Assembly (NCBI RefSeq): GCF_900119315.1
Contig: NZ_LT827010.1
Span: 7,186,001-7,250,000 of the forward strand
Direction of reading: 5' to 3'
Origin: Actinoplanes sp. SE50/110
GTDB taxonomy: Bacteria; Actinomycetota; Actinomycetes; Mycobacteriales; Micromonosporaceae
Length of the DNA: 64,000 nt
In this document: positions 1 through 64,000 of the stretch, in pieces
Position numbering within the stretch: the first letter of the stretch is position 1
How the letters are laid out: the number at the start of each line of letters is the position of its first letter
Notes under the pieces: generated by a model
Database searches by the model: none
What the model was told of the DNA's origin: nothing
The model's input: the letters and a program-made list of their open reading frames with translations, nothing else
Program-made: the position numbers and the translations under genes

Positions 1-208
1 GGAAGGCCGTGGTGAGCGCACCACCATAAGCTGAGCTACGTGCGATGTCGCGGATCCTGACGTTTCCCTTCAGGACACCGTCCGCCATCTCGGCTAGCTC
101 GGGGCCACCGGCACCCTTGCTGAGCTGCTGAAGACTGTCCCGCATTGCTCGGACAATTCGAGGATTATCCGTCATTTCTTCGAGTTGCTCACTAACACGG
201 TCAGCCAC
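1..208 (-). CDS. Hypothetical protein, 3' part cut off by window edge
   Basis: The reading frame starts with GTG at 208, inside the last codons of the upstream WXG-like gene (8-bp overlap), and runs open to the window edge. The 69 visible residues start VADRVSEQLEEM and include KGAGGPELAEMADGVL. They look mostly helical and charged, with no membrane segment. I do not recognise a defined family. The overlap and shared strand put it in one operon with the small secretion-associated genes at 201-1598, so a role with them is an inference. Base composition is AT-richer than the chromosome to the right, as in the rest of this cluster. Confidence 0.6.
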   Translation of the reverse strand, partial: MADRVSEQLEEMTDNPRIVRAMRDSLQQLSKGAGGPELAEMADGVLKGNVRIRDIARSSAYGGALTTAF

Positions 209-929
209 GCTTAGCCTCCGGAAGCGCGAAGACGTTCCCCGGGAGAGGAATAGCCGAAATATTCCCGCCCTGGTTGGAAAGGTCATCAATCAGCCCGAAG
301 GTACCGAAGATGGCCGTCCATGCCGTTGAGACGACGATTGCCGCCTTATTGGCCAACTCCAGCACCCGCGTAACCTGATATGCCGCCAGCCCATAACCGG
401 CAAGAGCGCCGAATCCGGTTTCAGCCGTTGCGGTGCCGATTGCCGCCGAAGCAGCCATGAGAAGCGCGGCATCAACTAAAGCCTGGAGGATGTTTCCGAG
501 CTGTTTAGAGAATTGGTATGCACCTTTGGCTGATTCATGGTAAGCATTGGATGCTTGAGCCAACGCATCCTGTTGGCGACTTACCGCTGAGGCAAGATTG
601 CTGAAGTAGACGAAAGCTGCATCGTCGGCGTTTCCTGACCATGTTCGATCGAGATCCAGAAATCCGGACTGGATCTGGATACCAACCTCTTGCAGAAAGC
701 CCGCCATGCTCTTCAGGGCATCGCCGAAGCGATAGAGCGAGGCCCAATCCCCGGCTATTGCATCCGTCACCGACCCAAAAACATCGTATCCGGTAACACT
801 TTCGATTGCCGCAGAAATATAGGCTGATGGTGACAAAAAGTTAAATAGGTCTCCTGGGTCGGGAAAGCCCTCTGTCATGCTGTCGTCTGGTTCCCCCGGG
901 ATAACCAGAAGGTTTACTGCGGTACTCAT
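201..929 (-). CDS. WXG100-like protein, type VII secretion-associated (242 aa)
   Basis: The start chosen is ATG at 929 because ACAGGAGGACGC sits directly upstream; an in-frame upstream extension lacks such a site. The central part contains TWSGNADDAAFVYF, a Trp-x-Gly turn inside long helices, the hallmark of the WXG100/ESAT-6 fold. It is followed by a helical stretch rich in A, Q and S, and then a hydrophobic Ala/Gly-rich region of about 45 residues (ALLMAASAAIG and onward) that could insert in a membrane. The family is exported by type VII (ESX) machinery, often as larger WXG-LXG proteins or as carriers of toxins. No toxin domain is visible here. Its neighbours are an EspC-like protein and a small membrane protein in the same operon. 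The assignment to secretion is by fold and context. Confidence 0.6.
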   Translation of the reverse strand: MSTAVNLLVIPGEPDDSMTEGFPDPGDLFNFLSPSAYISAAIESVTGYDVFGSVTDAIAGDWASLYRFGDALKSMAGFLQEVGIQIQSGFLDLDRTWSGNADDAAFVYFSNLASAVSRQQDALAQASNAYHESAKGAYQFSKQLGNILQALVDAALLMAASAAIGTATAETGFGALAGYGLAAYQVTRVLELANKAAIVVSTAWTAIFGTFGLIDDLSNQGGNISAIPLPGNVFALPEAKRG

Positions 930-945
930 GCGTCCTCCTGTGACT

Positions 946-1278
946 TCAGTCCCTGTGCACAATGGGTCGCTGAGTCGCCGGATACGCCTGATCGATTTCA
1001 GTGGCAGACTTCAAATCTGTCGACTCATATTTCTTGGCAATCCGGTTGAGGGCCTCATGGTTGCCTTGCGTGAGGGTTTGAAGTGTGCCGAGCATTTGAT
1101 CTAATCGTCCCATGAATTGAGCATGCTTCGTCAGGATGGCTCCGAGGATGCCGCCCTCTGTTGCGCTCAGATCCCCATACCGATGAGCATAAGCTTTAGC
1201 TTCGACCGCATCATCTGAGTAGTCAGAGAGCTTTGCGGCGTACGCTCGCACATCAGATGGTTCAACGCTGAACGTCAC
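946..1278 (-). CDS. EspC-like type VII secretion target family protein (110 aa)
   Basis: The start is GTG at 1278, overlapping the stop of the upstream gene as GTGA, which argues for translational coupling. The protein begins VTFSVEPSDVRAYAAKLSDY and continues through long amphipathic helices with a central Gly-Gly (TEGGILGAIL). That is the general look of the EspC/ESX-1 secretion-target family (PF10824 type), which is about 100 residues long and travels with WXG100 proteins. There is no signal peptide or membrane segment. A much longer in-frame extension upstream exists but would overlap the whole membrane gene and is rejected. Assignment is by pattern, not by a database hit. Confidence 0.55.
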   Translation of the reverse strand: MTFSVEPSDVRAYAAKLSDYSDDAVEAKAYAHRYGDLSATEGGILGAILTKHAQFMGRLDQMLGTLQTLTQGNHEALNRIAKKYESTDLKSATEIDQAYPATQRPIVHRD

Positions 1279-1598
1279 GACGAACCTCCGAAATGAAAGA
1301 TCAGAAAGAAGCCAACCGCGAAGACGGCAATACCCGCAAGTCCGTATCCGACAGCCTTCGACAGAAGGCGATCTACCTCGCTTCGGTCGGCAGTCAGGTG
1401 CAGCTTGATGGAGTAGTACGCCCCTAGAACCAAGCCGACACCGGCAGCGACGTACACCAGCAGGTTCAGCAACGGCGGCCAAGACCCTTGGAGCCCGGTA
1501 GCGATGAACGCCACGGCACCCATGGCCCACACGCCGGCCACCAGCAACACGAATTTGCCAACCAGTCTTCGCGCCTCAACGGCCCGCGGCACTGACAC
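1275..1598 (-). CDS. Small three-helix membrane protein (107 aa)
   Basis: Three hydrophobic segments are visible: FVLLVAGVWAMGAVAFIATG, LLNLLVYVAAGVGLVLGAYY, and AVGYGLAGIAVFAVGFFLIF near the C-terminus. A short charged loop (LTADRSEVDRLL) lies between the second and third. I chose GTG at 1598 because GAGGAGG lies five bases before it; an ATG at 1628 in the same frame lacks a site. It is the first gene of the minus-strand operon that continues with the EspC-like and WXG-like genes. No family recognised. A membrane partner or immunity-type role for the two secretion-like proteins downstream is a guess from context only. Confidence 0.55.
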   Translation of the reverse strand: MSVPRAVEARRLVGKFVLLVAGVWAMGAVAFIATGLQGSWPPLLNLLVYVAAGVGLVLGAYYSIKLHLTADRSEVDRLLSKAVGYGLAGIAVFAVGFFLIFHFGGSS

Positions 1599-1808
1599 AC
1601 CAACCTCCTCGCATGGGCTCGCAACCATATCAACGCCTAGCGATCCCGTATGGTTCAGGCGAAGCTCTCTAGATCTTGAACCGTCGGAAGTGTGACAGAC
1701 TCAGCGGTGCCAAGCTGAAAGATGGCCGCGACAGAGCGTCCACTGAAAGCCGCCTGACCCATTGCCACCGACTCCGGCATCAAACCGCTGACGACAGAAG
1801 ACGCAGTA

Positions 1809-2986
1809 CTAGCCGATAGGTGGAGTGGCTTCCGGCTTCCTAGCCAGTGATCCAGCGTGCGCCTTGATACGCGGCTCAAGATCGAGGGGAAGCAGGAGCT
1901 CAAATCTGGAGTCAGATACCACGGGCGGCATATCTACCGGCGGGACAGGTAGCCCAAATGCCACCCGAAGCGGCATCCTGGTCGGAGGTTCGGCATGCAC
2001 CCTGACCGCTATCCCCATCTTCTTGAGGAAGGCACGGCGGTCGCCAACATCTTCGGCCCGGTCCCAATACTGCCGGAGCGTCCTGCCGGTAGGAATCTCT
2101 TCCCAGCGATCCGGGACCTGAGGTAGAGCCGCTAAGCGGTCATATTCAGCGGAAAGACTGCCATGCATGCGACGGTAGGACTGCTCGCCGCGGTCGCTGG
2201 AGTAGAGGCCGGCCATGCGGTCGTTCTCCAACGCCTCCAGTGCCTTATCGACTTTCCGGAGTTCTTCCGTATGGTCCGCGCCGGGAATGAATCGCTTCTC
2301 CATGACCTCCAGGTCGCCGACTAGACCTAAGAGAGTCCGCGGCATGGTCCCGCGGGGATAGAACACCGCGAGCGTTCAAATCCTGAGCAACGCTACGGAT
2401 GCTCTTGCCATCCTTGACCCGTTCGACGATCTCGCGGAAAACGATCAAGGTATCAGGGTCATGCTCGAACACCCCACCTGCACGGTTGGAGTTCCGGACG
2501 GGCCGGTAACCGTAGGGCGCCGTGCCGCCATGCCAGCGGCCTATCCGGCGAAGGTGTTCCCGGGACTGTGCTGACCGCTCTGCGATCGTCGTACCTTCGA
2601 ACTCAGCGAAGAGTGCGAGTACCTTGGCGATCAGTTCGCCGGTCTTGTCGGACGTGTCGACGCTGTCCATGTACGCGGCAACGTACTTGCCGCGCTCAGC
2701 CGCCCAATCGATCAGCCGGACGAGGTGAAGAAGGTTCCGCGACAGGCGGTCGATCTTCATTCCGGCGATGATGTCGAACTGGGCCGGCGGCGTGTCTCCA
2801 AGCCACCGACCCAAGTCCGGTCGTTCCCAAGGCGCCGTGTCACCCGAGACGTCCAAGTCCTCAGCCCATCCCACGATCACGTGATCATGGTCTGTCGCCC
2901 AAGCCTCAAGCCCTTGCCGCTGTCGCTGCGGCGAGGGGGGAGTCTTCTGTCACCCGGCTGAGCCGGATCACCCCAAGGACGCGCAC
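1809..2986 (-). pseudogene. Decayed large serine recombinase (phage/ICE integrase)
   Basis: Three pieces of one integrase are readable. Piece 1 (GTG at 2986) gives VRVLGVIRLSRVTEDS, containing the catalytic-Ser motif (RLS). It runs out of frame in a run of six C (minus strand) at about 2935-2940. Piece 2 resumes one frame over with SPQRQRQGLEAWATDHDH and continues through the catalytic core (KIDRLSRN, EGTTIAERSAQ) into the recombinase domain (APYGYRPV) as far as LNARGVLSPRDHA. Piece 3, in another frame to 1809, begins at LLGLVGDLEVMEKRFIPG and is the C-terminal coiled-coil end. Between pieces 2 and 3 the end of the recombinase domain and the zinc-ribbon are missing, roughly 130-150 codons by comparison with typical integrases. 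With five Cs pieces 1 and 2 would join cleanly. The internal deletion makes the gene inactive either way. Confidence 0.85.
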
Positions 2987-2995
2987 CTCACGAGA

Positions 2996-3748
2996 CTAGC
3001 CCTCGATTTGAGCTAGCGTCTCATCCGAGACATCGAAGTTGCCGTAGATGTTCTGCACGTCGTCGCAGTCCTCGAGCGCGTCGATCAGCTTGAACACCTT
3101 GCGCGCGGCGTCCTCGTCGACCTCGACCGTCATGGTCGGCACCAGCGACGACTCGGCCGAGTCGTAGTCGATGCCGGCGCTCTGCAGGGCGGTGCGGACC
3201 GCGACCAGGTCGGTCGGCTCGCTGACCACCTCGAACGAGTCGCCCAGGTCGTTGATCTCCTCGGCGCCGGCCTCGAGGACGGCCAGCATCAGGTCGTCCT
3301 CGGTCAGCTCACCCTTGGGGACGATCACCACGCCCTTGCGGTTGAACAGGTACGACACGCTGCCCGCGTCGGCGAACGTGCCGTGGTTGCGGGTCAGCCG
3401 GGTGCGCACCTCGGTGGCGGCGCGGTTCCGGTTGTCGGTGAGGCACTCGATCAGGATGGCGACGCCGTTCGGCCCGTAACCCTCGTACATGATCGTCTGC
3501 CAGTCGGCGCCGCCGGCCTCGAGCCCGGAGCCGCGCTTGACGGCCCGGTCGATGTTGTCGTTCGGGACCGAGGACTTCTTCGCCTTCTGGATGGCGTCGT
3601 AGAGGGTGGGATTACCGGACGGGTCGCCGCCCCCGGTACGCGCCGCGACCTCGATGTTCTTGATCAGCTTGGCGAACATCTTGCCGCGTTTGGCGTCGAC
3701 GACCGCCTTCTTGTGCTTGGTCGTCGCCCACTTGGAGTGGCCGGACAT
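2996..3748 (-). CDS. yebC: YebC/PmpR-family regulator (TACO1 homologue)
   Basis: Full-length family member (250 aa) with the diagnostic N-terminus [16 protein letters not shown], the conserved [15 protein letters not shown] segment, [10 protein letters not shown] in the middle and a three-domain layout. These cytosolic proteins act as DNA-binding regulators in some bacteria and help translation of difficult proline-rich stretches in others; which applies here cannot be read from sequence. It lies 15 bp downstream of pdxT on the same strand, the usual actinobacterial arrangement. In many actinobacteria ruvC-ruvA-ruvB follow next. Here the integrase pseudogene starts 9 bp after the stop instead. 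Confidence 0.95.
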
Positions 3749-3763
3749 GCGTAACCTCCGTGT

Positions 3764-4369
3764 CTACCGTGCGGGTGCGGCCTGGCGGACCATCTCGACG
3801 AAGTACCGGTGGACGCGAAGGTCGCCGGTCAGCTCCGGGTGGAAAGCCGTGGCGAGCAGGTTCCCCTGCCGAACGGCCACAATCCTACCGGCGGCGTCCC
3901 CGGAGGCCACGCGACCCAGCACCCGCACGTCGGGGCCGACCTGCTCGACCCAGGGCGCGCGGATGAAAACGGCGTGGAACTCGCCGCCCTCGATGCCCTC
4001 GATCTCCACGGCGCCCTCGAACGAGTCGATCTGCCGGCCGAACGCGTTGCGCCGGACGGTCATCTCGATGCCCTGGAAGGACTCCTGGTCGGGCCGCCCG
4101 TCCAGGACCGTGGTGGCCAGCATGATCATGCCGGCGCAGGAACCGTACACCGGCATGCCGTCCGCGATCCGTTTCCGGATCGGGTCGAGCAGTCCGAAAG
4201 TGATCGCCAGGTTGCTCATCGTCGTGGACTCGCCACCGGGGATCACCAGCGCGTCGACGTCGGCCAGTTCCTCGGGCCGCCGGATCGGTCGGGCCAGCAC
4301 GTCCGACTCGGCCAGAGCGGACAGGTGTTCGCGCACGTCGCCCTGCAGGGCCAGCACTCCGATGTTCAC
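3764..4369 (-). CDS. pdxT: Pyridoxal 5'-phosphate synthase glutaminase subunit PdxT
   Basis: Hydrolyses glutamine and channels ammonia to PdxS for ribose-phosphate-dependent synthesis of pyridoxal phosphate. The class-I glutaminase signatures are present: GDVREH near residue 10, PGGESTTM, the nucleophile in GSCAGM and the His-Glu pair in AFHPELTGD near the C-terminus. At 201 residues it has normal length. It is cotranscribed with yebC downstream. Unusually, pdxS is not in the same operon but diverges from it across a 156-bp intergenic region. The start at ATG 4369 matches the conserved [12 protein letters not shown]-terminus. Confidence 0.95.
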
Positions 4370-4525
4370 CCGGTCAACTCTAGGACCGCCGCGGGCCAGG
4401 AGCTAAAGCAGGCCACCGGGGGGTCGATTGGCTATCGAGGCGTCCCGCCCCCGCTTCGTACGATCGCCGAGACCAAAGCCCGCAGCGTCGCACGATCGCC
4501 AGCGTCAACCCGCACGAGGAGTCGT

Positions 4526-5422
4526 ATGTCTGAGAACCAGCCGGCCGTCGGAACCGCCCGCGTCAAGCGCGGCATGGCCGAGATGCTCAAGGGCGGCGTG
4601 ATCATGGACGTCGTCACCCCCGACCAGGCGAAGATCGCCGAAGACGCCGGCGCCGTCGCGGTGATGGCGCTGGAGCGGGTCCCGGCCGACATCCGCGCCC
4701 AGGGCGGCGTGTCCCGGATGTCCGACCCCGACATGATCGACGGCATCATCAACGCCGTCTCCATCCCGGTGATGGCCAAGGCCCGGATCGGCCACTTCGT
4801 CGAGGCCCAGGTGCTGCAGGCGCTGGGCGTGGACTACATCGACGAGTCCGAGGTGCTGACCCCGGCCGACTTCGCCAACCACATCGACAAGTGGCAGTTC
4901 ACCGCCCCGTTCGTGTGTGGCGCCACCAACCTGGGCGAGGCGCTGCGCCGGATCACCGAGGGCGCGGCGATGATCCGCTCCAAGGGCGAGGCCGGCACCG
5001 GCGACGTCTCGAACGCGACCACCCACATGCGCCGGATCCGGGCCGAGATCCGCCGCCTGCAGACCCTGCCGGAGGACGAGCTGTACGTCGCGGCCAAGGA
5101 GTTGCAGGCGCCGTACGAGCTGGTCAAGGAGGTCGCCGAGGCGGGCAAGCTGCCGGTGGTGCTGTTCACCGCGGGCGGGATCGCCACCCCGGCGGACGCC
5201 GCCATGATGATGCAGCTGGGCGCCGAGGGCGTGTTCGTCGGCTCGGGCATCTTCAAGTCCGGCAACCCCGCGCAGCGTGCCGCCGCGATCGTCAAGGCCA
5301 CCACGTTCCACGACGACCCGGACGTGATCGCCAAGGTCTCCCGCGGCCTGGGCGAGGCCATGGTCGGCATCAACGTCGACGAGATCCCGCAGCCGCACCG
5401 CCTGGCCGAGCGCGGCTGGTGA
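4526..5422 (+). CDS. pdxS: Pyridoxal 5'-phosphate synthase lyase subunit PdxS
   Basis: Condenses ribose 5-phosphate (or ribulose 5-phosphate), glyceraldehyde 3-phosphate and PdxT-derived ammonia into PLP; works as a dodecamer of TIM barrels. The 298-aa frame starts at ATG 4526 with GAGGAG upstream. It shows [34 protein letters not shown], the catalytic-lysine segment VMAKARIGH, and the C-terminal FVGSGIFKS phosphate loop. It lies on the plus strand between two minus-strand genes, although its position between the pimA-side gene and pdxT is the conserved one. This looks like a local single-gene inversion. A long in-frame extension upstream is antisense to pdxT and not real. Confidence 0.96.
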
Positions 5423-5449
5423 CCGTGCCACGGGGCGCCGCGCCGGGGT

Positions 5450-6013
5450 TCAGACCGCCTGGACCGGCAGCGGCGCCTCGTGCGTGGCGGCGGACACCGG
5501 CAGCGGCGGCATGACCGGCTCGACGATGTCGAAGTAGCGGGGGCGCGGATAGCGCCCGGGCAGCCGCAGCACCCGGACCACCTTGCGCCGCCGCGCGGTC
5601 AGCGCGTCGCGCACCAGATCGGTGTGCACCTGCCGGGCCAGCACCACCCGGCGGCTGGAGGCGATCAGCGTGCGCGCCGCGGTGTCCGCCGGGTCCAGCT
5701 CGATCCCCTGCAGCTGGCGGGTCAGGTCGTTCTCCGCCGACTCACGTTCCTCAGGGCCCGCGTCGAGGGCCAGCCGGGCGGCCGCGTAGAGCTCCACCGC
5801 ATCGGTGCGCTCGGCGACCACGGCCGCCGCCGCGGCCCGGCGCAGCAGGTGGGCGTCGAGGGCCCGCTCGGCGGACTGGGCGCGGGCGTGCACCCGTTCG
5901 ACCCGCTGGGCGATCCAGCCGAGGTACGCCGAGAGGATCGCACCCAGCACGACGGCACCCAGCACCCACCACATGACGTGGGATCGTAGTGCCGGAATGT
6001 GTCCGGCCGTCAC
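5450..6013 (-). CDS. Membrane-anchored protein with coiled-coil (187 aa), function unknown
   Basis: One N-terminal membrane helix (MWWVLGAVVLGAILSAYLGW) is followed by a long alanine-, arginine- and glutamate-rich helical region (RVERVHARAQSAERALDAHL onward, to about residue 150) that should form a coiled coil, and a proline-rich tail. The layout recalls LemA-type proteins, but I see no diagnostic LemA motif. The start chosen is GTG 6013, 14 bp after the pimA stop with GGGGCAG upstream; an ATG at 5974 directly before the helix is an alternative. It is the last gene of the pgsA-patA-pimA run, so a cell-envelope role is plausible by context only. Confidence 0.7.
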   Translation of the reverse strand: MTAGHIPALRSHVMWWVLGAVVLGAILSAYLGWIAQRVERVHARAQSAERALDAHLLRRAAAAAVVAERTDAVELYAAARLALDAGPEERESAENDLTRQLQGIELDPADTAARTLIASSRRVVLARQVHTDLVRDALTARRRKVVRVLRLPGRYPRPRYFDIVEPVMPPLPVSAATHEAPLPVQAV

Positions 6014-6027
6014 CTGCCCCGACGGGA

Positions 6028-7164
6028 TCAGGCCTCGTCGGCGTCGAAGACCCGACCGTCGGTCGCCTCGATCGCCGTGGTGTAGACCTCCAGCACCCGG
6101 GCGGCCACACTCGGCCAGTCGAACGTACCGACCACCTGGCGGGCGCAGCTTGCCAGGTCAGCGCGCCGCACCGGATCATCGAGCAGCGCGCTGAGCAGCG
6201 CGGTGAGCGCGGCGGCGTCACCGTTGGGGAACAGCGCGCCGGCCCGGCCACCGTCCAATACCCGACGAAACGCGTCGAGGTCGCTGGCGGCGATCGTGGC
6301 GCCGGCCGCCATCGCCTCGGTGAGGATCATGCCGAAGCTCTCGCCGCCGGTGTTCGGCGCCACGTAGATGTCGACGCTGCGCAGCATCCGGGCCTTGTCC
6401 GCCTCGCTGACCAGGCCGAGGAACTCGACCCGGGGGTGCAGCTCGGCCGGGATCCGGTCGAACAGCTCGTCGCGGTCGCCCGGGCCGGCCACCAGCAGGC
6501 GCAGGCCGGGACGCTCCCGGGCGAGCGTGACAAACGCCGTACGCAGCAGGGGGAAGCCCTTGCGAGGCTCGGTGAAACGGCCGAGGAAACCGAGGGTCCC
6601 GCCCTCGCCGGGCCATCCGGGCAGGGCGGCGGCGGTGGCGAATTTCGCCACCGCGACGCCGTTGGGGATCTCGACCGCGCCGCCGCCGAGGTGTTCGACC
6701 TGCACCTTGCGGGCGAGTTCGCTGACCGCGATCCGTGCGGTGATCTTCTCCAGCACCGGCTGCAGGAAGTTCTGCGCGACGGCGAGCGCCCGGGAGCGGG
6801 TCATCGCGGTGTGGAAGGTGGCCACCACCGGGCCGCGCGCGGAGAGCACCGCGAGCAGCGACAGGCTGGGGGTCAGCGGCTCGTGCACGTGCAGCACGTC
6901 GAACTCGCCACGGGCCAGCCAGCGGCGCACCCGGGCGGTGGAGACCGGGCCGAAGGCGATCCGGGCCACCGACCCGTTGTACGGCAGCGGCAGCGCCCGC
7001 CCGGCCGGTACCAGGTAGTGCGGCAGCTCGGCGTCCTCGTCGGCCGGGGCCAGCACGCTCACGTGGTGTCCGAGACCGATCAGTGCCTCGGCGAGGTCCA
7101 TGATGTGGTTCTGCACGCCGCCGGGCACGTCGAACGAGTAGGGCGAGACGATCCCGATCCGCAA
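6028..7164 (-). CDS. pimA: Phosphatidyl-myo-inositol mannosyltransferase PimA (GT4)
   Basis: Transfers the first mannose from GDP-mannose to the 2-position of phosphatidyl-myo-inositol at the cytoplasmic face of the membrane. The 378-aa protein has the GT-B layout of family GT4: N-terminal glycine-rich VPGGVQNHIMDLAEAL, the inter-domain GFLGRFTEPRKGF segment, and the E-x7-E donor-site motif in GGESFGMILTEAMA. Length and N-terminus (MRIGIVSPYSFDVPGG) are those of actinobacterial PimA. It follows patA after 10 bp. The context with pgsA and patA supports PimA over other GT4 enzymes. Confidence 0.93.
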   Translation of the reverse strand: MRIGIVSPYSFDVPGGVQNHIMDLAEALIGLGHHVSVLAPADEDAELPHYLVPAGRALPLPYNGSVARIAFGPVSTARVRRWLARGEFDVLHVHEPLTPSLSLLAVLSARGPVVATFHTAMTRSRALAVAQNFLQPVLEKITARIAVSELARKVQVEHLGGGAVEIPNGVAVAKFATAAALPGWPGEGGTLGFLGRFTEPRKGFPLLRTAFVTLARERPGLRLLVAGPGDRDELFDRIPAELHPRVEFLGLVSEADKARMLRSVDIYVAPNTGGESFGMILTEAMAAGATIAASDLDAFRRVLDGGRAGALFPNGDAAALTALLSALLDDPVRRADLASCARQVVGTFDWPSVAARVLEVYTTAIEATDGRVFDADEA

Positions 7165-7174
7165 CCCCGACCTC

Positions 7175-8041
7175 CTAGAGCCAGAGTTTCTGGAGCATGT
7201 GCCAGTCCTGCGGGTGTTCGGCGATGCCGGCCGCGAAGGCGTCGGCCATCAGCTGGGTGGTGCGTTTCACCCGCTCGTCGAGTGGCCCGTCCACCGGCGG
7301 GGTGATCTTGCGCAGCCGGGCCTCGACGCGATGCTCGGAGTACCACATGTCGACGGCATACATCGGGGCGCCGGACCGCACCGCGAGGATCGCCGGGCCG
7401 GCCGGCATCCGGGTCCGCCCGCCGAAGAACTCCACCTCGACGCCGTTGCGGGACATGTCCCGGTCGGCCAGCAGCGGGACCACCCAGCCCTGCCGCAGGT
7501 GCTCGGCGAGCACGTCGAGCGGCGCCCGCTCACCGCCGGTCAGCGCCAGCACCCGCATGCCGAGGCTCTCCCGGTAGTCCATGAACGCCTGGAACAGCGC
7601 CTCCGGCTTGAGCCGCTCCTGCACGGTGATCATCTGCCAGCCGTGCGACACCACCCAGGCCGCGGCCGCGTCCCAGTTGGCGATGTGCGGCAGGGCCAGC
7701 ACGATGCCGTTGCCCTCGGCGATGACGCTCTTCATCTCGTCATAGCTGGCGGCCTCCATGTGGAAGCCGGCCACGTGCTGCTCCCGGGTCTGTGACGGCA
7801 GCCGGAACGCCTCCATCCAGTACCGGGCATAGGACCGCAGCCCGTCCCGGACCAGGGTCTCCGGCATGTCCGGGCCGGCCACCTGCCGGTAGTTGCGGCG
7901 CAGCCGCTGGGTGCCCTTGCCGTTGGCTTTCCAGGCGCGGTCGGCGACCGTGGTGAACAGCGCCCGGGCGACCGGGAGCGGCAGCGCCCGCACCAGCCGC
8001 CAGCCGGCCAGGTAGCCGAGCGTGGTCAGCCGGTCCTTCAC
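7175..8041 (-). CDS. patA: Phosphatidylinositol mannoside acyltransferase PatA
   Basis: Acylates the mannose of PIM from acyl-CoA at the inner membrane. The 288-aa sequence belongs to the LpxL/HtrB-like acyltransferase family. It carries the H-x4-D catalytic motif in LALPHIANWDAAAAW, the RNYRQV region before it, and the VPLLADRDMSRNGVEVEFFG segment after it. GTG at 8041 overlaps the pgsA stop as GTGA, so the two are translationally coupled. pimA follows directly. Confidence 0.92.
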   Translation of the reverse strand: MKDRLTTLGYLAGWRLVRALPLPVARALFTTVADRAWKANGKGTQRLRRNYRQVAGPDMPETLVRDGLRSYARYWMEAFRLPSQTREQHVAGFHMEAASYDEMKSVIAEGNGIVLALPHIANWDAAAAWVVSHGWQMITVQERLKPEALFQAFMDYRESLGMRVLALTGGERAPLDVLAEHLRQGWVVPLLADRDMSRNGVEVEFFGGRTRMPAGPAILAVRSGAPMYAVDMWYSEHRVEARLRKITPPVDGPLDERVKRTTQLMADAFAAGIAEHPQDWHMLQKLWL

Positions 8042-8658
8042 TCGGCCGCGACCTTGGGCTCGGTGCGCCGGGCGTGCAGCAGCCGCTGGAAGACGGTGAA
8101 CAGCGAGAGCGCGGCCAGCACCCAGAGCGCGGCGGGCAGGCCCCAGGCCAGCCCGGCGCTGCCCAGCAGGCCGCCGATGCCGACGATGATCAGACGCTCG
8201 AGGCGCTCGGCGACGCCGACGTCGGCGTCCAGGCCCAGCGACTGGGCGCGGGCCTTCACGTACGACACCACCTGACCGGCGGCCAGGCAGATCAGCGCGG
8301 CGGGGACACCGCCGTACGGATTGCCCTGGGTGGCCAGGTAGTAGACGACGGCGCCGAACACGGCGCCGTCGGCGATCCGGTCCATCGACGAGTCGAGAAG
8401 CGCGCCGAATCTGCCGGAACTGCCCCGAAGCCGGGCCATTGTGCCGTCGAGCACATCGGTGAGGGCGCAGGCGGTTACGATCCAGGTGCCCCAGAAGAGG
8501 TGACCGCGCGCACCGAAGTACGAACCGATCAGCACCCCGACAGTGCCCGCGACGGTGACGGCGTCGGGTGAGACGCCGATCTTGAGCAGGGAACGTGCGA
8601 CCGGGTTGACGCCGTACGAGACGACGGCACGGGCCGTTACTTGGACGATCTTTGCCAT
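8038..8658 (-). CDS. pgsA: Phosphatidylinositol phosphate synthase (CDP-alcohol phosphatidyltransferase)
   Basis: Joins CDP-diacylglycerol and myo-inositol 3-phosphate to give phosphatidylinositol phosphate, the entry step to PIMs. The family signature D-x2-DG-x2-AR-x8-G-x3-D-x3-D is complete: DVLDGTMARLRG, then GRFGALLDSSMD. Several membrane helices surround it. I start at ATG 8658 (MAKIVQVTARAVV, 206 aa). A longer in-frame ORF would run through the divergent promoter of the EF-G-like gene. It is the first gene of the pgsA-patA-pimA group. Confidence 0.92.
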   Translation of the reverse strand: MAKIVQVTARAVVSYGVNPVARSLLKIGVSPDAVTVAGTVGVLIGSYFGARGHLFWGTWIVTACALTDVLDGTMARLRGSSGRFGALLDSSMDRIADGAVFGAVVYYLATQGNPYGGVPAALICLAAGQVVSYVKARAQSLGLDADVGVAERLERLIIVGIGGLLGSAGLAWGLPAALWVLAALSLFTVFQRLLHARRTEPKVAAE

Positions 8659-8837
8659 GGCCGTCCCACCATATCGGCGTGGGCCCGGTCGCGGTACGGC
8701 TCGCCCCCCCCGGTTGGCCGGATCGTCACCATCCGGCATCCTCTGGTGGCTTCCGGTCCTTGCGACCGGGACCTGCCCGGGTGTGGGATTTGTAGAACAG
8801 CGGCGAAACGACGCGGAAACGACAGGGAGCGCTCGGC

Positions 8838-10997
8838 ATGGCGCAGAAGACATCGGAGAAGGGGCTCGCCGGCGCCGCCGCGCCGGTGGTGACCGAGCCC
8901 GGCAGAGTTCGTAACGTGGTGCTGGTGGGTCACTCCGGCGCCGGGAAGACGACGCTGGTGGAGGCGCTGCTGGCGGCCACCGGCACGATCCCGCGCGCGG
9001 GGACCGTCGCGGACGGCACCACGGTCACCGATCACGATCCGGCGGCGGTCCGGCAGCAACGCTCGGTGGCGCTGTCCTGCGCGCCACTCGTCCATCAGGA
9101 CGTCAAGGTCAACCTCCTGGACACCCCGGGGTACGCGGATTTCGTCGGCGAGTTGCGCGCCGGCCTGCGCGCGGCGGACGCGGCACTGTTCGTGGTCTCC
9201 GCGGTCGACGGGGTGGACGAGTCGACGGTCGCGCTCTGGGAGGAGTGCGCCGCGGTCGGCATGCCGCGGGCCGTCGCGATCACCCGCCTGGACCATCCGC
9301 GCGCCGACTACGAGCAGGCGCTGCAGGACTGCCAGGAGGCGTTCGGCGAGAACGTGATGCCGATCTACCAGCCGATGCTGGGCGACGACGGCCGGTCGGT
9401 GGCCGGCCTGATCGGCCTGGTGTCGCTGCGGGTGCTGGACTACTCGGCCGGTTACCCGCCGCGGGTCGGCGAGGCCGAGCAGGCCCACCTCAACCCGATC
9501 GCCGACGACCGCAACCAGCTCATCGAGGGGATCATCGCGGAGAGCGAGGACGAGACCCTGATGGACCGGTACATCGCCGGTGAGCTGATCTCCACCGACG
9601 CGCTGATCCCGGACCTGGAGAAGGCGGTCGCCCGGGGCAACTTCTATCCGGTCGTGCCGGTCTGCGCGGCCACCGGGGTGGGCCTGGACGCGCTGCTCGA
9701 CGGCCTGGTCAGCGCCGCCCCGTCACCGCTGGAGCACGACCTGCCGGTGGTCACCGGGGTGGACGGCGCGCCCCGCCCGCCGCTGGTCTGCGACCCGGAC
9801 GGCCCGCTGGTGGCCGAGGTGGTGCGCACCACGATCGACCGGCACGTCGGCCGGGTGTCCCTGGTCCGGGTCTTCTCCGGCACCCTGCGACCGGACCAGA
9901 CGCTGCACGTGTCCGGGCACGGCATGGCCGAGCGCGGCCACCCCGACCACGACGCCGACGAACGGGTGGCGCACGTCTACACCCCGCTCGGCGCCACGCT
10001 GCGCGAGGTGGGTCGGTGCGTGGCCGGGGACATCTGCGCGATCACCAAGTCCGGGTCGGCGGAGACCGGGGACACGCTCTCCGGTAGGGACGACCCGATC
10101 CTGATGTCGCCCTGGTCGATGCCGGAGCCGCTGCTGCCGATCGCGGTCGTCGCCAAGACCCGCTCGGACGAGGACGCCCTCGCCAAGAACCTCGCCCGCC
10201 TGGTCGCCGGCGACCCGACGCTGCGCCTGGAGCGCAATCCGGACACCCACCAGCTGGTGCTCTGGACGATGGGCGAGTCGCACGCCGACGTGGTGCTCGA
10301 TCGGCTCCGGGCGGGCGGCGTCGAGCTGGACACCGAGCCGGTGAAGGTGTCGCTGCGGGAGACCTTCGGCGCCGCGTCCAAGGGACACGGGCGGCACGTC
10401 AAGCAGTCCGGCGGCCACGGGCAGTACGCGATCTGCGACATCGAGATCGAACCGCTGCCGCGCGGCTCCGGTTTCCAGTTCGTCGACCGGGTGGTCGGCG
10501 GCGCGGTGCCGCACAACTACATCCCGTCGGTGGAGAAGGGCGTCCGCGCCCAGCTGGAGAAGGGCATCATCGCCGGTTACCCGGTCGTCGACCTGAAGGT
10601 GACCCTGGTCGACGGCAAGGCGCACAGCGTGGACTCCTCGGACGCCGCCTTCCAGACCGCCGGGGCGCTGGCCCTGCGCGAGGCGGCCGCGGCCGGGCAG
10701 GTGACCCTGCTGGAGCCGGTGGACGAGGTGGTGGTCCGGGTGCCGGACACCTACGTCGGCGCGGTGATGAGTGACCTGTCCGGCCGACGCGGCCGCCCGC
10801 TGGGCACCGACACCGCCGAGGACGGCGGGCACAGCCTGGTCCGGGCCGAGGTGCCGGCACTGGAGCTGGTCCGGTACGCGGTGGAGTTGCGTGCCCTCTC
10901 CTCGGGAGCCGGCACGTTCTCCCGGTCGTACGTCCGGCACGAGCCGATGCCGGCCCACCTCGTCGAGGCGGTGAAGAAGGAGCACGCCGTCAGATAG
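8838..10997 (+). CDS. Elongation factor G-like protein (EF-G2 type)
   Basis: A 719-residue translational GTPase with EF-G domain order. The P-loop is GHSGAGKTTL and G3 is DTPGYADF. The G4 element reads TRLD rather than the NKxD of true EF-G. Domain IV has SKGHGRHVKQSGGHGQYA, and domain V is close to the C-terminus. Such EF-G2 paralogues (FusA2-like) sit beside canonical fusA in many actinobacteria. They bind ribosomes or GTP, but their physiological role is not settled. A canonical fusA would normally be in the str operon elsewhere. The start ATG 8838 has GGGAGCG upstream. The gene diverges from pgsA and its 3' end overlaps the convergent monooxygenase by 8 bp. Confidence 0.9.
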   Translation: MAQKTSEKGLAGAAAPVVTEPGRVRNVVLVGHSGAGKTTLVEALLAATGTIPRAGTVADGTTVTDHDPAAVRQQRSVALSCAPLVHQDVKVNLLDTPGYADFVGELRAGLRAADAALFVVSAVDGVDESTVALWEECAAVGMPRAVAITRLDHPRADYEQALQDCQEAFGENVMPIYQPMLGDDGRSVAGLIGLVSLRVLDYSAGYPPRVGEAEQAHLNPIADDRNQLIEGIIAESEDETLMDRYIAGELISTDALIPDLEKAVARGNFYPVVPVCAATGVGLDALLDGLVSAAPSPLEHDLPVVTGVDGAPRPPLVCDPDGPLVAEVVRTTIDRHVGRVSLVRVFSGTLRPDQTLHVSGHGMAERGHPDHDADERVAHVYTPLGATLREVGRCVAGDICAITKSGSAETGDTLSGRDDPILMSPWSMPEPLLPIAVVAKTRSDEDALAKNLARLVAGDPTLRLERNPDTHQLVLWTMGESHADVVLDRLRAGGVELDTEPVKVSLRETFGAASKGHGRHVKQSGGHGQYAICDIEIEPLPRGSGFQFVDRVVGGAVPHNYIPSVEKGVRAQLEKGIIAGYPVVDLKVTLVDGKAHSVDSSDAAFQTAGALALREAAAAGQVTLLEPVDEVVVRVPDTYVGAVMSDLSGRRGRPLGTDTAEDGGHSLVRAEVPALELVRYAVELRALSSGAGTFSRSYVRHEPMPAHLVEAVKKEHAVR

Positions 10998-12159
10998 TGA
11001 TCGCGTTGGCCGCCTCGTGCATCGGGGCCAGCACCTTGTTGATCACCTTCTCCTTCTGCGGGTGGTATTTCAGGGTGCGCATCCCGTAGTGCCGGAAGGC
11101 GATGGTGAGGCGGCCACCGGGGACCATGTCCTTGACCATCTTGCGGCCGAAGGCCAGATTCTTCTCCACGTAGGTGCGCATCTCCCGCTCGTACGCCGCG
11201 AGGCCCTCCGGCTCGCCCAGGTGCCGGCCCAGCACGTACGCCCCGACCAGGGCGAGCGAGGTGCCCTGGCCGGAGGCCGGGGACGGGCAGTGCGCGGCGT
11301 CACCGAGCAGCACCACCCGGCCGGACGACCAGGACGGGAGCTCGACCTGACTCATCGAGTCGAAGTAGAAGTCGGGCGCGGTCTCCATGGCGGCCAGGAA
11401 CTCGTCGGAGCGCCAACCCTGCCCGGCGAACGCCTCGCGGACCATCGCCTTCTGCGCGGCCGGGTCACGGTGGTCGTAGCGCCGCTCGGGGGAGGCGAAG
11501 ACCATACCGACGCGGGCCGGCTGGCCGGGCTCCATCGCGTAGGCGAAGATCAGCCGACCAGGTCGCGAGTAGAACACCTCCTCGCGGGTGACGCCCAGGT
11601 CGTTGGGGACCGAGAAGATCGAGATGTAGGCGCCCAGGAAGGTCAGCGGGGTCTCGCCCAGCACCAGCCGGCGGGTGGCCGAGTGCAGCCCGTCGGCGCC
11701 CACCACGTAGTCGAACCGGCGGGGCGCGCCGTGCTCGAAGGTGACGTCGACCCCGTCCGGCCCGTCGGCGAGGGAGGCGATCGCATCACCGAACACGTAC
11801 TCCACCCGATCCTCGGTGGCCTCGTAGAGGATCTTGCTGAGGTCCCACCGCATGATCTCCAGGTCGTCGCCGCGGCGGCCCATCAGCAGGTCGGCCGGGA
11901 GCTTGGCGATCGGGCTGCCGTCCGGCTTGACGTAGGTGATCTGCTGCATGCCGGTGTCGGCCGCCTTGGCCGCGTCGAGCAGGCCCATCTTGCGCAGCAC
12001 GGCGGTGGCCGAGCCCCGCACGTCGACCTTGTAGCCGCCCTCGCGGACGGTGGACGCGCGCTCGACGACAGTGACCTCGAAGCCCCGCTGGAACAGCCAG
12101 AAGGCCAGAGCCGGACCACCGATGCCGGCGCCGGAGATCAGTACCCGTGAGTTCGTCAT
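10990..12159 (-). CDS. FAD-dependent aromatic-type monooxygenase
   Basis: Group A flavoprotein hydroxylase of 389 aa. It shows the FAD-binding GAGIGGPALAFWLF Rossmann motif at the N-terminus, the DG motif in YVVGADGLHSATRR, and the GDAAHCPSPASGQG motif that binds the FAD pyrophosphate. It resembles TetX/PgaE-like enzymes that hydroxylate polyketides, antibiotics or phenols. The substrate is not readable. ATG 12159 (MTNSRVLISG) is taken over an upstream GTG. The gene diverges from a tetR gene across a palindromic site, the classic layout for a repressor-controlled detoxification or tailoring enzyme. Confidence 0.88.
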   Translation of the reverse strand: MTNSRVLISGAGIGGPALAFWLFQRGFEVTVVERASTVREGGYKVDVRGSATAVLRKMGLLDAAKAADTGMQQITYVKPDGSPIAKLPADLLMGRRGDDLEIMRWDLSKILYEATEDRVEYVFGDAIASLADGPDGVDVTFEHGAPRRFDYVVGADGLHSATRRLVLGETPLTFLGAYISIFSVPNDLGVTREEVFYSRPGRLIFAYAMEPGQPARVGMVFASPERRYDHRDPAAQKAMVREAFAGQGWRSDEFLAAMETAPDFYFDSMSQVELPSWSSGRVVLLGDAAHCPSPASGQGTSLALVGAYVLGRHLGEPEGLAAYEREMRTYVEKNLAFGRKMVKDMVPGGRLTIAFRHYGMRTLKYHPQKEKVINKVLAPMHEAANAITI

Positions 12160-12181
12160 GCCACTTACCATACAAGTGTCT

Positions 12182-12195
12182 TATACGAATGTATA
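12182..12195. promoter_or_regulatory. Palindromic operator between tetR and monooxygenase
   Basis: TATAC-GAAT-GTATA is a perfect inverted repeat with 5-bp arms in the 55-bp divergent spacer. A partly symmetric flank (ATACAAG to the left) extends it. TetR-family repressors normally bind such sites to repress both the divergent gene and themselves. Binding by the adjacent TetR is an inference from position and symmetry. Confidence 0.65.
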
Positions 12196-12214
12196 GAGGT
12201 TAGGATCTGAAAAC

Positions 12215-12784
12215 ATGGGCCATCGTGAAGAGCTGCTGAAGGGCGCCAAGAAGGCGCTGCTGGAGAAGGGCTATGCCCGCACCACGGCCCGGGACATCGT
12301 GGCGTTGTCGCGCACCAACCTGGCCTCGATCGGCTATCACTACGGCTCGACCGAGGCGCTGATGACCGCGGCGATGCTCAGCGCCATGGAGGACTGGGGC
12401 AACGCGCTCGGCCGGGCGCTGGCCGCCCCCGACCCGACCGCCGACCCGCTGCTCGACTTCTGGCGCCGGGTGATCGGGTCGATCCAGACCGACCGGCCGC
12501 TCTGGCTGGCCAGCATCGAGGTGGCCCTGCAGGCCGAGCACAACCCGCAGCTCAAGGAGCAGCTCGCGGGCGGGCTCACGGCCGGCCGCACCGGGATGGC
12601 GGCGATGCTCACCGGCATCGCCGAGGATCAGCTGGACGAGGCGACCGTGCGCTCGCTCGGCGCGGTGCAGATGGCGCTGATGTCCGGCGTGGTCACCCAG
12701 TGGCTGACCGACCCGGCCAGCGCTCCGTCGGCCGAGGAGGTGGTGGCCGGCGTCAGGATGCTGGCCACGCTCGCGCCAGCATGA
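12215..12784 (+). CDS. TetR-family transcriptional regulator
   Basis: 189 aa with the TetR N-terminal helix-turn-helix: ALLEKGYARTTARDIVALS leading into ASIGYHYGSTEALM, the usual Y-H-Y/F end of the DNA-binding domain. The C-terminal ligand domain is helical and includes PLWLASIEVALQAEHNPQL. It is transcribed away from the FAD monooxygenase with the operator at 12182 between them, so it most likely represses that gene and itself until a substrate-like ligand binds. Its 3' end overlaps the convergent HIT gene by 32 bp. Confidence 0.9.
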   Translation: MGHREELLKGAKKALLEKGYARTTARDIVALSRTNLASIGYHYGSTEALMTAAMLSAMEDWGNALGRALAAPDPTADPLLDFWRRVIGSIQTDRPLWLASIEVALQAEHNPQLKEQLAGGLTAGRTGMAAMLTGIAEDQLDEATVRSLGAVQMALMSGVVTQWLTDPASAPSAEEVVAGVRMLATLAPA

Positions 12785-13271
12785 CCCGGGTGTCGGTGAG
12801 CACCTGCGGCAGCACCTTCGTCCGCCCGATCACCGGCATGAAGTTCGCGTCGCCACCCCACCGCGGCACCACGTGCTGGTGCAGGTGCGCGGCGATCCCG
12901 GCACCGGCCACCGCGCCCTGGTTCATCCCCAGGTTGAAGCCGTGCGGCCGGCTCACCGCGCGGATCACCCGCATCGCCGTCCGGGTGTACGCCGCGACCT
13001 CGGCCGTCTCCTCCTCGGTCAGGTCGGTGTAGTCGGCGACGTGCCGATAGGGGCAGATCATCAGGTGGCCCGGATTGTACGGATACAGGTTGAGCACCGC
13101 GAAGACCAGCTCGCCGCGCGCGACCACCAGGCTGTCCCCCTCCGGCAGGCCGGGTGCGACGCAGAACGGGCAGCCCGCGGGCGCGTTCTCCCCGGTGATG
13201 TAGGCCATCCGGTGTGGCGTCCAGAGTCGCTCCAGGCCGTCCGGCTCGCCGGTCACATCCATCACCACCAC
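12753..13271 (-). CDS. HIT-family nucleotide hydrolase/phosphorylase
   Basis: 172 aa with the histidine triad HLHQHVVPRW near residue 125, CPFC early in the chain (possible zinc ligand) and VLNLYPYNPGHLMI. In mycobacteria the HIT protein between thrS and pgsA is a diadenosine-tetraphosphate phosphorylase. The same neighbourhood here (thrS upstream, pgsA further down) suggests the same activity. The start lies in a GTG-GTG-GTG-ATG run at 13271-13260; any of these codons could initiate. Confidence 0.88.
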   Translation of the reverse strand: MVVMDVTGEPDGLERLWTPHRMAYITGENAPAGCPFCVAPGLPEGDSLVVARGELVFAVLNLYPYNPGHLMICPYRHVADYTDLTEEETAEVAAYTRTAMRVIRAVSRPHGFNLGMNQGAVAGAGIAAHLHQHVVPRWGGDANFMPVIGRTKVLPQVLTDTRVMLARAWPAS

Positions 13272-13324
13272 CGCATCCTATGCCGCGGCCGGTGCGAGCT
13301 CCTCGTGCCGGTGGAACCGGTCGC

Positions 13325-13350
13325 CGCCGCGCCGCCCGGGCGGCGCGGCG
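13325..13350 (-). terminator. GC-only palindrome after thrS
   Basis: A 26-bp perfect palindrome (13-bp arms CGCCGCGCCGCCC and complement) with no T-tract lies between the thrS stop and the HIT start. It continues into a CGGCG run to 13360. Most likely a hairpin attenuating readthrough from thrS, since actinobacterial terminators often lack U-tracts. Confidence 0.5.
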
Positions 13351-13401
13351 CGGCGCGGCGACGTGACCCTCCCCGTCGTCCGGTGCCGGCCCGGCCGGAG
13401 A

Positions 13402-15375
13402 TCAGGCGGCCGAGGGCCCGGTATTGATCCGGGAGCGAACGATCTCCACCACGTGCGCCACGGCCTCGTCGAGCGTCACGCCGTTGCGCTGCGAGCCGTC
13501 CCGGTAGCGGAACGACACGGTGCCGCCGTTCACATCGTCGTCGCCGGCGATCGCCATGAACGGGATCTTCTGCTGCTGGGCGGTGCGGATCTTCTTCTGC
13601 ATCCGGTCCGACGAGTAGTCGACCTCGGCCCGGATGCCCTCCCGGCGCAGGCGCTCCACGAACGACGACAGGTAGTCGGCGTGGTCGTCGCGGATCGGGA
13701 TGCCGACCACCTGCACCGGCGCCAGCCAGGCCGGGAACGCACCCGCGTAGTGCTCGGTGAGCACGCCGAAGAACCGCTCGATCGAGCCGAACTTCGCCGA
13801 GTGGATCATCACCGGCTCCTGACGCGAGCCGTCCGCCGCCTGGTACTCCAGGCCGAACCGGGCCGGCATGTTGAAGTCGTACTGAATGGTCGACATCTGC
13901 CAGGTCCGCCCGATCGCGTCCTTGGCCTGCACGCTGATCTTCGGACCGTAGAAGGCCGCCCCACCCGGGTCGAGCACCAGGTCCAGCCCGGACTCCCTGG
14001 CCACCTGCTCCAGGACGCCGGTGGCGTTCTCCCACTGCTCGTCGGTGCCGATGAACTTGTCGCTGCCCGGGTCCCGGGTGGACAGCTCCAGGTAGTAGTC
14101 GTCCAGGCCGAAGTCGTCGAGCAGCGAGCGGACGAAGTTCAGCAGGTGCTTGATCTCGCCGGGCGCCTGCTCGGCGGTCACGTAGGAGTGCGAGTCGTCC
14201 TGGGTCAGGCCACGCACCCGGGTCAGGCCGTGCACCACGCCGGACTTCTCGTAGCGATACACGGTGCCGAACTCGAACAGCCGCATCGGCAGCTCACGAT
14301 ACGACCGCCCGCGCGACCTGAAGATCAGGTTGTGCATCGGGCAGTTCATCGCCTTGAGGTAGTAGTCCGCCCCCTCCAACTGCATCGGGGGGAACATCGT
14401 GTCCTTGTAGTAGGGCAGATGCCCCGAGGTCACGAAGACGTTCTCCTTGGTGATGTGCGGGGTCCCCACATACTGGAAGCCCTCCTCGATGTGCCGGGCC
14501 CGGACGTAGTCCTCCATCTCCCGCTTGATCACCCCACCCTTCGGGTGGAAGACCACCAGACCCGACCCGATCTCATCCGGGAAGGAGAACAGGTCCAGCT
14601 CCGTGCCGAGCTTGCGGTGATCCCGGCGCTCGGCTTCGGCAAGACGGTGGAGGTACGCCTTCAGCTCATCGCGGGACGGCCACGCCGTACCGTAGATGCG
14701 CTGCAGCTGCGGGTTCTTCTCCGAGCCGCGCCAGTAGGCGGCGGCCGAGCGCATCAGCTTGAACGCCGGGATCAACCGGGTCGACGGCAGGTGCGGCCCC
14801 CGGCACAGGTCACCCCACACCCGCTTGCCGTCCCGGTCGAGGTTGTCGTAATGGGTCAACTCACCCGCCCCGACCGCCGCGGCCTCCGGGTCCACCTCAC
14901 CCTTGATGTCGACCAGCTCCAGCTTGAACGGCTCCGCGGCCAGCTCCGCCTTCGCCTCGTCCAGCGACGCGTACTCCCGCCGGTGGAACGTCTGACCGGC
15001 CTTGACGATCTCCTGCATCCGCTTCTCGAGCTTCGCCAGATCATCGGGCTGGAACGGCTTCTCGACATCGAAGTCGTAGTAGAAACCGTCCCGGATCGGC
15101 GGCCCGATCCCCAGCTTCGCCTCCGGGAACACCTCCTGCACCGCCTGCGCCAGCACATGCGCCGCCGAATGCCGCAACACGTTCAACCCGTCCGGCTCAT
15201 CCATCGCCACCGGCGTCACCTCGGCGTCGGCCTCCGGAATCCAGGCGAGGTCCCGCAACCGGCCGTCAGCCTCGCGGACCACCACGATCGCTTTCGGGCC
15301 GCTGCTCGGCAGGCCGGCCGCGGACACCGCGTCGGCCGCCGAGGTGCCGGCCGGGACGACTAGTGGGTCGGACAC
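13402..15375 (-). CDS. thrS: Threonyl-tRNA synthetase
   Basis: Charges tRNA-Thr. The 657-aa protein has the full domain order. A TGS-like N-terminus comes first, then the editing/SAD domain ([16 protein letters not shown] with HxxxH, later [10 protein letters not shown]). The class II core follows with motif 2 around [15 protein letters not shown] and the zinc-site MNCPMHN, and then motif 3 and the anticodon-binding domain ([17 protein letters not shown]). The start is GTG 15375 ([12 protein letters not shown]). Only 56 bp separate it from the upstream gene and no T-box is visible. Confidence 0.97.
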
Positions 15376-15431
15376 GGTGAGCTCCTAGTCAGCAGGGAGA
15401 GAACGTCGCCCTGATGCTATCGGCCTGCGGA

Positions 15432-16343
15432 TCAGCGTCCGTCCGCGGCGGCCAGCCAGCCCGGCAGCGGCTCCCGCCGCGCCAGCCAGTCCCCGGGTAT
15501 CCCGCCGGCCCCGGTGTAAGCCGCGACCACCCCGCCGGCGATCGCCGCGGTCGTGTCCACGTCGCCCCCGGCCACCACGCACGCCGCCACCGCGGCCGGA
15601 TAGTCGTCCAGGTAGCGGTCCGCCACCCAGAGCGCGAACGGCACGGTGTCCTGCGCGGTCGCCTGGGCGCCGCTGCCCAGCCGCTCGGCCGCCTCGGCGA
15701 CGCCGCCGGTGGGCGCCAGCAGCAACCCGTCGCGGACCACGCTCGGCGCGGTGTGCGCGGCGGTGGCCCGCAGCAGCCGGCCCGGGTCGGGCCGGTAGCC
15801 GTCGAGCCGGGCGGCGGCGGCGAACGCGGCGGCCACCGCGACCGCCACCCCGCCGGCGATGCCCTCCGGGTGGGCGTGGGTCACCTCGGCGGCCCGGGCG
15901 CCCTGCGCGGCGGCGTGCGCGAGGGAGTCGGCGTGCCAGGCGCCGAGCGGGGCGGCCCGCATCGCCGCGCCGTTGCCGCACGACCCCTGCCCGTGGAAGG
16001 CGGCCGCGGCGGCGATCGGCCAGGGCAGCCCTTCGCGGATCTGCCGGAGCATCACCACGGCTCCCGGGCCGTACCCCCGATAGGGTTCGCAGTGCTCGCC
16101 GAGCAGGAGGGCGAAGGCGTCCCGGTCGAAGTCGCCCTCCTCGAGGACGGCCACCAGGCAGCAGGCCTGCTCGGTGTCGTCGGTCCAGGCCCAGACGCCC
16201 GCGGGCACCCGGGCGTCGAGCAGGTCGGCGGGCCGGTTGCCGGGCACGAAATACTGCGCGCCGAGGGCGTCGCCGACGCTCAGGCCGGCCAGGCTGTCCA
16301 GGGCCAGCGCGCGGCGCGTATCGGGGAAGAGGGTGAACGTCAT
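15432..16343 (-). CDS. ADP-ribosylglycohydrolase family protein
   Basis: DraG/ARH-type hydrolase of about 303 aa that removes ADP-ribose from proteins or small molecules using two metal ions. Metal-binding motifs are visible: GDALGAQYF at the N-terminus, WTDDTEQ (the xTDDT core), and GGDVDTTAAIAGGVVAAY near the C-terminus, where DxDTxA binds metal. The start at ATG 16343 puts about 10 residues before the conserved RRALALDSLAGLSVGDALG; in-frame ATGs up to 16397 are possible. No ADP-ribosyltransferase is visible nearby, so the substrate is unknown. Confidence 0.88.
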   Translation of the reverse strand: MTFTLFPDTRRALALDSLAGLSVGDALGAQYFVPGNRPADLLDARVPAGVWAWTDDTEQACCLVAVLEEGDFDRDAFALLLGEHCEPYRGYGPGAVVMLRQIREGLPWPIAAAAAFHGQGSCGNGAAMRAAPLGAWHADSLAHAAAQGARAAEVTHAHPEGIAGGVAVAVAAAFAAAARLDGYRPDPGRLLRATAAHTAPSVVRDGLLLAPTGGVAEAAERLGSGAQATAQDTVPFALWVADRYLDDYPAAVAACVVAGGDVDTTAAIAGGVVAAYTGAGGIPGDWLARREPLPGWLAAADGR

Positions 16344-16439
16344 CGGTGGTTCGGATCGTATTCCATCACTGAGGGTCATCAAAGCATCTCGTTCCATGAG
16401 CCTTTAGGTTTCCCCCGCCGGAGACAGTACGGTCTTCGC

Positions 16440-17129
16440 ATGGCCACGGTGTTGCTCGTCGAAGACGATCATGTCGTGCGTGGTGCCATGCTCCGTTCGC
16501 TCGCCGACCGTGGGCACGCCGTGCACGCCGTCGGCACCGCGCTGGAGGCCCTCCGGCGGGTCGCCGCGGAGACCCCCGACCTGGTGGTGCTCGACCTCGG
16601 GCTGCCCGACCTGGACGGGTCGGACGCGCTGCGGATGCTGCGCGGGATCACCGACGTGCCGATCATCATCGCCACCGCGCGCGACGACGAGCAGACCGTG
16701 GTGCGGCTGCTGCGCGCCGGCGCCGACGACTACATGGTGAAACCGTTCACCGGCGCCCACCTGGACGCGCGGATCGGCACGGTGCTGCGCCGGGTCGGCC
16801 GGGCCAGCCGGGCCGCCCAGCCCGCCGTCCACGAGGTGGGAGAATTACGGGTCGACGTGGGCGAGCGCAGCGCCACCCTCGGCGACCAGCCGCTGGCGTT
16901 GACCCGCAAGGAGTTCGACCTGCTGGCCTATCTCGCCGCCCGCCCGGGCCGAGTGGTCTCGCGTCGTGAGCTGTTGGAGGAGGTATGGCGGCAGCCCTCG
17001 GTCGGCGAGGACCAGACCATCGACGTGCATTTGTACTGGCTACGCCGGAAACTGGGCGAGTCCGCGGCGAAGCCCCGTTACCTGCGCACCGTGCGGGGGG
17101 TCGGATTCCGGTTGGTGGCGCCGGACTGA
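16440..17129 (+). CDS. OmpR/PhoB-family response regulator
   Basis: 229 aa with a receiver domain (DDHVVRG acidic pair, phosphoacceptor Asp in LVVLDLGLPDLDG, Lys in DYMVKPF) and a C-terminal winged helix (LALTRKEFDLLAYLAARPG, then TIDVHLYWLRRKLG and the RYLRTVRGVGFRL wing). It is coupled to the histidine kinase that overlaps its stop codon. Codon 136 (16845-16847, in VGELRVDV) is TTA, very rare in such high-GC genes. In streptomycetes TTA codons make a gene dependent on the bldA tRNA. Confidence 0.93.
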   Translation: MATVLLVEDDHVVRGAMLRSLADRGHAVHAVGTALEALRRVAAETPDLVVLDLGLPDLDGSDALRMLRGITDVPIIIATARDDEQTVVRLLRAGADDYMVKPFTGAHLDARIGTVLRRVGRASRAAQPAVHEVGELRVDVGERSATLGDQPLALTRKEFDLLAYLAARPGRVVSRRELLEEVWRQPSVGEDQTIDVHLYWLRRKLGESAAKPRYLRTVRGVGFRLVAPD

Positions 17130-18526
17130 GGCTGCGGCTGGCGTACACGACCGCCGCCACCACCGCCGTCGCCGCCCTGGTCTTCCTCGTCCCGCTGGGC
17201 TGGGGCCTGCGCTCCGACCACCGCGAGGAGGCACTCGCCGGCGCCGCCCGGGCCACCTCCACGGTGGCCGGCGCGCTGCTGGCCGGCGCGGGCGACAAGG
17301 GCGTGGCCGCCGCCGCGGCGACGGCCGGCGATCCGGTCGTGCACGTGCCCGGCCTGGCGCCCACCCCGGGCGGCCGGGCCACCGGCAAGCAGATCGACGA
17401 GGCCGCCAGCCGGCCGGACGCCAGCGTGATCGAGGTGCCGGGCGGGGTGATCCGGCTGCAGCCGGTGACCGCCGGCGGCAAGGCCTGGGTGGTCGAGGGG
17501 TTCGTGCCGGCCTCCGAGCTGACCGAGAACACCGCGCGGGACTGGTGGCTCCTGCTCGGCCTGGCGGTGGTGCTGGTCGGCGGCTCGGTGATCGTGGTCG
17601 ACCGGCTCGCCCGGGGCGCGGTCAACTCGGCCAACAACCTGGTCGAGGCGGCCCTCGCGGTCGGCGACGGCGACCTCGGCGTGCGGATCCACCCGTCCGG
17701 GCCGCGCGAGCTGGCCGAGGCCGGCTACGCGTTCAACCGGATGGCCGACCGCCTGGTCACCTCCCGCACCGACGAGCGGGAGCTGGTCGCCGACCTGTCG
17801 CACCGGTTGCGCACCCCGCTGACCGCGCTGCGGCTGGACGCCGAGGCACTCGACCCGGACGACACGCAGATCATCGACCTGACCGCCGACGAGGTCGACC
17901 GGCGGCGCGGCATCCGGCGCATCCGGCAGGCCATCGCCACCCTGGAGGACGAGGTCAACTCCCTGATCAACACTACCCGCCAGACGGTCGCCGCACAGGT
18001 GGCGGCCAACCCCGAGGAGGGCCTGTGTGACGCCAGCGAGGTGGTCCGGGAACGGATGTCGTTCTGGTCGGCGCTCGCCGGCGACCAGGAGCGGCAGTAC
18101 CGGGTGACCGGCGCACACGTGCGGATCCCGGTGCCGGTCCCCCGCGCCGACCTGGCCGCCGCCCTGGACGCGGTGCTCGGCAACGTGTTCCGCTACACCC
18201 CGCAGGGCACCGCCTTCGAGGTGGCGCTCTCCCGCCGGGACGGCTGGGTGGCGCTGCGCGTCGACGACGCCGGCCCGGGCATCCCCGACCCGGAGAAGGC
18301 ACTGCGTCGCGGGCAGAGCCAGCAGGGCTCCACCGGCCTCGGCCTGGACATCGCCCGCCGGATGACCCAGTCGACCGGCGGCTCGGTCAGCCTGGACCGG
18401 GCCACGCTGGGCGGCGCCAGCGTGGTGATGCTGATCGCCGACGCCGACGCCACCCCGAAAACCCCCAGCCGTTTCGGCCTGGTCGGCCGCGGTGGTCGCG
18501 GCCGCCGCGGCCAGCGGGCCACCTGA
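17126..18526 (+). CDS. Sensor histidine kinase (HAMP, HisKA, HATPase)
   Basis: Membrane sensor for the preceding regulator. The reading frame shows a first membrane helix (TTAATTAVAALVFLVPLGWG), an extracytoplasmic region of about 110 residues, a second helix (WWLLLGLAVVLVGGSVIVV), HAMP, the phospho-His in LVADLSHRLRTPLTALRL, N-box (LGNVFRYTP), G1 (DDAGPGIP) and G2 (GSTGLGLDI). No ATG or GTG lies near the expected start. A CTG at 17126 overlaps the regulator stop as CTGA and is taken here (466 aa). The alternative is ATG 16985, deep inside the regulator gene and with only one base between AGGAGG and the ATG. The signal is unknown. Confidence 0.85.
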   Translation: MRLRLAYTTAATTAVAALVFLVPLGWGLRSDHREEALAGAARATSTVAGALLAGAGDKGVAAAAATAGDPVVHVPGLAPTPGGRATGKQIDEAASRPDASVIEVPGGVIRLQPVTAGGKAWVVEGFVPASELTENTARDWWLLLGLAVVLVGGSVIVVDRLARGAVNSANNLVEAALAVGDGDLGVRIHPSGPRELAEAGYAFNRMADRLVTSRTDERELVADLSHRLRTPLTALRLDAEALDPDDTQIIDLTADEVDRRRGIRRIRQAIATLEDEVNSLINTTRQTVAAQVAANPEEGLCDASEVVRERMSFWSALAGDQERQYRVTGAHVRIPVPVPRADLAAALDAVLGNVFRYTPQGTAFEVALSRRDGWVALRVDDAGPGIPDPEKALRRGQSQQGSTGLGLDIARRMTQSTGGSVSLDRATLGGASVVMLIADADATPKTPSRFGLVGRGGRGRRGQRAT

Positions 18527-18739
18527 TTCCCCCAGACGGACCAGAAGTTGCTTAGATCTGTTTTAAGAGTGTTCCCCTGGCTCGCCCGGGCTGGCAGTGT
18601 TCCCTCCGATCCCATCCGGCTCCCCGGTTCGCTCACCGCAGCACATCCCCATCGCCGCGGCCGGCGGAGCCCCGGAGCGGTGGGGGGCGGACACCCCATG
18701 GTCCCCTCCCACCGCCCACCCGCACGTCGAGGAGATGCC

Positions 18740-20944
18740 TTGCCCGCGCACCGCCGGTCAGCCTTCCCTGGCTCACCCGGCAGCCGCCGCCGGCCGTCAC
18801 GCTCCGCAACCTCTCGACTCCTCCCGGTGGCGCTCGGGCTGACCCTGCTCGGGGTCGGCGGCGTCGTCGGTCCCAGCGTGATCGGCGCCTCGTCGCGTAA
18901 GGACCCGGGCCGCTTCCAGCTGACCGCGCTCCCCAAGGACGCCCCCGACCAGGGCCTGGTCTACGAGGGTCTGAAGCCGGTCGCGGCCGGCGCGCTGTGC
19001 GCCGGGTCGTACCTGCTGGCCGACGACACCTGCACGCACGGCCCGGACCGGGCGCCCACCGGCCTGTCGGTGCGCGAGGACGTCGCCCCGGTCACCGCCG
19101 CGACCAGGCTGCCCGGCACGGTGCGCACCATGCACCCGGTGGTCGTCCCGACCGACGCCGAGATCGCCCGCGACCTGGGCGGCAGCGCGCTCACCCCGGA
19201 CGCGCCGGCGCTGATCCCGGACCCGGCCCCGGGCAACGCCGACTTCGTGCTCGGCCCGGCCGGCGTGGCCTGCGACGGCGACGGCCAGGACGGCAAGCGG
19301 GTGCAGCTGCTCTACGTGTACGCCGCGGGCACCGCCACCCGGTACAACCGGTACGTCAACTCGTTCCGCACCTGGGCGGCCGGCGTCGACGCGATCTTCG
19401 ACGCGAGCGCCGGCGAGACCGGCGGCTCCCGGCACGTGCGGTATGTGACCACGCCGGAGTGCACGGTCGCGGTCTCCGAGGTGGAGCTGCCGGCCGGGTC
19501 GCTGGACTCGTTCACCGCGACCGTCAAGGCGCTCGGCAACCTCGGCTACAACCGGACCGACCGCAAGTACCTGATGTTCTCCGACGCGAACGTCTACTGC
19601 GGGATCGGCACCTACGTCGACGACAACCGGCCGGGCCGGACCAACAACAACAACGCCGGCCCGTCCTACGCCCGGGTCGACTCCGGCTGTTGGAGTTCGG
19701 TGATGGCCGCGCACGAGCTGACCCACGCGTTCGGCGCGGTGCTCAACGGCGCGCCGAACGGCACCGGCGCGGGCGGCTGCCTGGACGACTACGACCTGCT
19801 GTGCGGCCCCGACCGGTCCGGCCGGGCGGTGCGGTCGTCCTGCCCGAAGGCGCACGAGGTGCGCCTGGACTGCGGCCACGACGACTACTTCAACACCAAC
19901 CCGAAGCCGGGCAGCTACCTGGACACCCACTGGAACGTCGCGCTCAGCGACTTCCTGCTGCGCAGCGACGGCGGCAACGACATCCCGGACGTACCCGGCG
20001 CGGTCACCCCCGACCCGGGCCAGGCCGCCGCGCCGCCGGCCGCCACCGCCTCGGCCCCGCCCGGCCCGTCGCCGAGCGCGGCACTCCCCGAGCCGAGTGG
20101 CAGCGCCGTCCCGGCCACGCCGGGCAGCTCCCCGAGCGCGTCGGCCGCCCCGCTGCCCCGGGCCAGCGCCGGCCCGGACGGCATCGACGCCGAACCGGCC
20201 GCCTACCACGCCGGGAACTCCTCCGGCGACCAGGACGCGGGCGCGCCCGACGGGACCCCGGCCGGTTCCGGCGACGTCCAGGCGGCCCTGGAGATCCGCG
20301 ACGCGACCAGCATGTCGGTGCGGCTGACCTGGAGCGCCGCGTCGGACACCGCGACCTACGAGGTGTCGGTCGGTGGCAAGCCGGTGGCCACCACCAAGGC
20401 GACCCGGGCGCTGCTGATCGGCCTCAAGCCGGACTCGGCGTACAAGGTCGAGGTCCGCAGCCGGACGAACAGGTACCACGCGACCGGCAGTGCGCACACC
20501 GCCCCCGCCGCCCGCCCGGTGCAGAATTCCTGGTTCGTCCTGACCAACTCGCTGACCGGCGGCGCCGCCGACCTCTACGCGGCCCGCGCCGCCGACGGCA
20601 CGCCGGCCACTCTCGGCCCGGCCGACGGCGGCAACCAGCAGCAGTGGCAGCTCAGCCCGGCCGCGGACAGCGGCAGCTACACGCTGATCTCCCGGGCCAG
20701 CGGCAAATGCCTGATGCCGCTCGGCGGCACCCCGGTCGCCGGCGCCCCGCTGGTCCAGGGCGACTGCGCCAACGCCGGCGCCCGCTGGCGTCTGCAGGCC
20801 TCCGACTTCGGCTTCACGCTGCGCAGCGAAACCGGCGACCTGGCCGTCGGCGTCGGCGGCCAGCGCTTCGGCTGGCACCGGGTGCTGGCCCTGGAGCCGG
20901 ACACCGGGCAGCGCCACCAGAGCTGGACCGCGGTGCCGAGCTGA
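18740..20944 (+). CDS. Secreted HExxH metalloprotease-like protein with FN3 and ricin-like domains
   Basis: A 734-aa exported protein starting at TTG 18740 (GAGGAG five bases upstream). The signal region is SRLLPVALGLTLLGVGGVVG. The N-terminal 400 residues form a large domain with cysteines and AAHELTHAFGAVLNG, a zinc-metalloprotease HExxH motif, followed by a cysteine-rich stretch (GGCLDDYDLLCG). A Pro/Ala/Ser linker (about 430-520) leads to a fibronectin type III domain (TSMSVRLTWSAASDTATYEV). A C-terminal beta-trefoil ricin-like lectin part then shows QQWQLSPAADSG and SRASGKCL. Family-level protease activity is an inference. The lectin part suggests carbohydrate or cell-surface targeting. 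It may be controlled by the two-component system just upstream. Confidence 0.8.
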   Translation: MPAHRRSAFPGSPGSRRRPSRSATSRLLPVALGLTLLGVGGVVGPSVIGASSRKDPGRFQLTALPKDAPDQGLVYEGLKPVAAGALCAGSYLLADDTCTHGPDRAPTGLSVREDVAPVTAATRLPGTVRTMHPVVVPTDAEIARDLGGSALTPDAPALIPDPAPGNADFVLGPAGVACDGDGQDGKRVQLLYVYAAGTATRYNRYVNSFRTWAAGVDAIFDASAGETGGSRHVRYVTTPECTVAVSEVELPAGSLDSFTATVKALGNLGYNRTDRKYLMFSDANVYCGIGTYVDDNRPGRTNNNNAGPSYARVDSGCWSSVMAAHELTHAFGAVLNGAPNGTGAGGCLDDYDLLCGPDRSGRAVRSSCPKAHEVRLDCGHDDYFNTNPKPGSYLDTHWNVALSDFLLRSDGGNDIPDVPGAVTPDPGQAAAPPAATASAPPGPSPSAALPEPSGSAVPATPGSSPSASAAPLPRASAGPDGIDAEPAAYHAGNSSGDQDAGAPDGTPAGSGDVQAALEIRDATSMSVRLTWSAASDTATYEVSVGGKPVATTKATRALLIGLKPDSAYKVEVRSRTNRYHATGSAHTAPAARPVQNSWFVLTNSLTGGAADLYAARAADGTPATLGPADGGNQQQWQLSPAADSGSYTLISRASGKCLMPLGGTPVAGAPLVQGDCANAGARWRLQASDFGFTLRSETGDLAVGVGGQRFGWHRVLALEPDTGQRHQSWTAVPS

Positions 20945-20963
20945 CTTTTCGAAGGAGACGACG

Positions 20964-21104
20964 ATGCGTGACGTGCTGAACCACCCGGACACCGAGGAGG
21001 AGGAGCCGCGCTTCAACCGCCGGCGCCTGATCCGCTGGCTCACCATCCTCACCATCGGCACGGTGGTGATGCTCGCCCTCTGGCAGGATCCGCTCTATCC
21101 CTGA
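20964..21104 (+). CDS. Small single-span membrane protein (46 aa)
   Basis: ATG 20964 is preceded by GAAGGAG at good spacing. The peptide begins MRDVLNHPDTEEEEPRFNRR, continues with one hydrophobic helix (WLTILTIGTVVMLALW) and ends QDPLYP. The acidic then basic N-terminus predicts N-in topology. It starts 19 bp after the secreted protease-like gene and is probably cotranscribed with it. Function unknown. Confidence 0.65.
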   Translation: MRDVLNHPDTEEEEPRFNRRRLIRWLTILTIGTVVMLALWQDPLYP

Positions 21105-21269
21105 CCCGCCCTCCGGCGAGCCGGGATCACGGTCATTCCGGCGGAGGTCGTGCGCTGCGGCCGGCAACTGATCGCTGCCGCCGACGAGACCCCGGCGGGC
21201 TTCGCAGGCCGCTGGCGCGACCGGAACGCGAAACCCACCGGGGGGAGGCCCGTGGGCCGTGCGTGGCCG

Positions 21270-22295
21270 TTACTCCGGGAAGCCCGCGGCGTAGCCGTCG
21301 ATCTCGGCCAGCAGGGTGGCCCTGCCCTGCGGGGACAGGAAGCTGTGGCGGACGGCGGCGCGGGCCAGGTCGGCCACCCCGGCGTGGTCGAGGGCGAGCA
21401 GCTCGGCGGCGACCGCGTACTCCCGCTCCAGGGAGGTGCCGAACATCGGCGGGTCGTCGGAGTTGACGCTGAACGGGACGCCGGCCGCGGCCAGTGTGGT
21501 GATCGGGTGCCGGGCCAGGTCGGCGACCGCGCGGGTGCGCAGGTTGGAGGTGGGGCACACCTCCAGGGGGATCCCGTGCTCGGCGAGGTGGGCCATCAGC
21601 CGCTCGTCCTGAGCGGCGGCGATGCCGTGGCCGATGCGTTCGGCACCCAGGTCGCGGATCGCGTCCCAGATCGTCTCCGGCCCGGTGGTCTCGCCGGCGT
21701 GCGGCACGCTGTGCAGCCCGGCGGCCCGCGCCTTGTCGAAGTACGGCTTGAACTGCGGCCGCGGCACCCCGATCTCCGGGCCACCCAGACCGAAACTGAT
21801 CAGACCGTCCGGCCTCTCCTCCAGCGCGATCCGCAGCGTCTCCTCGGCCGCCGGCAGCCCGGCCTCGCCCGGGATGTCGAAGCACCAGGCCAGCTCGACC
21901 CCGAAGTCGCGGCGGGCGCCGGCCCGGGCGTCCTCGATCGCCTCGCAGAAGGCCGGCGCCGGGATGCCGCGGCGCACGCTGGAGTACGGCGTCACGGTGA
22001 GCTCCGCGTACCGCACCCGCTGGCGGCTCAGCTCCCGGCCGATCTCGTAGGTGAGCAGCCGCACGTCGGCGGCGTCCCGGATCAGGTCGACCACGCTCAG
22101 GTAGATCTCGATGAAGTGCGCGAAGTCGCGGAACTCGAAGTAGTCGGCGAGCGCGGCCGGGTCGGCCGGCACCGGCGAACTGCCCTCGTGGCGGGCGGCG
22201 AGCTCGGCGACGATCCGCGGGCTGGCCGAACCCACGTGGTGCACGTGCAGTTCGGCCTTGGGCAGGCCGGTGATGAACTCGGTCAGGTCGGACAC
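21270..22295 (-). CDS. add: Adenosine deaminase family protein
   Basis: 341-aa TIM-barrel metallo-deaminase. Zinc ligands are visible in KAELHVHHVGS (HxH) and PHAGETTGPETIWDA, with RIGHGIAA and the SVNSDDPPMFGTSL segment completing the active site. These fit adenosine deaminase (adenosine to inosine). Related enzymes act on adenine, aminodeoxyfutalosine or cytokinins, and the HVHHVGS variant leaves substrate choice open. It is 9 bp from the trans-aconitate methyltransferase on the same strand. Confidence 0.87.
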   Translation of the reverse strand: MSDLTEFITGLPKAELHVHHVGSASPRIVAELAARHEGSSPVPADPAALADYFEFRDFAHFIEIYLSVVDLIRDAADVRLLTYEIGRELSRQRVRYAELTVTPYSSVRRGIPAPAFCEAIEDARAGARRDFGVELAWCFDIPGEAGLPAAEETLRIALEERPDGLISFGLGGPEIGVPRPQFKPYFDKARAAGLHSVPHAGETTGPETIWDAIRDLGAERIGHGIAAAQDERLMAHLAEHGIPLEVCPTSNLRTRAVADLARHPITTLAAAGVPFSVNSDDPPMFGTSLEREYAVAAELLALDHAGVADLARAAVRHSFLSPQGRATLLAEIDGYAAGFPE

Positions 22296-22304
22296 GGTAT
22301 CTCC

Positions 22305-23048
22305 CTAGATTGACGCCACCACGAAGATACGGCGGAAGGGGAACGCCACGTGCGCGTGTCCGGTCGGATAGGCCTCGGCGAGGCGGGCGCCCAGCTCGGC
22401 CCGGAACGACGTCCACGCGTCGGCGGTCAGCGCGGCCCGCACCGGGCGCAGGGCGGTGCCCTCCATCCAGCGCAGCACCGGGTGGTCGGGGCCGTCGACC
22501 GGCAGCAGGTGCACGTACGTGGTCTCCCAGGCGTCCACCGCGGCGCCCGCGGCGGTCAGGCTCTCGGCGTACACGGTCGGCTCGTCGACCGGCGACTCCC
22601 GGATGCCGCGCTCGACGCCGTGCCCGGCGGCGACCTCGCGCAGCAGCCGGTGCGACGGCGCGCCGAAGTTGCCCGGCACCTGCATCGCCAGCCAGGCGCC
22701 GGCGGGCAGTTCGCGCACCCAGCGGGTGAGCATCCGCTGGTGGCCGGGGACCCACTGGAGCGCCGCGTTGGTGACCACGACGTCGGTGTCCGGCCCGGGC
22801 GTCCAGTCCGCGATGTCGCCGACCCGGAAGTCGCCGCCGGTCGCCGCGGCGATCATCTCGGGGGACGAGTCGATCCCGGTGATCCGGGCGGCCGGCCAGC
22901 GCTCGGCCAGGGTGCGGGTGAGGTCGCCGAAGCCGCAGCCGAGGTCGACGACCTCGCGCGGTCGCCGCGCCCCGATCCGGGTGGTCAGGTCGAAGAACGG
23001 CCGGGACCGTTCGGTGCCGTAGCGCTGGTACACGGCCGGATCCCACAT
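22305..23048 (-). CDS. tam: Trans-aconitate 2-methyltransferase
   Basis: 247-aa class I SAM methyltransferase. Motif I is VVDLGCGFGDLTRTLA, motif II ITGIDSSPEM, and the family-typical start is MWDPAVYQRYG. NAALQWVPGH and the C-terminal PFRRIFVVA match Tam, which methylates trans-aconitate to stop inhibition of the citric-acid cycle. Upstream lies a divergent promoter region with the 10-bp palindrome CGTACGTACG (23068-23077) shared with the aldo-keto reductase. Confidence 0.88.
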   Translation of the reverse strand: MWDPAVYQRYGTERSRPFFDLTTRIGARRPREVVDLGCGFGDLTRTLAERWPAARITGIDSSPEMIAAATGGDFRVGDIADWTPGPDTDVVVTNAALQWVPGHQRMLTRWVRELPAGAWLAMQVPGNFGAPSHRLLREVAAGHGVERGIRESPVDEPTVYAESLTAAGAAVDAWETTYVHLLPVDGPDHPVLRWMEGTALRPVRAALTADAWTSFRAELGARLAEAYPTGHAHVAFPFRRIFVVASI

Positions 23049-23116
23049 GACGCCTCCTGATCAAAACCGTACGTACGTCTTGTTTGAAGATAGCAGCTTG
23101 GCGGTAGGGTCTTCCC

Positions 23117-24094
23117 GTGGAAAAACGAAGCTTTCGCCGAATGGGCCGCGACGCCTCGGTGATCGGCCTGGGCGCCTGGCAGCTCGGCGCCGACTGGGGC
23201 GACGTCAGTGAGGCCGACGCGCACGCGACCCTGCAGGCCGCGGTCGACGCCGGGGTCACCTTCATCGACACCGCCGACGTCTACGGCGACGGTCGCAGCG
23301 AGCAGATCGTCGGCTCGTTCGTGAAGGACCGACCCGGTCTCACCGTCGCCACCAAGATGGGCCGCCGGCTCCCCCAGGTCCCGGCGAACTACTCGATCGA
23401 CAACTTCCGGGCCTGGACCGACCGTTCCCGCGCCAACCTCGGCGTCGACACGCTCGACCTGGTCCAGCTGCACTGCCCGCCGACCCCGGTGTTCAACAGC
23501 GACGAGGTCTTCGACGCACTCGACACGCTGGTGCAGGAGAAGCGGATCGCGGCGTACGGGGTGAGCGTCGAGAAGGTCGAGGAGGCGCTCGCCGCGATCG
23601 CCCGGCCGGGCACCGCCAGCGTCCAGATCATCCTCAACGCGTTCCGGCTCAAGCCGCTCGAGCGGGTGCTGCCGGCCGCCGCCGAGGCCGGTGTCGGCAT
23701 CATCGCCCGGGTGCCGCTGGCCAGCGGTCTGCTCTCCGGGCGCTACGACGAGCACACCACGTTCGCCGCGGACGACCACCGCAACTACAACCGGCACGGC
23801 GAGTCCTTCGACGTCGGCGAGACGTTCTCCGGAGTGGACTATGCGACCGGCCTGGAGGCGGTCCGCCGACTCCGCCCGCTCGTTCCGGAGGGCGTCACGA
23901 TGGCGCAATTCGCGCTGCGCTGGATCATCGATCAGCCGGCCGTCACCGTGGTGATCCCGGGTGCGCGTAATCCCGAGCAGGCGCGCGCCAACGCGCACGC
24001 CGGGGACCTCCCGTCGCTTTCGCCGGAAACCCGGGAAATGATCAACGCGGTCTACGATGAGTTGATTCGCCCCCAGGTGCACGACAAATGGTGA
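23117..24094 (+). CDS. Aldo/keto reductase
   Basis: 325-aa (beta/alpha)8 oxidoreductase that reduces carbonyls with NADPH. The catalytic tetrad is visible: Asp and Tyr in DTADVYGDGRSE, Lys in TVATKMGRR, His in LVQLHCPP. The C-terminal cofactor clamp is VTVVIPGARNPEQARAN. This is the common stress-type AKR; the substrate is unknown. Its end overlaps the next small membrane gene by 7 bp. Confidence 0.92.
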   Translation: MEKRSFRRMGRDASVIGLGAWQLGADWGDVSEADAHATLQAAVDAGVTFIDTADVYGDGRSEQIVGSFVKDRPGLTVATKMGRRLPQVPANYSIDNFRAWTDRSRANLGVDTLDLVQLHCPPTPVFNSDEVFDALDTLVQEKRIAAYGVSVEKVEEALAAIARPGTASVQIILNAFRLKPLERVLPAAAEAGVGIIARVPLASGLLSGRYDEHTTFAADDHRNYNRHGESFDVGETFSGVDYATGLEAVRRLRPLVPEGVTMAQFALRWIIDQPAVTVVIPGARNPEQARANAHAGDLPSLSPETREMINAVYDELIRPQVHDKW

Positions 24095-24336
24095 ACAATG
24101 AAACCGAGTCCACCGCCGGCGACCCCACCCGGTTGCGCGGCTGGCTGAGCATGTCCCTGGGCCTGCTCGGCATCGTGCTCGGCACCGTGTGGACCCTGCA
24201 GGGTCTCGACGTCTTCGAGAACGAACTGATGAGCGACCAGCCGGCGTGGGCCGCGGCCGGTGGTGTGGTGATCGTGCTCGGCCTGGCTCTCGTGGTAATC
24301 GGCATGCGCCGACGGACCGGCGGATCGCTTTCCTGA
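24088..24336 (+). CDS. Small two-span membrane protein (82 aa)
   Basis: ATG 24088 lies inside the last codons of the aldo-keto reductase gene, so expression is coupled. Two hydrophobic segments (MSLGLLGIVLGTVWTLQGL and AAAGGVVIVLGLALVVIGM) flank an acidic loop, with a basic tail RRRTGG. Similar short proteins are common in actinomycetes, without known function. Confidence 0.7.
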   Translation: MVNNETESTAGDPTRLRGWLSMSLGLLGIVLGTVWTLQGLDVFENELMSDQPAWAAAGGVVIVLGLALVVIGMRRRTGGSLS

Positions 24337-24370
24337 ACCGTCCGACAAATGGCGGAACAATAGGGCGTAC

Positions 24371-24407
24371 AAAAGAGGCCCCGCAACCTCGATGAGGATG
24401 CGGGGCC
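24371..24407 (-). terminator. Rho-independent terminator of the cold-shock gene
   Basis: On the minus strand a stem of GGCCCCGCA paired with TGCGGGGCC (plus inner CCTC/GAGG) is followed by TCTTTTG. It lies about 60 bp after the cspA stop. The 3' U-rich tract makes direction clear. Confidence 0.8.
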
Positions 24408-24469
24408 ACCGGTCAGGCCGGCCTCCGCCAGGCGGCCGGCATGCCGGCCTCGCGGCCGGCGGATTGGTC

Positions 24470-24673
24470 TCAGAGCGGGCGAACCTGCTCCGCCTGCGGG
24501 CCCTTCTGGCCCTGGGCGATCTCGAACTCCACCCGCTGGTTCTCCTCCAGAGTGCGGTAACCGCTCGTCTGGATGGCCGAGAAGTGGACGAACACGTCAG
24601 CACCCCCGCCGTCGACGGTGATGAAGCCGAAGCCCTTGTCTGCGTTGAACCACTTCACGGTTCCTTGCGCCAT
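24470..24673 (-). CDS. cspA: Cold-shock domain protein
   Basis: 67-aa single CSD protein that binds single-stranded RNA/DNA. RNP1 (KGFGFITV) and RNP2 (VFVHFSAI) are intact, with the typical start [16 protein letters not shown]. The RBS AAGGAGAG precedes the ATG. It is a monocistronic unit with its own terminator at 24371. A gap of about 280 bp up to the next hairpin leaves room for the long regulated leader common in csp genes. Confidence 0.95.
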
Positions 24674-25037
24674 GCTGAACTCTCCTTCTGAAAATGCCGG
24701 CCCGCCCTACGCGGCAGCGGAGCGCGGGGCCGATGACCGTTTTCGAGCAGCGGCGCCGCGAGGCGGCCCTTTCAGAGGACGTCCCCTCCGTTCAGCTTTG
24801 CGGCACCTGGTGACCCGCCGGGACGGGGCCGGTGTCGCTCCGCTTGGCGGAAGCAGCGAACCACGTACGCAAAAACTGGCCACACTGTACCCGAAAAACA
24901 GGCCGCAAAGCTGCCCCTCGAAGGAATCCAATAAAGCGTGGCAGATATGGAAAAGGCTCCCCACTTCGCGGTTACGAAGTGGGGAGCCGTCAAGACCCCT
25001 GTCTATACCGGTGTTGATCTAGACAACGGGCACCGGT
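24674..25037. other. 364-bp gene-free interval with cspA leader and a strong hairpin
   Basis: The left part should hold the promoter and 5' leader of cspA; I see no convincing -35/-10 pair. The right part contains the hairpin reported separately at 24955-24988. Short open frames crossing the interval on the minus strand (for example 24707-24964) have no ribosome site and no protein-like composition. Confidence 0.5.
24955..24988 (-). terminator. 14-bp perfect hairpin ending the DUF4235 operon
   Basis: GGCTCCCCACTTCG and its complement flank a 6-nt loop. Read on the minus strand it is followed by TTTTCC. It lies 50 bp after the stop of the 25038 gene, the last gene of a minus-strand operon. 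Confidence 0.75.
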
Positions 25038-25310
25038 CTAGTCCGGCCACTGCCCGGTCAGACGCTTCGCGCCGACCGCGCCACCACGATGGACGGCCGC
25101 CTTCACCACCGCGAAGATCGCACCCTGCAGCGCGGCGGCGGCCAGCACCTCACCCCAGCCACGATCCTCGTCGCCGGCGTCCGGGGCGTCGTCGTCGCCC
25201 GAGGCGAGCTTCCACACCTGCTTGAAAAGCAGCCCGGCGACCGCGCCGGCGGCGATCCCCGCCACCACGTTCACCGGCTTGAGGGCGATCTTGCCCAGTT
25301 TCCCCGCCAT
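25038..25310 (-). CDS. DUF4235 small membrane protein
   Basis: 90 aa. It begins MAGKLGKIALKPVNVVAGIAAG with a first helix (VVAGIAAGAVAGLLFKQVW), an acidic middle DDDAPDAGDEDRGW, and a second hydrophobic stretch (VLAAAALQGAIFAVVKAAV), matching the actinobacterial DUF4235 family. Its ATG shares one base with the stop of the DUF3618 gene (TGATG), so the three genes at 25038-26049 are one operon. Function unknown; family members co-occur with DUF3618 and holin-X as here. Confidence 0.85.
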   Translation of the reverse strand: MAGKLGKIALKPVNVVAGIAAGAVAGLLFKQVWKLASGDDDAPDAGDEDRGWGEVLAAAALQGAIFAVVKAAVHRGGAVGAKRLTGQWPD

Positions 25311-25621
25311 CAGCGCCTCCCCCGCACGATCAGGATCACTCCGACGACCGCGGCCAGCCCGGCCGCGATCAGCACCACCGGCAACTGGTTGGCGCGCACC
25401 GTCCCGGCCGAGACCGCCTGCAGCCGATCACCGGCCGCCGCGGCCTGGCCGAGCAGCCGCTGCCGGGTCTGCGCCACCTGCTCCCGGGCCCGCGCCTTGA
25501 CATCCGCCCGGGCGGCCAGCGCCTGCACCGTCTCGCCCAGCTCGGCCCGGGTCTGCTTGATCTCGGCCCGCAGCGCCACCAGGTCGGGCTTGCCTGTCGT
25601 ACCGTTGCTGCTCTCGCTCAT
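25310..25621 (-). CDS. DUF3618 protein
   Basis: 103 aa: an N-terminal helix with PDLVALRAEIKQTRAELGET (the DUF3618 signature), a coiled-coil middle, and one C-terminal membrane helix (LPVVLIAAGLAAVVGVILIV) ending in GRR. Likely a tail-anchored envelope protein. Coupled on both sides by overlapping stop/start codons. Confidence 0.85.
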   Translation of the reverse strand: MSESSNGTTGKPDLVALRAEIKQTRAELGETVQALAARADVKARAREQVAQTRQRLLGQAAAAGDRLQAVSAGTVRANQLPVVLIAAGLAAVVGVILIVRGRR

Positions 25622-26049
25622 CCCCGGCCTCGCTCCTTGACCGCGTGCCTGACCTCGTCGACATCAGCCTTCAGACCCTCGATCGCGGCCACCGGCTCGG
25701 CCGGCGCCACGCGACGGAACTGCGACCGGCCGATCAGCGCCAGCACACCGGCGACCAGGAAGATCGCCACGGTGACCACCAGGCTCGCCAGCCAGAGCGG
25801 CCAGACCAGGTCCAGCGCGATGATCGCGGTCGCGATCAGGGCACCGACACCGTACATCGCGAAGACACCGGCGCCACTGAAGAGACCGACGCCGATCCCG
25901 GCGTGTCTGCCCTTCTCGGCGAGCTCGGCCTTGGCCAGCGTCAGCTCATCCTTGACCAGCCGGCTGAGCTGCTCGCTGGCCCGTTGCACCAACTCCGCGG
26001 TGGACTGTTCGGACAACGGTCGGGCTCTGCCGTTGAGCACATCGGCCAT
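25618..26049 (-). CDS. Actinobacterial holin-X (phage-holin superfamily) protein
   Basis: 143 aa. A charged N-terminal helix (STAELVQRASEQLSRLVKDE) is followed by KAELAEKGRHAGIGVGLFSG and two adjacent membrane helices (ALIATAIIALDLVWPLWLAS and LVVTVAIFLVAGVLALIG). This is the PF07332-type family found chromosomally in actinobacteria; lysis activity is not implied. Its start at ATG 26049 leads the three-gene operon. Confidence 0.85.
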   Translation of the reverse strand: MADVLNGRARPLSEQSTAELVQRASEQLSRLVKDELTLAKAELAEKGRHAGIGVGLFSGAGVFAMYGVGALIATAIIALDLVWPLWLASLVVTVAIFLVAGVLALIGRSQFRRVAPAEPVAAIEGLKADVDEVRHAVKERGRG

Positions 26050-26108
26050 CGTGTCCCCCCCTTTTCGCTGTGTCCGGTGTATGCCCTGATCACTCGTTAC
26101 TCAATCCT

Positions 26109-27278
26109 TCACCGCGCGGCCGGCGCCGGGTCGTTTTCCGCCGCTCCGAACGCCACACCCCGCGCCTCGCCGTCGTTGCCACCACTGAACACCCGGGCGT
26201 CCGGCGAGGCCTCCGCCGCCCTCCGAGACTGCCGTATCGGTGCCGCCCCGTCGTCCACCTCGTCGAGCTGGGTGCGCGTCCGCGGCAGCGCGCCGCGCTG
26301 GTGCTCCCACATCCAGCCGACCAGGCGCTCCCGCACCAGGCAGCGCAGATCCCACAGAGCGCCCGCGTCGGCCGCGCTGACGAGCGCGCGCAGCCGGATC
26401 GTACCGCCGGTCGCCTCGGTCACCTGCAACACGCAGACCCGCCGGTCCCACAGTTCGGTGCCCTCGCAGACCCGGCGCAACTCGGCCCGCAGCGGCTCGA
26501 CCGGCGTCGACCAGTCCACGTCGATCTCCGCGGTGCCGAGCACCGCGGAACTGCTGCGGGTCCAGTTCTGGAACGGCTTGGTGGTGAAGTACGAGGTGGG
26601 CAGGATCAGCCGCCGGTCGTCCCAGATCTGCACCGCGATGTAGGTCAGGGTGATCTCCTCGATCCGGCCCCACTCCGACTCGACGACGACCACGTCGTCG
26701 ACCCGGATCGCGTCGCTGAAGGCGAGCTGGATGCCGGCGAACACGTTGCCGAGCGTGCTCTGCGCGGCCAGCGCCGCGATCACGCTGACCAGCCCGGCCG
26801 AGGCGAGCACGCTGGCGCCCAGCGCCCGGATCCCGGGGAAGGTCATCAGCATCACGCCGGCGGTGAGCACCACGATCGAGGCGACGGTCACCCGGCGCAG
26901 CATCACCACCTGGGTCTTGATCCGGCGTCGGCGCAGGTTGTCCGGGACGTCGGTGCGCCACCGGGCCAGCGTCATGTCCTCCAGCACCAGCAGCAGCGCG
27001 GCCACCAGCCAGGCGAACGCGGCGATACAGACGATGACGAGCGCGTGCACCACGGCGGCCCGGCCCGGGAAGTCGCCGCCGAACACCCGGACCGCCTGTT
27101 GCACCGCGATCAGGGTCAGCGTGGCCAGGAACGGCCGGTGCATGGTGCGGGCCAGGTCGGCGGCCAGGGGCGAACGGCGACCGATGCGCAGCATCACCCG
27201 GTGGGACGCTTCGACGATCACGATGGCCGCGACGGCGGCCCCGGTGATGCCGAGCACGGCAGTCAGAACGCTGGACAC
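26109..27278 (-). CDS. MscS-type mechanosensitive ion channel
   Basis: 389 aa starting at GTG 27278 (GGAGAGGA upstream); a longer frame to 27347 lacks a site. Four or five hydrophobic helices come first. The pore-lining region and beta domain follow: ALAAQSTLGNVFAGIQLAFS, then DDVVVVESEWGRIEEITL, and the C-terminal alpha/beta domain with DWSTPVEPL. It releases solutes on hypo-osmotic shock. The family is broad, and cation or anion preference cannot be told. Confidence 0.88.
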   Translation of the reverse strand: MSSVLTAVLGITGAAVAAIVIVEASHRVMLRIGRRSPLAADLARTMHRPFLATLTLIAVQQAVRVFGGDFPGRAAVVHALVIVCIAAFAWLVAALLLVLEDMTLARWRTDVPDNLRRRRIKTQVVMLRRVTVASIVVLTAGVMLMTFPGIRALGASVLASAGLVSVIAALAAQSTLGNVFAGIQLAFSDAIRVDDVVVVESEWGRIEEITLTYIAVQIWDDRRLILPTSYFTTKPFQNWTRSSSAVLGTAEIDVDWSTPVEPLRAELRRVCEGTELWDRRVCVLQVTEATGGTIRLRALVSAADAGALWDLRCLVRERLVGWMWEHQRGALPRTRTQLDEVDDGAAPIRQSRRAAEASPDARVFSGGNDGEARGVAFGAAENDPAPAAR

Positions 27279-27379
27279 GAACAGTCCTCTCCATGGTCGA
27301 GTGCTGTGCCAGCGCCCCAACTTGCCCGGTCCCGGGCGGCCGGACACCCGCTATGACGGATGTCGGATCCAGCTCACAG

Positions 27380-28204
27380 TCAGATTTTGCGGTATTTGGC
27401 CTGAGCGAAGCAGAACACCCCGAAGGCCGCGATGCCGAGCGCGATCAGTGCCAGCAGCCAGACCCCCCACGGGTGCCCGGCCAGCGTCTTGAGCGCGGCG
27501 TCCAGGCCACGGGCCTTGTCCGGGTCGTAGGTGACGGCGGCGGTGAGGAACAGGACGCCGGCGATCGCGTACGCCAGCCCCTTGGCGCTGTAACCGGCCA
27601 TCCCGAGCCGGATGACGGTCTGCCGGGCCGAAGCTGGCATCTTCGCCGTGTCGAGCCGCTTGGTGAACTTCTTCCGCAGGCCGTACACGAAGATCCCGAT
27701 CCCGACGCCGAGCACCACCAGACCGGCCAGCCCGACCAGCCAGCGGCCGCCGGAGTGCTGCATCAGCCCGGCCGACCGGCTCTCCGAATTGTCGCCCATC
27801 GAGGCGTTCGCGCCCCGGACCACCTTGATCGCCACCCAGCCGAGGTAGACGTAGAGGACCGCCCGGATGCCGGACGTCACCCGTTCGGCGACCGCACTCC
27901 GGTTCTGCTCGCCGCTCTGCCCGTCGATCGCGGCGAACAGCTGCCAGAGCGCCATCGCGAACAACCCGATCGCGATGATCACCAGCAGGGCCTTGCCGAA
28001 CGGCTTGGCGGCGAGCTCGGACAGCGCGCCGGACTGGTCGCTCTCCTTGCCCGAACCGTCGAACGCGACCTGCAGCGCGATCCAGGCGAAGAGCAGGTGG
28101 ATGATGCCGTAACCGACGAAGCCGCCCCGGGCCAGATACTCCAGAGGCTTGCTGTTCGCCGCGCGGGACGCGTGGTATTTGACGTTCGAGGTGGCGGAGG
28201 ACAT
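27380..28204 (-). CDS. DUF1206 membrane protein
   Basis: About 274 aa with six hydrophobic helices arranged as three repeats of a two-helix unit. Each unit begins with a G-Y/L-x-A-x-G-like pattern (ARGGFVGYGIIHLLFA; GIRAVLYVYLGWVAIKV; GMAGYSAKGLAYAIAG). This internal triplication is the hallmark of DUF1206. ATG 28204 is preferred. Function unknown; no adjacent partner gene is evident. Confidence 0.85.
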   Translation of the reverse strand: MSSATSNVKYHASRAANSKPLEYLARGGFVGYGIIHLLFAWIALQVAFDGSGKESDQSGALSELAAKPFGKALLVIIAIGLFAMALWQLFAAIDGQSGEQNRSAVAERVTSGIRAVLYVYLGWVAIKVVRGANASMGDNSESRSAGLMQHSGGRWLVGLAGLVVLGVGIGIFVYGLRKKFTKRLDTAKMPASARQTVIRLGMAGYSAKGLAYAIAGVLFLTAAVTYDPDKARGLDAALKTLAGHPWGVWLLALIALGIAAFGVFCFAQAKYRKI

Positions 28205-28285
28205 GTCCCTCAATGTGACCGAACGCGCTCCCCGTCAAACTCCACGCGCTATCCTGCCCACCCCGATCTCCTGAGGAGGCCCTCC

Positions 28286-28573
28286 ATGAGCGACCACCCG
28301 TTCCGGGACAACACCGTGGCGCACCGGTTCGAGCTGGCGGTCGACGGCGCGGTGGGCGCGCTGGCGAGCTACCGGATGCGCGGCGAGGACGTGGTGGTGG
28401 TGCTGCACACCGAGACGCATCCGGACATGCGGGGGCGCGGGCTGGCGGGCGAGCTGGCCCGCCGGACGCTCGCCGAGATCCGCGAGCGGGGCTGGCGGAT
28501 CGTGCCGGCCTGCCCGTTCTTCGCCCACTACCTCAGTGGGCACCCGGAGGACGCGGAGCTGGTCGCCCACTGA
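28286..28573 (+). CDS. GNAT-like N-acetyltransferase (YjdJ type)
   Basis: 95 aa short GNAT fold lacking the N-terminal part of full enzymes. The acetyl-CoA segment is HPDMRGRGLAGELARRTL, followed by GWRIVPACPFFAHYLSGHPE, both typical of the YjdJ family. Start ATG 28286 after GAGGAGG. Substrate unknown. Confidence 0.85.
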   Translation: MSDHPFRDNTVAHRFELAVDGAVGALASYRMRGEDVVVVLHTETHPDMRGRGLAGELARRTLAEIRERGWRIVPACPFFAHYLSGHPEDAELVAH

Positions 28574-28582
28574 CCCGCACGG

Positions 28583-30112
28583 TCAGGCCGCGATCGGCTC
28601 CGGCACCACCGCGCCGGCGATCAGCTCGGCCGCGGCCAGCCCACAGGCCCGGGTCGCCCCGAAGGTCGCGACGTGCACCCCGCCGACCACGGTCACCGGG
28701 ATGCCCATCTCCACCACGATCGCGTCCGGCCGCACGGCCAGCACCCCGGCCAGCGTGTCCTCGATCCACCGGTGCCGGTGCACGTCCCGGACGACCAGCA
28801 CCAGCGGCCGGCCGGCCGCGCCGTCCAGCACCCGGCTCGCCGGATCGCAGAGGCCGTTCAGGTCCTCGGCGCCGAGCCGGATCGAGGTGGTGCCGGGCAG
28901 CAGGTCGGTCAGCGGCGCCCCGATCCCCCACGGCGTCTCCTCGCCGATGGCGATGTTGCGCGGCGGCGCGAACTCGACCACGTGCGGCACGCCGATCACC
29001 GGGAGCTCCGGCGCGTGCGCGGTGCGGGTGACCCGGACCGCCCGCCGGGCGGCGGTGTAGCCGATCTCCGACTCCGGTTGGGGTCCGCGGACCACGCCGG
29101 CTTCCTGCTGCGTACGCGTCGTCCACGCGCCGAGCGCCCGGACCCGGGCCACCGCGTCCCGCAGGCGCTCCTCGGGCAGCTCACCCGAGCGCACCGCGGC
29201 GACGATCGCGTCCCGCAGCAGGATCGCGGTCTGCTCGTCGGCGTGGTCGCCGCCCACGCAGATCGCGTCGACGCCGGCGGCCAGGGCGCGGACCGTGGCA
29301 CCCGCCAGCCCGAAGCGCCGGCGCACACCCTGCATCTCGATGCCGTCGGTCACGATCAGCCCGTCGAAGCCGAGCTCCTCGCGCAGCAGACCGGTCAGGA
29401 TCCGCGGGCTCAGGGTGGCCGGCAGGTCGGTGTCGTAGGCCGGGACGAGCAGGTGCCCGGTCATCACGACCCGGGCGCCGGCCGCGATCGCCGCGCGGAA
29501 CGGGACGAGCTCGCAGGCTTCGAGCTGCTCGGCGGTCCGCTCGATGAGCGGCACGTCGTGGTGCGAGTCGACGCTGGTGTCACCGTGGCCGGGGAAGTGC
29601 TTGGCGCAGGCGGCGACGCCGTACGTCTGCAGTCCCCGGACGAAAGCGGCCGTGTGCCGCGCCACCAGCAGTGGTTCGGCGCCGAACGCGCGGACGCCGA
29701 TGACCGGGTTGCCGGGGTTGCTGTTGACGTCGGCGTCCGGGGCGTAGTCGAGGGTGATCCCGGCGGCGGCCAGGTGGCAGCTGAGATCGCGGGCGACCGC
29801 CTCGGTGAGCCGCGGGTCGTCGATCGCGCCGAGCGCCAGGTTGCCGGGCCGGGAGCTGCCGAGCCGGGACTCGAAGCGGGTGACGTCGCCGGCCTCCTCG
29901 TCGATGGCCACGATCACGTCGGGGTTCTCGGCGCGCAGTTGCGCGGTGAGCGCGGCGATCTGGGCCGGTGACTCGACGTTGCGGGCGAAGAGGGCGACGC
30001 CGCCGAGGCCGCCGGCGAGCCATCGGCGGACCCAGTCCGGGGCGGAGGTGCCGACGAATCCCGGCTGAAGGACCGCAGCGGCAAGTTCGGGCAGATCGCC
30101 GTGCTTCGACAT
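28583..30112 (-). CDS. Glycoside hydrolase family 3, beta-N-acetylhexosaminidase (NagZ-like)
   Basis: 509 aa. The N-terminal barrel carries the NagZ signature KHFPGHGDTSVDSHHDVP, whose Asp-His dyad acts in catalysis, and TDGIEMQGVRRRFG, where the Asp is the likely nucleophile. A second domain of about 170 residues follows, as in two-domain GH3 enzymes. There is no signal peptide, so it probably acts in the cytoplasm on imported GlcNAc-containing fragments (chitin or peptidoglycan recycling). An inverted repeat sits just before its ribosome site (30129-30156). Confidence 0.88.
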   Translation of the reverse strand: MSKHGDLPELAAAVLQPGFVGTSAPDWVRRWLAGGLGGVALFARNVESPAQIAALTAQLRAENPDVIVAIDEEAGDVTRFESRLGSSRPGNLALGAIDDPRLTEAVARDLSCHLAAAGITLDYAPDADVNSNPGNPVIGVRAFGAEPLLVARHTAAFVRGLQTYGVAACAKHFPGHGDTSVDSHHDVPLIERTAEQLEACELVPFRAAIAAGARVVMTGHLLVPAYDTDLPATLSPRILTGLLREELGFDGLIVTDGIEMQGVRRRFGLAGATVRALAAGVDAICVGGDHADEQTAILLRDAIVAAVRSGELPEERLRDAVARVRALGAWTTRTQQEAGVVRGPQPESEIGYTAARRAVRVTRTAHAPELPVIGVPHVVEFAPPRNIAIGEETPWGIGAPLTDLLPGTTSIRLGAEDLNGLCDPASRVLDGAAGRPLVLVVRDVHRHRWIEDTLAGVLAVRPDAIVVEMGIPVTVVGGVHVATFGATRACGLAAAELIAGAVVPEPIAA

Positions 30113-30128
30113 GAGCCCCCGTACCTCC

Positions 30129-30156
30129 GTTTACATGCATCAACGTGTATGTGAAC
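30129..30156. promoter_or_regulatory. Inverted repeat upstream of the GH3 gene
   Basis: GTTTACAT and ATGTGAAC (7 of 8 positions complementary) flank a 12-nt spacer, 17 bp before the GH3 start codon. It does not match the DasR consensus. Position suggests an operator for a sugar-responsive repressor; the factor is unknown. Confidence 0.45.
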
Positions 30157-30256
30157 GTTCTCGCGCCCGTTCGGGGACCAATGGTCACACCACGCGCGGC
30201 GTTTAGTCAACAAACCTTTCTATTACTGTCGCCGGATCCTCGGTAGAGTGACGGTC

Positions 30257-30385
30257 GTGCCGCTCACCCCCCTCGCGGAAGCCACCGTCGATTGGTCCCA
30301 GGTGCACGCCGTCCGGCTGCTCGGCGTCGCGCTCGCCCTGCTGTTCCTGCTGTGGGCGATCCGGCGCATGTTCGGCGGCAAGTAG
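30257..30385 (+). CDS. Small single-span membrane protein (42 aa)
   Basis: GTG 30257 opens VPLTPLAEATVDWSQVHA followed by one helix (LLGVALALLFLLWAI) and RRMFGGK. The composition is clearly protein-like and the positive tail gives C-in topology. It ends 18 bp before the RecQ-like helicase start, so may be its leader gene. Function unknown. Confidence 0.5.
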   Translation: MPLTPLAEATVDWSQVHAVRLLGVALALLFLLWAIRRMFGGK

Positions 30386-30403
30386 GGGTACACAGGGCGC
30401 CCG

Positions 30404-32068
30404 ATGAAACTCCCCATTTACGGCCCCCGCCTGCGGAAGGTGGCTCGCACCCACTTCGGGTGGCCGTCGCTGCGCCCCGGACAGTTCAAGCCGATGCGCG
30501 CCGTGCTGCGCCGCCGCGACGCCCTGGTGGTGCTGCCCACCGGCGCCGGCAAGTCGGCGATCTACCAGATCCCGGCCGTGCTGCTGCCCGGGCCGACCGT
30601 GGTGATCTCCCCGCTGCTCGCCCTGCAACAGGACCAGATCGCGGCGCTCAACGAGCGCGCCGACGCGAAGGTCCGCGCCGTGCGGGTCAGTTCCGCCGAG
30701 ACACCGCGCGAGCAGCAGGAGGCGATCGAGGAGCTCCGCGCCGGCCGCGCCGAGTTCCTCTTCATCACCCCCGAGCAACTGGCCAACCCGGAACGCCTGG
30801 CCGAGGTGAAATCGCTGAAACCGGGCCTGGTCGCGATCGACGAGGCGCACTGCATCTCGGCCTGGGGCCCGGACTTCCGGCCCGACTTCCTGGCCCTCGG
30901 CGACATGATCGAGCAGCTCGGCCGGCCGCCGGTGCTGGCGCTGACCGCCACCGCCTCCCCGCCGGTCCGCGAGGACATCATCGCCCGGCTGCGACTGCGC
31001 GACCCGGAGATCCACGTCTCCGGGCTGGACCGGCCCAACCTGTTCCTCGAGGTCACCCACTGCCCCGACGAGGCGTACCGGTGGCGGCGGCTGACCGCGC
31101 TGCTCGACGAGGGGCAGCGGCCGGGCATCATCTACGTCCCCACCCGGCGCGCCGCCGAGGAACTCGCCGAGAAACTCACCGGCGCCGGCTACCCCGCCGA
31201 GTTCTACCACGGCGGGATGGCCGCCGGCCTGCGCCAGCAGCGCCACGAGGACTTCATCGACGACAAGGTCGACATCATGGTGGCCACCTCGGCGTTCGGC
31301 ATGGGCATCGACAAGCCGAACATCCGCTGGGTGGCGCACACCGCCCTGCCCGATTCACCGGACAGCTACTTCCAGGAGATCGGCCGCGCCGGCCGCGACG
31401 GCGAACCCGGCCGCGTCCTGCTCCTCTGGCGCGCCGAGGACGAGGCCATCCAGCGGTTCTTCAACGGCGGCGGCCCCGACCCCGACGAGCTCCGCGAGCT
31501 GGCCGGCGTGCTGCACAAGGGACCGATCACCAAGACCGCGCTGCAGAAGGAGACCGGGCTCGGCCCGCGCCGCCTCGGGCAGTACCTCGCCCTGCTGGAA
31601 CAGGCCGGCGCCGTCCGCACCGGTAAGAACAGCAAGCTGCGGGTGCCGGCCGGCGCCCCGCTCCCGGCGAAGGCGGCCGAGGCCGCCGTCGCCGAGTTCG
31701 AGCGGCAGCAGGCGGTGATCAAGTCGCGGACCGACATGATGCGCGCCTTCGCCGAGAGCCGGCAGTGCCGCACCGAGACCCTGCTCGCCTACTTCGGCGA
31801 GGAGATCCGGCGCACCTGCAACCACTGCGACAACTGCGCCGACGGCAGCGCCGAGGCGGTCAACGCCGCCGAGGAGGAGGGCCCGTTCCCGATCCACAGC
31901 CAGGTCCGCCACGGCGAATGGGGCACCGGCATGGTGATGGGCTACGAGGAGGAGAAGATGACCGTCCTGTTCGACACCGTCGGTTACAAGACTCTCTCCG
32001 TCCCCGTCGTCGTCCAGCAACAGCTGCTGACCGGCGAGGCGTCGGCCGCGGAGAAACGGATGAAGTGA
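30404..32068 (+). CDS. RecQ-family ATP-dependent DNA helicase
   Basis: 554 aa 3'-5' SF2 helicase. Motif I LPTGAGKS, motif II DEAHCISAWG, motif III ALTATAS, motif VI QEIGRAGRDG. The RecQ zinc-binding region is CRTETLLAYFGEEIRRTCN-H-CDNC, with four cysteines. No HRDC domain is seen; instead a C-terminal part (RHGEWGTGMVMGYEEEKMTV) resembles the short C-terminal domains of some actinobacterial RecQ-like proteins. Likely acts in recombinational repair or replication restart. Confidence 0.93.
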   Translation: MKLPIYGPRLRKVARTHFGWPSLRPGQFKPMRAVLRRRDALVVLPTGAGKSAIYQIPAVLLPGPTVVISPLLALQQDQIAALNERADAKVRAVRVSSAETPREQQEAIEELRAGRAEFLFITPEQLANPERLAEVKSLKPGLVAIDEAHCISAWGPDFRPDFLALGDMIEQLGRPPVLALTATASPPVREDIIARLRLRDPEIHVSGLDRPNLFLEVTHCPDEAYRWRRLTALLDEGQRPGIIYVPTRRAAEELAEKLTGAGYPAEFYHGGMAAGLRQQRHEDFIDDKVDIMVATSAFGMGIDKPNIRWVAHTALPDSPDSYFQEIGRAGRDGEPGRVLLLWRAEDEAIQRFFNGGGPDPDELRELAGVLHKGPITKTALQKETGLGPRRLGQYLALLEQAGAVRTGKNSKLRVPAGAPLPAKAAEAAVAEFERQQAVIKSRTDMMRAFAESRQCRTETLLAYFGEEIRRTCNHCDNCADGSAEAVNAAEEEGPFPIHSQVRHGEWGTGMVMGYEEEKMTVLFDTVGYKTLSVPVVVQQQLLTGEASAAEKRMK

Positions 32069-32210
32069 GATCCCGGGAGCACCGGTTCCGGAAGACCCCT
32101 TTGCCGTACGCGCCTTGCCCGATGTCACGTCCGGGGCAGGTCATCGGCGGCTCGTTCAGCCGGACGGGATTCCCCGCGGTGGTCGTTGCCGGCCTCAGCC
32201 GCATGATCCG

Positions 32211-32456
32211 TCAGCTCCGGTCCCGCCGGCGCAGGAGGCGGCCGACCAGGTAGAGGACCGCGGCGACGGCGAGCAGCCGGCCGAAGGTGATGAAGGCGTC
32301 GGCTGCCGGGCGGGTGAACCGGTCCGCCGCCGTCAGGGCGATCAGCAGGACCACGGCGGACACCACCGAGCCGGCCACGCCGACCGCGAACAGGATGGTG
32401 GCCAGGGTGCGCACCAGCCGGGCGGCGGAGCGCCGCAGGATGCGCCCATCGATCAT
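32211..32456 (-). CDS. Small two-span membrane protein (81 aa)
   Basis: MIDGRILRRSAARLVRTLAT leads into two hydrophobic helices (ILFAVGVAGSVVSAVVLLIA and FITFGRLLAVAAVLYLVG) and a basic tail LLRRRDRS. It follows the MBL-fold gene on the same strand after 16 bp. Function unknown. Confidence 0.6.
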   Translation of the reverse strand: MIDGRILRRSAARLVRTLATILFAVGVAGSVVSAVVLLIALTAADRFTRPAADAFITFGRLLAVAAVLYLVGRLLRRRDRS

Positions 32457-32472
32457 GACGCATGAGGGTAGG

Positions 32473-33186
32473 TCAGGCGACCGCTTCGCGGAAGCGGGCG
32501 GCGGCGCCGCCGACGATCGGGCGGCCGTGGCCGAAGACGGCGTGCTCGAAGTCGCGTTCGGCGAGGCGGGCCAGGCTCTCGCCGGCCCGCGGCGGCTCGG
32601 CGGTGAACATCACGTTCGGGCCGGTGACCCGGCCGCGGCGGCTGGCCGCGGCGTCGCCGGCGAACAGCACGCCGCCGGCCCGGTCGAGCAGGAACGACAG
32701 GTGACCACGGGCGTGCCCCGGGGTGTGCAGGACGGTGAAACCGGGGACCGGCTCGGCACCGTCGCCGGCCAGCTGGTCGACCTTGGTGCTGGGGACCGGG
32801 GCGAGCGGGCGGGCCAGCAGCCGGGCCAGGCGGCGGGCCGGCAGCTCGGGGCGGAGCGCGCCGTTGATCAGCGGGGCCTCGCCGGCGTGCGCGACCAGCC
32901 GGGCACCGGTGCGCTGACGCAGGTCGGCGGCGCCGCCGGCGTGGTCGGCGTGGTGGTGGGTGAGCAGGATCGCCCGAACCTCGGTGAGCGGACGGCCGAG
33001 CTTGCGCAGCGCCCGCTCGATCACCGCGGTCTGCCCGGCCCAGCCGGTGTCGACCAGGATCACGCCGTCGTCGGTGACCACCAGATGGACGTTGACGCCC
33101 GCGTATCGGATCTCGAAGATTCCGTCGACCACTTCCCGCACCCAGGGATTGTCGCAGCACCCGGTGGACGGGGTGAAGAAGGTCAT
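32473..33186 (-). CDS. Metallo-beta-lactamase-fold hydrolase
   Basis: 237 aa. The metal site HHHADHAGG is intact, with GVILVDTGW before it, VLHTPGHARGHLSFL carrying the next His, and LFAGDAA carrying the bridging Asp. Members hydrolyse thioesters, lactones or phosphodiesters. The early Cys-Cys (STGCCDNPWV) is notable but unexplained. Substrate unknown. Confidence 0.88.
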   Translation of the reverse strand: MTFFTPSTGCCDNPWVREVVDGIFEIRYAGVNVHLVVTDDGVILVDTGWAGQTAVIERALRKLGRPLTEVRAILLTHHHADHAGGAADLRQRTGARLVAHAGEAPLINGALRPELPARRLARLLARPLAPVPSTKVDQLAGDGAEPVPGFTVLHTPGHARGHLSFLLDRAGGVLFAGDAAASRRGRVTGPNVMFTAEPPRAGESLARLAERDFEHAVFGHGRPIVGGAAARFREAVA

Positions 33187-33293
33187 GATCGGGTAGAGGG
33201 TGTGTGGAGCGACGGCGGACCGGCGGTGCGCAAGAATGCCCCTGTCAGCGCCGACGACACGCGAGCCGCCGACGAACGCGAAAGGATTCCTGA

Positions 33294-33797
33294 GTGACGG
33301 ACGAACCGCTCTACGCCAAGCTGGGCTTCACCGACGCCGAGTGGGGGCTGCTGGTCGGCCTCCCGCATGCGGTGCTCACCGCGGCGAGCGCCGCCACCCC
33401 TGACAGTGCCCGCAAGACCCGGGCCGAGAGCGCGGCCGGTCTGGGCCGGATCTCGGATGCCCGGGCCTCGGCCAGCACCCTGGTCACCGCGGTGGCCAGC
33501 GCCGCGGTCGCCGAGGCCGGCGACCCGGAGCTGGGCGAGGAGCCGCCGGTGATCGAGCCGGCCGACCCGGCCGGCTATGCCGAGGACGTGCTGGACCGGG
33601 CGTCCGAGGCGGCCAGCCTGCTCGCGGCGAAGGCCTCGGTGGCCGACGCCGAAACGTACCGCCACTGGCTGCTGGAGATCACCGACGCGGTGGTCGGCGC
33701 GGCCACCACCGGTGGTCTGCTCGGCATCGGTGGCGAAACGGTCACCGAGGACGAGCGCAGCTTCCGCGACCACCTGGCCAGCGCGCTGGCCGCCTGA
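33294..33797 (+). CDS. Conserved hypothetical protein (167 aa)
   Basis: Starts GTG 33294 as VTDEPLYAKLGFTDAEWGLL and continues with alanine-rich helices (PHAVLTAASAATPDSARKTR, then ASAAVAEAGDPELGEE) and a short Gly-rich segment (TTGGLLGIGGETV). No membrane segment or catalytic motif is visible. Likely an all-helical cytosolic protein. It converges on the VOC gene across the hairpin at 33815. I do not recognise the family. Confidence 0.7.
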   Translation: MTDEPLYAKLGFTDAEWGLLVGLPHAVLTAASAATPDSARKTRAESAAGLGRISDARASASTLVTAVASAAVAEAGDPELGEEPPVIEPADPAGYAEDVLDRASEAASLLAAKASVADAETYRHWLLEITDAVVGAATTGGLLGIGGETVTEDERSFRDHLASALAA

Positions 33798-33814
33798 ACG
33801 ACGACGCCGTGAGC

Positions 33815-33846
33815 GGTACCTACCGCGGCTCGCCGCGGTAGGTACC
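33815..33846. terminator. Bidirectional hairpin between convergent genes
   Basis: 14-bp perfect stem GGTACCTACCGCGG with a CTCG loop. It begins 18 bp after the plus-strand gene stop and overlaps the last nine codons and stop of the minus-strand VOC gene, so codons of that gene form one arm. Confidence 0.7.
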
Positions 33847-34221
33847 GAAGAACCACATGTTGCCCTCCGGGTCCCGCACGGCGAAGTCCCGCGACCCGTA
33901 ATCGGTATCGAACGGCTCCCGCACCACCTGCGCCCCGGCGGCACGGGCCTGCTTGAACAGCGCGTCCGGCTCGTCGGTCACCACGTACGCCCCGAAGGTG
34001 CCCGGCGGCAGCGACACCTCGTCGTCGCGGACCGAACCCAGCATGATCCCGCCGCCCGGCGGCCAGTCCAGCTGGGCGTGGTCGACCCGGTCGCCCTCGC
34101 CGTAGGTCACGTTCTCGACGAAGCCGAACGCGGTGACCAGGAACCGGATCAGCCCCCGACAGTCCTCGGCCCGCAGCGACGGCCACACCTGCGGCGCCGG
34201 AGCACTCCTGTGATCAGTCAT
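33820..34221 (-). CDS. VOC-superfamily (glyoxalase-like) protein
   Basis: 133 aa from ATG 34221 with two beta-alpha-beta-beta-beta units: LIRFLVTAFGFVENVTYGEG at the start, DALFKQARAAGAQVVREPF, and the C-terminal FAVRDPEGNMWFFGTY. This looks like the PhnB/glyoxalase-like small VOC group, binding a metal or antibiotic-type ligand. Its start overlaps the AraC gene stop by 8 bp, so the regulator and this protein are one operon. Confidence 0.82.
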   Translation of the reverse strand: MTDHRSAPAPQVWPSLRAEDCRGLIRFLVTAFGFVENVTYGEGDRVDHAQLDWPPGGGIMLGSVRDDEVSLPPGTFGAYVVTDEPDALFKQARAAGAQVVREPFDTDYGSRDFAVRDPEGNMWFFGTYRGEPR

Positions 34222-35059
34222 GGTCACCATCGTGGCCGTCGAGGGCCGCGACGGCTTGGACGAAACCGAACTCGTCGGCCAGCCATTGCGACGGCGCGCA
34301 CCCGGCGAACGCCTGGAATTCCCGGACCAGGTGCGACTGGTCCGCGTAGCCGTGCGCCGCGGCCAGCGCGGCCAGCCGCACCCCGGGCCGCAGCGCCCGC
34401 CGGGCCCGGTCGAACCGGACGATCCGGGCCGCTTCCTTGGGCCGGATGCCCAGCTCGGCCCGGAACCGGTTGGTCAGGTGCCGCCCGCTCCACCCGACCT
34501 GGCCGGCCAGATCGGCGATCGAGGTCGGCCCGCGGCGGATGGTGCTCCACGCGTACGCCATCGACGGATCGCCGGGAACGTGGTCCGCGAGACGAGAGAT
34601 CAACATCTGATCGAGGACCGCGAAGCGGGCCGGCCAATCCGGCGCCGCGCCGAGACGGTCCCGGGCCTCGGCGACGAACCGCGCCCCGAGCAGGTCCGCC
34701 GGATCGATGTCGAGGTGGGCGAGTGCGGCGGCGGGCAGGCCGAGCAGCGCCCGGCAGCCGAGCGGGTGCAGCGCCACCTGCACCCCGGACTGCCGCCCGT
34801 CGTGGGTGATCGACGCCGGCCGCAGGTGCAGCCCGCCGAGCAGCGCCGGATAGGCGCCGGGCGGCTGCCCGCGATCCGGATGCGAGGTGATCACGAGCGG
34901 CTCGTCGAGGGTGAGGATCAGCGTCAGATAGGGCGACGGGAGGCCCCGATGCCGGCCGGGCGGCACGCCGCGCTGCCGGTACCCGGTGTAGAAGGCGACG
35001 TGCGGTCGCAGCGGCGCCACCGGCCGGGCCTGCGCATACTCGTCGATCACAGAAACCAC
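34214..35059 (-). CDS. AraC-family transcriptional regulator
   Basis: About 281 aa. The N-terminal sensing part begins VIDEYAQARPVAPLRPHVAF, and the C-terminal double HTH has SIADLAGQVGWSGRHLTNRF, GIRPKEAARIVRFDRA and AHGYADQSHLVREFQAFAG. The GTGs at 35059 and 35050 are both possible starts. Similar regulators adjoin VOC-type genes widely; autoregulation and control of the downstream VOC gene are inferred. Confidence 0.87.
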   Translation of the reverse strand: MVSVIDEYAQARPVAPLRPHVAFYTGYRQRGVPPGRHRGLPSPYLTLILTLDEPLVITSHPDRGQPPGAYPALLGGLHLRPASITHDGRQSGVQVALHPLGCRALLGLPAAALAHLDIDPADLLGARFVAEARDRLGAAPDWPARFAVLDQMLISRLADHVPGDPSMAYAWSTIRRGPTSIADLAGQVGWSGRHLTNRFRAELGIRPKEAARIVRFDRARRALRPGVRLAALAAAHGYADQSHLVREFQAFAGCAPSQWLADEFGFVQAVAALDGHDGDHD

Positions 35060-35085
35060 AGTAGAGGCGTGGCACGATCGGGGAC

Positions 35086-36195
35086 ATGGAACGCGCGACG
35101 GTGATCGGGGCGGGGGTCGGCGGCCTGACCGCCGCCGTGGCATTGCGGCAACGTGGCTGGAAGGTCACCGTCCTGGAGCGGGCGGCCGGCCTGGAACAGG
35201 TCGGCGCCGGCCTCGCGGTCGCGCCCAATGCCCTGCGGACCCTGGACACTTTCGGTCTCGGCGATCCGCTGCGCCGGCTCTCCGGCATCGCCGGCGCGGC
35301 CGGTGTCCGCCGCCCGGACGGCACCTGGATCGCCCGGAGCAACGCCGACGAGGCCACCGAACGATACGGCGATCCGGTGATCGCGGTGCACCGCGCGACG
35401 CTCGTCGATCTGCTCGCCGGGGCGCTCCCGGAAGGCACGATCCGATTCGGCCAGACCGTCTCGGCGGTCGACCCGGACACCGGCACGGTGGTCACCGCCG
35501 GCGGGCCGCTGCCGGCCGACCTGGTGGTCGCGGCCGACGGCATCAATTCGGCCGTACGCGGTCAGCTCTTCCCCGATCACCCGGGCCCGGTCTACACCGG
35601 CGTGTCCAGCTGGCGCTTCGTCGTCCCGCACCCCGGCATCTCGATCATCCCGGCCGAGACATGGGGCGCCGGCAAGGTGTTCGGCACGGTGGTCCTCGGC
35701 GACGGCCGGGTCTACTGCTTCGCCACCGCCCCCGCCGCGCCCGGCGGCCGGGGCAACGAGCTGCCCCGGCACTTCGCCGCCTGGCACGATCCGATCCCGT
35801 CGCTGATCGCCGCCGCCGGCGACACCGTCACCCGCACCGACATCCGCTGCCTGGATCAGCCGCTGCCGGCCCTGCACCGCGGCCGGGTCGCCCTGCTCGG
35901 CGATGCCGCCCACGCCATGGTCCCGAACCTGGGCCAGGGCGCCTGCCAGGCGATCGAGGACGCCGCGGTGCTCGCGGCCCACCCCGGCGACCTGGCGCGG
36001 TACACCGCCGAGCGTCTGCCCCGCACCACCGGGGTGGCCCGCGCGTCCCGCCGGATCGCCCGGATGGCCGGCCTGGCCAACCCGGTCGCCGCCTGGCTGC
36101 GCAACACCGGCATGACGCTGGCCGGCCGCCTCGGCCCCGACCTGATCCTGCGCCAGATGGACCCGGTCCTCACCTGGCGCCCACCGGAGGTCTAA
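35086..36195 (+). CDS. FAD-dependent monooxygenase (salicylate-hydroxylase-like)
   Basis: 369 aa with the dinucleotide fold GAGVGGLTAAVALRQRGW, ADGINSAVRG, and GDAAHAMVPNLGQGACQAIE. Shorter than UbiH-type enzymes and close in layout to salicylate/6-hydroxynicotinate monooxygenases. It diverges from the AraC gene with only 26 bp between them, so both may share control. Substrate unknown. Its stop overlaps the convergent response-regulator gene by 4 bp. Confidence 0.87.
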   Translation: MERATVIGAGVGGLTAAVALRQRGWKVTVLERAAGLEQVGAGLAVAPNALRTLDTFGLGDPLRRLSGIAGAAGVRRPDGTWIARSNADEATERYGDPVIAVHRATLVDLLAGALPEGTIRFGQTVSAVDPDTGTVVTAGGPLPADLVVAADGINSAVRGQLFPDHPGPVYTGVSSWRFVVPHPGISIIPAETWGAGKVFGTVVLGDGRVYCFATAPAAPGGRGNELPRHFAAWHDPIPSLIAAAGDTVTRTDIRCLDQPLPALHRGRVALLGDAAHAMVPNLGQGACQAIEDAAVLAAHPGDLARYTAERLPRTTGVARASRRIARMAGLANPVAAWLRNTGMTLAGRLGPDLILRQMDPVLTWRPPEV

Positions 36196-36824
36196 TCCCG
36201 GCCGAGCAGGCCGCGCTCGAAGGCGGTGGCGACGGCCGCGGCGCGGTCGCGGACGCCCAGCTTGGCGTACGCGTGCAGCAGGTGGGTCTTCACCGTCGCC
36301 TCACTGATGAACAGCCTCCCGGCGGTCTCCCGGTTGCTGCATCCCCGGGCGATCAGCGTCAGCACTTCGAGCTCCCGCTGGCTGAGCGGCTCCTTCTCGC
36401 CGGCCGGCGCCCGCAGGCGCCCCATCAGCCGCCCGGCCACGGCCGGGGACAGCACCGACTCCCCTCGGTGGGCGGCCACCACCGCCCGGAACAGCTCCTC
36501 CCGGGGCGCGTCCTTGAGCAGATATCCGGTCGCCCCCGCCTTGATCGCGGGCAGCACGTCGCTGTCGGTGTCGTAGGTGGTCAGCACCAGCACCCGGGCC
36601 ACCGACCCGCTCTCCTGGAGCGACCGGATGGTGGTCACCCCGTCCATCACCGGCATCCGCAGATCCATCAGGATCACGTCGGGCTGGACCGCCGCCGCGA
36701 CGGCGAGGGCTTCCCGGCCGTCCCCGGCCTCGCCGAGCACGGTGAACCGGTCGTCGGCGGTGAACATGCCGCGCAGCCCGTCACGGACCACCGGGTGGTC
36801 GTCGACGATCAGCACCCCGATCAC
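36192..36824 (-). CDS. NarL/LuxR-family response regulator
   Basis: 210 aa from GTG 36824, whose GTGA overlaps the kinase stop. Receiver: VLIVDDHPVVRDGLRG, phospho-Asp in DVILMDLRMPVMDG, Lys in GYLLKDA. Output HTH: LSQRELEVLTLIARGCSNRE and FISEATVKTHLLHAYAKLG. Pairs with the DesK-type kinase upstream and probably governs the ABC-2 exporter just before it. Confidence 0.93.
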   Translation of the reverse strand: MIGVLIVDDHPVVRDGLRGMFTADDRFTVLGEAGDGREALAVAAAVQPDVILMDLRMPVMDGVTTIRSLQESGSVARVLVLTTYDTDSDVLPAIKAGATGYLLKDAPREELFRAVVAAHRGESVLSPAVAGRLMGRLRAPAGEKEPLSQRELEVLTLIARGCSNRETAGRLFISEATVKTHLLHAYAKLGVRDRAAAVATAFERGLLGRD

Positions 36825-38053
36825 GCGGCCGCCCCGATCGCGATGGCCGGGACGCACGCGGACAACGCCGTACCGCCGCCGGATTCTGACTCGACCTCCA
36901 GGGTGCCGGCGATCCGGGCGAGTCGCTCGCGCATCGCGTCGAGGCCGAAGCCGCCGGCCGCGGTGACCTCCCGGGGCCGGGCCGGGTCGAAGCCGTCGCC
37001 GTCGTCGCGGACGTCCAGGGTCACCATGTCCTCCATGTACGACAGGGTCAGCCCGACCCGGCCGGCATTGGCGTGCCGGGCCACGTTGGCCAGGGCCTCC
37101 TGTGCGGTGCGCAGCAGGGTGGTCTCGATCTCGGGGAGCAGCCGCCGGGCCGTTCCGGTCAGGATCAGATCGGCGCGTACGCCGTGCATCCCGGCCCAGG
37201 TCTCGACGACCTCACCGAGCGCGTCGGGCAGGGCCGCCCCGTCGAGGCGCTGCGGCCGCAGCGCCTGCACCGAACGCCGGGCCTCGGTGAGGCTCTCCCG
37301 GGCGAGTCGTTTCGCCGTGGCCAGGTGCCTCTCCCGGTCGGCGGGTTGCGCCTCGGCCGCCTCCAGCTGGGTGACGATGCCGGTCAGTCCCTGGGCGAGC
37401 ACGTCGTGGATCTCGCCGGCCATCCGCTGCCGCTCGTCGAGCACGCCCGCCTCGTGCGCCTGGACGAGGAGCTGGGCGTGCAGGCCGGCGTTCTCCTTGA
37501 GCGCCTCCTCCAGTTTCGCGTTGGCCTGGGCCAGCGCGTCGATCGTCCGGATCCGTCGCTCGCTGGTGCGCTGTTTGCCGATCTCGTTCCAGGTCATGGT
37601 CATCGAGATGCCCGCGTTGAGCACCAGCAGCGTGCCGAACAGAAGCAGCCCGCCGGCGCCGCGCACCAGGGCGGGGCCGCCGATCTGGGCGGTCGCGGTG
37701 ACCACCGCGACCGCCGCCGCGCCGGCCAGCGCCCACCAGCCGGGCAGCATGTACGCGGTGAACAGGTACCCGGTCCAGACGAAGAAGCCGAACAGCGGGT
37801 TGCACCAGACCAGCAGGGCGCTGAGCACGATCAGAGCCACGAACAGGGCGATCGACGGCGCCCGCTGATACCGGGTCGGCGGCAGAGCGCGGAACGCCAG
37901 GATCCAGACCAGGGTGGCGCCGACCACGCCGAGGGTCAGCGGAAGCGGCTCCTGGGGTAGATCGGTCCAGGTCGCGATGACCGCCAGGACGGTCGATCCG
38001 GCGAGCAACGCGCCCGCCACCCCCGAATGACGGCGGGAATGCTGTTCCTGCAT
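36821..38053 (-). CDS. DesK-type sensor histidine kinase
   Basis: 410 aa. About five or six membrane helices occupy the first 150 residues, followed by a coiled-coil signalling helix (DALAQANAKLEEALKENAGL). The HisKA_3 phospho-His motif is ERQRMAGEIHDVLAQGLTGI, the N-box AQEALANVARHANA and the G-box DVRDDGDGFDP. The sensor has no extracytoplasmic domain, so it likely reads membrane state, as antibiotic- or temperature-responsive kinases beside ABC transporters do. An ABC-2 permease lies 36 bp upstream on the same strand. Confidence 0.92.
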   Translation of the reverse strand: MQEQHSRRHSGVAGALLAGSTVLAVIATWTDLPQEPLPLTLGVVGATLVWILAFRALPPTRYQRAPSIALFVALIVLSALLVWCNPLFGFFVWTGYLFTAYMLPGWWALAGAAAVAVVTATAQIGGPALVRGAGGLLLFGTLLVLNAGISMTMTWNEIGKQRTSERRIRTIDALAQANAKLEEALKENAGLHAQLLVQAHEAGVLDERQRMAGEIHDVLAQGLTGIVTQLEAAEAQPADRERHLATAKRLARESLTEARRSVQALRPQRLDGAALPDALGEVVETWAGMHGVRADLILTGTARRLLPEIETTLLRTAQEALANVARHANAGRVGLTLSYMEDMVTLDVRDDGDGFDPARPREVTAAGGFGLDAMRERLARIAGTLEVESESGGGTALSACVPAIAIGAAA

Positions 38054-38089
38054 CGACGTCCTCCTACCCGGTGAGCCGTGTCCAGTGTG

Positions 38090-38836
38090 TCAGTTCCAGC
38101 GGAACAGCCGCGCGGCCCCGAGGCCGAAGACGGCCAGATATCCGATCAGGACGGCCGCCGAGAGCCCGTTCGGCCAGTGCCCGGTCATCGCGTCGTGCAG
38201 GGCGCGTTCGCCGGCGCCCATCGGGGTGTAGTCGCCGATCTTCTGCACGATGCCCGGCATGAACTCGCGCGGTGTCCACAGCCCGGCGAAGAACATCGAC
38301 GGGAAGAACAGCAGGGTGCCGATCGCGTTGCCGGCCTTGCCGGTCGGCGCCAGTGCGGCGATCAGCAGCCCGATCGCGAAGACGCCGGCCGCGCAGAGCA
38401 GATAGGCGAGCACGAAGCCGGCGAAGTTGCCCGCGAGGGGCACGTCGAAGGCGACGAATCCGACCGCGATGGTCAGTGCCGCGGAGCCGAGTGACATCAC
38501 CATCAGCGCCGCCATCTGCGCGGCGAGCAGGGTGATCGGCCGGACCGGAGTGGTCGCGATCCGGCGCAGCACGCCGCTCTCCCGGTAGGCGGCCAGCACC
38601 ATCGGCAGTACCTGCAGGCCGAGCATGGCGACGCTGAGCGCGACCGCGATGCCGACGTAGACGTCGATGGTCCGGCCCCCGTGCAGCTCCGGCGACGGTT
38701 TCCGGAACGCCGGGATGCTCCCCAGGATGATCACCAGGATGGTCGGGAACAGCAGCGAGAAGAAGGCCGTGACCGGCTCGCGCAGCTGCAGTTTCAGTTC
38801 GGTGCGGGTGAGCTTGACGAAGACGTTCATGGTCAC
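38090..38836 (-). CDS. ABC-2 type transporter permease
   Basis: 248 aa with six predicted helices. It has the N-terminal amphipathic region TRTELKLQLREPVTAFFSLL and the family segment YRESGVLRRIATTPVRPITLL between helices 2 and 3. GTG 38836 overlaps the ATPase stop as GTGA; ATG 38830 is an alternative. Forms an exporter with the ATPase, probably for a drug, peptide or lipid. Confidence 0.88.
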   Translation of the reverse strand: MTMNVFVKLTRTELKLQLREPVTAFFSLLFPTILVIILGSIPAFRKPSPELHGGRTIDVYVGIAVALSVAMLGLQVLPMVLAAYRESGVLRRIATTPVRPITLLAAQMAALMVMSLGSAALTIAVGFVAFDVPLAGNFAGFVLAYLLCAAGVFAIGLLIAALAPTGKAGNAIGTLLFFPSMFFAGLWTPREFMPGIVQKIGDYTPMGAGERALHDAMTGHWPNGLSAAVLIGYLAVFGLGAARLFRWN

Positions 38837-39735
38837 TCCTGGGTGGGGACGCCGGTCAGGCGGACGAAGGCGTCGTCGAGGCTGGCCTGCTCCAGGCGCA
38901 GGTCGTTGGCGACGATCTGGTGGACGGCGAGCATCGAGCTGACCGCGCCGAGCAGGTTGCCGGTGCCGGTCACCTCGACCCGGTCGCCGAGCCGGCGCAC
39001 CCCGCGCACCTCGGGCAGCGCGGTGAGCAGGGCGTCGTCGAGCGGGGCGGACGGGCGGAACCGGATCGTCTGCCCGGTCTCGGTGCGGGCCACCAGGCCG
39101 GCCGGGGTGTCCAGGGCGATCACCGCGCCCTTGTCGATCACCGCGAGCCGGTCGCAGAGTCGCTCGGCCTCCTCCATGAAGTGGGTGACCAGCACGACGG
39201 TGACGCCGCGGTCGCGGACCGACTCGATCAGGTCCCAGGTGTCCCGGCGGGCGGCCGGGTCGAGCCCGGTGGTCAGCTCGTCGAGGATGGCGATCCGCGG
39301 GTTGCCGATCAGGGCCAGCGCGATCGAGAGTCGCTGTTTCAACCCTCCGGACAGTTTGCTGTACGACGTTCGCAGCTTGCCCTCGAGCCCGAGTTCACCG
39401 GCCAGCGTCCGCCAGTCCGCCGGCTCGGGATAGAAGGCGCTGTACAGTTCCAGCGCCTCGCGTACCGTCAATTTGTCCTGCAGCCGGCTCTCCTGGAGTT
39501 GCACGCCGACCTGGAGCCGCAGCGCCGGATCCCGCGGTGCGCGGCCGAGCACGGTGATCGTCCCGCCGTCCGGCTCGCGAAGCCCGGCGACGCACTCGAC
39601 GGTGGTGGTCTTGCCGGCCCCGTTCGGGCCGAGGATGCCGAAGATCTCGCCGTCCTCGACGGCAAGCGACACGTCGCGGACCGCGACCGTGTCCCCGTAA
39701 CGCTTGCTGAGGTTGCTGACCTCGATGACTGTCAT
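38833..39735 (-). CDS. ABC transporter ATP-binding protein (DrrA-like)
   Basis: 300 aa from ATG 39735 (MTVIEVSNLSKRYGDTV). Walker A GPNGAGKTTTVECV, Q-loop VQLQESRL, signature LSGGLKQRLSIALA, Walker B RIAILDELTTGLDP, H-loop VTHFMEE. The C-terminal extension after 220 residues is typical of drug-exporter ATPases. With the permease and the two-component system it forms a four-gene minus-strand unit. Confidence 0.92.
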   Translation of the reverse strand: MTVIEVSNLSKRYGDTVAVRDVSLAVEDGEIFGILGPNGAGKTTTVECVAGLREPDGGTITVLGRAPRDPALRLQVGVQLQESRLQDKLTVREALELYSAFYPEPADWRTLAGELGLEGKLRTSYSKLSGGLKQRLSIALALIGNPRIAILDELTTGLDPAARRDTWDLIESVRDRGVTVVLVTHFMEEAERLCDRLAVIDKGAVIALDTPAGLVARTETGQTIRFRPSAPLDDALLTALPEVRGVRRLGDRVEVTGTGNLLGAVSSMLAVHQIVANDLRLEQASLDDAFVRLTGVPTQE

Positions 39736-39823
39736 GCTCTCAGCGTCACGGACCGACCCGGGTGCCCGAATCGACCGGTGAGCGATCTCCGCCATCCACC
39801 GGTCGGTGGAGGGAGGATTAGGC

Positions 39824-41014
39824 CTAGGCCACCACTTCCGGCTCGGCGGTGGTGCGGCGCAGGCCGGTGACCGCGGAGTAGACCGAGCCGATCTGCGCGG
39901 CCACCCGCTTCCAGCTGTACGCCTGCCGGGCCCGGTCGAGGGCCGCGGTCGCGTAGGTGAACCGGCGCACCTTGTCGTTGACCAGCCGGCGCAGGGCCCC
40001 GCCGAGCGCCCGTGGGTCGCGGGCCGGGACCAGGTCGCCGGTCAGCCCGTCGACGACGGTCTCGGTCAACCCCCCGACCGCGGTGCCGATGATCGGCACG
40101 CCGCAGGCCATCGCCTCCAGCGCGGAGCGTTCGAACTGCTCCTGCCAGGGCGCCGCGACCAGCAGGTCGGCGGAGCGGTACCAGCTGGGCATGTCCCGGT
40201 GCGGGACCGCGCCGATCAGCCGGAACCGGTCGGCGACCTGGAAGCGTTCGGCGAGCGCGCGCAGCGACTTGGCGCCCGGGTCGGCCGGGAGCTGGTCGGC
40301 CGGCGGACCGCCGACCACCACCACCTCGGCGCCGGGGACGTAGCGCATCGCCTGGATGACGTCGCCGAACCCCTTGTGCTCGACGAGTTTGCCGACCGAG
40401 AGGATGCGGGTGCGGTCCGGGTCGCGGGGGGCGACCGGGCCGTCCGGGGTGAACCGCTCGCTGTCCACGCCGGCCGGGACGACGGTCAGCTGGGCCCGTG
40501 GCACCCCGATCCGGACCAGGCCCTGCACCTCGTCCTGGGTCTGCGCGACCACCCGGTCGACGGCCCGCCCGAGGGCCCGCTCGTAGCCGGTGCGGGACGG
40601 GCCGGCGCCGGCCGGCTGAATCGTGCCGAGCTCGTGGAACGACTGCACCACCGGGATGCCGGCCTGCCGGGCGGCGGTGACCGCGGCCAGGCCGCTGGTC
40701 CAGAAATGGGCGTGCGCGACGTCCGGCGTCCAGCCGTCGCGCTGCCACAGCTCGTTGAGCCGGCCGGCGAACTCCGCCATGTGCGGCAGCAGTTGTTCGT
40801 CCGGCAGCGGGCTGGGCGGGCCGGCCGGGATGTGGACGACGTGCACGCCGGCCCCGACCGGGACGATCTCGGGCACCGCCGGATCGGTGCGACGGACGTA
40901 GACGCGCACCTCGTGGCCGAGCTCGGCCAGCGCGGTGGAGAGTTCGGCCACGTGGGCGTGCTGGTCGCCCACGCCTAGTGGGCTGGCGTGCTCGGAGATC
41001 ATCGCAATTCGCAC
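39824..41014 (-). CDS. GT4-family glycosyltransferase
   Basis: 396 aa starting GTG 41014 with AGAGGAG upstream. GT-B fold: SEHASPLGVGDQHAHVAELS at the N-terminus, RILSVGKLVEHKGFGDVI, and the donor site QEQFERSALEAMACGVPIIG (E-x7-E). Resembles D-inositol-3-phosphate or sucrose-synthase-like GT4 enzymes, but substrate cannot be assigned. A leader hairpin (GGGCAACG / CGTTGCCC, 41054-41077) lies about 40 bp upstream of the start. Confidence 0.87.
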   Translation of the reverse strand: MRIAMISEHASPLGVGDQHAHVAELSTALAELGHEVRVYVRRTDPAVPEIVPVGAGVHVVHIPAGPPSPLPDEQLLPHMAEFAGRLNELWQRDGWTPDVAHAHFWTSGLAAVTAARQAGIPVVQSFHELGTIQPAGAGPSRTGYERALGRAVDRVVAQTQDEVQGLVRIGVPRAQLTVVPAGVDSERFTPDGPVAPRDPDRTRILSVGKLVEHKGFGDVIQAMRYVPGAEVVVVGGPPADQLPADPGAKSLRALAERFQVADRFRLIGAVPHRDMPSWYRSADLLVAAPWQEQFERSALEAMACGVPIIGTAVGGLTETVVDGLTGDLVPARDPRALGGALRRLVNDKVRRFTYATAALDRARQAYSWKRVAAQIGSVYSAVTGLRRTTAEPEVVA

Positions 41015-41142
41015 GGGGTCTCCTCTGGGCGACATGAGCGGCGACGTGCGCCGGGGCAACGGCAGGTTTCGTTGCCCGGCTGCCTCCAGCGTAAACATCG
41101 GGTACGTCGTTATGCGGCAGCTACGCAGGGTAAAACGACATC

Positions 41143-41580
41143 GTGGCCACTGTGACTCGTACCGTGCAGGCATCCCCCGACCGCGTCTTCGCCGTGCTCG
41201 CCAACGGCTGGTCCTACAGCGACTGGGTGGTGGGCACCTCCCACATCCGCGACGTCGAGCAGGACTGGCCGGCGACCGGCTCGAAACTGCACCACAAGGC
41301 CGGCCCGTGGCCGTTGTCGCTGCACGACTCGTCGACCGTGCTGGAGTGCGTGCCCGGCCGGGAGCTCAAGATCCGGGCCGGGCTGTGGCCGCTGGGCGAG
41401 GCGGTGGTCGACATCGTGCTGGAGCCGGCGTCCGACGGCGCGACCCGGGTGGTGATGCACGAGGACTTCCAGTCCGGGCCGCTGCTCTGGATGCGCAACA
41501 AGATCAACGATCTGGTGCTGCACCAGCGCAACGTCGAGGCGCTGCGCCGGCTCGCCGACATCGCCGAATCTCACCCGTAG
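41143..41580 (+). CDS. SRPBCC-family lipid/ligand-binding protein
   Basis: 145 aa helix-grip fold: VTRTVQASPDRVFAVLANGW, then LHHKAGPWPLSLHDSSTVLE and a C-terminal helix (NKINDLVLHQRNVEALRRLA). Such START/Bet v1-like proteins bind hydrophobic ligands. It ends inside the last codons of the convergent phytoene-dehydrogenase-like gene (10-bp overlap). Starts with GTG 41143. Confidence 0.85.
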   Translation: MATVTRTVQASPDRVFAVLANGWSYSDWVVGTSHIRDVEQDWPATGSKLHHKAGPWPLSLHDSSTVLECVPGRELKIRAGLWPLGEAVVDIVLEPASDGATRVVMHEDFQSGPLLWMRNKINDLVLHQRNVEALRRLADIAESHP

Positions 41581-43160
41581 ATCGCTCGGTGACCGGCGTT
41601 GATCACGGCGCGGTAGGCGCCCCCGGTCAGCGCCCGGTCCCGGGCCAACGCCGCGCGGGCCGCGTTCGCCCCGGGAGCGCCGTGCACGCCGCCCCCCGGA
41701 TGCGCCGACGAGCTGCTCAGATAGAGCCGGTCGACCGGCGTGTCGGCGCGGCCCAGGCTGGGGATCGGACGGAGGAACAGCTGCTGGAACGCGGCCGAGG
41801 TGCCGCCGCCCAGCGCGCCCCCGACCAGCGACGGATCCGCCGCCTCCAGATCGCCCGGGGCGAAGACGTGCCGCCCGGCGATCAGGTTCCGGAAGCCCGG
41901 CGCCTGTTCCTCGATGACCCCCTCCATCCGCTCCACGTGCGCCGCGATCTCGTCGGCCGGCCAGTCCTCGCGGTGCGGCAGGTGAGTGTACGCCCAGGCG
42001 CTCTCCGTCCCCGCCGGTGACCGGGACGGATCAGCCGTGGTCATCTGCCCGAGCAGCAGGAACGGGTGCTCCGGCACCTCTCCGGTGGCGATCTTGCCGG
42101 AGTACCGGGTCAGCCCGTTCAGGTCGGCGCCCAGGTGCACCGTGCCGGAGCCGGCCACCTCGGCCGTACGCCACGGGATCCTCCCGGTCAGCGCCCAGTC
42201 CACCTTCACCGTGGCCCCGTCCCAGCGGAAGTGCGCCAGGTCCTCGGCCATCCGACCGGGCAGCCACCGCTCACCGACCAGGTCCAGGAACAGCGCCGGC
42301 GCCGGCACGTCGGCGACCACGGCCCGGGCGGCCCGCCAGTCCCGGCCGTCCACGGTCCGCACCCCCATCGCCCGGCCGCGCGCCACCAGCACCCGGCTCA
42401 CCCGGGTCCCGCAGACGATCTCGCCGCCCCGCTCGGTCAGCCGCCGGACCAGCGCGGCGGTCAGCTGGCCGGCCCCGCCCACCGGCACCGGCCAGCCCAC
42501 CTCCTGGCCGAGCATGGACAGCAGCCAGCCGTAGACCCCGCCACCCGCCTCCTCCGGCGACAGGTCGGTGTGCAGCGCGCAACCGGCCAGCGCCACCTGG
42601 GCACCCTCGCCGCTGAACAGCTCCGAGCCCAGTTCCCGGGCGGAGAGCATCAGGCGGCGGGCCAGGCGCAGGGAATCCACCGACCCGAGCCGGCCGGCCA
42701 GCCGCAGACCGTCCCGGACCGGCGGGAACGGCCGCAGGATCACCGGGAGCATGCGGTCCGAGACGTCCGCCCAGTCGTCGTACGCGTGTTTCCACCGCTC
42801 GCCGTCCCCGGGCGCGAACGCCTCCATCGAGGCCATCGTCGCGGTGAGGTCCCGGCTGATCGTGGCGGCCCGCCCGTCCGGCAGCACGTGACTGAAAACG
42901 TTCGGGGCGTGCGTCCATGCGAGCCCGTACCGCTCCAGGTGCAGGTCCCGGAGCACCGGCGACGCGAACCCCAGCGGGTAGAAGGCGCTGAACAGATCCG
43001 AAAGGTACCCGGGGGCGGTCAACTCGCCGGAGCGGACGGCACCGCCCGGCTCCCCGGCCGCCTCCAGCATCCGGACCGACCAACCGGCGTCCACCAGCAG
43101 ATTTGCGGCCACCAATCCGTTGTGGCCGGCCCCGACGACGATCGCATCCACCATGTCCAT
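41571..43160 (-). CDS. Phytoene-dehydrogenase-like FAD oxidoreductase
   Basis: 529 aa with GAGHNGLVAANLLVDAGWSV FAD-binding motif at the N-terminus and a C-terminal FAD clamp LYLSSSSAHPGGGVHGAPG. It is the CrtI/retinol-saturase-like group common in actinomycetes, often not tied to carotenoid synthesis. No crtB or crtE lies nearby, so a carotenoid role is unsupported. It diverges from the DUF2795 gene. Confidence 0.88.
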   Translation of the reverse strand: MDMVDAIVVGAGHNGLVAANLLVDAGWSVRMLEAAGEPGGAVRSGELTAPGYLSDLFSAFYPLGFASPVLRDLHLERYGLAWTHAPNVFSHVLPDGRAATISRDLTATMASMEAFAPGDGERWKHAYDDWADVSDRMLPVILRPFPPVRDGLRLAGRLGSVDSLRLARRLMLSARELGSELFSGEGAQVALAGCALHTDLSPEEAGGGVYGWLLSMLGQEVGWPVPVGGAGQLTAALVRRLTERGGEIVCGTRVSRVLVARGRAMGVRTVDGRDWRAARAVVADVPAPALFLDLVGERWLPGRMAEDLAHFRWDGATVKVDWALTGRIPWRTAEVAGSGTVHLGADLNGLTRYSGKIATGEVPEHPFLLLGQMTTADPSRSPAGTESAWAYTHLPHREDWPADEIAAHVERMEGVIEEQAPGFRNLIAGRHVFAPGDLEAADPSLVGGALGGGTSAAFQQLFLRPIPSLGRADTPVDRLYLSSSSAHPGGGVHGAPGANAARAALARDRALTGGAYRAVINAGHRAIYG

Positions 43161-43211
43161 CTCCGCACGTTAGCCACGTTTAGCCCCGTTCGCCGAGGGC
43201 ACCCCGCAATC

Positions 43212-43610
43212 ATGGAACGGGGAAACAGCAAGCACGGCGCGGTGCTGGACGACCAGATGGCCTCGGAGGTCCGGGGCATCTTCCGGGGTCCGGCCGGGGG
43301 ACGCGCCGACGAGTCGCACACACCGGAGCCCGCCGGAGAGGACCAGCCGGAGGTCACCATCGCCCCGAACGGCGATTTCGGCCGCGGCGTCCCGAACGGC
43401 GTCGGCAGCGCACAGGGTGAGGCCCTGAGCCGGTTCGGCAGCTTCCTGGGCCGCAACGCCTTCCCGGGTGACCGGGCCGCGCTGGAGGCCTCGGCGCGCG
43501 CCATGTCCGCCCCGGACGACGTGCTGCGCCGGATCGGAACGCTGCCCGAGGGGCAGACGTTCCAGAACACCGCTGAAGCCTGGCATGCGAGTGAAGGAGG
43601 AGACGCGTGA
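43212..43610 (+). CDS. DUF2795 protein
   Basis: 132 aa. The N-terminus MERGNSKHGAVLDDQMASEV is the typical opening of this actinobacterial family. The middle (PEPAGEDQPEVTI) is disordered, and the C-terminal DUF2795 part reads LSRFGSFLGRNAFPGDRAAL to DDVLRRIGTLPEG. Its stop overlaps the GTG of the next gene. Function unknown. Confidence 0.85.
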   Translation: MERGNSKHGAVLDDQMASEVRGIFRGPAGGRADESHTPEPAGEDQPEVTIAPNGDFGRGVPNGVGSAQGEALSRFGSFLGRNAFPGDRAALEASARAMSAPDDVLRRIGTLPEGQTFQNTAEAWHASEGGDA

Positions 43611-44071
43611 GCACGGTCACCGAGTTCGTTGACGTCAACGTCCCGGTCCGCACCTGCTACGACCAGTGGACCCAGTTCGAGGAGTTCCCGCGCTTCATGG
43701 AGGGCGTCGAGGAGATCCAGCAGCTGGACGACACGCACATGCACTGGAAGACCACCATCGCCGGGGTGACCCGGGAGTTCGACGCGAAGATCACCGAGCA
43801 GCTGCCCGACGAGCGGGTGGCATGGACCGCCACCGACGGCGAGAAGCAGGCCGGTGTGGTCACCTTCCACCGCCTGGACGACACGCACACCCGGGTGACG
43901 GTCCAGCTCGACTTCGACCCGCAGGGGCTGGTCGAGCTCGCCGGCGACAAGCTGGGGCTGGTCGACCGCCGGATCAAGGGCGACCTGCACCGGTTCAAGG
44001 AGTTCATCGAGAGCCGCGGCGGGATCACCACCGGCAGCTGGCGGGGCCACATCGACCGGCCCGGCATCTGA
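43607..44071 (+). CDS. SRPBCC-family cyclase/dehydrase-like protein
   Basis: 154 aa: STVTEFVDVNVPVRTCYDQW, then FPRFMEGVEEIQQLDDTHMH, matching the polyketide cyclase/dehydrase subgroup used widely as stress-associated lipid carriers. GTG 43607 overlaps the DUF2795 stop (GTGA), so the two are coupled. A strong terminator follows at 44086. Confidence 0.87.
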   Translation: MSTVTEFVDVNVPVRTCYDQWTQFEEFPRFMEGVEEIQQLDDTHMHWKTTIAGVTREFDAKITEQLPDERVAWTATDGEKQAGVVTFHRLDDTHTRVTVQLDFDPQGLVELAGDKLGLVDRRIKGDLHRFKEFIESRGGITTGSWRGHIDRPGI

Positions 44072-44085
44072 TCCGCTCCCTTCGC

Positions 44086-44120
44086 ACGGCCGCCCCCTCG
44101 GTAAGGGGGCGGCCGTTTCT
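44086..44120 (+). terminator. Intrinsic terminator after the SRPBCC gene
   Basis: 12-bp perfect stem ACGGCCGCCCCC with a 7-nt loop, followed by TTTCT. The 3' arm lies inside the first copy of the 32-bp tandem repeat. Confidence 0.85.
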
Positions 44121-44205
44121 CCGCACCGTCGTGTCGTTTCCCGGCCGTTTCTCTGCACCGTCGTGTCGTTTCGCGGCCGTTCCTCCGCACCGTCGTGTCG
44201 TTTCG
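44110..44205. repeat. Three tandem copies of a 32-bp repeat
   Basis: Copies start at 44110, 44142 and 44174, each with CGGCCGTTTCTCCGCACCGT and CGTGTCGTTTC, differing by one to three bases. The period is not a multiple of three and no gene covers it. The first copy includes the 3' half of the terminator stem, so the array could have arisen by slippage at the hairpin. Confidence 0.85.
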
Positions 44206-44234
44206 CCGGACCCGGACCGGGTACGTGGAAGCTC

Positions 44235-44417
44235 ATGACCGATCACGTCGAAGGCGCCTGGCGCGACGAGAAGAAACTGCCGGTGGACGAGCTGACCCGG
44301 GCGATGGCCTCCTGGGACACCGACGGGCAGGACGACCCGAGCGACAACGAGTACGGGCGGCAACCCGACGACCGGGACGCCCGGCCGAGCACCACGGGAC
44401 TGACCGGACCACAGTGA
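44235..44417 (+). CDS. Small hydrophilic protein (60 aa), unknown
   Basis: ATG 44235 after GTGGAAG. It starts MTDHVEGAWRDEKKLPVDEL and continues acidic and disordered (DDPSDNEYGRQPDDRDAR). The composition is coding-like, but there is no known domain. A 22-bp GC palindrome (44431-44452) follows as a terminator against the convergent gene. Confidence 0.55.
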   Translation: MTDHVEGAWRDEKKLPVDELTRAMASWDTDGQDDPSDNEYGRQPDDRDARPSTTGLTGPQ

Positions 44418-44430
44418 CCGCGGCGTCCGC

Positions 44431-44452
44431 GCCGGGGCCGGCCGGCCCCGGC
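44431..44452. terminator. GC palindrome between convergent genes
   Basis: GCCGGGGCCGG and its complement abut (22 bp, perfect), 14 bp after the 44417 stop and 8 bp before the stop of the minus-strand gene at 44460. No U-tract on either side. Confidence 0.5.
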
Positions 44453-44459
44453 GGTGCCG

Positions 44460-45221
44460 TCAGGGTGTCGGCCGCGGGTCCGGCCCGCTCCGGCGCAGGA
44501 TCACACTGCCCATCCCGGCCACCGCGCGGACCGCGTACCGGTCGGCGGCCCGGGGCCACCCGGCCTCCTGCAGGACCGCGCCGGACGGCGTCCCGTTGTT
44601 GACCACCCAGGGTGTCTCCACCGCTCCGGCTCCGCCCTCCAGACGGATCCGGAACACCGCCGCCGGTCCGGCCCGCAGCACCGCGGTGCCCACCCCACCG
44701 GTGAACGTCACCGGCACCGTCCCGGCCGGGTCCGGCAGCGTCACCTCGGCCAGCCCGGACGCGCCCAGCTCCACCCGGCTCACCTGGCCGTCCGCCAGGT
44801 TCAGCTGCTGCTCGCCGCCCCCGGCCGGCAGCCGGATGTCCCACCGGACATCCCGGTTCAACACGATGTGCACCTCGTCCAGACCGTCACCCTGCGTAGC
44901 CCGGAATCGCACCGCCACCCGCCCACCGCGCCGGGTCACCACCGGCACGATCCCGGCGTCGGAAGCCGCGCTGATCCGGTAGAGCAGCCCCGGCAGGGTC
45001 GCCGTCTGCACCCGGACCCGGCTGGCCGGGTCCCCCACCGTCAACCAGGCCCCGGTGCGATCCAGCAGCGGACCCGCCTGCACTCTCTCGGTTACTGGTA
45101 GTATCGGCTGCGCCACCTGCGGTGATCGCCGGAAGAATCCCGCAAACAGCGCTCCGACCAGGGCAGACGCACCGATCACGGCAATGGTTGAGCGGCTCCG
45201 ACGCAACACTGAGGGCACCAT
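44460..45221 (-). CDS. Membrane-anchored extracytoplasmic protein (253 aa), unknown
   Basis: A single N-terminal helix (STIAVIGASALVGALFAGFF) anchors a beta-rich domain of regularly alternating hydrophobic strands (GRVAVRFRATQGDGLDEVHI, VTLPDPAGTVPVTFTGGVGT). The pattern resembles DUF4097-like or adhesin-type beta-helix folds; I cannot name a family. The tail is rich in R and P. Its start lies close to the divergent small membrane gene at 45286. Confidence 0.65.
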   Translation of the reverse strand: MVPSVLRRSRSTIAVIGASALVGALFAGFFRRSPQVAQPILPVTERVQAGPLLDRTGAWLTVGDPASRVRVQTATLPGLLYRISAASDAGIVPVVTRRGGRVAVRFRATQGDGLDEVHIVLNRDVRWDIRLPAGGGEQQLNLADGQVSRVELGASGLAEVTLPDPAGTVPVTFTGGVGTAVLRAGPAAVFRIRLEGGAGAVETPWVVNNGTPSGAVLQEAGWPRAADRYAVRAVAGMGSVILRRSGPDPRPTP

Positions 45222-45285
45222 CGGACAACGCAGAATCGGCCGAACGGGTGACGGCGATCCGGACTTATCGCGCCAGAATTTCCGG

Positions 45286-45495
45286 GTGCGATCTGCCGGA
45301 TTCCTGTCTGAACGTCAGCGCCGCCTCGCGTGGGTCGGCTTCCTCCTGGCCGCCTTCCAGGCGCCCCTGGCGGCGAAGCTCATCGCTGACGCCTCCTGGT
45401 TCTTCGCCGTCGTGGTGGCCCTGGTGGTCGCGACGGTCATCATCGCCGACGACGCGCAGCGTCGCCGCCCCCGCCAGGCCAACTACCAGGAGTAG
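45286..45495 (+). CDS. Possible small two-helix membrane protein (69 aa)
   Basis: GTG 45286 gives VRSAGFLSERQRRLAWVGFL with a hydrophobic region to about residue 50 (SWFFAVVVALVVATVIIA) and the tail DDAQRRRPRQANYQE. The composition is convincing, but the start is uncertain: no good ribosome site is visible and the frame extends upstream without a better start. Confidence 0.45.
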   Translation: MRSAGFLSERQRRLAWVGFLLAAFQAPLAAKLIADASWFFAVVVALVVATVIIADDAQRRRPRQANYQE

Positions 45496-45562
45496 TCTCT
45501 CCGCCGCCGCACCGCGCGGCCCGGCCGCTCCCGGGCGAGCAGGGCCGCCGTGCCGATCGGCG

Positions 45563-46060
45563 TCAGCGGGGCCGGGCCTCGTGGCCGGGACGTCCGTGAG
45601 TTCGCCGGCGTTCCTTCAGCTCCGCCTCGTAGAGATGACGCCGCCCGCCCACGAGTTCCTCCCGAGCCTCGCGCTCCAGCCGGCGGAACTCGCTGTAATA
45701 CCCGTCATCGAACTCTTCGACGAGCTGAAACGTCCACCGACCCGGCACGACGTTGCGCCCGATGAGCTCGCGCTCGATCCGCTCCGCGATCGCGGTCTGC
45801 CCACCCTGCATGAACAGCGACACCGCCTCGTCGAGCTTGAAGTCCGCCGACCCGATCAGCTGGTGCAGCGAGTACAGGTGCCCCCGGACGCGCTCCACGG
45901 TCTCCAGCGCCTCGCTCAACTTCCCCAGGGCTTCGACGGTCACATCGTCCACGCCGTCGGGCCGCCGATGCGCCGCATCCGGTCCGCTCTCCCGGGCCGC
46001 CTCCGCGGCCGTCCCGTTCCCCCGTGCCGCCTCCGCGGCCGTCCCGTTCCCACCCGTCAT
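45563..46060 (-). CDS. Conserved actinobacterial hypothetical (165 aa) with 27-bp repeat
   Basis: ATG 46060 with GGGAGAA upstream is preferred over an upstream start at 46198. The N-terminus contains GNGTAAEAAR twice in a row, a 27-bp perfect-frame duplication. The core VEALGKLSEALETVERVRGH continues to LIGSADFKLDEAV and is the recognisable part, found in many actinomycete genomes without function. It is helical, with no membrane segment. Confidence 0.7.
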   Translation of the reverse strand: MTGGNGTAAEAARGNGTAAEAARESGPDAAHRRPDGVDDVTVEALGKLSEALETVERVRGHLYSLHQLIGSADFKLDEAVSLFMQGGQTAIAERIERELIGRNVVPGRWTFQLVEEFDDGYYSEFRRLEREAREELVGGRRHLYEAELKERRRTHGRPGHEARPR

Positions 46061-46256
46061 CGGGTTCTCCCTCGCCTGCCTCGCCGTCTGCCTCGCCGGA
46101 CGCGGCTGTCGTACCCCGGTCCGGGCCTCCGCGAACGCCGCGCCACCGGCCGATCCGGACGCATCGCCGACCCACCGGGAACCGCGCGACGAGTTCAACC
46201 GTCCTGCACCGTTAGGGAGAACCGTTGGCTACCCCGCAGTCTCTAACTTTTCCCTC

Positions 46257-46613
46257 ATGAACGGACTCTTCAGCAACGCCGCCGCCCGCGCTGCCCTCCG
46301 CTCCGCGCACGCCTCGCTCGCCGACCTGACCGCCGCCGTCGGCGTCAGCGGTCTCGCCGCCGCCCAGGCCAACCCGGGCCTGATGTCCGTCATCGACCAG
46401 CACGCGGCCGGCGTCCGCGACAGCCTCGACGCCGACACCCGCCCGCTCACCCCGATCCTGCTGGCCGCCTACGCCGAGGGCGTCCGCGACGCCGCGTTCC
46501 AGCACGGCTGGGTGGCCCCCGAGGGCGAGATCGACTGGTCCGAGAACGACTGGGTCCTGCGTCGCCTTCTCGCCGTCTGCAGCCTCGCCCGCACGCTGCC
46601 CAACCCGCGCTGA
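46257..46613 (+). CDS. DUF6401-like small helical protein (118 aa)
   Basis: ATG 46257, start MNGLFSNAAARAALRSAH. It contains GLAAAQANPGLMSVIDQHAA and AAYAEGVRDAAFQHGW, then DWVLRRLLAVCSLARTL. The pattern fits DUF6401, a short all-helical family found beside natural-product clusters in Micromonosporaceae. No such cluster is visible here. Assignment from memory of family patterns. Confidence 0.6.
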   Translation: MNGLFSNAAARAALRSAHASLADLTAAVGVSGLAAAQANPGLMSVIDQHAAGVRDSLDADTRPLTPILLAAYAEGVRDAAFQHGWVAPEGEIDWSENDWVLRRLLAVCSLARTLPNPR

Positions 46614-46689
46614 CCCCTTCGCGCAGGGGCATGCCCGCCTGATCACCGGGCCGCCCGGCCAGCCTTGATCATCGGAACAGCCGTGCCCC

Positions 46690-46721
46690 GGGGCCGGCAC
46701 CGCCCCGGCGGTGCCGGCCCC
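46690..46721 (+). terminator. Hairpin after the DUF6401-like gene
   Basis: 13-bp perfect stem GGGGCCGGCACCG with a 6-nt loop, 77 bp after the stop. The downstream strand CTCCGCCTTT is weakly T-rich. It lies within the degenerate repeat region at 46713-46830. Confidence 0.55.
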
Positions 46722-46830
46722 TCCGCCTTTCCCGCGTGCTCCCGCTCCGCGGCACCCCGGCTTCCGCAGCGCCGGCCCTTCCGCCTTGCGCGTGCTCCGC
46801 GATACCCCGGCCTCAGCGGCGCCGGCCGAC
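46713..46830. repeat. Degenerate direct repeats of about 50-58 bp
   Basis: GCCGGCCC starts units at about 46713, 46771 and 46821; the first two continue with YTCCGCCTT, GCGTGCTCC and CACCCCGGC-like blocks. Similarity between units is partial, so the boundaries are approximate. Confidence 0.5.
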
Positions 46831-46831
46831 G

Positions 46832-47458
46832 TCAGGAGCGGGCGGAACCGTTCACGGCACATCCGACGGGAGCGCTCGTCGGCGCCGCCGCGAACCCGAA
46901 GCCGAAGGTGACCGTGTCGCCGGCGCCCAGCGCCGCACCGGCCGGCCGGAACGTGACGACCGTCCCCGACTGTGCCACCGCGACCTCCCCGGAGGTCACC
47001 GTGACCGGCTCGCCGCCCGGCACGCTGAGCGTGACGGTCCAGTCCGCCGCCTCCCCGCCACCGGCGTTGACCACCTGCACCGAGCCCCGGTGGCTGCCGT
47101 CGTCGTAGTGGTAGACCGCGCTCAGCACCGCCGGCGTCCCGGTGTCGGCCGTCTCGCCGCCGGCCGCCACCACCGGCCGGCGCCGGGACAGCCAGCCGCG
47201 CACGATCGCGACAGCGGCCGACGCAACGCCCGAGGGCGGACCGCCGGGCGTGGCGGAGGCCGGCGGGACCACGAGCCGCAGCCGCGGTACCACCGGATAC
47301 GGTTCCGAGGTCGCGGCGAATCCGAGGATCTCCTCGGCCGGCGCCGGCGCCGGCACCGCGGCCGTCTCCGCCGACGCGGACCACCCGTCCAGCCCGCCCT
47401 CGACGGGAGCCTGCGCCTCGCTGCCGGGGACGGGCTCCCCCGTGGTGTCACCAGTCAC
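46832..47458 (-). CDS. CBM2-like (cellulose-binding fold) domain protein without visible signal peptide
   Basis: 208 aa from GTG 47458. The N-terminal 100 residues are low-complexity (APVEGGLDGWSASAETAAVP). The C-terminal 100 residues have family-2 carbohydrate-binding features: SVQVVNAGGGEAADWTVTLS, then FRPAGAALGAGDTVTFGFGF and APVGCAVNG at the end. The surface Trp residues needed for cellulose binding are few, and there is no obvious signal peptide or membrane anchor, so the role is unclear. A frame extending to 47578 is possible but has a weak start context. Confidence 0.6.
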   Translation of the reverse strand: MTGDTTGEPVPGSEAQAPVEGGLDGWSASAETAAVPAPAPAEEILGFAATSEPYPVVPRLRLVVPPASATPGGPPSGVASAAVAIVRGWLSRRRPVVAAGGETADTGTPAVLSAVYHYDDGSHRGSVQVVNAGGGEAADWTVTLSVPGGEPVTVTSGEVAVAQSGTVVTFRPAGAALGAGDTVTFGFGFAAAPTSAPVGCAVNGSARS

Positions 47459-47612
47459 GGCGGCGACTATAAATGATCTGAGAACACGCAGGTCACACGC
47501 CAGATCACGCACGGTGACGCAGTGCGGGGCGACTGTCTCGCAGATCGTCAAGAATCGGACGGTCGGCCGGTGCGACATCGTACAAACGGCTTAGCCGGGA
47601 TAGGCTTTCCGC

Positions 47613-49736
47613 ATGGTCGGCTCGGGAGCGGCACGCCCGCCAGCGATCTCCACGCTGCCCGTGCAGTCCGCCGGTGCGAAGGGCTGCGCGGCCCTGGTGC
47701 ATGCCTTCGACTGGTCGCGCACCTCGCTCGGCCCGCTCGAGCGGTGGGATCACGCGGTGCGCACGGCGGTCGATCTTATGCTGGAGTCACCGGTCGCGAT
47801 GATGCTGGTCTGCGGCGCCGACTACGTGGTGCTCTACAACGACGCCTACGCCGAGGTGCTGGGCGGCCGGCACCCGGTGGCGCTGGGCCGGCCGGCCGTG
47901 CAGGCGTTCGGGGAGGCCTGGGACCAGCCGGGGATGAGCGACGTGATCGGCCGGGTGTTCCGCACCGGCCACGCCGTGCTGGAGCCGGAGAGTCAGGTCA
48001 CGCTGCGCCCGGGTGGCGCGGAGCCGGCCTTCTACACCCGCGGGCATTCGGTGGTGCGCGACTCGCACGGGACGATCGCCGGGGTGCTGACCGTGGCCGC
48101 CGAGACCACCCAGGTGGTGCACCGGCTGCAGAGTCTGGGTGAGCTGACCGCACGGCTGGCCGGCGCTCTCACCATCGACGATGTCACGCGGGTCGTCCTG
48201 ACGTACGCCATGGCGTCCTTTGATCTTGATCATTGCGCCCTGGCCGTCGACGACGGCACGGCCTACCGTTTCGTCCGCCGGATCCGCGGCGAGATGCTCG
48301 ACGAGGCCGACGAGCGCCTCCCCCCGGTCTGGCGCCGGATCGCCGCCGACCAGGCCGCGCCTCTGGTCGCGGCGGCGGAGACCGGCGCGGCGACCTTCGT
48401 CGCCGACGGCGAGCCGCTGCGGGCCGTCGCGCAGGACCGGCACGAGCGGCGGGTGCGCTCCCTGGCCGCCCTGCCGTTGCGCACCCCGTCCGTGCGCGGG
48501 GCGCTGACCATGGGGTTCCGCCGCGCCCATGCCTGGCTGCCGGCCGAGCGTGCCCTGCTGCGCGCCGCTGCCGAGCTGGTGGCGCAGGCCGCCGAGCGGG
48601 CCCGCCGCTTCGAGGCGCAGCACGGCACCGCCCAGTTGCTGCAGCGCAGCATGCTGCCCGAGCATCTGCCCGAGCTGGACACGTTCCGGATCGCCGCGCG
48701 CTATGACGTGGGCGTCGACGGCAACGCCGCGGGTGGCGACTTCTACGACGCGTTCCGCCTGCTCGACGGTCGGCTGGCGATGGTGCTGGGCGACGTGGCC
48801 GGCCACGATGTGCGGGCCGCCGCGGTGATGGGGCAGGTCCGGGCGGCGCTGCGGGCGCTGGCGCTGACCGATCCGGCCCCGCCGAGCGTGCTGGCCGGGC
48901 TGGACCGGCTGGTCGGCTCGCTGGGTGCCGAGTCGCGGAACGAGGAGATCTTCGTGACCGTCGTCTACGGCGTGCTCGATCCGGCGGACGGGTCGGTGAC
49001 GCTGGCCAGCGCCGGTCATCCGCCGCCGGTGCTGCGCCGGGCCGGCCTCGGCGGCGGGCCGGCCACCGCGGAGCTGGTCAAGGTGCCGCCGGGCGCCCCG
49101 CTCGGGCTGGGCGGCCGCTGGCAGACCGGAACGCTGACGCTGGAGCCGGGCGACACCATCCTGATGTACAGCGACGGTGTCGTCGAGCGCCGCGGCCACG
49201 CGTTGAACGCCGGCCTGGACGCCCTGGTCGCGGCCGCCGCCGGGTCGGCCAGCGGCGATCCGCGCAACATGTGCTCGCTGGCCACCGCCGCGGTCGCGGG
49301 CACCACCGACGACGACGTGGCGGTGCTCGCGGTCGAGCACGCGCTGGCCATGAGCCGGTCGGCGACGATGCATGTGGCCGCCGAGCCGACCGGGCCGAGC
49401 CGGGTCCGGCAGTGGATGTCGGCCCGGCTGCGCGAGTGGCAGGTGCCGGAGCCGGTGATCGGCGCGGCCATCCTGTGCACCAGCGAGCTCACCACCAACG
49501 CGCTGCTGCACGCCGGGACCCCGGCGCAGGTGCACATCGACCTGAATCTGGAGCGTCTGCTGGTCTCGGTGGCCGACACCGGCACCCGGGGCAGCGTGAT
49601 CCGGGCACGGGCCGACACGCTCGCGAGCCGCGGCCGCGGGCTCGGCCTGATCGAGGATCTCAGCGACTCGTGGGGCACCGACCCCACGGTGCGTGGTTCG
49701 ACGGTCTGGTTCGAGATGCTGCTCAACAGAGAGTGA
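47613..49736 (+). CDS. PAS-GAF-PP2C phosphatase with C-terminal HATPase domain
   Basis: 707 aa regulatory protein. A PAS-like sensor is at about 20-170 (YVVLYNDAYAEVLGGRHPVA) and a GAF-like part at about 180-340. The SpoIIE/RsbU-type PP2C domain at about 345-580 has metal sites GNAAGGDFYDAFRL, VLGDVAGHDVRAAAVMGQVR, ASAGHPPPVL and YSDGVVERRG. A C-terminal anti-sigma-type kinase domain has SELTTNALLHAG and GRGLGLIEDL. Such multidomain proteins run partner-switching control of sigma factors; the partner is not visible nearby. Confidence 0.9.
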   Translation: MVGSGAARPPAISTLPVQSAGAKGCAALVHAFDWSRTSLGPLERWDHAVRTAVDLMLESPVAMMLVCGADYVVLYNDAYAEVLGGRHPVALGRPAVQAFGEAWDQPGMSDVIGRVFRTGHAVLEPESQVTLRPGGAEPAFYTRGHSVVRDSHGTIAGVLTVAAETTQVVHRLQSLGELTARLAGALTIDDVTRVVLTYAMASFDLDHCALAVDDGTAYRFVRRIRGEMLDEADERLPPVWRRIAADQAAPLVAAAETGAATFVADGEPLRAVAQDRHERRVRSLAALPLRTPSVRGALTMGFRRAHAWLPAERALLRAAAELVAQAAERARRFEAQHGTAQLLQRSMLPEHLPELDTFRIAARYDVGVDGNAAGGDFYDAFRLLDGRLAMVLGDVAGHDVRAAAVMGQVRAALRALALTDPAPPSVLAGLDRLVGSLGAESRNEEIFVTVVYGVLDPADGSVTLASAGHPPPVLRRAGLGGGPATAELVKVPPGAPLGLGGRWQTGTLTLEPGDTILMYSDGVVERRGHALNAGLDALVAAAAGSASGDPRNMCSLATAAVAGTTDDDVAVLAVEHALAMSRSATMHVAAEPTGPSRVRQWMSARLREWQVPEPVIGAAILCTSELTTNALLHAGTPAQVHIDLNLERLLVSVADTGTRGSVIRARADTLASRGRGLGLIEDLSDSWGTDPTVRGSTVWFEMLLNRE

Positions 49737-49933
49737 CAGCGCACGCCCTCGCCGCAAAGGTGACGCACGGTGAAAATGAACGCCGCCTTAACTCGCTTGC
49801 CGACGATCACCTGATTCACTCGCACACTTACGCTCAGTAGTTCATTTCTGCTCTAAACCGGACAATGAACCGTGCGGTAGTGACGATGCGTATTCAGTGC
49901 CGTAGAGTGCTCAAGCAACTGGGGAAGTCCACC

Positions 49934-50710
49934 ATGGAGCGGCACATGCGGATCAGAGGCTATGCACCGATGACACCCTGTTGGGTGGAGTTGGCGAGTG
50001 CGGACCCTGCGCGAGCGGCGCAGTTCTACGGAGAGTTGTTCGGCTGGGAGTCAGCCGGTGACCGCTTCAAGCTCAACGGGCGGGCCGTGGCCGGCCTGAC
50101 CCGCAGCGGGTCCGACCGTCCGGACGGGTGGCTGACGCATCTCAGCACGCCCGACCTGGAGGAGACCCTGGAGCAGGTGGCACTGGCCGGCGGCACCTGC
50201 CTGAGCCACCCGGCCGACGCGCACGGAGGGCGCCGGGCGATCGTGGCGGACCCGGCCGGCGCGGTCATCGGGCTGTGGGAGCCGTCCGACTTCGCGGGGG
50301 CGCAGGCCGGCGGCGAGCCCGGCACGATGTCCTGGCCGGAACTGATCACTGACGACACGCACACCGCCGCCCGGTTCTACGGGTCCGCGTTCGGCTGGCT
50401 GCTGCGCCACGACTTCGGCGTCGGCGAATGGCTGAACCAGGCGCACGACGCGATCGCCGGACTCACCCCGGGCTACCGGGGCGCCTGGTGGCGGGCGGCG
50501 TTCGAGGTGGAGGACATCGTGGAGGCCGCGGCACGCTGCGAGCGTCTCGGCGGGGCCCTGATCGCCGAGCCGGCCGAGGCCGGCCTGACCGAATTCGCCG
50601 AGCTCCGCGACCCGTTCGGCGCCCGTTTCACGGTCGCCGCGCTGGTGCACCACCCGGTCGAGCTGACCGTTTCGCTCGGCTCGCTGCCCGCTTTCCAGCG
50701 CTTCGCATAA
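49934..50710 (+). CDS. Two-domain VOC-superfamily protein
   Basis: 258 aa from ATG 49934. Two glyoxalase-like halves are visible: MTPCWVELASADPARAAQFYGELFGWE split across the first (domain 1) and SWPELITDDTHTAARFYGSAFGW (domain 2, with GAWWRAAFEVEDIVEAAARC). This duplicated arrangement fits bleomycin-resistance/AntR-type ligand-binding proteins. Ends with the terminator at 50757. Confidence 0.83.
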   Translation: MERHMRIRGYAPMTPCWVELASADPARAAQFYGELFGWESAGDRFKLNGRAVAGLTRSGSDRPDGWLTHLSTPDLEETLEQVALAGGTCLSHPADAHGGRRAIVADPAGAVIGLWEPSDFAGAQAGGEPGTMSWPELITDDTHTAARFYGSAFGWLLRHDFGVGEWLNQAHDAIAGLTPGYRGAWWRAAFEVEDIVEAAARCERLGGALIAEPAEAGLTEFAELRDPFGARFTVAALVHHPVELTVSLGSLPAFQRFA

Positions 50711-50756
50711 CCGGTTCCTCAGCACGGCGGGGCTCCCCGCCGAGGCGATCATCGCG

Positions 50757-50786
50757 GAAAGGCCGGCCCTCCGGGGCCGGCCTTTC
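50757..50786 (+). terminator. Terminator after the VOC gene
   Basis: 13-bp perfect stem GAAAGGCCGGCCC, loop TCCG, ending CCTTTC. About 47 bp after the VOC stop. Confidence 0.8.
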
Positions 50787-50833
50787 GCCTGCCGCTTCTT
50801 CCGGTCGCGGCCACTCACGGTCCCGCCGATTTC

Positions 50834-50973
50834 CCGGTACGCGGTTTTCCGGCACACATTTTCCGGTACGCGGGTGTCAGAACTGATTCTCCGGTAAGCG
50901 AATCTCCGGTTACGCGGATTTACCGCGCCACTTCCCGAATCGCCGATTTCAGCGCCCACTACCGGATACGCGG
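50834..50973. repeat. Degenerate CCGGTACGCGG repeat, period about 14-15 bp
   Basis: CCGG-starting elements lie at 50834, 50849, 50863, 50891, 50906 and 50962. Spacings are 15, 14, 28, 15 and 56, all near multiples of 14-15. Clear copies are CCGGTACGCGG (50834, 50863), CCGGTAAGCG (50891), CCGGTTACGCGG (50906) and CCGGATACGCGG (50962), mostly preceded by TTTT or TCT. Confidence 0.65.
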
Positions 50974-51166
50974 CTCGCCGGCGCAGAGTCGTGAACAGTC
51001 ACGATCATTGATGACCATTCGGCGACATCGCCTCCGGCCAGCTTCCGGCGCGGCGTGCGGCGGGGCTCGCGGACGGATCGTGCCCGCCGGCCGGCGCAGC
51101 GTGCGGCGCCGGCGGGGGACGAGAGGTCGTCAGCCATCGACGTACACCATGATGTTGACTATTAAG

Positions 51167-51179
51167 TTAAGATTTGAAG
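51167..51179. promoter_or_regulatory. Candidate operator upstream of marR, shared with pirin
   Basis: TTAAGATTTGAAG, 17 bp before the marR start, within an AT-rich stretch (TTGACTATTAAGTTAAG). It differs by one base from TTCAGATTTGAAG found twice upstream of the pirin gene (55352, 55379). Confidence 0.5.
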
Positions 51180-51195
51180 GAGTATCGTTCCCGCC

Positions 51196-51645
51196 ATGGC
51201 CGAACCGCTCAGCGAGACCCAGATGCAGCACTGGCGCGCGTTCATCGAGAGCTCGTGGGCGCTGCACACCGCACTGGAGGACGAGCTGCGCGCCGCGACC
51301 GGCCTGAGCATGAACGACTACCACGTGCTCGTCGCGCTCGCCGAGGCTCCGGACCGCCGGATTCGGATGGGCGAGCTGGCGAACCGGCTGGTGCTGTCGC
51401 CGAGCCGGATCACCTACCAGATCAGTTCGATGGTCAAACGCGGACTCGTCGAGAAGCAGAGCTGCCCGGACGACAAGCGCGGCTACGAGGCGGTCCTGAC
51501 CGATGCCGGGCTGACCGCGCTGCGCGAGGCCGCCCCGGCGCACCTCGAAACGGTTCGACGGCGATTCATCGACCGGCTGGAGCCCGACGAGCTGGCGGTG
51601 ATCGGCCGGGCGTTCGCCAAGATCAGCGACGCGCATCGCTCCTAG
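51196..51645 (+). CDS. MarR-family transcriptional regulator
   Basis: 149 aa winged helix: YHVLVALAEAPDRRIRMGEL, LVLSPSRITYQISSMVKRGL (recognition helix) and the wing SCPDDKRGYEAVLTDAG. ATG 51196 follows GAAGGAG at a slightly long spacing. MarR proteins usually repress their own operon and neighbouring redox or resistance genes. The shared operator-like element suggests it also controls pirin at 55430. Confidence 0.9.
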   Translation: MAEPLSETQMQHWRAFIESSWALHTALEDELRAATGLSMNDYHVLVALAEAPDRRIRMGELANRLVLSPSRITYQISSMVKRGLVEKQSCPDDKRGYEAVLTDAGLTALREAAPAHLETVRRRFIDRLEPDELAVIGRAFAKISDAHRS

Positions 51646-51685
51646 TCAATATCGATCGTCGATGGTATGAACTTTGTTACACGTG

Positions 51686-51699
51686 TGGGAGCGCTCCCA
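51686..51699. promoter_or_regulatory. Perfect CebR-type box (LacI family)
   Basis: TGGGAGCGCTCCCA, a 14-bp perfect palindrome identical to the operator of CebR, the cellobiose-responsive repressor of cellulose-utilisation genes in Streptomyces. It lies 35 bp before the RCC1-repeat gene start. No cebR gene is in the window. Confidence 0.85.
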
Positions 51700-51734
51700 C
51701 TGCCACCGTCGACAACGTTTGGAGTGATCGGCAG

Positions 51735-52910
51735 ATGAGCGAAACGCAGGCCGCCCCGCCCCCGGCCCGCTGGCGACGGGCAGCCTTCGCCCTGGCGACG
51801 GCCGCCGCCTTCCTGTTCGGCATGCCCGCCGGACCAGCCGGCGCCGCCCCCACGGCCGCCCTTTCCCGGATTGCCGCCGGATATGCGCACAGTTGCGCCA
51901 TCCGCACCGACCACAGCCTGTGGTGCTGGGGCGGCAACAGCAAGGGTCAGCTCGGCGACGGCAGTACCGTCAGCCACGGCAGCCCGACCCGGGTCGGCAC
52001 CGCCGGCGACTGGGCCGCCATCGACGCCGGCACCAGCTACACCTGCGGCGTCCGCACCGACCACAGCCTGTGGTGCTGGGGCGCCAACACCCGCGGCCAG
52101 CTCGGCGACGGCAGCACGACCAGCCGGAACACGCCGACCCGGGTCGGCACCGACAGCGACTGGGCGGTCGTCACCACCGGCGACAGCCACACCTGCGGCG
52201 TCCGCACCGGCGGCACCCTGTGGTGCTGGGGCTTCAACCGGCTCGGCCAGCTCGGCACCGGCATGTCGGTGTACACCGCGACCACGCCGCTGCAGGTCGG
52301 CACCGCCACCACCTGGTCGACCGTCTCGGCCGGTTTCGCACACACCTGTGCCACCCGCACCGACGGCACCCTGTGGTGCTGGGGCGACAACGGCGACGGC
52401 CAGCTCGGCCTCGGCGTGCTGACCCCGTCGGTCACCCCGGCGCAGGTCGGCACCGCCACCAACTGGGCGACGGTGACCGCCGGCTACGCCTTCAACTGCG
52501 CCACCCGCACCGACGGCACCCTGTGGTGCTGGGGCGACAACGGCTACGGTCAGCTCGGCGCGGGCGGCACGTACCAGACCGCGCCCGCCCAGGTCGGCAG
52601 CGGCACCACCTGGACCAGGGCGGACGCCGGCTTCAACACCGCATGCGGCGCCCGGACCGACGGCACCCTGTCCTGCTGGGGCAACAACGCCACCGGCCAG
52701 GTCGGCGACGGCAGCACGGTCAACCGCGGCACCCCGGTCCAGGTCGGCGCCACCACCACCTGGACCGGCGACTACGCCACCGGCTACCAGACGTGCGGAT
52801 TCCGCGCCGACCAGAGCCTGTGGTGCTGGGGCAACAACGCCAACAGCCAGCTCGGCGACGGCACCACCACTCAGCGCACCACCCCGGGCCAGGTCACCCT
52901 GCCCAGCTGA
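51735..52910 (+). CDS. Secreted RCC1-repeat (beta-propeller) protein
   Basis: 391 aa. A signal peptide of about 38 residues (RWRRAAFALATAAAFLFG, then AGPAGAAPT) is followed by seven repeats of about 50 residues. Each carries a variant of CAIRTDHSLWCWGGNSKGQL-GDGS and P-x-x-V-G-T, with a pair of cysteines per blade. This makes a seven-bladed RCC1-type propeller with likely disulfides, suited to the extracellular space. Bacterial members have no settled function. The upstream CebR box suggests expression together with cellulose-degradation genes. Confidence 0.85.
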   Translation: MSETQAAPPPARWRRAAFALATAAAFLFGMPAGPAGAAPTAALSRIAAGYAHSCAIRTDHSLWCWGGNSKGQLGDGSTVSHGSPTRVGTAGDWAAIDAGTSYTCGVRTDHSLWCWGANTRGQLGDGSTTSRNTPTRVGTDSDWAVVTTGDSHTCGVRTGGTLWCWGFNRLGQLGTGMSVYTATTPLQVGTATTWSTVSAGFAHTCATRTDGTLWCWGDNGDGQLGLGVLTPSVTPAQVGTATNWATVTAGYAFNCATRTDGTLWCWGDNGYGQLGAGGTYQTAPAQVGSGTTWTRADAGFNTACGARTDGTLSCWGNNATGQVGDGSTVNRGTPVQVGATTTWTGDYATGYQTCGFRADQSLWCWGNNANSQLGDGTTTQRTTPGQVTLPS

Positions 52911-52930
52911 CACCGGTCCGCGCGGTTCCC

Positions 52931-52960
52931 GATCCCGCACCGGCATCCCGGTGCGGGATC
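52931..52960. terminator. Bidirectional hairpin between convergent genes
   Basis: 13-bp perfect stem GATCCCGCACCGG, loop CATC. It starts 20 bp after the RCC1 stop; its right edge contains part of the TGA of the minus-strand gene at 52959. Confidence 0.75.
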
Positions 52961-53352
52961 AGTAGTACCAACGGTCGAGGTGGGTGCCGGAGCACTCGGC
53001 GGACTGCTGCAGATCCGTCTGCCGGTCCATGATCTCGTGCAGCTGCCCGTTGGCCGCATCGACGGCCGCCTGCGTGCCGGACAGGTCGCTCTCCGGGTCG
53101 AGGAGGTCGGTCATCCTGGAGTCCCGCTCCTGACGGGTCGCGATCAGGGTCTGACTGAGCTGGGTCCATCGACTCCTGGCATTGTTGCGCCTGCCGCTCG
53201 GCCTCGGCCTGCTGATCCGCCCCCGCCGGTGCCGCGTCGTCGGCGGCCGCGCCGGGCTCCCCGTCCGGGTTCAGCGGCAGCCCGGTCGTCGGCAGTCCAC
53301 AAGCCTGCTGCGTCTGGCTGGCGTGCACGCTCACCGACTTGAGCAGCGGCAT
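52959..53352 (-). pseudogene. Small coiled-coil protein gene with a frameshift
   Basis: ATG 53352 (overlapping the phosphotransferase stop as TGATG) opens MPLLKSVSVHASQTQQACGL. It continues through an Ala/Asp-rich segment to QAEAERQAQQCQE at about 53170-53185. From there coding character jumps to another frame: RWTQLSQTLIATRQERDSRM, then DLSGTQAAVDAANGQLHEIM and DLQQSAECSGTHLDRWYY ending at 52959. The joined product would be about 130 aa, helical, with a coiled coil. A one-base insertion or a sequencing error explains it. Confidence 0.65.
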
Positions 53353-54218
53353 CACCTCGGCGGCGTGGTCCCCAGACCGGCACCGGGATCCGCCTTGACC
53401 GCCCGCCGCGGGCCGGGCGGGATCGTCACGATCCGGGTCTCCTCCGCCGCACGCCGGTGACTTGCCCACTGCCCGGTCCAGTCCGCGAGGTCGTGCATCC
53501 AGGCCGGCGAGCCGGGCTTGGCTCTCGATGCCCACTTCGTTGCGTTCTTCGAGGCGAAGTCGTCAAGGACGTCCGGGCTGACCTCAGCCCATGCGGGAAA
53601 CCGCGCCAGCCAGTGTTCCGCCTGCTCGGGCGTGTGGCCGCTACCGATCAACCACTGTGTCAGCATTGCCAGCTCCACCCAGGGCGCCGCTCTGGTGGCG
53701 AATGCCCAATCGACGATGAACAGGCCGCGGGAGCTCACCATCAAGTTGGTCGGGGCGAGGTCGCTGTGGACGAGAACGTCACCGTCCATCGCCGGATGTG
53801 GGAACCCGAGCCGGCCCGTCGGCGTGAACAGCGGCACCTCGGGCGCCAGTGTCTTGCCGAGCCCTGTCAGCGCCTCAGCCAGAAGATCAAGGTGTGGGCT
53901 CCCCGGTGACAGGTCGGCGTGCGGGCCGTCGCAGTGCTCGAAGCCCACGACCAGCCAGCCGGCCGCCTCGAAGTGCCATTCGACCGCGGGCGAGTGAGGC
54001 CCCTTCACGGCCTCACTCACCCGCAGCTCGTAGCGCAGTGACCGGACGCCGAACTCGGTGCAGGCCGCCTTGACGAAAACCTTCCCGGCAGTCCCGCTGA
54101 CGGTTGCGGCTATCTCCGCGTGGTCGCCGGCCTCGGCGGGGACGGCGTGCGTTCCGCCGATTCGGGCGGCTACCTTCGTCGTGACCGCCTCGGGCAGTGC
54201 AGTCCAGTCAATGCGCAT
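53352..54218 (-). CDS. Aminoglycoside phosphotransferase-fold kinase
   Basis: 288 aa. The APH-family active site is VLVHSDLAPTNLMVSSRGLF (Brenner motif HxDxxxxN) followed by IVDWAFA (metal-binding D). An N-lobe with VFVKAACTEFGVRSL gives the ATP-binding Lys. It is too divergent from known resistance enzymes to claim resistance; many such kinases phosphorylate small molecules. It is coupled to the small gene downstream. Confidence 0.83.
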   Translation of the reverse strand: MRIDWTALPEAVTTKVAARIGGTHAVPAEAGDHAEIAATVSGTAGKVFVKAACTEFGVRSLRYELRVSEAVKGPHSPAVEWHFEAAGWLVVGFEHCDGPHADLSPGSPHLDLLAEALTGLGKTLAPEVPLFTPTGRLGFPHPAMDGDVLVHSDLAPTNLMVSSRGLFIVDWAFATRAAPWVELAMLTQWLIGSGHTPEQAEHWLARFPAWAEVSPDVLDDFASKNATKWASRAKPGSPAWMHDLADWTGQWASHRRAAEETRIVTIPPGPRRAVKADPGAGLGTTPPR

Positions 54219-54233
54219 CGATCAGTTGGCCTT

Positions 54234-54566
54234 TCAGATTCCCGGGTGGGGCGGGCAACAGGACTTCGCCTCGCCGACCCGGCACTCGGGGTCGACGAAG
54301 TAGCCGGTGGCCTGCAACGCCGGGAGCATGTATCCCATGGCCGAGCCGTCGGCCATGCCCTCGGTGATGATCGGTACGTGGTGCACGAAGCCTCCCGCGA
54401 TCTGCTTGCCCGCGGCGAGATACGGCTCGGCGTGTTGCAGCGACACGTGTCAGGCGATGTCGACCGGCTCGGTCGGGACGACGCGGAACGACCGGCCGTC
54501 GGGCAGCAGCCGGCCGAAGTCGGGGTGATGATGACGGACTACACAGACCTCCTTCCCGTCGCCCAT
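54234..54566 (-). pseudogene. Small conserved gene split by an in-frame stop
   Basis: Two segments in the same frame are separated by a TGA at 54450-54452: HHHPDFGRLLPDGRSFRVVP to EPVDIA before it, and HVSLQHAEPYLAAGKQIAGG through GYMLPALQATGYFVDPEC after it. Both have strong coding character and read as one protein of about 110 aa. The second half alone could start at GTG 54446. The frame start is uncertain because the first segment overlaps the divergent IMPase start. Confidence 0.6.
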
Positions 54567-55322
54567 CAGGCGGTTGACCTGGCACGGAAGATCATGCGCA
54601 CGATGCAACCGGGTGCACTGACCGCCAAGGGCGACCGCGACATGGCGAGTGAGGTGGACTACGCGATCGAGGACCAGGTCCGGACCTTCCTCGCCAAGCG
54701 CATTCCAGAGATCGGCTTTCTCGGTGAGGAGAACGGCCTCAGCGGGACAACGGAGAGGCTGGTGTGGGCGCTCGACCCGGTAGACGGCACCGTCAACTTC
54801 GTTCACGGTTCCCCGCTGTGCGCTGTCTCGCTCGGCTTGATCACCGAGAACCGCTCCGTTCTCGGCGTCATCGACTTGCCCTTTCTCGGTAGCCGCTACT
54901 CCGCGGCCGAGGGCAACGGCGCCCATGCCGACGGCCAGCCCATCCTGGTCAGCACGACGCAGCGAATCAGCGATGCGGTGGTGGCGCTGGGCGACTACGC
55001 GGTTGGGCAGGACGCCGCCGAGAAGAACCGGGCGAGGTTCGCAGTCACGCAACGGCTCGCCGCGAGCGTGCAGCGTGTCCGGATGCACGGATCAGCTGCC
55101 ATCGATTTGGCGTGGCTGGCCATCGGTCGGGTCGACGCCGTCGTCATGCTGGCCAACAAGCCGTGGGACACCGCGGCCGGCGTGGTCATCGCGCGCGAGG
55201 CCGGCGCACTGATCGCCGACCGCGACGGCTCGCCCCACAGCTTCGCGTCGTCCGCGACGATCGCCGCCAACCCTGGGCTGCTCAGCGGCATCCTCGATCT
55301 TGCGGGCGGCGACCACAGGTAG
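54531..55322 (+). CDS. Inositol monophosphatase family protein
   Basis: 263 aa. Metal sites are present: GFLGEENGLSG, the motif WALDPVDGTVNFVHG, and MLANKPWDTAAGVVIAREAG at the C-terminus. Members dephosphorylate inositol phosphates, histidinol phosphate or PAP; the specific substrate is open. ATG 54531 chosen among ATG/GTG codons at 54525-54533; no strong ribosome site is seen. Confidence 0.88.
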   Translation: MTDYTDLLPVAHQAVDLARKIMRTMQPGALTAKGDRDMASEVDYAIEDQVRTFLAKRIPEIGFLGEENGLSGTTERLVWALDPVDGTVNFVHGSPLCAVSLGLITENRSVLGVIDLPFLGSRYSAAEGNGAHADGQPILVSTTQRISDAVVALGDYAVGQDAAEKNRARFAVTQRLAASVQRVRMHGSAAIDLAWLAIGRVDAVVMLANKPWDTAAGVVIAREAGALIADRDGSPHSFASSATIAANPGLLSGILDLAGGDHR

Positions 55323-55351
55323 ACCCGACCCCGGACGCGCATCATGGGTTC

Positions 55352-55391
55352 TTCAGATTTGAAGCGAAACTCTGGTATTTCAGATTTGAAG
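55352..55391. promoter_or_regulatory. Two direct copies of a partly palindromic element upstream of pirin
   Basis: TTCAGATTTGAAG at 55352-55364 and 55379-55391, 27 bp apart. Each contains TTCA...TGAA inverted ends. The element matches TTAAGATTTGAAG upstream of marR at 12 of 13 positions. Confidence 0.6.
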
Positions 55392-55429
55392 GAGCTACGC
55401 TGGAGACCTCGAAGTCAGGAGGGCTCGAA

Positions 55430-56380
55430 ATGCCTGCAATCACCGTCGATGACGTTCTCGTTCTGCCGCGCCTGCCGAAGCTGGACCCGGTCGCGACGGA
55501 GTTTCGGCCGGTTCGCCGCCTGACGACCGCGCCGCAGGGGTACGAGGGTGAGGGTTTCCCGGTGCGCCGGGCCTTCGCCGGGGTGCCGCTGAGCGAGCTC
55601 GACCCGTTCATCCACCTGGACCAGATGGGTGAGATCGACTACGCGCCGGGTGAACCCAAGGGGACCCCGTGGCATCCGCACCGGGGATTCGAAACGGTCA
55701 CGTACATGATCGACGGGATCATGGACCACCAGGATTCGCTGGGCGGCGGCGGCTCGATCACCAACGGCGACACTCAGTGGATGACCGCGGCGAGCGGCAT
55801 TCTGCACATCGAGGCGCCGCCCGAGCACCTGGTCACCAGCGGCGGGCTGTTCCACGGTCTGCAGCTGTGGGTGAACCTGCCGGCCGCGGCCAAGATGATC
55901 GACCCGAAGTACCAGGACATCCGCGGTAGGGAGTCGGCCCTGGTCACCACGCCGGATGGTGGGGGGCTGATCAGGATCATCGCGGGTGAGGTCGCCGGGC
56001 ACGCCGGGCCGGGGTCGACGTTCACGCCGATCAACCTGACGCATGTGACGCTGCAGCCCGGGGCGCGACTGGACCTGCCGTGGCAGCCGGATTACAACGC
56101 GCTGGTCTACACCCTCTCCGGCGAGGGCTGGGCGGGCACCGACATGCGGCCGATCAGACTCGGTCAGCTGGCCACGTTCGGGGCGGGCGACGCGATCCGG
56201 GTGGAGGCGAAGAGCGAGCTCGACCTGTTCATCATGGGTGGCCGGCCGATCCGCGAGCCGGTGGTCCACTACGGCCCGTTCGTGATGAACACGAAAGCCG
56301 AGCTGCAGCAGGCCTTCGAGGACTTTCAGAAGGGTCGGCTGGGCGTCATTCCGGCGAGCCGGCTGCCGCACACCGATTGA
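55430..56380 (+). CDS. Pirin-family bicupin protein
   Basis: 316 aa from ATG 55430 (GGAGGG upstream). N-terminal cupin with metal-binding HPHRGFETVTYMIDG (pirin motif) and MTAASGILHIEAPPEH; second cupin at about 180-270. Pirins bind iron and act as quercetinase-like dioxygenases or redox regulators; activity here is not determined. The gene contains a phiC31-type attB (55641-55681), as does the Streptomyces pirin homologue used by that phage. Confidence 0.93.
   Translation: MPAITVDDVLVLPRLPKLDPVATEFRPVRRLTTAPQGYEGEGFPVRRAFAGVPLSELDPFIHLDQMGEIDYAPGEPKGTPWHPHRGFETVTYMIDGIMDHQDSLGGGGSITNGDTQWMTAASGILHIEAPPEHLVTSGGLFHGLQLWVNLPAAAKMIDPKYQDIRGRESALVTTPDGGGLIRIIAGEVAGHAGPGSTFTPINLTHVTLQPGARLDLPWQPDYNALVYTLSGEGWAGTDMRPIRLGQLATFGAGDAIRVEAKSELDLFIMGGRPIREPVVHYGPFVMNTKAELQQAFEDFQKGRLGVIPASRLPHTD
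55641..55681 (-). other. phiC31-type attB site inside pirin
   Basis: On the minus strand the segment begins GTGCGGATGCCA and has the core CCCCTTGGG. Against the Streptomyces phiC31 attB as I recall it (GTGCGGGTGCCA ... GCCCTTGGGCTC ...), 34 of 41 positions agree, including the TT crossover dinucleotide (AA at 55658-55659 on the plus strand). The reading frame of pirin constrains many of these positions, and pirin genes are the usual home of this attB. Confidence 0.85.
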
Positions 56381-56386
56381 TCGATC

Positions 56387-56433
56387 CGGCGGTACGTCGT
56401 GGGCACCGGCGTGGTGCTCACGACGTACCGCCG
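56387..56433. terminator. Long-stem terminator between pirin and the Clp-N gene
   Basis: CGGCGGTACGTCGTG pairs perfectly with its complement across a 17-nt loop. It lies 6 bp after the pirin stop, between convergent genes. Confidence 0.75.
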
Positions 56434-56519
56434 CAATCGACGGCCTGGACCGGCCGCGGTCAGTGGGTGAGGGGGTGGCGGCGCATGCCGCTGATCGTTC
56501 CCCGTCCCCGGAATGCGGC

Positions 56520-57143
56520 TCAGGAACGGTTGGCGGCGCCGGCTTCGAGGGAGCGGTCGAGGTCGGCGCGGAGCCGGTCGAAGTCGGTGCCCTGGTCGGC
56601 GAGGATCCGCATGGCCAGGCCCTGACCCTCGCGGATGACGCCGAGCATGATGTGTTCGGGTGCGATGAACTTGTGCTTGAGGCGTAACGCCTCGCGCAGG
56701 GCAAGCTCCAGCACCTTCTTGTTCCGTTTGGAGAACGGGATGTGGCCGCCGGTGGTGGGGGCGGAGAATTTGCCGAAGATCCCCCTCTTCTTCGGCGCCG
56801 GGCGGGGCAGGCGCAGCGAGCCGGCCCCGAAATTCTCCTCGATGGCGGCCCGGACGGCGTCCAGGTCGATGCCGATCGCCTTGAGCGCGGCCGCGTCCTC
56901 GGCATCCTGGTCGGCGGTGACGGCGGCCTCGTCGGTGCGGTCGCCGACGGCGCGCACCACGGCGTCCCGGACCCGGGCGCGCTCGATGCCGGCCCGGTGC
57001 AGCACCGCGGCGGCCCGGCTGTCCTGAGCCAGCAGGCCGAGCAGCACATGCTCGGTGCCGATCACCGTGTGGCCCAGTTCGCGGGCCTCCATCTGGGCGC
57101 GGACCACGACGGTGCGGGCCTCCTTGGTGAATCGCTCGAACAT
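56520..57143 (-). CDS. Clp N-domain (double Clp repeat) protein without ATPase
   Basis: 207 aa: two Clp repeats. Repeat 1 is MFERFTKEARTVVVRAQMEA through LGHTVIGTEHVLLGLLAQD, and repeat 2 is FSKRNKKVLELALREALRLK through FIAPEHIMLGVIREGQG, as in the N-domain of ClpC. They are separated by a linker of about 80 residues. There is no AAA module, so it may act as an adaptor or decoy for ClpC substrates, or independently. Cotranscribed with the HTH gene (1-bp gap) and controlled with it by the operators at 57385. Confidence 0.87.
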   Translation of the reverse strand: MFERFTKEARTVVVRAQMEARELGHTVIGTEHVLLGLLAQDSRAAAVLHRAGIERARVRDAVVRAVGDRTDEAAVTADQDAEDAAALKAIGIDLDAVRAAIEENFGAGSLRLPRPAPKKRGIFGKFSAPTTGGHIPFSKRNKKVLELALREALRLKHKFIAPEHIMLGVIREGQGLAMRILADQGTDFDRLRADLDRSLEAGAANRS

Positions 57144-57144
57144 C

Positions 57145-57381
57145 TCAGCCCTCCCGTGGATCGGTCATCGGCATCAGGTGCGCATGTTTCTTGTGTACGC
57201 CCTGGCGGGTCACCTCGAGCACGTCGGCGATCTCCTGCCAGGACCAGCCTCTTTTGCGCGCATTGGCCACCTGCAGGTGCTCCAGGCCCTCCAGCAGGCG
57301 GCGCAGTGCCACCACGGCGCGCAGCCCGACCCGGGGGTCGGCGCTGCTCGCGGCGGCGGCGAGGTCGGTTGCCTCGGTCAT
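57145..57381 (-). CDS. Small helix-turn-helix regulator (78 aa)
   Basis: A single HTH of the sigma-like type is at the C-terminal half: LEHLQVANARKRGWSWQEI then ADVLEVTRQGVHKKHAHLMP. This gene plus the Clp-repeat protein is a conserved actinobacterial pair. Two identical 16-bp inverted-repeat types (GTCAAC-N4-GTTGAC) just upstream, the nearer only 3 bp from its ATG, make autoregulation very likely. Confidence 0.85.
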   Translation of the reverse strand: MTEATDLAAAASSADPRVGLRAVVALRRLLEGLEHLQVANARKRGWSWQEIADVLEVTRQGVHKKHAHLMPMTDPREG

Positions 57382-57384
57382 GCT

Positions 57385-57427
57385 GTCAACTTACGTTGAC
57401 GCCATCCACATGTCAACCGCGGTTGAC
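57385..57427. promoter_or_regulatory. Twin operators GTCAAC-N4-GTTGAC
   Basis: Site 1 GTCAACTTACGTTGAC (57385-57400) and site 2 GTCAACCGCGGTTGAC (57412-57427, fully palindromic) have identical half-sites and centres 27 bp apart. They lie between the HTH/Clp-N operon and the divergent M29 aminopeptidase (start 57454), which they may also control. Confidence 0.8.
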
Positions 57428-57453
57428 GGCTCCACAGGCATAGGCTCTCGGCC

Positions 57454-58653
57454 ATGGACTGGATTCCGCGTTTCGCCGAGGTCGTGGTCCGGGCAGGGGT
57501 CAACATCCAACCCGGACAGGGTGTCGTGCTCAACACCGACACCGCCCATCTGGAGGTCGCCCGGGCGGTGGTCGAGGCGGCCTACGCGGCCGGCGCGGCC
57601 TGGGTCGAGCCGGTGTGGAGTGACGGGCCGATGCGCCGGTCCGCGGTCGACCACTCCGATCTGGCCGACCTCACCTCCTCCCGGCCGTGGGCGCTGCAGC
57701 GCATCCGCGAGTGGGCCGACCAGGGCGCCGCCTGGATCACCCTGATCGGCGACGCCGACCCGCACCTGCTCGACGGCGCCGATCCGGCGAAAGCCGCCGC
57801 GATCCGCACCGGGGAGATGGTCGCCCGGCGCGACGCGATGATCGGCAAGCTGCGCTGGACGGCGGTCGGCGCGCCGAATCCCGGCTGGGCCACCCAGGTC
57901 TACGGCGAGCCCGACCTGGAGCGGCTGTGGCAGGCCGTCGGCATCGCGATGCGCCTCGACGAGGACGATCCGGTGCAGGCGTGGCGGCAGCGCTCGGCGA
58001 CGCTGGCCGAGCGCGGGACGGCGCTGGACGCGCTGGGTCTGACCGAGGTGCGCTATGTCGGGGAGGGCACCGATCTCACGGTCGGCCTGATCCCCGGCTG
58101 CCACTGGACCGGGGGCGGCATGATCGACGACGCCGGCATCCCCTACCTGGCGAACATTCCCACCGAAGAGGTGTTCACCAGCCCCGACCGGCGGCGCGCC
58201 GACGGCACGCTGCGGGTCACCAAGCCGGTGGCGATCGGCGGGCGGGTGGTCACCGGGCTGCGGCTGACCTTCGCGGGCGGGCGGATCACCGCGGTCACCG
58301 CGGACGAGGGCGCCGACGTGGTGCGGGCCCAGCTGGAGACCGACCCGGGTGCGCGTCATCTGGGCGAGGTGTCGCTGGTCGACAAGGAGAGCCGGATCGC
58401 GCGGACCGGCACGCTGTTCCACAACATGCTCTTCGACGAGAACGCCGCTTGCCACGTGGCGTGGGGGCAGAGTTTCCCGTTCGCCGTGCCGGGCGGGGTG
58501 GCGATGACCCCGGAGCAGCGTGCCGAGCTGGGGCTGAACTCCTCCGGGGTGCACACCGACGTGGTGGTGGGCGGCGCCGGCATCACGGTGACCGGCACCG
58601 GCCCGCGAGGGACGGTAGAGATCATCCGGGACGACGAGTGGGTCCTTGTTTGA
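57454..58653 (+). CDS. M29-family metalloaminopeptidase (thermophilic aminopeptidase type)
   Basis: 399 aa. Typical pattern of M29: MDWIPRFAEVVVRAGVNIQP, then a nucleotide-fold-like N-domain and the metal site region YVGEGTDLTVGLIPGCHWTG with IPTEEVFTSPDRRRADG (Glu), GRHLGEVSLVD-like segment (ARHLGEVSLVDKESRI), FHNMLFDENAACHVAWG (His, Glu) and SGVHTDVVVGG (His, Asp). Cleaves N-terminal residues using two metal ions. Confidence 0.9.
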   Translation: MDWIPRFAEVVVRAGVNIQPGQGVVLNTDTAHLEVARAVVEAAYAAGAAWVEPVWSDGPMRRSAVDHSDLADLTSSRPWALQRIREWADQGAAWITLIGDADPHLLDGADPAKAAAIRTGEMVARRDAMIGKLRWTAVGAPNPGWATQVYGEPDLERLWQAVGIAMRLDEDDPVQAWRQRSATLAERGTALDALGLTEVRYVGEGTDLTVGLIPGCHWTGGGMIDDAGIPYLANIPTEEVFTSPDRRRADGTLRVTKPVAIGGRVVTGLRLTFAGGRITAVTADEGADVVRAQLETDPGARHLGEVSLVDKESRIARTGTLFHNMLFDENAACHVAWGQSFPFAVPGGVAMTPEQRAELGLNSSGVHTDVVVGGAGITVTGTGPRGTVEIIRDDEWVLV

Positions 58654-58660
58654 CGAGCTC

Positions 58661-58786
58661 TCAGAAGAGGTAAAGCATCGCTGCGGTGCCGAAAAGCACC
58701 AGCAGCAGCATCGTGACGAGCAGTCCGGTCTCGGCGGATTCGGCGACTTCGGGTACGACGTCGGTGGTCAGCGGCTCACTGCTCAT
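58661..58786 (-). CDS. Small tail-helix membrane protein (41 aa)
   Basis: ATG 58786, preceded by GGAGGAAAACC on the minus strand, reads MSSEPLTTDVVPEVAESAET then LLVTMLLLVLFGTAAMLYLF and stop. An acidic N-terminus with a single C-terminal helix indicates a tail-anchored micropeptide. It converges on the aminopeptidase gene with 7 bp between stops. Function unknown. Confidence 0.65.
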   Translation of the reverse strand: MSSEPLTTDVVPEVAESAETGLLVTMLLLVLFGTAAMLYLF

Positions 58787-58897
58787 GACGGGTTTTCCTC
58801 CGCAGATGGAACGCGACGATCGGGGGGTGATCGCGACATGCGCGCGGCGGACAGGGGGCTTACGGTGAGGGCATCATCGACCTCAGAGGGGTTGCCC

Positions 58898-60484
58898 GTG
58901 CCATTGGAGGACTGGCTTCTGACCGCCGCCGAACGCGGCAACCCGCACACCGGCATACCCACGTGGTCCGCTGGAAACACCGCCGAACCCCTGATTCACG
59001 GAAAAAGGTACTTCGCCCGGCTGACCGAGCGGGTGGAGAAGCTCCAGGCGGGTGACCACCTGTTCTTCACCGACTGGCGCGGCGACCCGGACGAGTTGGC
59101 GGTCGACGGCGGCCCGACGATCGCCGAGTTGTTCGCCGCGGCCGCCCGCCGCGGGGTGATCGTCAAGGGCCTGCTGTGGCGCTCCCACCTCGACAAGCTG
59201 GCGTATTCGGAGGAGGAGAACCGGAACCTCGGTGACCAGATCCGGGAGGCCGGCGGCGAGGTGCTGCTCGACCAGCGGGTCCGGCGCGGCGGCTCACACC
59301 ACCAGAAACTCGTGATCCTGCGGCATCCCGGGCAGCCGGCGCTCGACGTCGCGTTCGTCGGCGGCATCGACCTGTGCCACAGCCGTCGCGACGACGACGA
59401 TCATCACGGGGATCCGCAGGCGGTGCGGATGGCAAAGGCGTACGGGCCGACCCCGCCCTGGCACGACATCCAGCTGGAGCTGCACGGTCCGGTGGTCGGC
59501 GCGCTCGATCTCACTTTCCGGGAACGCTGGCGTGACCCGGCCCCGCTCGATCAGCACGGGCCGATCTCCACCGCCATCGACCTGCTGAATCACGCCGATC
59601 TGGACGCCGATCATCTGCCGCCGCAACCGCCGGACCCGCCGGAGTGTGGCCCGCTGACCGTGCAGGTGCTGCGGACGTACCCGGCGATGCGCCCGAAATA
59701 CTCCTTCGCGCCGCTCGGCGAGCAGAGCATCGCCCGCGGCTACACCAAGGCGATCCGCCGCGCCCGGAAACTGATCTACCTGGAGGATCAGTATCTGTGG
59801 TCGGCCGAGGTCGCCAAGCTGTTCGCCGAGGCGCTGCAGACCAACCCCGAGCTGCACCTGGTCGCGGTTGTGCCACGGCACCCGGACGTGGACGGCCGCT
59901 TCGCGCTGCCGCCCAACCTGGTCGGCCGGGAGCAGGCCATCGAACTGTGCAAGCACGCCGCGCCCGATCGCGTGCACGTGTTCGACCTGGAGAACACCGA
60001 GGGCACGCCGATCTACGTGCACGCCAAGGTGTGCGTGATCGACGACATCTGGTGCAGCGTGGGCAGCGACAACTTCAACCGTCGGTCATGGACCCACGAC
60101 AGCGAGCTGTCCTGCGCGATCCTCGACGACACGCCCGACGAGCGCGAGCCGGCCGACCCGGCCGGGCTGGGTGACGGCGCCCGGCGTTTCCCCCGCGATC
60201 TGCGACTCGCGCTGACGCGCGAGCATCTGGGCCTCCCCGCCGGCGCCGGGTCCGCCGAGCTCATCGATCCGATCGCGGTCGTACGAAGGATGGACGCGGC
60301 CGCCGCGGCGCTGCGCGACTGGCGCGACAACGGCCGGCACGGGCCGCGCCCGCCGGGGCACCTGATCCCGCACCAGACCGAACGCCTCCCGTGGTACCAG
60401 CGCGCCTGGGCGACCCCCGCGTACCGCCTGATCTACGACCCGGACGGCCGTCCCTGGCGCGATCGCCGGGCCGGCCGGTGGTGA
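58898..60484 (+). CDS. Phospholipase D-family protein
   Basis: 528 aa from GTG 58898 (AGAGGGG upstream). Two HKD motifs: GGSHHQKLVILRHPGQPALD (HxKxxxx) followed by DVAFVGGIDLC, and YVHAKVCVIDDIWCSVGSDN with FNRRSWTHDSE. The layout is that of bacterial cytosolic PLD-like phosphodiesterases/transphosphatidylases; no signal peptide is apparent. Acts on phospholipids or DNA; not resolvable from sequence. Confidence 0.9.
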   Translation: MPLEDWLLTAAERGNPHTGIPTWSAGNTAEPLIHGKRYFARLTERVEKLQAGDHLFFTDWRGDPDELAVDGGPTIAELFAAAARRGVIVKGLLWRSHLDKLAYSEEENRNLGDQIREAGGEVLLDQRVRRGGSHHQKLVILRHPGQPALDVAFVGGIDLCHSRRDDDDHHGDPQAVRMAKAYGPTPPWHDIQLELHGPVVGALDLTFRERWRDPAPLDQHGPISTAIDLLNHADLDADHLPPQPPDPPECGPLTVQVLRTYPAMRPKYSFAPLGEQSIARGYTKAIRRARKLIYLEDQYLWSAEVAKLFAEALQTNPELHLVAVVPRHPDVDGRFALPPNLVGREQAIELCKHAAPDRVHVFDLENTEGTPIYVHAKVCVIDDIWCSVGSDNFNRRSWTHDSELSCAILDDTPDEREPADPAGLGDGARRFPRDLRLALTREHLGLPAGAGSAELIDPIAVVRRMDAAAAALRDWRDNGRHGPRPPGHLIPHQTERLPWYQRAWATPAYRLIYDPDGRPWRDRRAGRW

Positions 60485-60560
60485 AAGGTATATCCAGCCA
60501 CACCCCAGGACTCGGGCCAGCGGGATGGGCCGCGACCGGCTGGCTGCCTACGGTGAAACC

Positions 60561-61835
60561 GTGTCCGCCACCACCCTGAGCGAGGCCCTCCGGGACCGCC
60601 GCTATCTGCTCACCCTCTGGCCCTGGCGCTCGGTCACCCACCTGGCCGTGACCGCCGTCGTCGCCGCGCCGCTCAGTTGCGGCCTGACCGTGCTGCTGCT
60701 CCCGCTGCTGGTCGCCGGCCGCGAGATCCTGCACGGTCACCCGCCCCGGCCGGCCGTCGTCTTCCTGGTCGTGATCGCCGCCGGGATGCTCGCCGTCGCC
60801 GCCCCGCTGATCGCGCTGCCGGTCGCCGCGCTGGAACGCCGCCGGCTGCGCCTGGTCGACCCGCGCCCGCTGCGCGGCACCCGGCCGGCCGGACCGGCCG
60901 CCGCGCTCCGGGACGAGGCGACCTGGCGCGCGGTGCTCTACACCGTGCTGCTGGCCCTGCTCGCCCCGCCGGTCTTCCTCGCCGCCTCCCTCTGGGTGTC
61001 CGTCGAGGCGCTGATGGTGGCCAGCCCGTTCGGCATCGGCACCTGGGAGTTCGGCAACTGGCAGGTGCACGGCGGAGCGCACAGCATCCCGCTCAGCGTG
61101 CTCGGCGTCTTGCTGGCCCCGGTCACGCTCTACCTGGCCGGGATCCTGGCGGCCGGGCACGCGATGCTGGCCCGGCGGCTGCTCGGCGCCGGTGACCCGC
61201 TGCGCGACCAGCTCAGCGACGTGGCCCAGTCGCGGGCCCGGCTGGCCGACGCGTTCGACGCCGAACGCCGCCGGATCGAACGTGACCTGCACGACGGCGC
61301 CCAGCACCGGCTGACCAGCCTCACCCTGCACCTCGGCATGGCCCGGCTCGACCTGCCGGAGGACTCGCCCGCCGCGGGCCCGCTCGGGCAGGCGCACACC
61401 CAGGCGAAGGAGTTGATGGTGGTGCTGCGCGACCTGGTGCACGGCATCCGGCCGCAGGTGCTGACCGATCTCGGGCTGCCGGCGGCGCTGCGCGAGCTGG
61501 CCGCCACCTCGCCGGTGCCGGTCACCGTCGAGACCGACATCGTGGCGCGGCCGCCCGAGGGGATCGAGACCACGGCGTACTTCGTGGCCGCCGAGGCGCT
61601 CACCAACATCGCCAAACATGCCCGGGCCACCGCCGCCCGGGTCCGGGTGACCGGCGACGGCACCCGCGTCGATCTGGAGATCCAGGACAACGGGCGGGGC
61701 GGGGCCGACCCGGCGGCCGGCACCGGGCTGACCGGACTCGCGGACCGGGTGGCCGCCGCCGGGGGCCGGCTGCTGCTGGCCAGCCCGGCCGGCGGGCCCA
61801 CGCTGCTGCGGGTGGAGCTGCCGTGCCCGCGGTGA
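60561..61835 (+). CDS. Sensor histidine kinase with putative-sensor membrane domain
   Basis: 424 aa from GTG 60561. The N-terminal domain has four hydrophobic helices (SVTHLAVTAVVAAPLSCGLT; VVFLVVIAAGMLAVAAPLIA; TVLLALLAPPVFLAASLWV; LSVLGVLLAPVTLYLAGIL), the putative-sensor family layout. HisKA_3: ERRRIERDLHDGAQHRLTSL. HATPase: AAEALTNIAKHARA, IQDNGRGGADP and GTGLTGLADRV. Pairs with the regulator at 61823. Confidence 0.9.
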   Translation: MSATTLSEALRDRRYLLTLWPWRSVTHLAVTAVVAAPLSCGLTVLLLPLLVAGREILHGHPPRPAVVFLVVIAAGMLAVAAPLIALPVAALERRRLRLVDPRPLRGTRPAGPAAALRDEATWRAVLYTVLLALLAPPVFLAASLWVSVEALMVASPFGIGTWEFGNWQVHGGAHSIPLSVLGVLLAPVTLYLAGILAAGHAMLARRLLGAGDPLRDQLSDVAQSRARLADAFDAERRRIERDLHDGAQHRLTSLTLHLGMARLDLPEDSPAAGPLGQAHTQAKELMVVLRDLVHGIRPQVLTDLGLPAALRELAATSPVPVTVETDIVARPPEGIETTAYFVAAEALTNIAKHARATAARVRVTGDGTRVDLEIQDNGRGGADPAAGTGLTGLADRVAAAGGRLLLASPAGGPTLLRVELPCPR

Positions 61836-62491
61836 ACGCAAGCGCCGCCGCCCGGGTCGTGCTGGCCGAGGACGGGGTGCTGCTGCGGGAGGGGCTGATC
61901 GGGGTGCTCGGGCGGTTCGGCTTCACCGTGGTGGACGCGGTGGGCGACGCCGAGCACCTGATCGCCTCGGTCGGCGTGCACCAGCCCGATCTGGTGGTCA
62001 CCGACATCAAGATGCCGCCCGGCTTCCACGACGAGGGCCTGCGGGCGGCGGTCGAGCTGCGGCGGAACCGCCCCGGCCTGCCGGTGGTGGTGCTGAGTCA
62101 GTACGTGCAGGAGGAGTACGCGTCGGATCTGATCGGCACCGGCGACGGCGTCGGCTATCTGCTGAAGGACCGGGTCGCCGACATCGAGGACTTCGTGGCG
62201 GCGCTGCGTACCGTCCTGGCCGGCGGGACCGTGGTCGACCCGGAGGTGGTGCGGCGCCTGCTGCACCGGCCACGGGATCCGCTGGCCGGGCTGTCCCCGC
62301 GGGAACGGGAAGTGCTGGGGCTGATCGCCGAGGGGCGGTCGAACTCGTCGATCGCGGCGGCGCTGTTCGTCAGCGAGACCGCGGTCGGCAAGCACATCGG
62401 CAACATCCTGGGCAAGCTCGGTCTGCCCCCGACGGACGACACCAACCGGCGGGTCATGGCGGTGCTGACCTACCTGGGCGCCCGCTCCTGA
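61823..62491 (+). CDS. NarL-family response regulator
   Basis: 222 aa overlapping the kinase by 13 bp (GTG 61823; GTG 61832, overlapping the stop as GTGA, is an alternative). Receiver: VVLAEDGVLLREGLIGVLGR, phospho-Asp in LVVTDIKMPPGFHDEG, Lys in GYLLKDRV. Output: LSPREREVLGLIAEGRSNSS and SETAVGKHIGNILGKLG. Downstream lies the 29-bp tandem repeat. Confidence 0.93.
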   Translation: MPAVNASAAARVVLAEDGVLLREGLIGVLGRFGFTVVDAVGDAEHLIASVGVHQPDLVVTDIKMPPGFHDEGLRAAVELRRNRPGLPVVVLSQYVQEEYASDLIGTGDGVGYLLKDRVADIEDFVAALRTVLAGGTVVDPEVVRRLLHRPRDPLAGLSPREREVLGLIAEGRSNSSIAAALFVSETAVGKHIGNILGKLGLPPTDDTNRRVMAVLTYLGARS

Positions 62492-62496
62492 CCGGC

Positions 62497-62680
62497 CGCC
62501 ATGTCCTTCTTGATCGTCGGCCGGCTGCCACGTCGTTCTTGATCGTCGGCCGGCTGCCACGTCGCTCCTGATCGTCGGCCGGCTGCCACGTCGCTCTTGA
62601 TCGCCGGCAGGCTGCCACGTCGCTCCTAGTCGTCGGCAGGCTGCCACGTCGCTCTTAGTCGTCGGCAGGCTGCCACGTCG
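62497..62680. repeat. Six tandem copies of a 29-bp repeat overlapping a gene end
   Basis: Units start at 62512, 62541, 62570, 62599, 62628 and 62657; a partial unit begins near 62497. Each contains GTCGGCCGGCTGCCACGTCG or a near variant. On the minus strand the rightmost unit encodes the C-terminal TWQPADD and stop of the methyltransferase gene, so the array appears to be repeated duplication of that gene's 3' end into the spacer after the response-regulator gene. Confidence 0.9.
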
Positions 62681-63782
62681 TGGGGACCAGGATCGGGGCA
62701 TCCGGGTCGCCGGCCCGGGTCAGGCCGACCTGCCAGGCGCGCATCGGCGGACGACCCCGGCGATGCCAGCGGTCGATCAGGGCGGCGGCGTCGGCGGTAC
62801 GCCGGTCCGCGTCACCGCCACCGGCCAGCACCGAGCCGTCCGGGAGGAGCACCGCGCCACCGGTTCCGGTCTCGTCGAGCAGGGTCAGGTAGATGTCCTC
62901 ACCGCTGCGGAAGGCATGCCGGGCATCCCGGCGGACGACCTCCCCCGCGGGAAGGGTGGCGCGGGTGACCCGGCGGTCCCAGGCGCCGGCCGCGTACCAG
63001 AGATCCCGATAGGCCGTGCTGTCCAACGGCGGATCCCAGCGGGGCGGGGCGGTTTCGGTCAGGCCGTGCAGTACGCCGGCCGGGGGCGGGTGGCTGCCCG
63101 GGTGGCGGGCGCCGAGCGGGCCGGCGGCGCCCATGAAACCGGCCGAGCAGACCACCCGGCCGGTGCCCGATCCGGTTACCGTCAGCACCGGATGGTGGCC
63201 GGCGTGCTCGACCGGCGCGACGACGAAGCCAGCCGGGTCCAGCTGGGCGAACCAGTGGGGTGAGAGGCCGGCGACACCCACCGTGACGATGACCCGGTCG
63301 TACCGGGCATCGGGAGATCCCGGATAACCGTCACCGGTGACGACCCGCGCCCGGGAGATCCCCGCCCGGGCCAGCGCGGCACGCGCGTGGGCGGCGACGT
63401 CCTCCTGCACCTCCACACTGGTCACCTCCGCCCCGAGCGTCGCCAGCAGCGCCGCGTTGTAACCGGTGCCGGCGCCGATCTCGAGGATCCGCATCCCCGG
63501 CCGGACGTCGAGGGCCGCCAACATGATCGCCATCAGGGAGGGCTGGCTGGACGAGCTGATCGGCCGGTCGCCGTCCACCTTGGTGACCAGGACGTCGTTG
63601 CTGTAGACAGTGGGCAGGAAATCCGGGTCGACCGGCTCCATCCAGCTGCCGTCACGCCGGTGGAAACCACCGGTCACGAACAACTCCCGGGGCACCGACC
63701 CGAAGGCCGTGGCCAACTCCGGCGACAGGGACACGCCGTCCTGCCGGATCAGATCGATATAGCGCCGCCGCAGATCCGTCAT
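62655..63782 (-). CDS. PCMT-like protein methyltransferase with long C-terminal extension
   Basis: 375 aa from ATG 63782 (MTDLRRRYIDLIRQDGVSL). The N-terminal half has the protein-L-isoaspartate methyltransferase signatures PRELFVTGGF, SSSSQPSLMAIMLAALDV and LEIGAGTGYNAALLATLGAE. The C-terminal 150 residues (YRDLWYAAGAWDRRVTRATL to WHRRGRPPMRAWQVGLTRA) are an extension like that of PCMT homologues acting in RiPP pathways (FxLD or ATP-grasp peptide systems). The upstream gene is truncated by the window edge. No precursor peptide is visible inside the window. Confidence 0.8.
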   Translation of the reverse strand: MTDLRRRYIDLIRQDGVSLSPELATAFGSVPRELFVTGGFHRRDGSWMEPVDPDFLPTVYSNDVLVTKVDGDRPISSSSQPSLMAIMLAALDVRPGMRILEIGAGTGYNAALLATLGAEVTSVEVQEDVAAHARAALARAGISRARVVTGDGYPGSPDARYDRVIVTVGVAGLSPHWFAQLDPAGFVVAPVEHAGHHPVLTVTGSGTGRVVCSAGFMGAAGPLGARHPGSHPPPAGVLHGLTETAPPRWDPPLDSTAYRDLWYAAGAWDRRVTRATLPAGEVVRRDARHAFRSGEDIYLTLLDETGTGGAVLLPDGSVLAGGGDADRRTADAAALIDRWHRRGRPPMRAWQVGLTRAGDPDAPILVPTTWQPADD

Positions 63783-63811
63783 GCAGCACACCGTACTCAT
63801 CGATGCCGGCG

Positions 63812-64000
63812 TCACGCTCCGGCTGCGGCGACCGCCGCGGCGAGGCAGTCCGGCACGTCGCCGGCGTGATAGGGCCATTCCGACTGCTCGATGTTGGCGA
63901 GGAAACCGGCGTAGGTGGCGGCATTCCACAACCCGGCGACCGGCCGCAACAGCTCGACAGCACGCTCCGGATCGCTGCCCGGCACCGTCACCCGCCATCG
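63812..64000 (-). CDS. C-terminal fragment of an unidentified protein
   Basis: The frame is open from the window edge to a TGA at 63812-63814, ending RWRVTVPGSDPERAVELLRP, GLWNAATYAGFLANIEQSEW and GDVPDCLAAAVAAAGA. It is 29 bp upstream of the methyltransferase start and on the same strand, probably cotranscribed. The fragment is too short to assign; it does not show an ATP-grasp end as far as I can see. Confidence 0.6.
   Translation of the reverse strand, partial: RWRVTVPGSDPERAVELLRPVAGLWNAATYAGFLANIEQSEWPYHAGDVPDCLAAAVAAAGA

Follow-up and report, generated by a model that had tools for sequence, protein, structure and literature searches.

Why should the gene for a likely secreted beta-propeller protein be preceded by a CebR-type operator, and what might such a protein do in a cellulose regulon? 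The locus raising this question lies in a 64,000-nucleotide stretch of the genome of the soil actinomycete Actinoplanes sp. SE50/110, referred to here as the window, and consists of the following features:

51196..51645, + strand: MarR-family regulator gene, upstream on the same strand (Pfam)
51645..51650, + strand: candidate -35 element GTCAAT, read by eye
51666..51671, + strand: candidate -10 element TATGAA, read by eye; some other orthologues have similar elements
51686..51699, no strand: CebR-type operator TGGGAGCGCTCCCA, a perfect 14-bp palindrome (sequence, excess over chance, conservation before orthologues, published consensus)
51721..51724, + strand: GGAG, likely ribosome-binding site (sequence)
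51735..52910, + strand: RCC1 beta-propeller protein, likely secreted, 391 aa, seven blades (Pfam, AlphaFold2, PDB matches)
51735..51845, + strand: likely signal peptide, residues 1-37, read by eye (n-region RWRR, hydrophobic core, AGA before cleavage)

Seven stretches of the 391-aa protein match the Pfam family RCC1 (PF00415), and the strands of the AlphaFold2 model (mean pLDDT 91.7, pTM 0.86, 44 relatives in the alignment) appear, by our reading, to form seven blades. Together with the PDB matches, this places the protein among the RCC1-repeat beta-propellers and agrees with an earlier note on this DNA, which had described a secreted seven-repeat RCC1 protein; the secretion part of that description is in line with the likely signal peptide. 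Residues 1-31 have pLDDT values below 50. The last blade coincides with the end of the protein and, as nothing follows it, the RCC1 protein is probably free outside the cell. Only RCC1-type families were matched in Pfam at E<=0.001, with no carbohydrate-binding module (CBM) and no catalytic domain, and by this measure the protein is neither a carbohydrate-active enzyme nor a CBM protein. In contrast to the seven-bladed propellers RCC1 and UVR8, it is likely exported and carries two cysteines in each blade, placed to form a disulfide; this comparison gave no evidence tying the protein to Ran or to UV sensing. All 14 cysteines are conserved, and the orthologues also have blade-specific conserved residues, among them R120, F167, R169, Y180 and Y271.

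Two further observations concern the surroundings of the gene in the window. An APH-family phosphotransferase (PF01636, 36 bits) is encoded downstream on the - strand (53352-54218), and a weak CBM2 stretch (31.6 bits; 46844-47092, - strand) is found in a 252-aa open frame approximately 4.6 kb upstream.

With its flanks, the palindrome is 16 bp long (GTGGGAGCGCTCCCAC, 51685-51700), and a scan of the window returned the site at 51686-51699 as the only one with fewer than three mismatches. The earlier note had called the box identical to the CebR box and placed it 35 bp before the start codon. Both statements are correct: the site equals the CebR consensus given in PMC5332605 and PMC4898821, and the ATG at 51735 follows it after exactly 35 bases. 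If TATGAA is the -10 element, the operator would be located at about +8 to +21. An exact site in this position, near a promoter and start codon, is in line with membership of the CebR regulon.

The same box marks other genes of this strain. Its 9.24-Mb single-contig genome contains the exact box in 10 places and the backward-read pattern in none and, when one mismatch is allowed, 23 sites compared with one for the backward-read control. Eight of the ten exact boxes lie directly before genes for CBM2 proteins, mostly cellulases, whose products have export signals by eye, and a search for such boxes, which the earlier note had suggested as a check, therefore speaks for its proposal. The ten exact boxes precede:

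GH6 proteins with CBM2: L041, L047
GH5 proteins with CBM2: L043, L046, L048
GH12 protein with CBM2: L045
Sortilin/BNR-repeat protein with CBM2, GH74-like by our reading: L042
CBM2-fn3 protein without a recognised catalytic domain: L044
the RCC1 gene (ninth box)
an Lsr2-family gene, 240 bp downstream of the tenth box: L049:4001-4014 (G000:C1:7771042-7771055)

The distance from the box to the nearest in-frame start is 7-36 bp in the eight CBM2 genes, a range that includes the 35 bp of the RCC1 gene. Approximately 500 N-terminal residues of the CBM2-fn3 protein (L044:4000-6087) match no Pfam family at E<=0.001, and this protein is possibly an unrecognised enzyme. The site before the Lsr2-family gene is, the RCC1 gene aside, the only exact one without a CBM2 gene behind it. 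We also inspected 13 sites with one mismatch, five of which closely precede genes for polysaccharide enzymes, and a sixth lies further from an alpha-amylase gene:

GH10-CBM2: L057
GH10-GH62: L058
GH9: L059
GH5-CBM2: L064
GH5: L065
alpha-amylase, 127 bp downstream of the box: L061

The remaining seven have no obvious target, and at least some of these will be chance occurrences. As the genome contains 26 CBM2 stretches, many CBM2 proteins are encoded without an exact box.

Which regulator might read these sites? The genome encodes 29 LacI helix-turn-helix domains above the Pfam cut-off. Our yardstick for CebR was a locus on a Streptomyces plasmid. Its lacI-type gene is divergent to genes for two permeases, a substrate-binding protein and a GH1 beta-glucosidase, and two exact boxes lie between the lacI-type gene and these cebEFG-bglC-type genes; in its make-up the locus is similar to the set of cebR, cebE and bglC given for S. 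scabies (PMC5332605). The best matches to the Streptomyces CebR among the 29 proteins are L020 (G000:C1:8750766-8751782) with 54% and L022 (G000:C1:5863091-5864071, - strand) with 51% identity. The recognition helix of L022, GVGRGTVSRV, is identical to that of the Streptomyces CebR, and VGRGTVSRV was found in all 30 L022-type loci read, the best-scoring part of a longer list, seven of them from the genus of the window with our strain included. Judged from its sequence, L022 is likely the CebR of this strain. The earlier note had named the lack of a CebR homologue as a finding that would speak against its proposal; a CebR-type repressor with an identical recognition helix is present in the same genome. 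Against L022 stands the observation that its gene is not located beside cebEFG, and its region contains only a site with two mismatches, far from the regulator gene. Similarly, no box within two mismatches was found in two clusters that combine ABC transporter and GH1 genes with their own LacI genes (L183, G000:C1:6201000-6213000, with an SBP-type transporter, and L184, G000:C1:7321000-7335000). In one genome of the genus (G090), the L022-type regulator is kept but only two boxes are found. The phyletic pattern singles out none of the LacI candidates, as each matches in 110 of 121 family genomes at E<=1e-70, a threshold that is also passed by paralogues.

One might accept the operator as real but assign it to a different LacI paralogue, for instance L020; instead of cellobiose, a related beta-glucoside might then be the signal. 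The identity of L020 to the Streptomyces CebR is slightly above that of L022, its gene directly follows a GH1 beta-glucosidase gene, and it shares the wide distribution described above, paralogues included. However, its helix, VSRATVSRV, differs from the one common to the Streptomyces CebR and L022, and the 12-kb region around this GH1-linked gene (L182) has no box within two mismatches, although L022 also lacks a close box. We consider this alternative improbable.

We propose that TGGGAGCGCTCCCA functions as an operator for a LacI repressor of the CebR/CelR type, most likely L022. In the absence of cello-oligosaccharides, the repressor would be bound just downstream of the RCC1 promoter and block initiation. 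Cellobiose or cellotriose would free the repressor, so that the RCC1 exoprotein would be produced and exported alongside the CBM2 cellulases. Taken as a whole, we regard this explanation as very probable. On sequence grounds, control of the RCC1 gene by a CebR-type repressor is well supported and control by cellobiose is strongly predicted; we infer that it is L022 that binds the box, that cellobiose is the inducer and that the -35 and -10 elements lie at the positions given above. The link between the RCC1 exoprotein and cellobiose/cellulose signalling made in the earlier note is, as a prediction, supported by the box shared with CBM2 genes, its conservation and the CebR-type helix.

The proposed regulon closely resembles the CebR (CelR) regulon of Streptomyces, in which the identical 14-bp operator precedes secreted CBM2 cellulases; GH5, GH6 and GH12 targets with CBM2 are common to both, and a LacI protein with the recognition helix of the Streptomyces CebR is present in our strain. 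There are also differences. Among the entries of Table 1 for S. scabies that we compared (PMC5332605), we found enzymes, binding proteins and genes for transporters and thaxtomin but no protein of the RCC1 type, whereas the predicted regulon here includes an RCC1 exoprotein that lacks a CBM. In S. scabies, cebE, bglC and cebR carry boxes (PMC5332605), unlike the transporter/GH1 clusters of our strain. Among the matches listed in the open-licence literature, we found neither a published statement connecting RCC1 with CebR or with any bacterial cellulose regulon nor a role for an exported RCC1 protein. We see in the RCC1 gene a predicted further member of an established regulon, and a non-enzyme addition to one known mainly for enzymes, uptake and binding proteins (PMC5332605, PMC4898821). 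This ties an RCC1 orthologous group to cellulose regulation across most of a genus and gives it a concrete and testable function.

The box is shared with many of the cellulases and, as described below, kept before the RCC1 gene in most close relatives, suggesting that the RCC1 protein takes part in cellulose breakdown. We think it reasonably probable that the protein acts as a disulfide-braced extracellular binding platform that aids this process, either by gripping wall glycans or by partnering or protecting cellulases. A different reading, which we judge to be unlikely, accepts the co-regulation but has the propeller act on competitors or their enzymes during cellulose digestion, as a BLIP-II-like inhibitor without a part in the digestion itself. 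BLIP-II is a secreted RCC1-like beta-lactamase inhibitor of Streptomyces. In the fold search, of which we used the best 50 matches, its alignment to the RCC1 protein spans only 242-244 residues with 22% identity. Returning to a role in cellulose breakdown, we tentatively speculate that the RCC1 protein might be the founding member of a class of accessory proteins that have neither a catalytic function nor a CBM, in which a disulfide-braced secreted propeller binds a wall polymer or organises free CBM2 cellulases, and for which CebR control has been kept in Actinoplanes through repeated promoter change or moves beside box-controlled enzymes.

To follow the box among relatives, we used an orthologue set of 113 loci with E below 1e-130 from 300 family genomes, own included (next match, 3e-91), of which 110 were scored together, with the box sought from -400 to +60 of the tblastn match start. 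We took the genus of the window (g1) as the Actinoplanes group, g4 as Micromonospora and g7 as Catenuloplanes. The named records place Actinoplanes, Paractinoplanes, Winogradskya, Amorphoplanes and others close to our strain, and Micromonospora, Dactylosporangium and Catenuloplanes at a greater distance. Of the 110 orthologues, own included, 46 are preceded by a box with no more than one mismatch, which is exact in 30; such a box is found in 41 of 55 loci of g1 (own included) and in 5/5 of g7. Among 60 permuted palindromes, none gave an exact site and, with one mismatch, the mean was 0.05 and the maximum 1 of 110, so that the operator is conserved before the orthologues well beyond chance. Two rival readings, a palindrome arisen by chance and an operator of the marR gene, which lies on the same strand and ends 89 bp before the RCC1 start, can be rejected with near certainty, as the backward-read and permuted controls are near zero and many orthologues retain the box upstream of RCC1 without having a marR homologue there; such a homologue is present in only 2 of 110 (own included), and marR is probably an unrelated neighbour.

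In one locus of g1 (L091), the box is located only at -347. All five g7 orthologues (L122, L130, L139, L140, L155) carry the asymmetric variant TGGAAGCGCTCCCA, which is also given for the site upstream of bglC in S. scabies (PMC5332605). No box within two mismatches was found from -400 to +60 in the 50 orthologues of g4, g21, g31, g32, g34 and g44, nor in three further loci outside g1 and g7 (53/53 without a box). Exact boxes number between 2 and 29 in each of the 67 genomes of the genus that were searched. In Micromonospora-like genomes, the RCC1 gene is retained but not its box, and exact boxes number 0 to 2 per genome (49/61 with any); a LacI protein with the helix of L022 is encoded in five genomes of box-less genera (G034, G045, G060, G082, G096). 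As the RCC1 gene is kept without the box in other genera, the link between the propeller and CebR is not universal; within the genus of the window, the claim of the earlier note is stronger than it was stated.

Of the 14 box-less orthologues in g1, eight adjoin a CBM2 enzyme gene that is itself preceded by a box (G194, G212, G246, G244, G161, G222, G198, G240). The neighbour's box is exact in seven of these and has one mismatch in G244; no gene is called between RCC1 and the CBM2 neighbour in five, and a small opposite-strand gene lies between them in G222, G198 and G240. The other six (6/55 of g1; G180, G119, G260, G218, G196, G192) have neither a box nor a box-preceded neighbour within the fetched stretches. 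We also searched 53 named loci, with up to 5 kb on each side and less at contig ends, using a CBM2 profile made from ten proteins of our strain. A CBM2 open reading frame was found near RCC1 in 11 of 33 Actinoplanes-group loci versus 0 of 20 others. Compared with the expected 2.6%, based on an estimate of approximately 22 CBM2 genes per genome, this gives a binomial P of 5e-10, or 0.01 when one case is counted per partner type (4/33); the named loci are related and partly from the same species as the G genomes, and these P values are thus only a guide. Ten of the CBM2 neighbours could be classified:

GH3: L187, L190, L205, L214
GH12: L201, L202, L222
GH9: L216, L219
esterase-like: L188

In four loci (L201, L202, L216, L222), two boxes near the RCC1 start lie between RCC1 and a divergent GH12 or GH9 gene.

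The promoters around the box also differ between orthologues. The box follows a TATGAA-like element, as in the window, or is located in the spacer between a -35-like TTGAAT and a -10-like TAACCT or TAATCT in some orthologues, or follows TTGCAA/TTGCCC-like elements; this sorting was done by regular expression and is rough, with six rows in none of the settings. On a tree of the 110 rows, the six label groups need 17 changes compared with a shuffled mean of 49.9, and the CBM2-linked rows lie among the box-bearing rows; the tree was made by a quick method with SH-aLRT only, and 35 of 107 inner branches are well supported. It looks as if the gene stayed under the control of the box when one promoter was swapped for another, which offers a clean example of an operator retained amid changes of promoter and neighbours. 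A TCAAn-N12-18-TAnnAA pattern occurs within 250 bp upstream of 15 of the 110 orthologues versus 0.27% of shuffles, all in g1, g32 and g21; the idea that such a promoter is common to all orthologues is only partly borne out.

In Micromonospora-like and other box-less genera, the RCC1 leader often contains a hairpin, GGTGGGTCGC..GCGACCCACC, followed by GGGGCA, within 100 bp before the RCC1 start (for example L106, L125, L128, L133, L142, L145, L172 and others). It has no Rfam family at the gathering score in nine loci, and a single weak microRNA match is surely due to chance. Across 40 leaders, three of which fit poorly (L109, L110, L158), 85.6% of the cells pair and 18 change on both sides; 12 of 52 leaders are outside this count, having no start by the rule used. 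The covariation is 0.225 compared with 0.052-0.123 for slid versions, and four pairs are changed on both sides, a number reached by 119 of 500 shuffles, which makes the case for covariation fair, not decisive. The hairpin could be an RNA element or the operator of another regulator.
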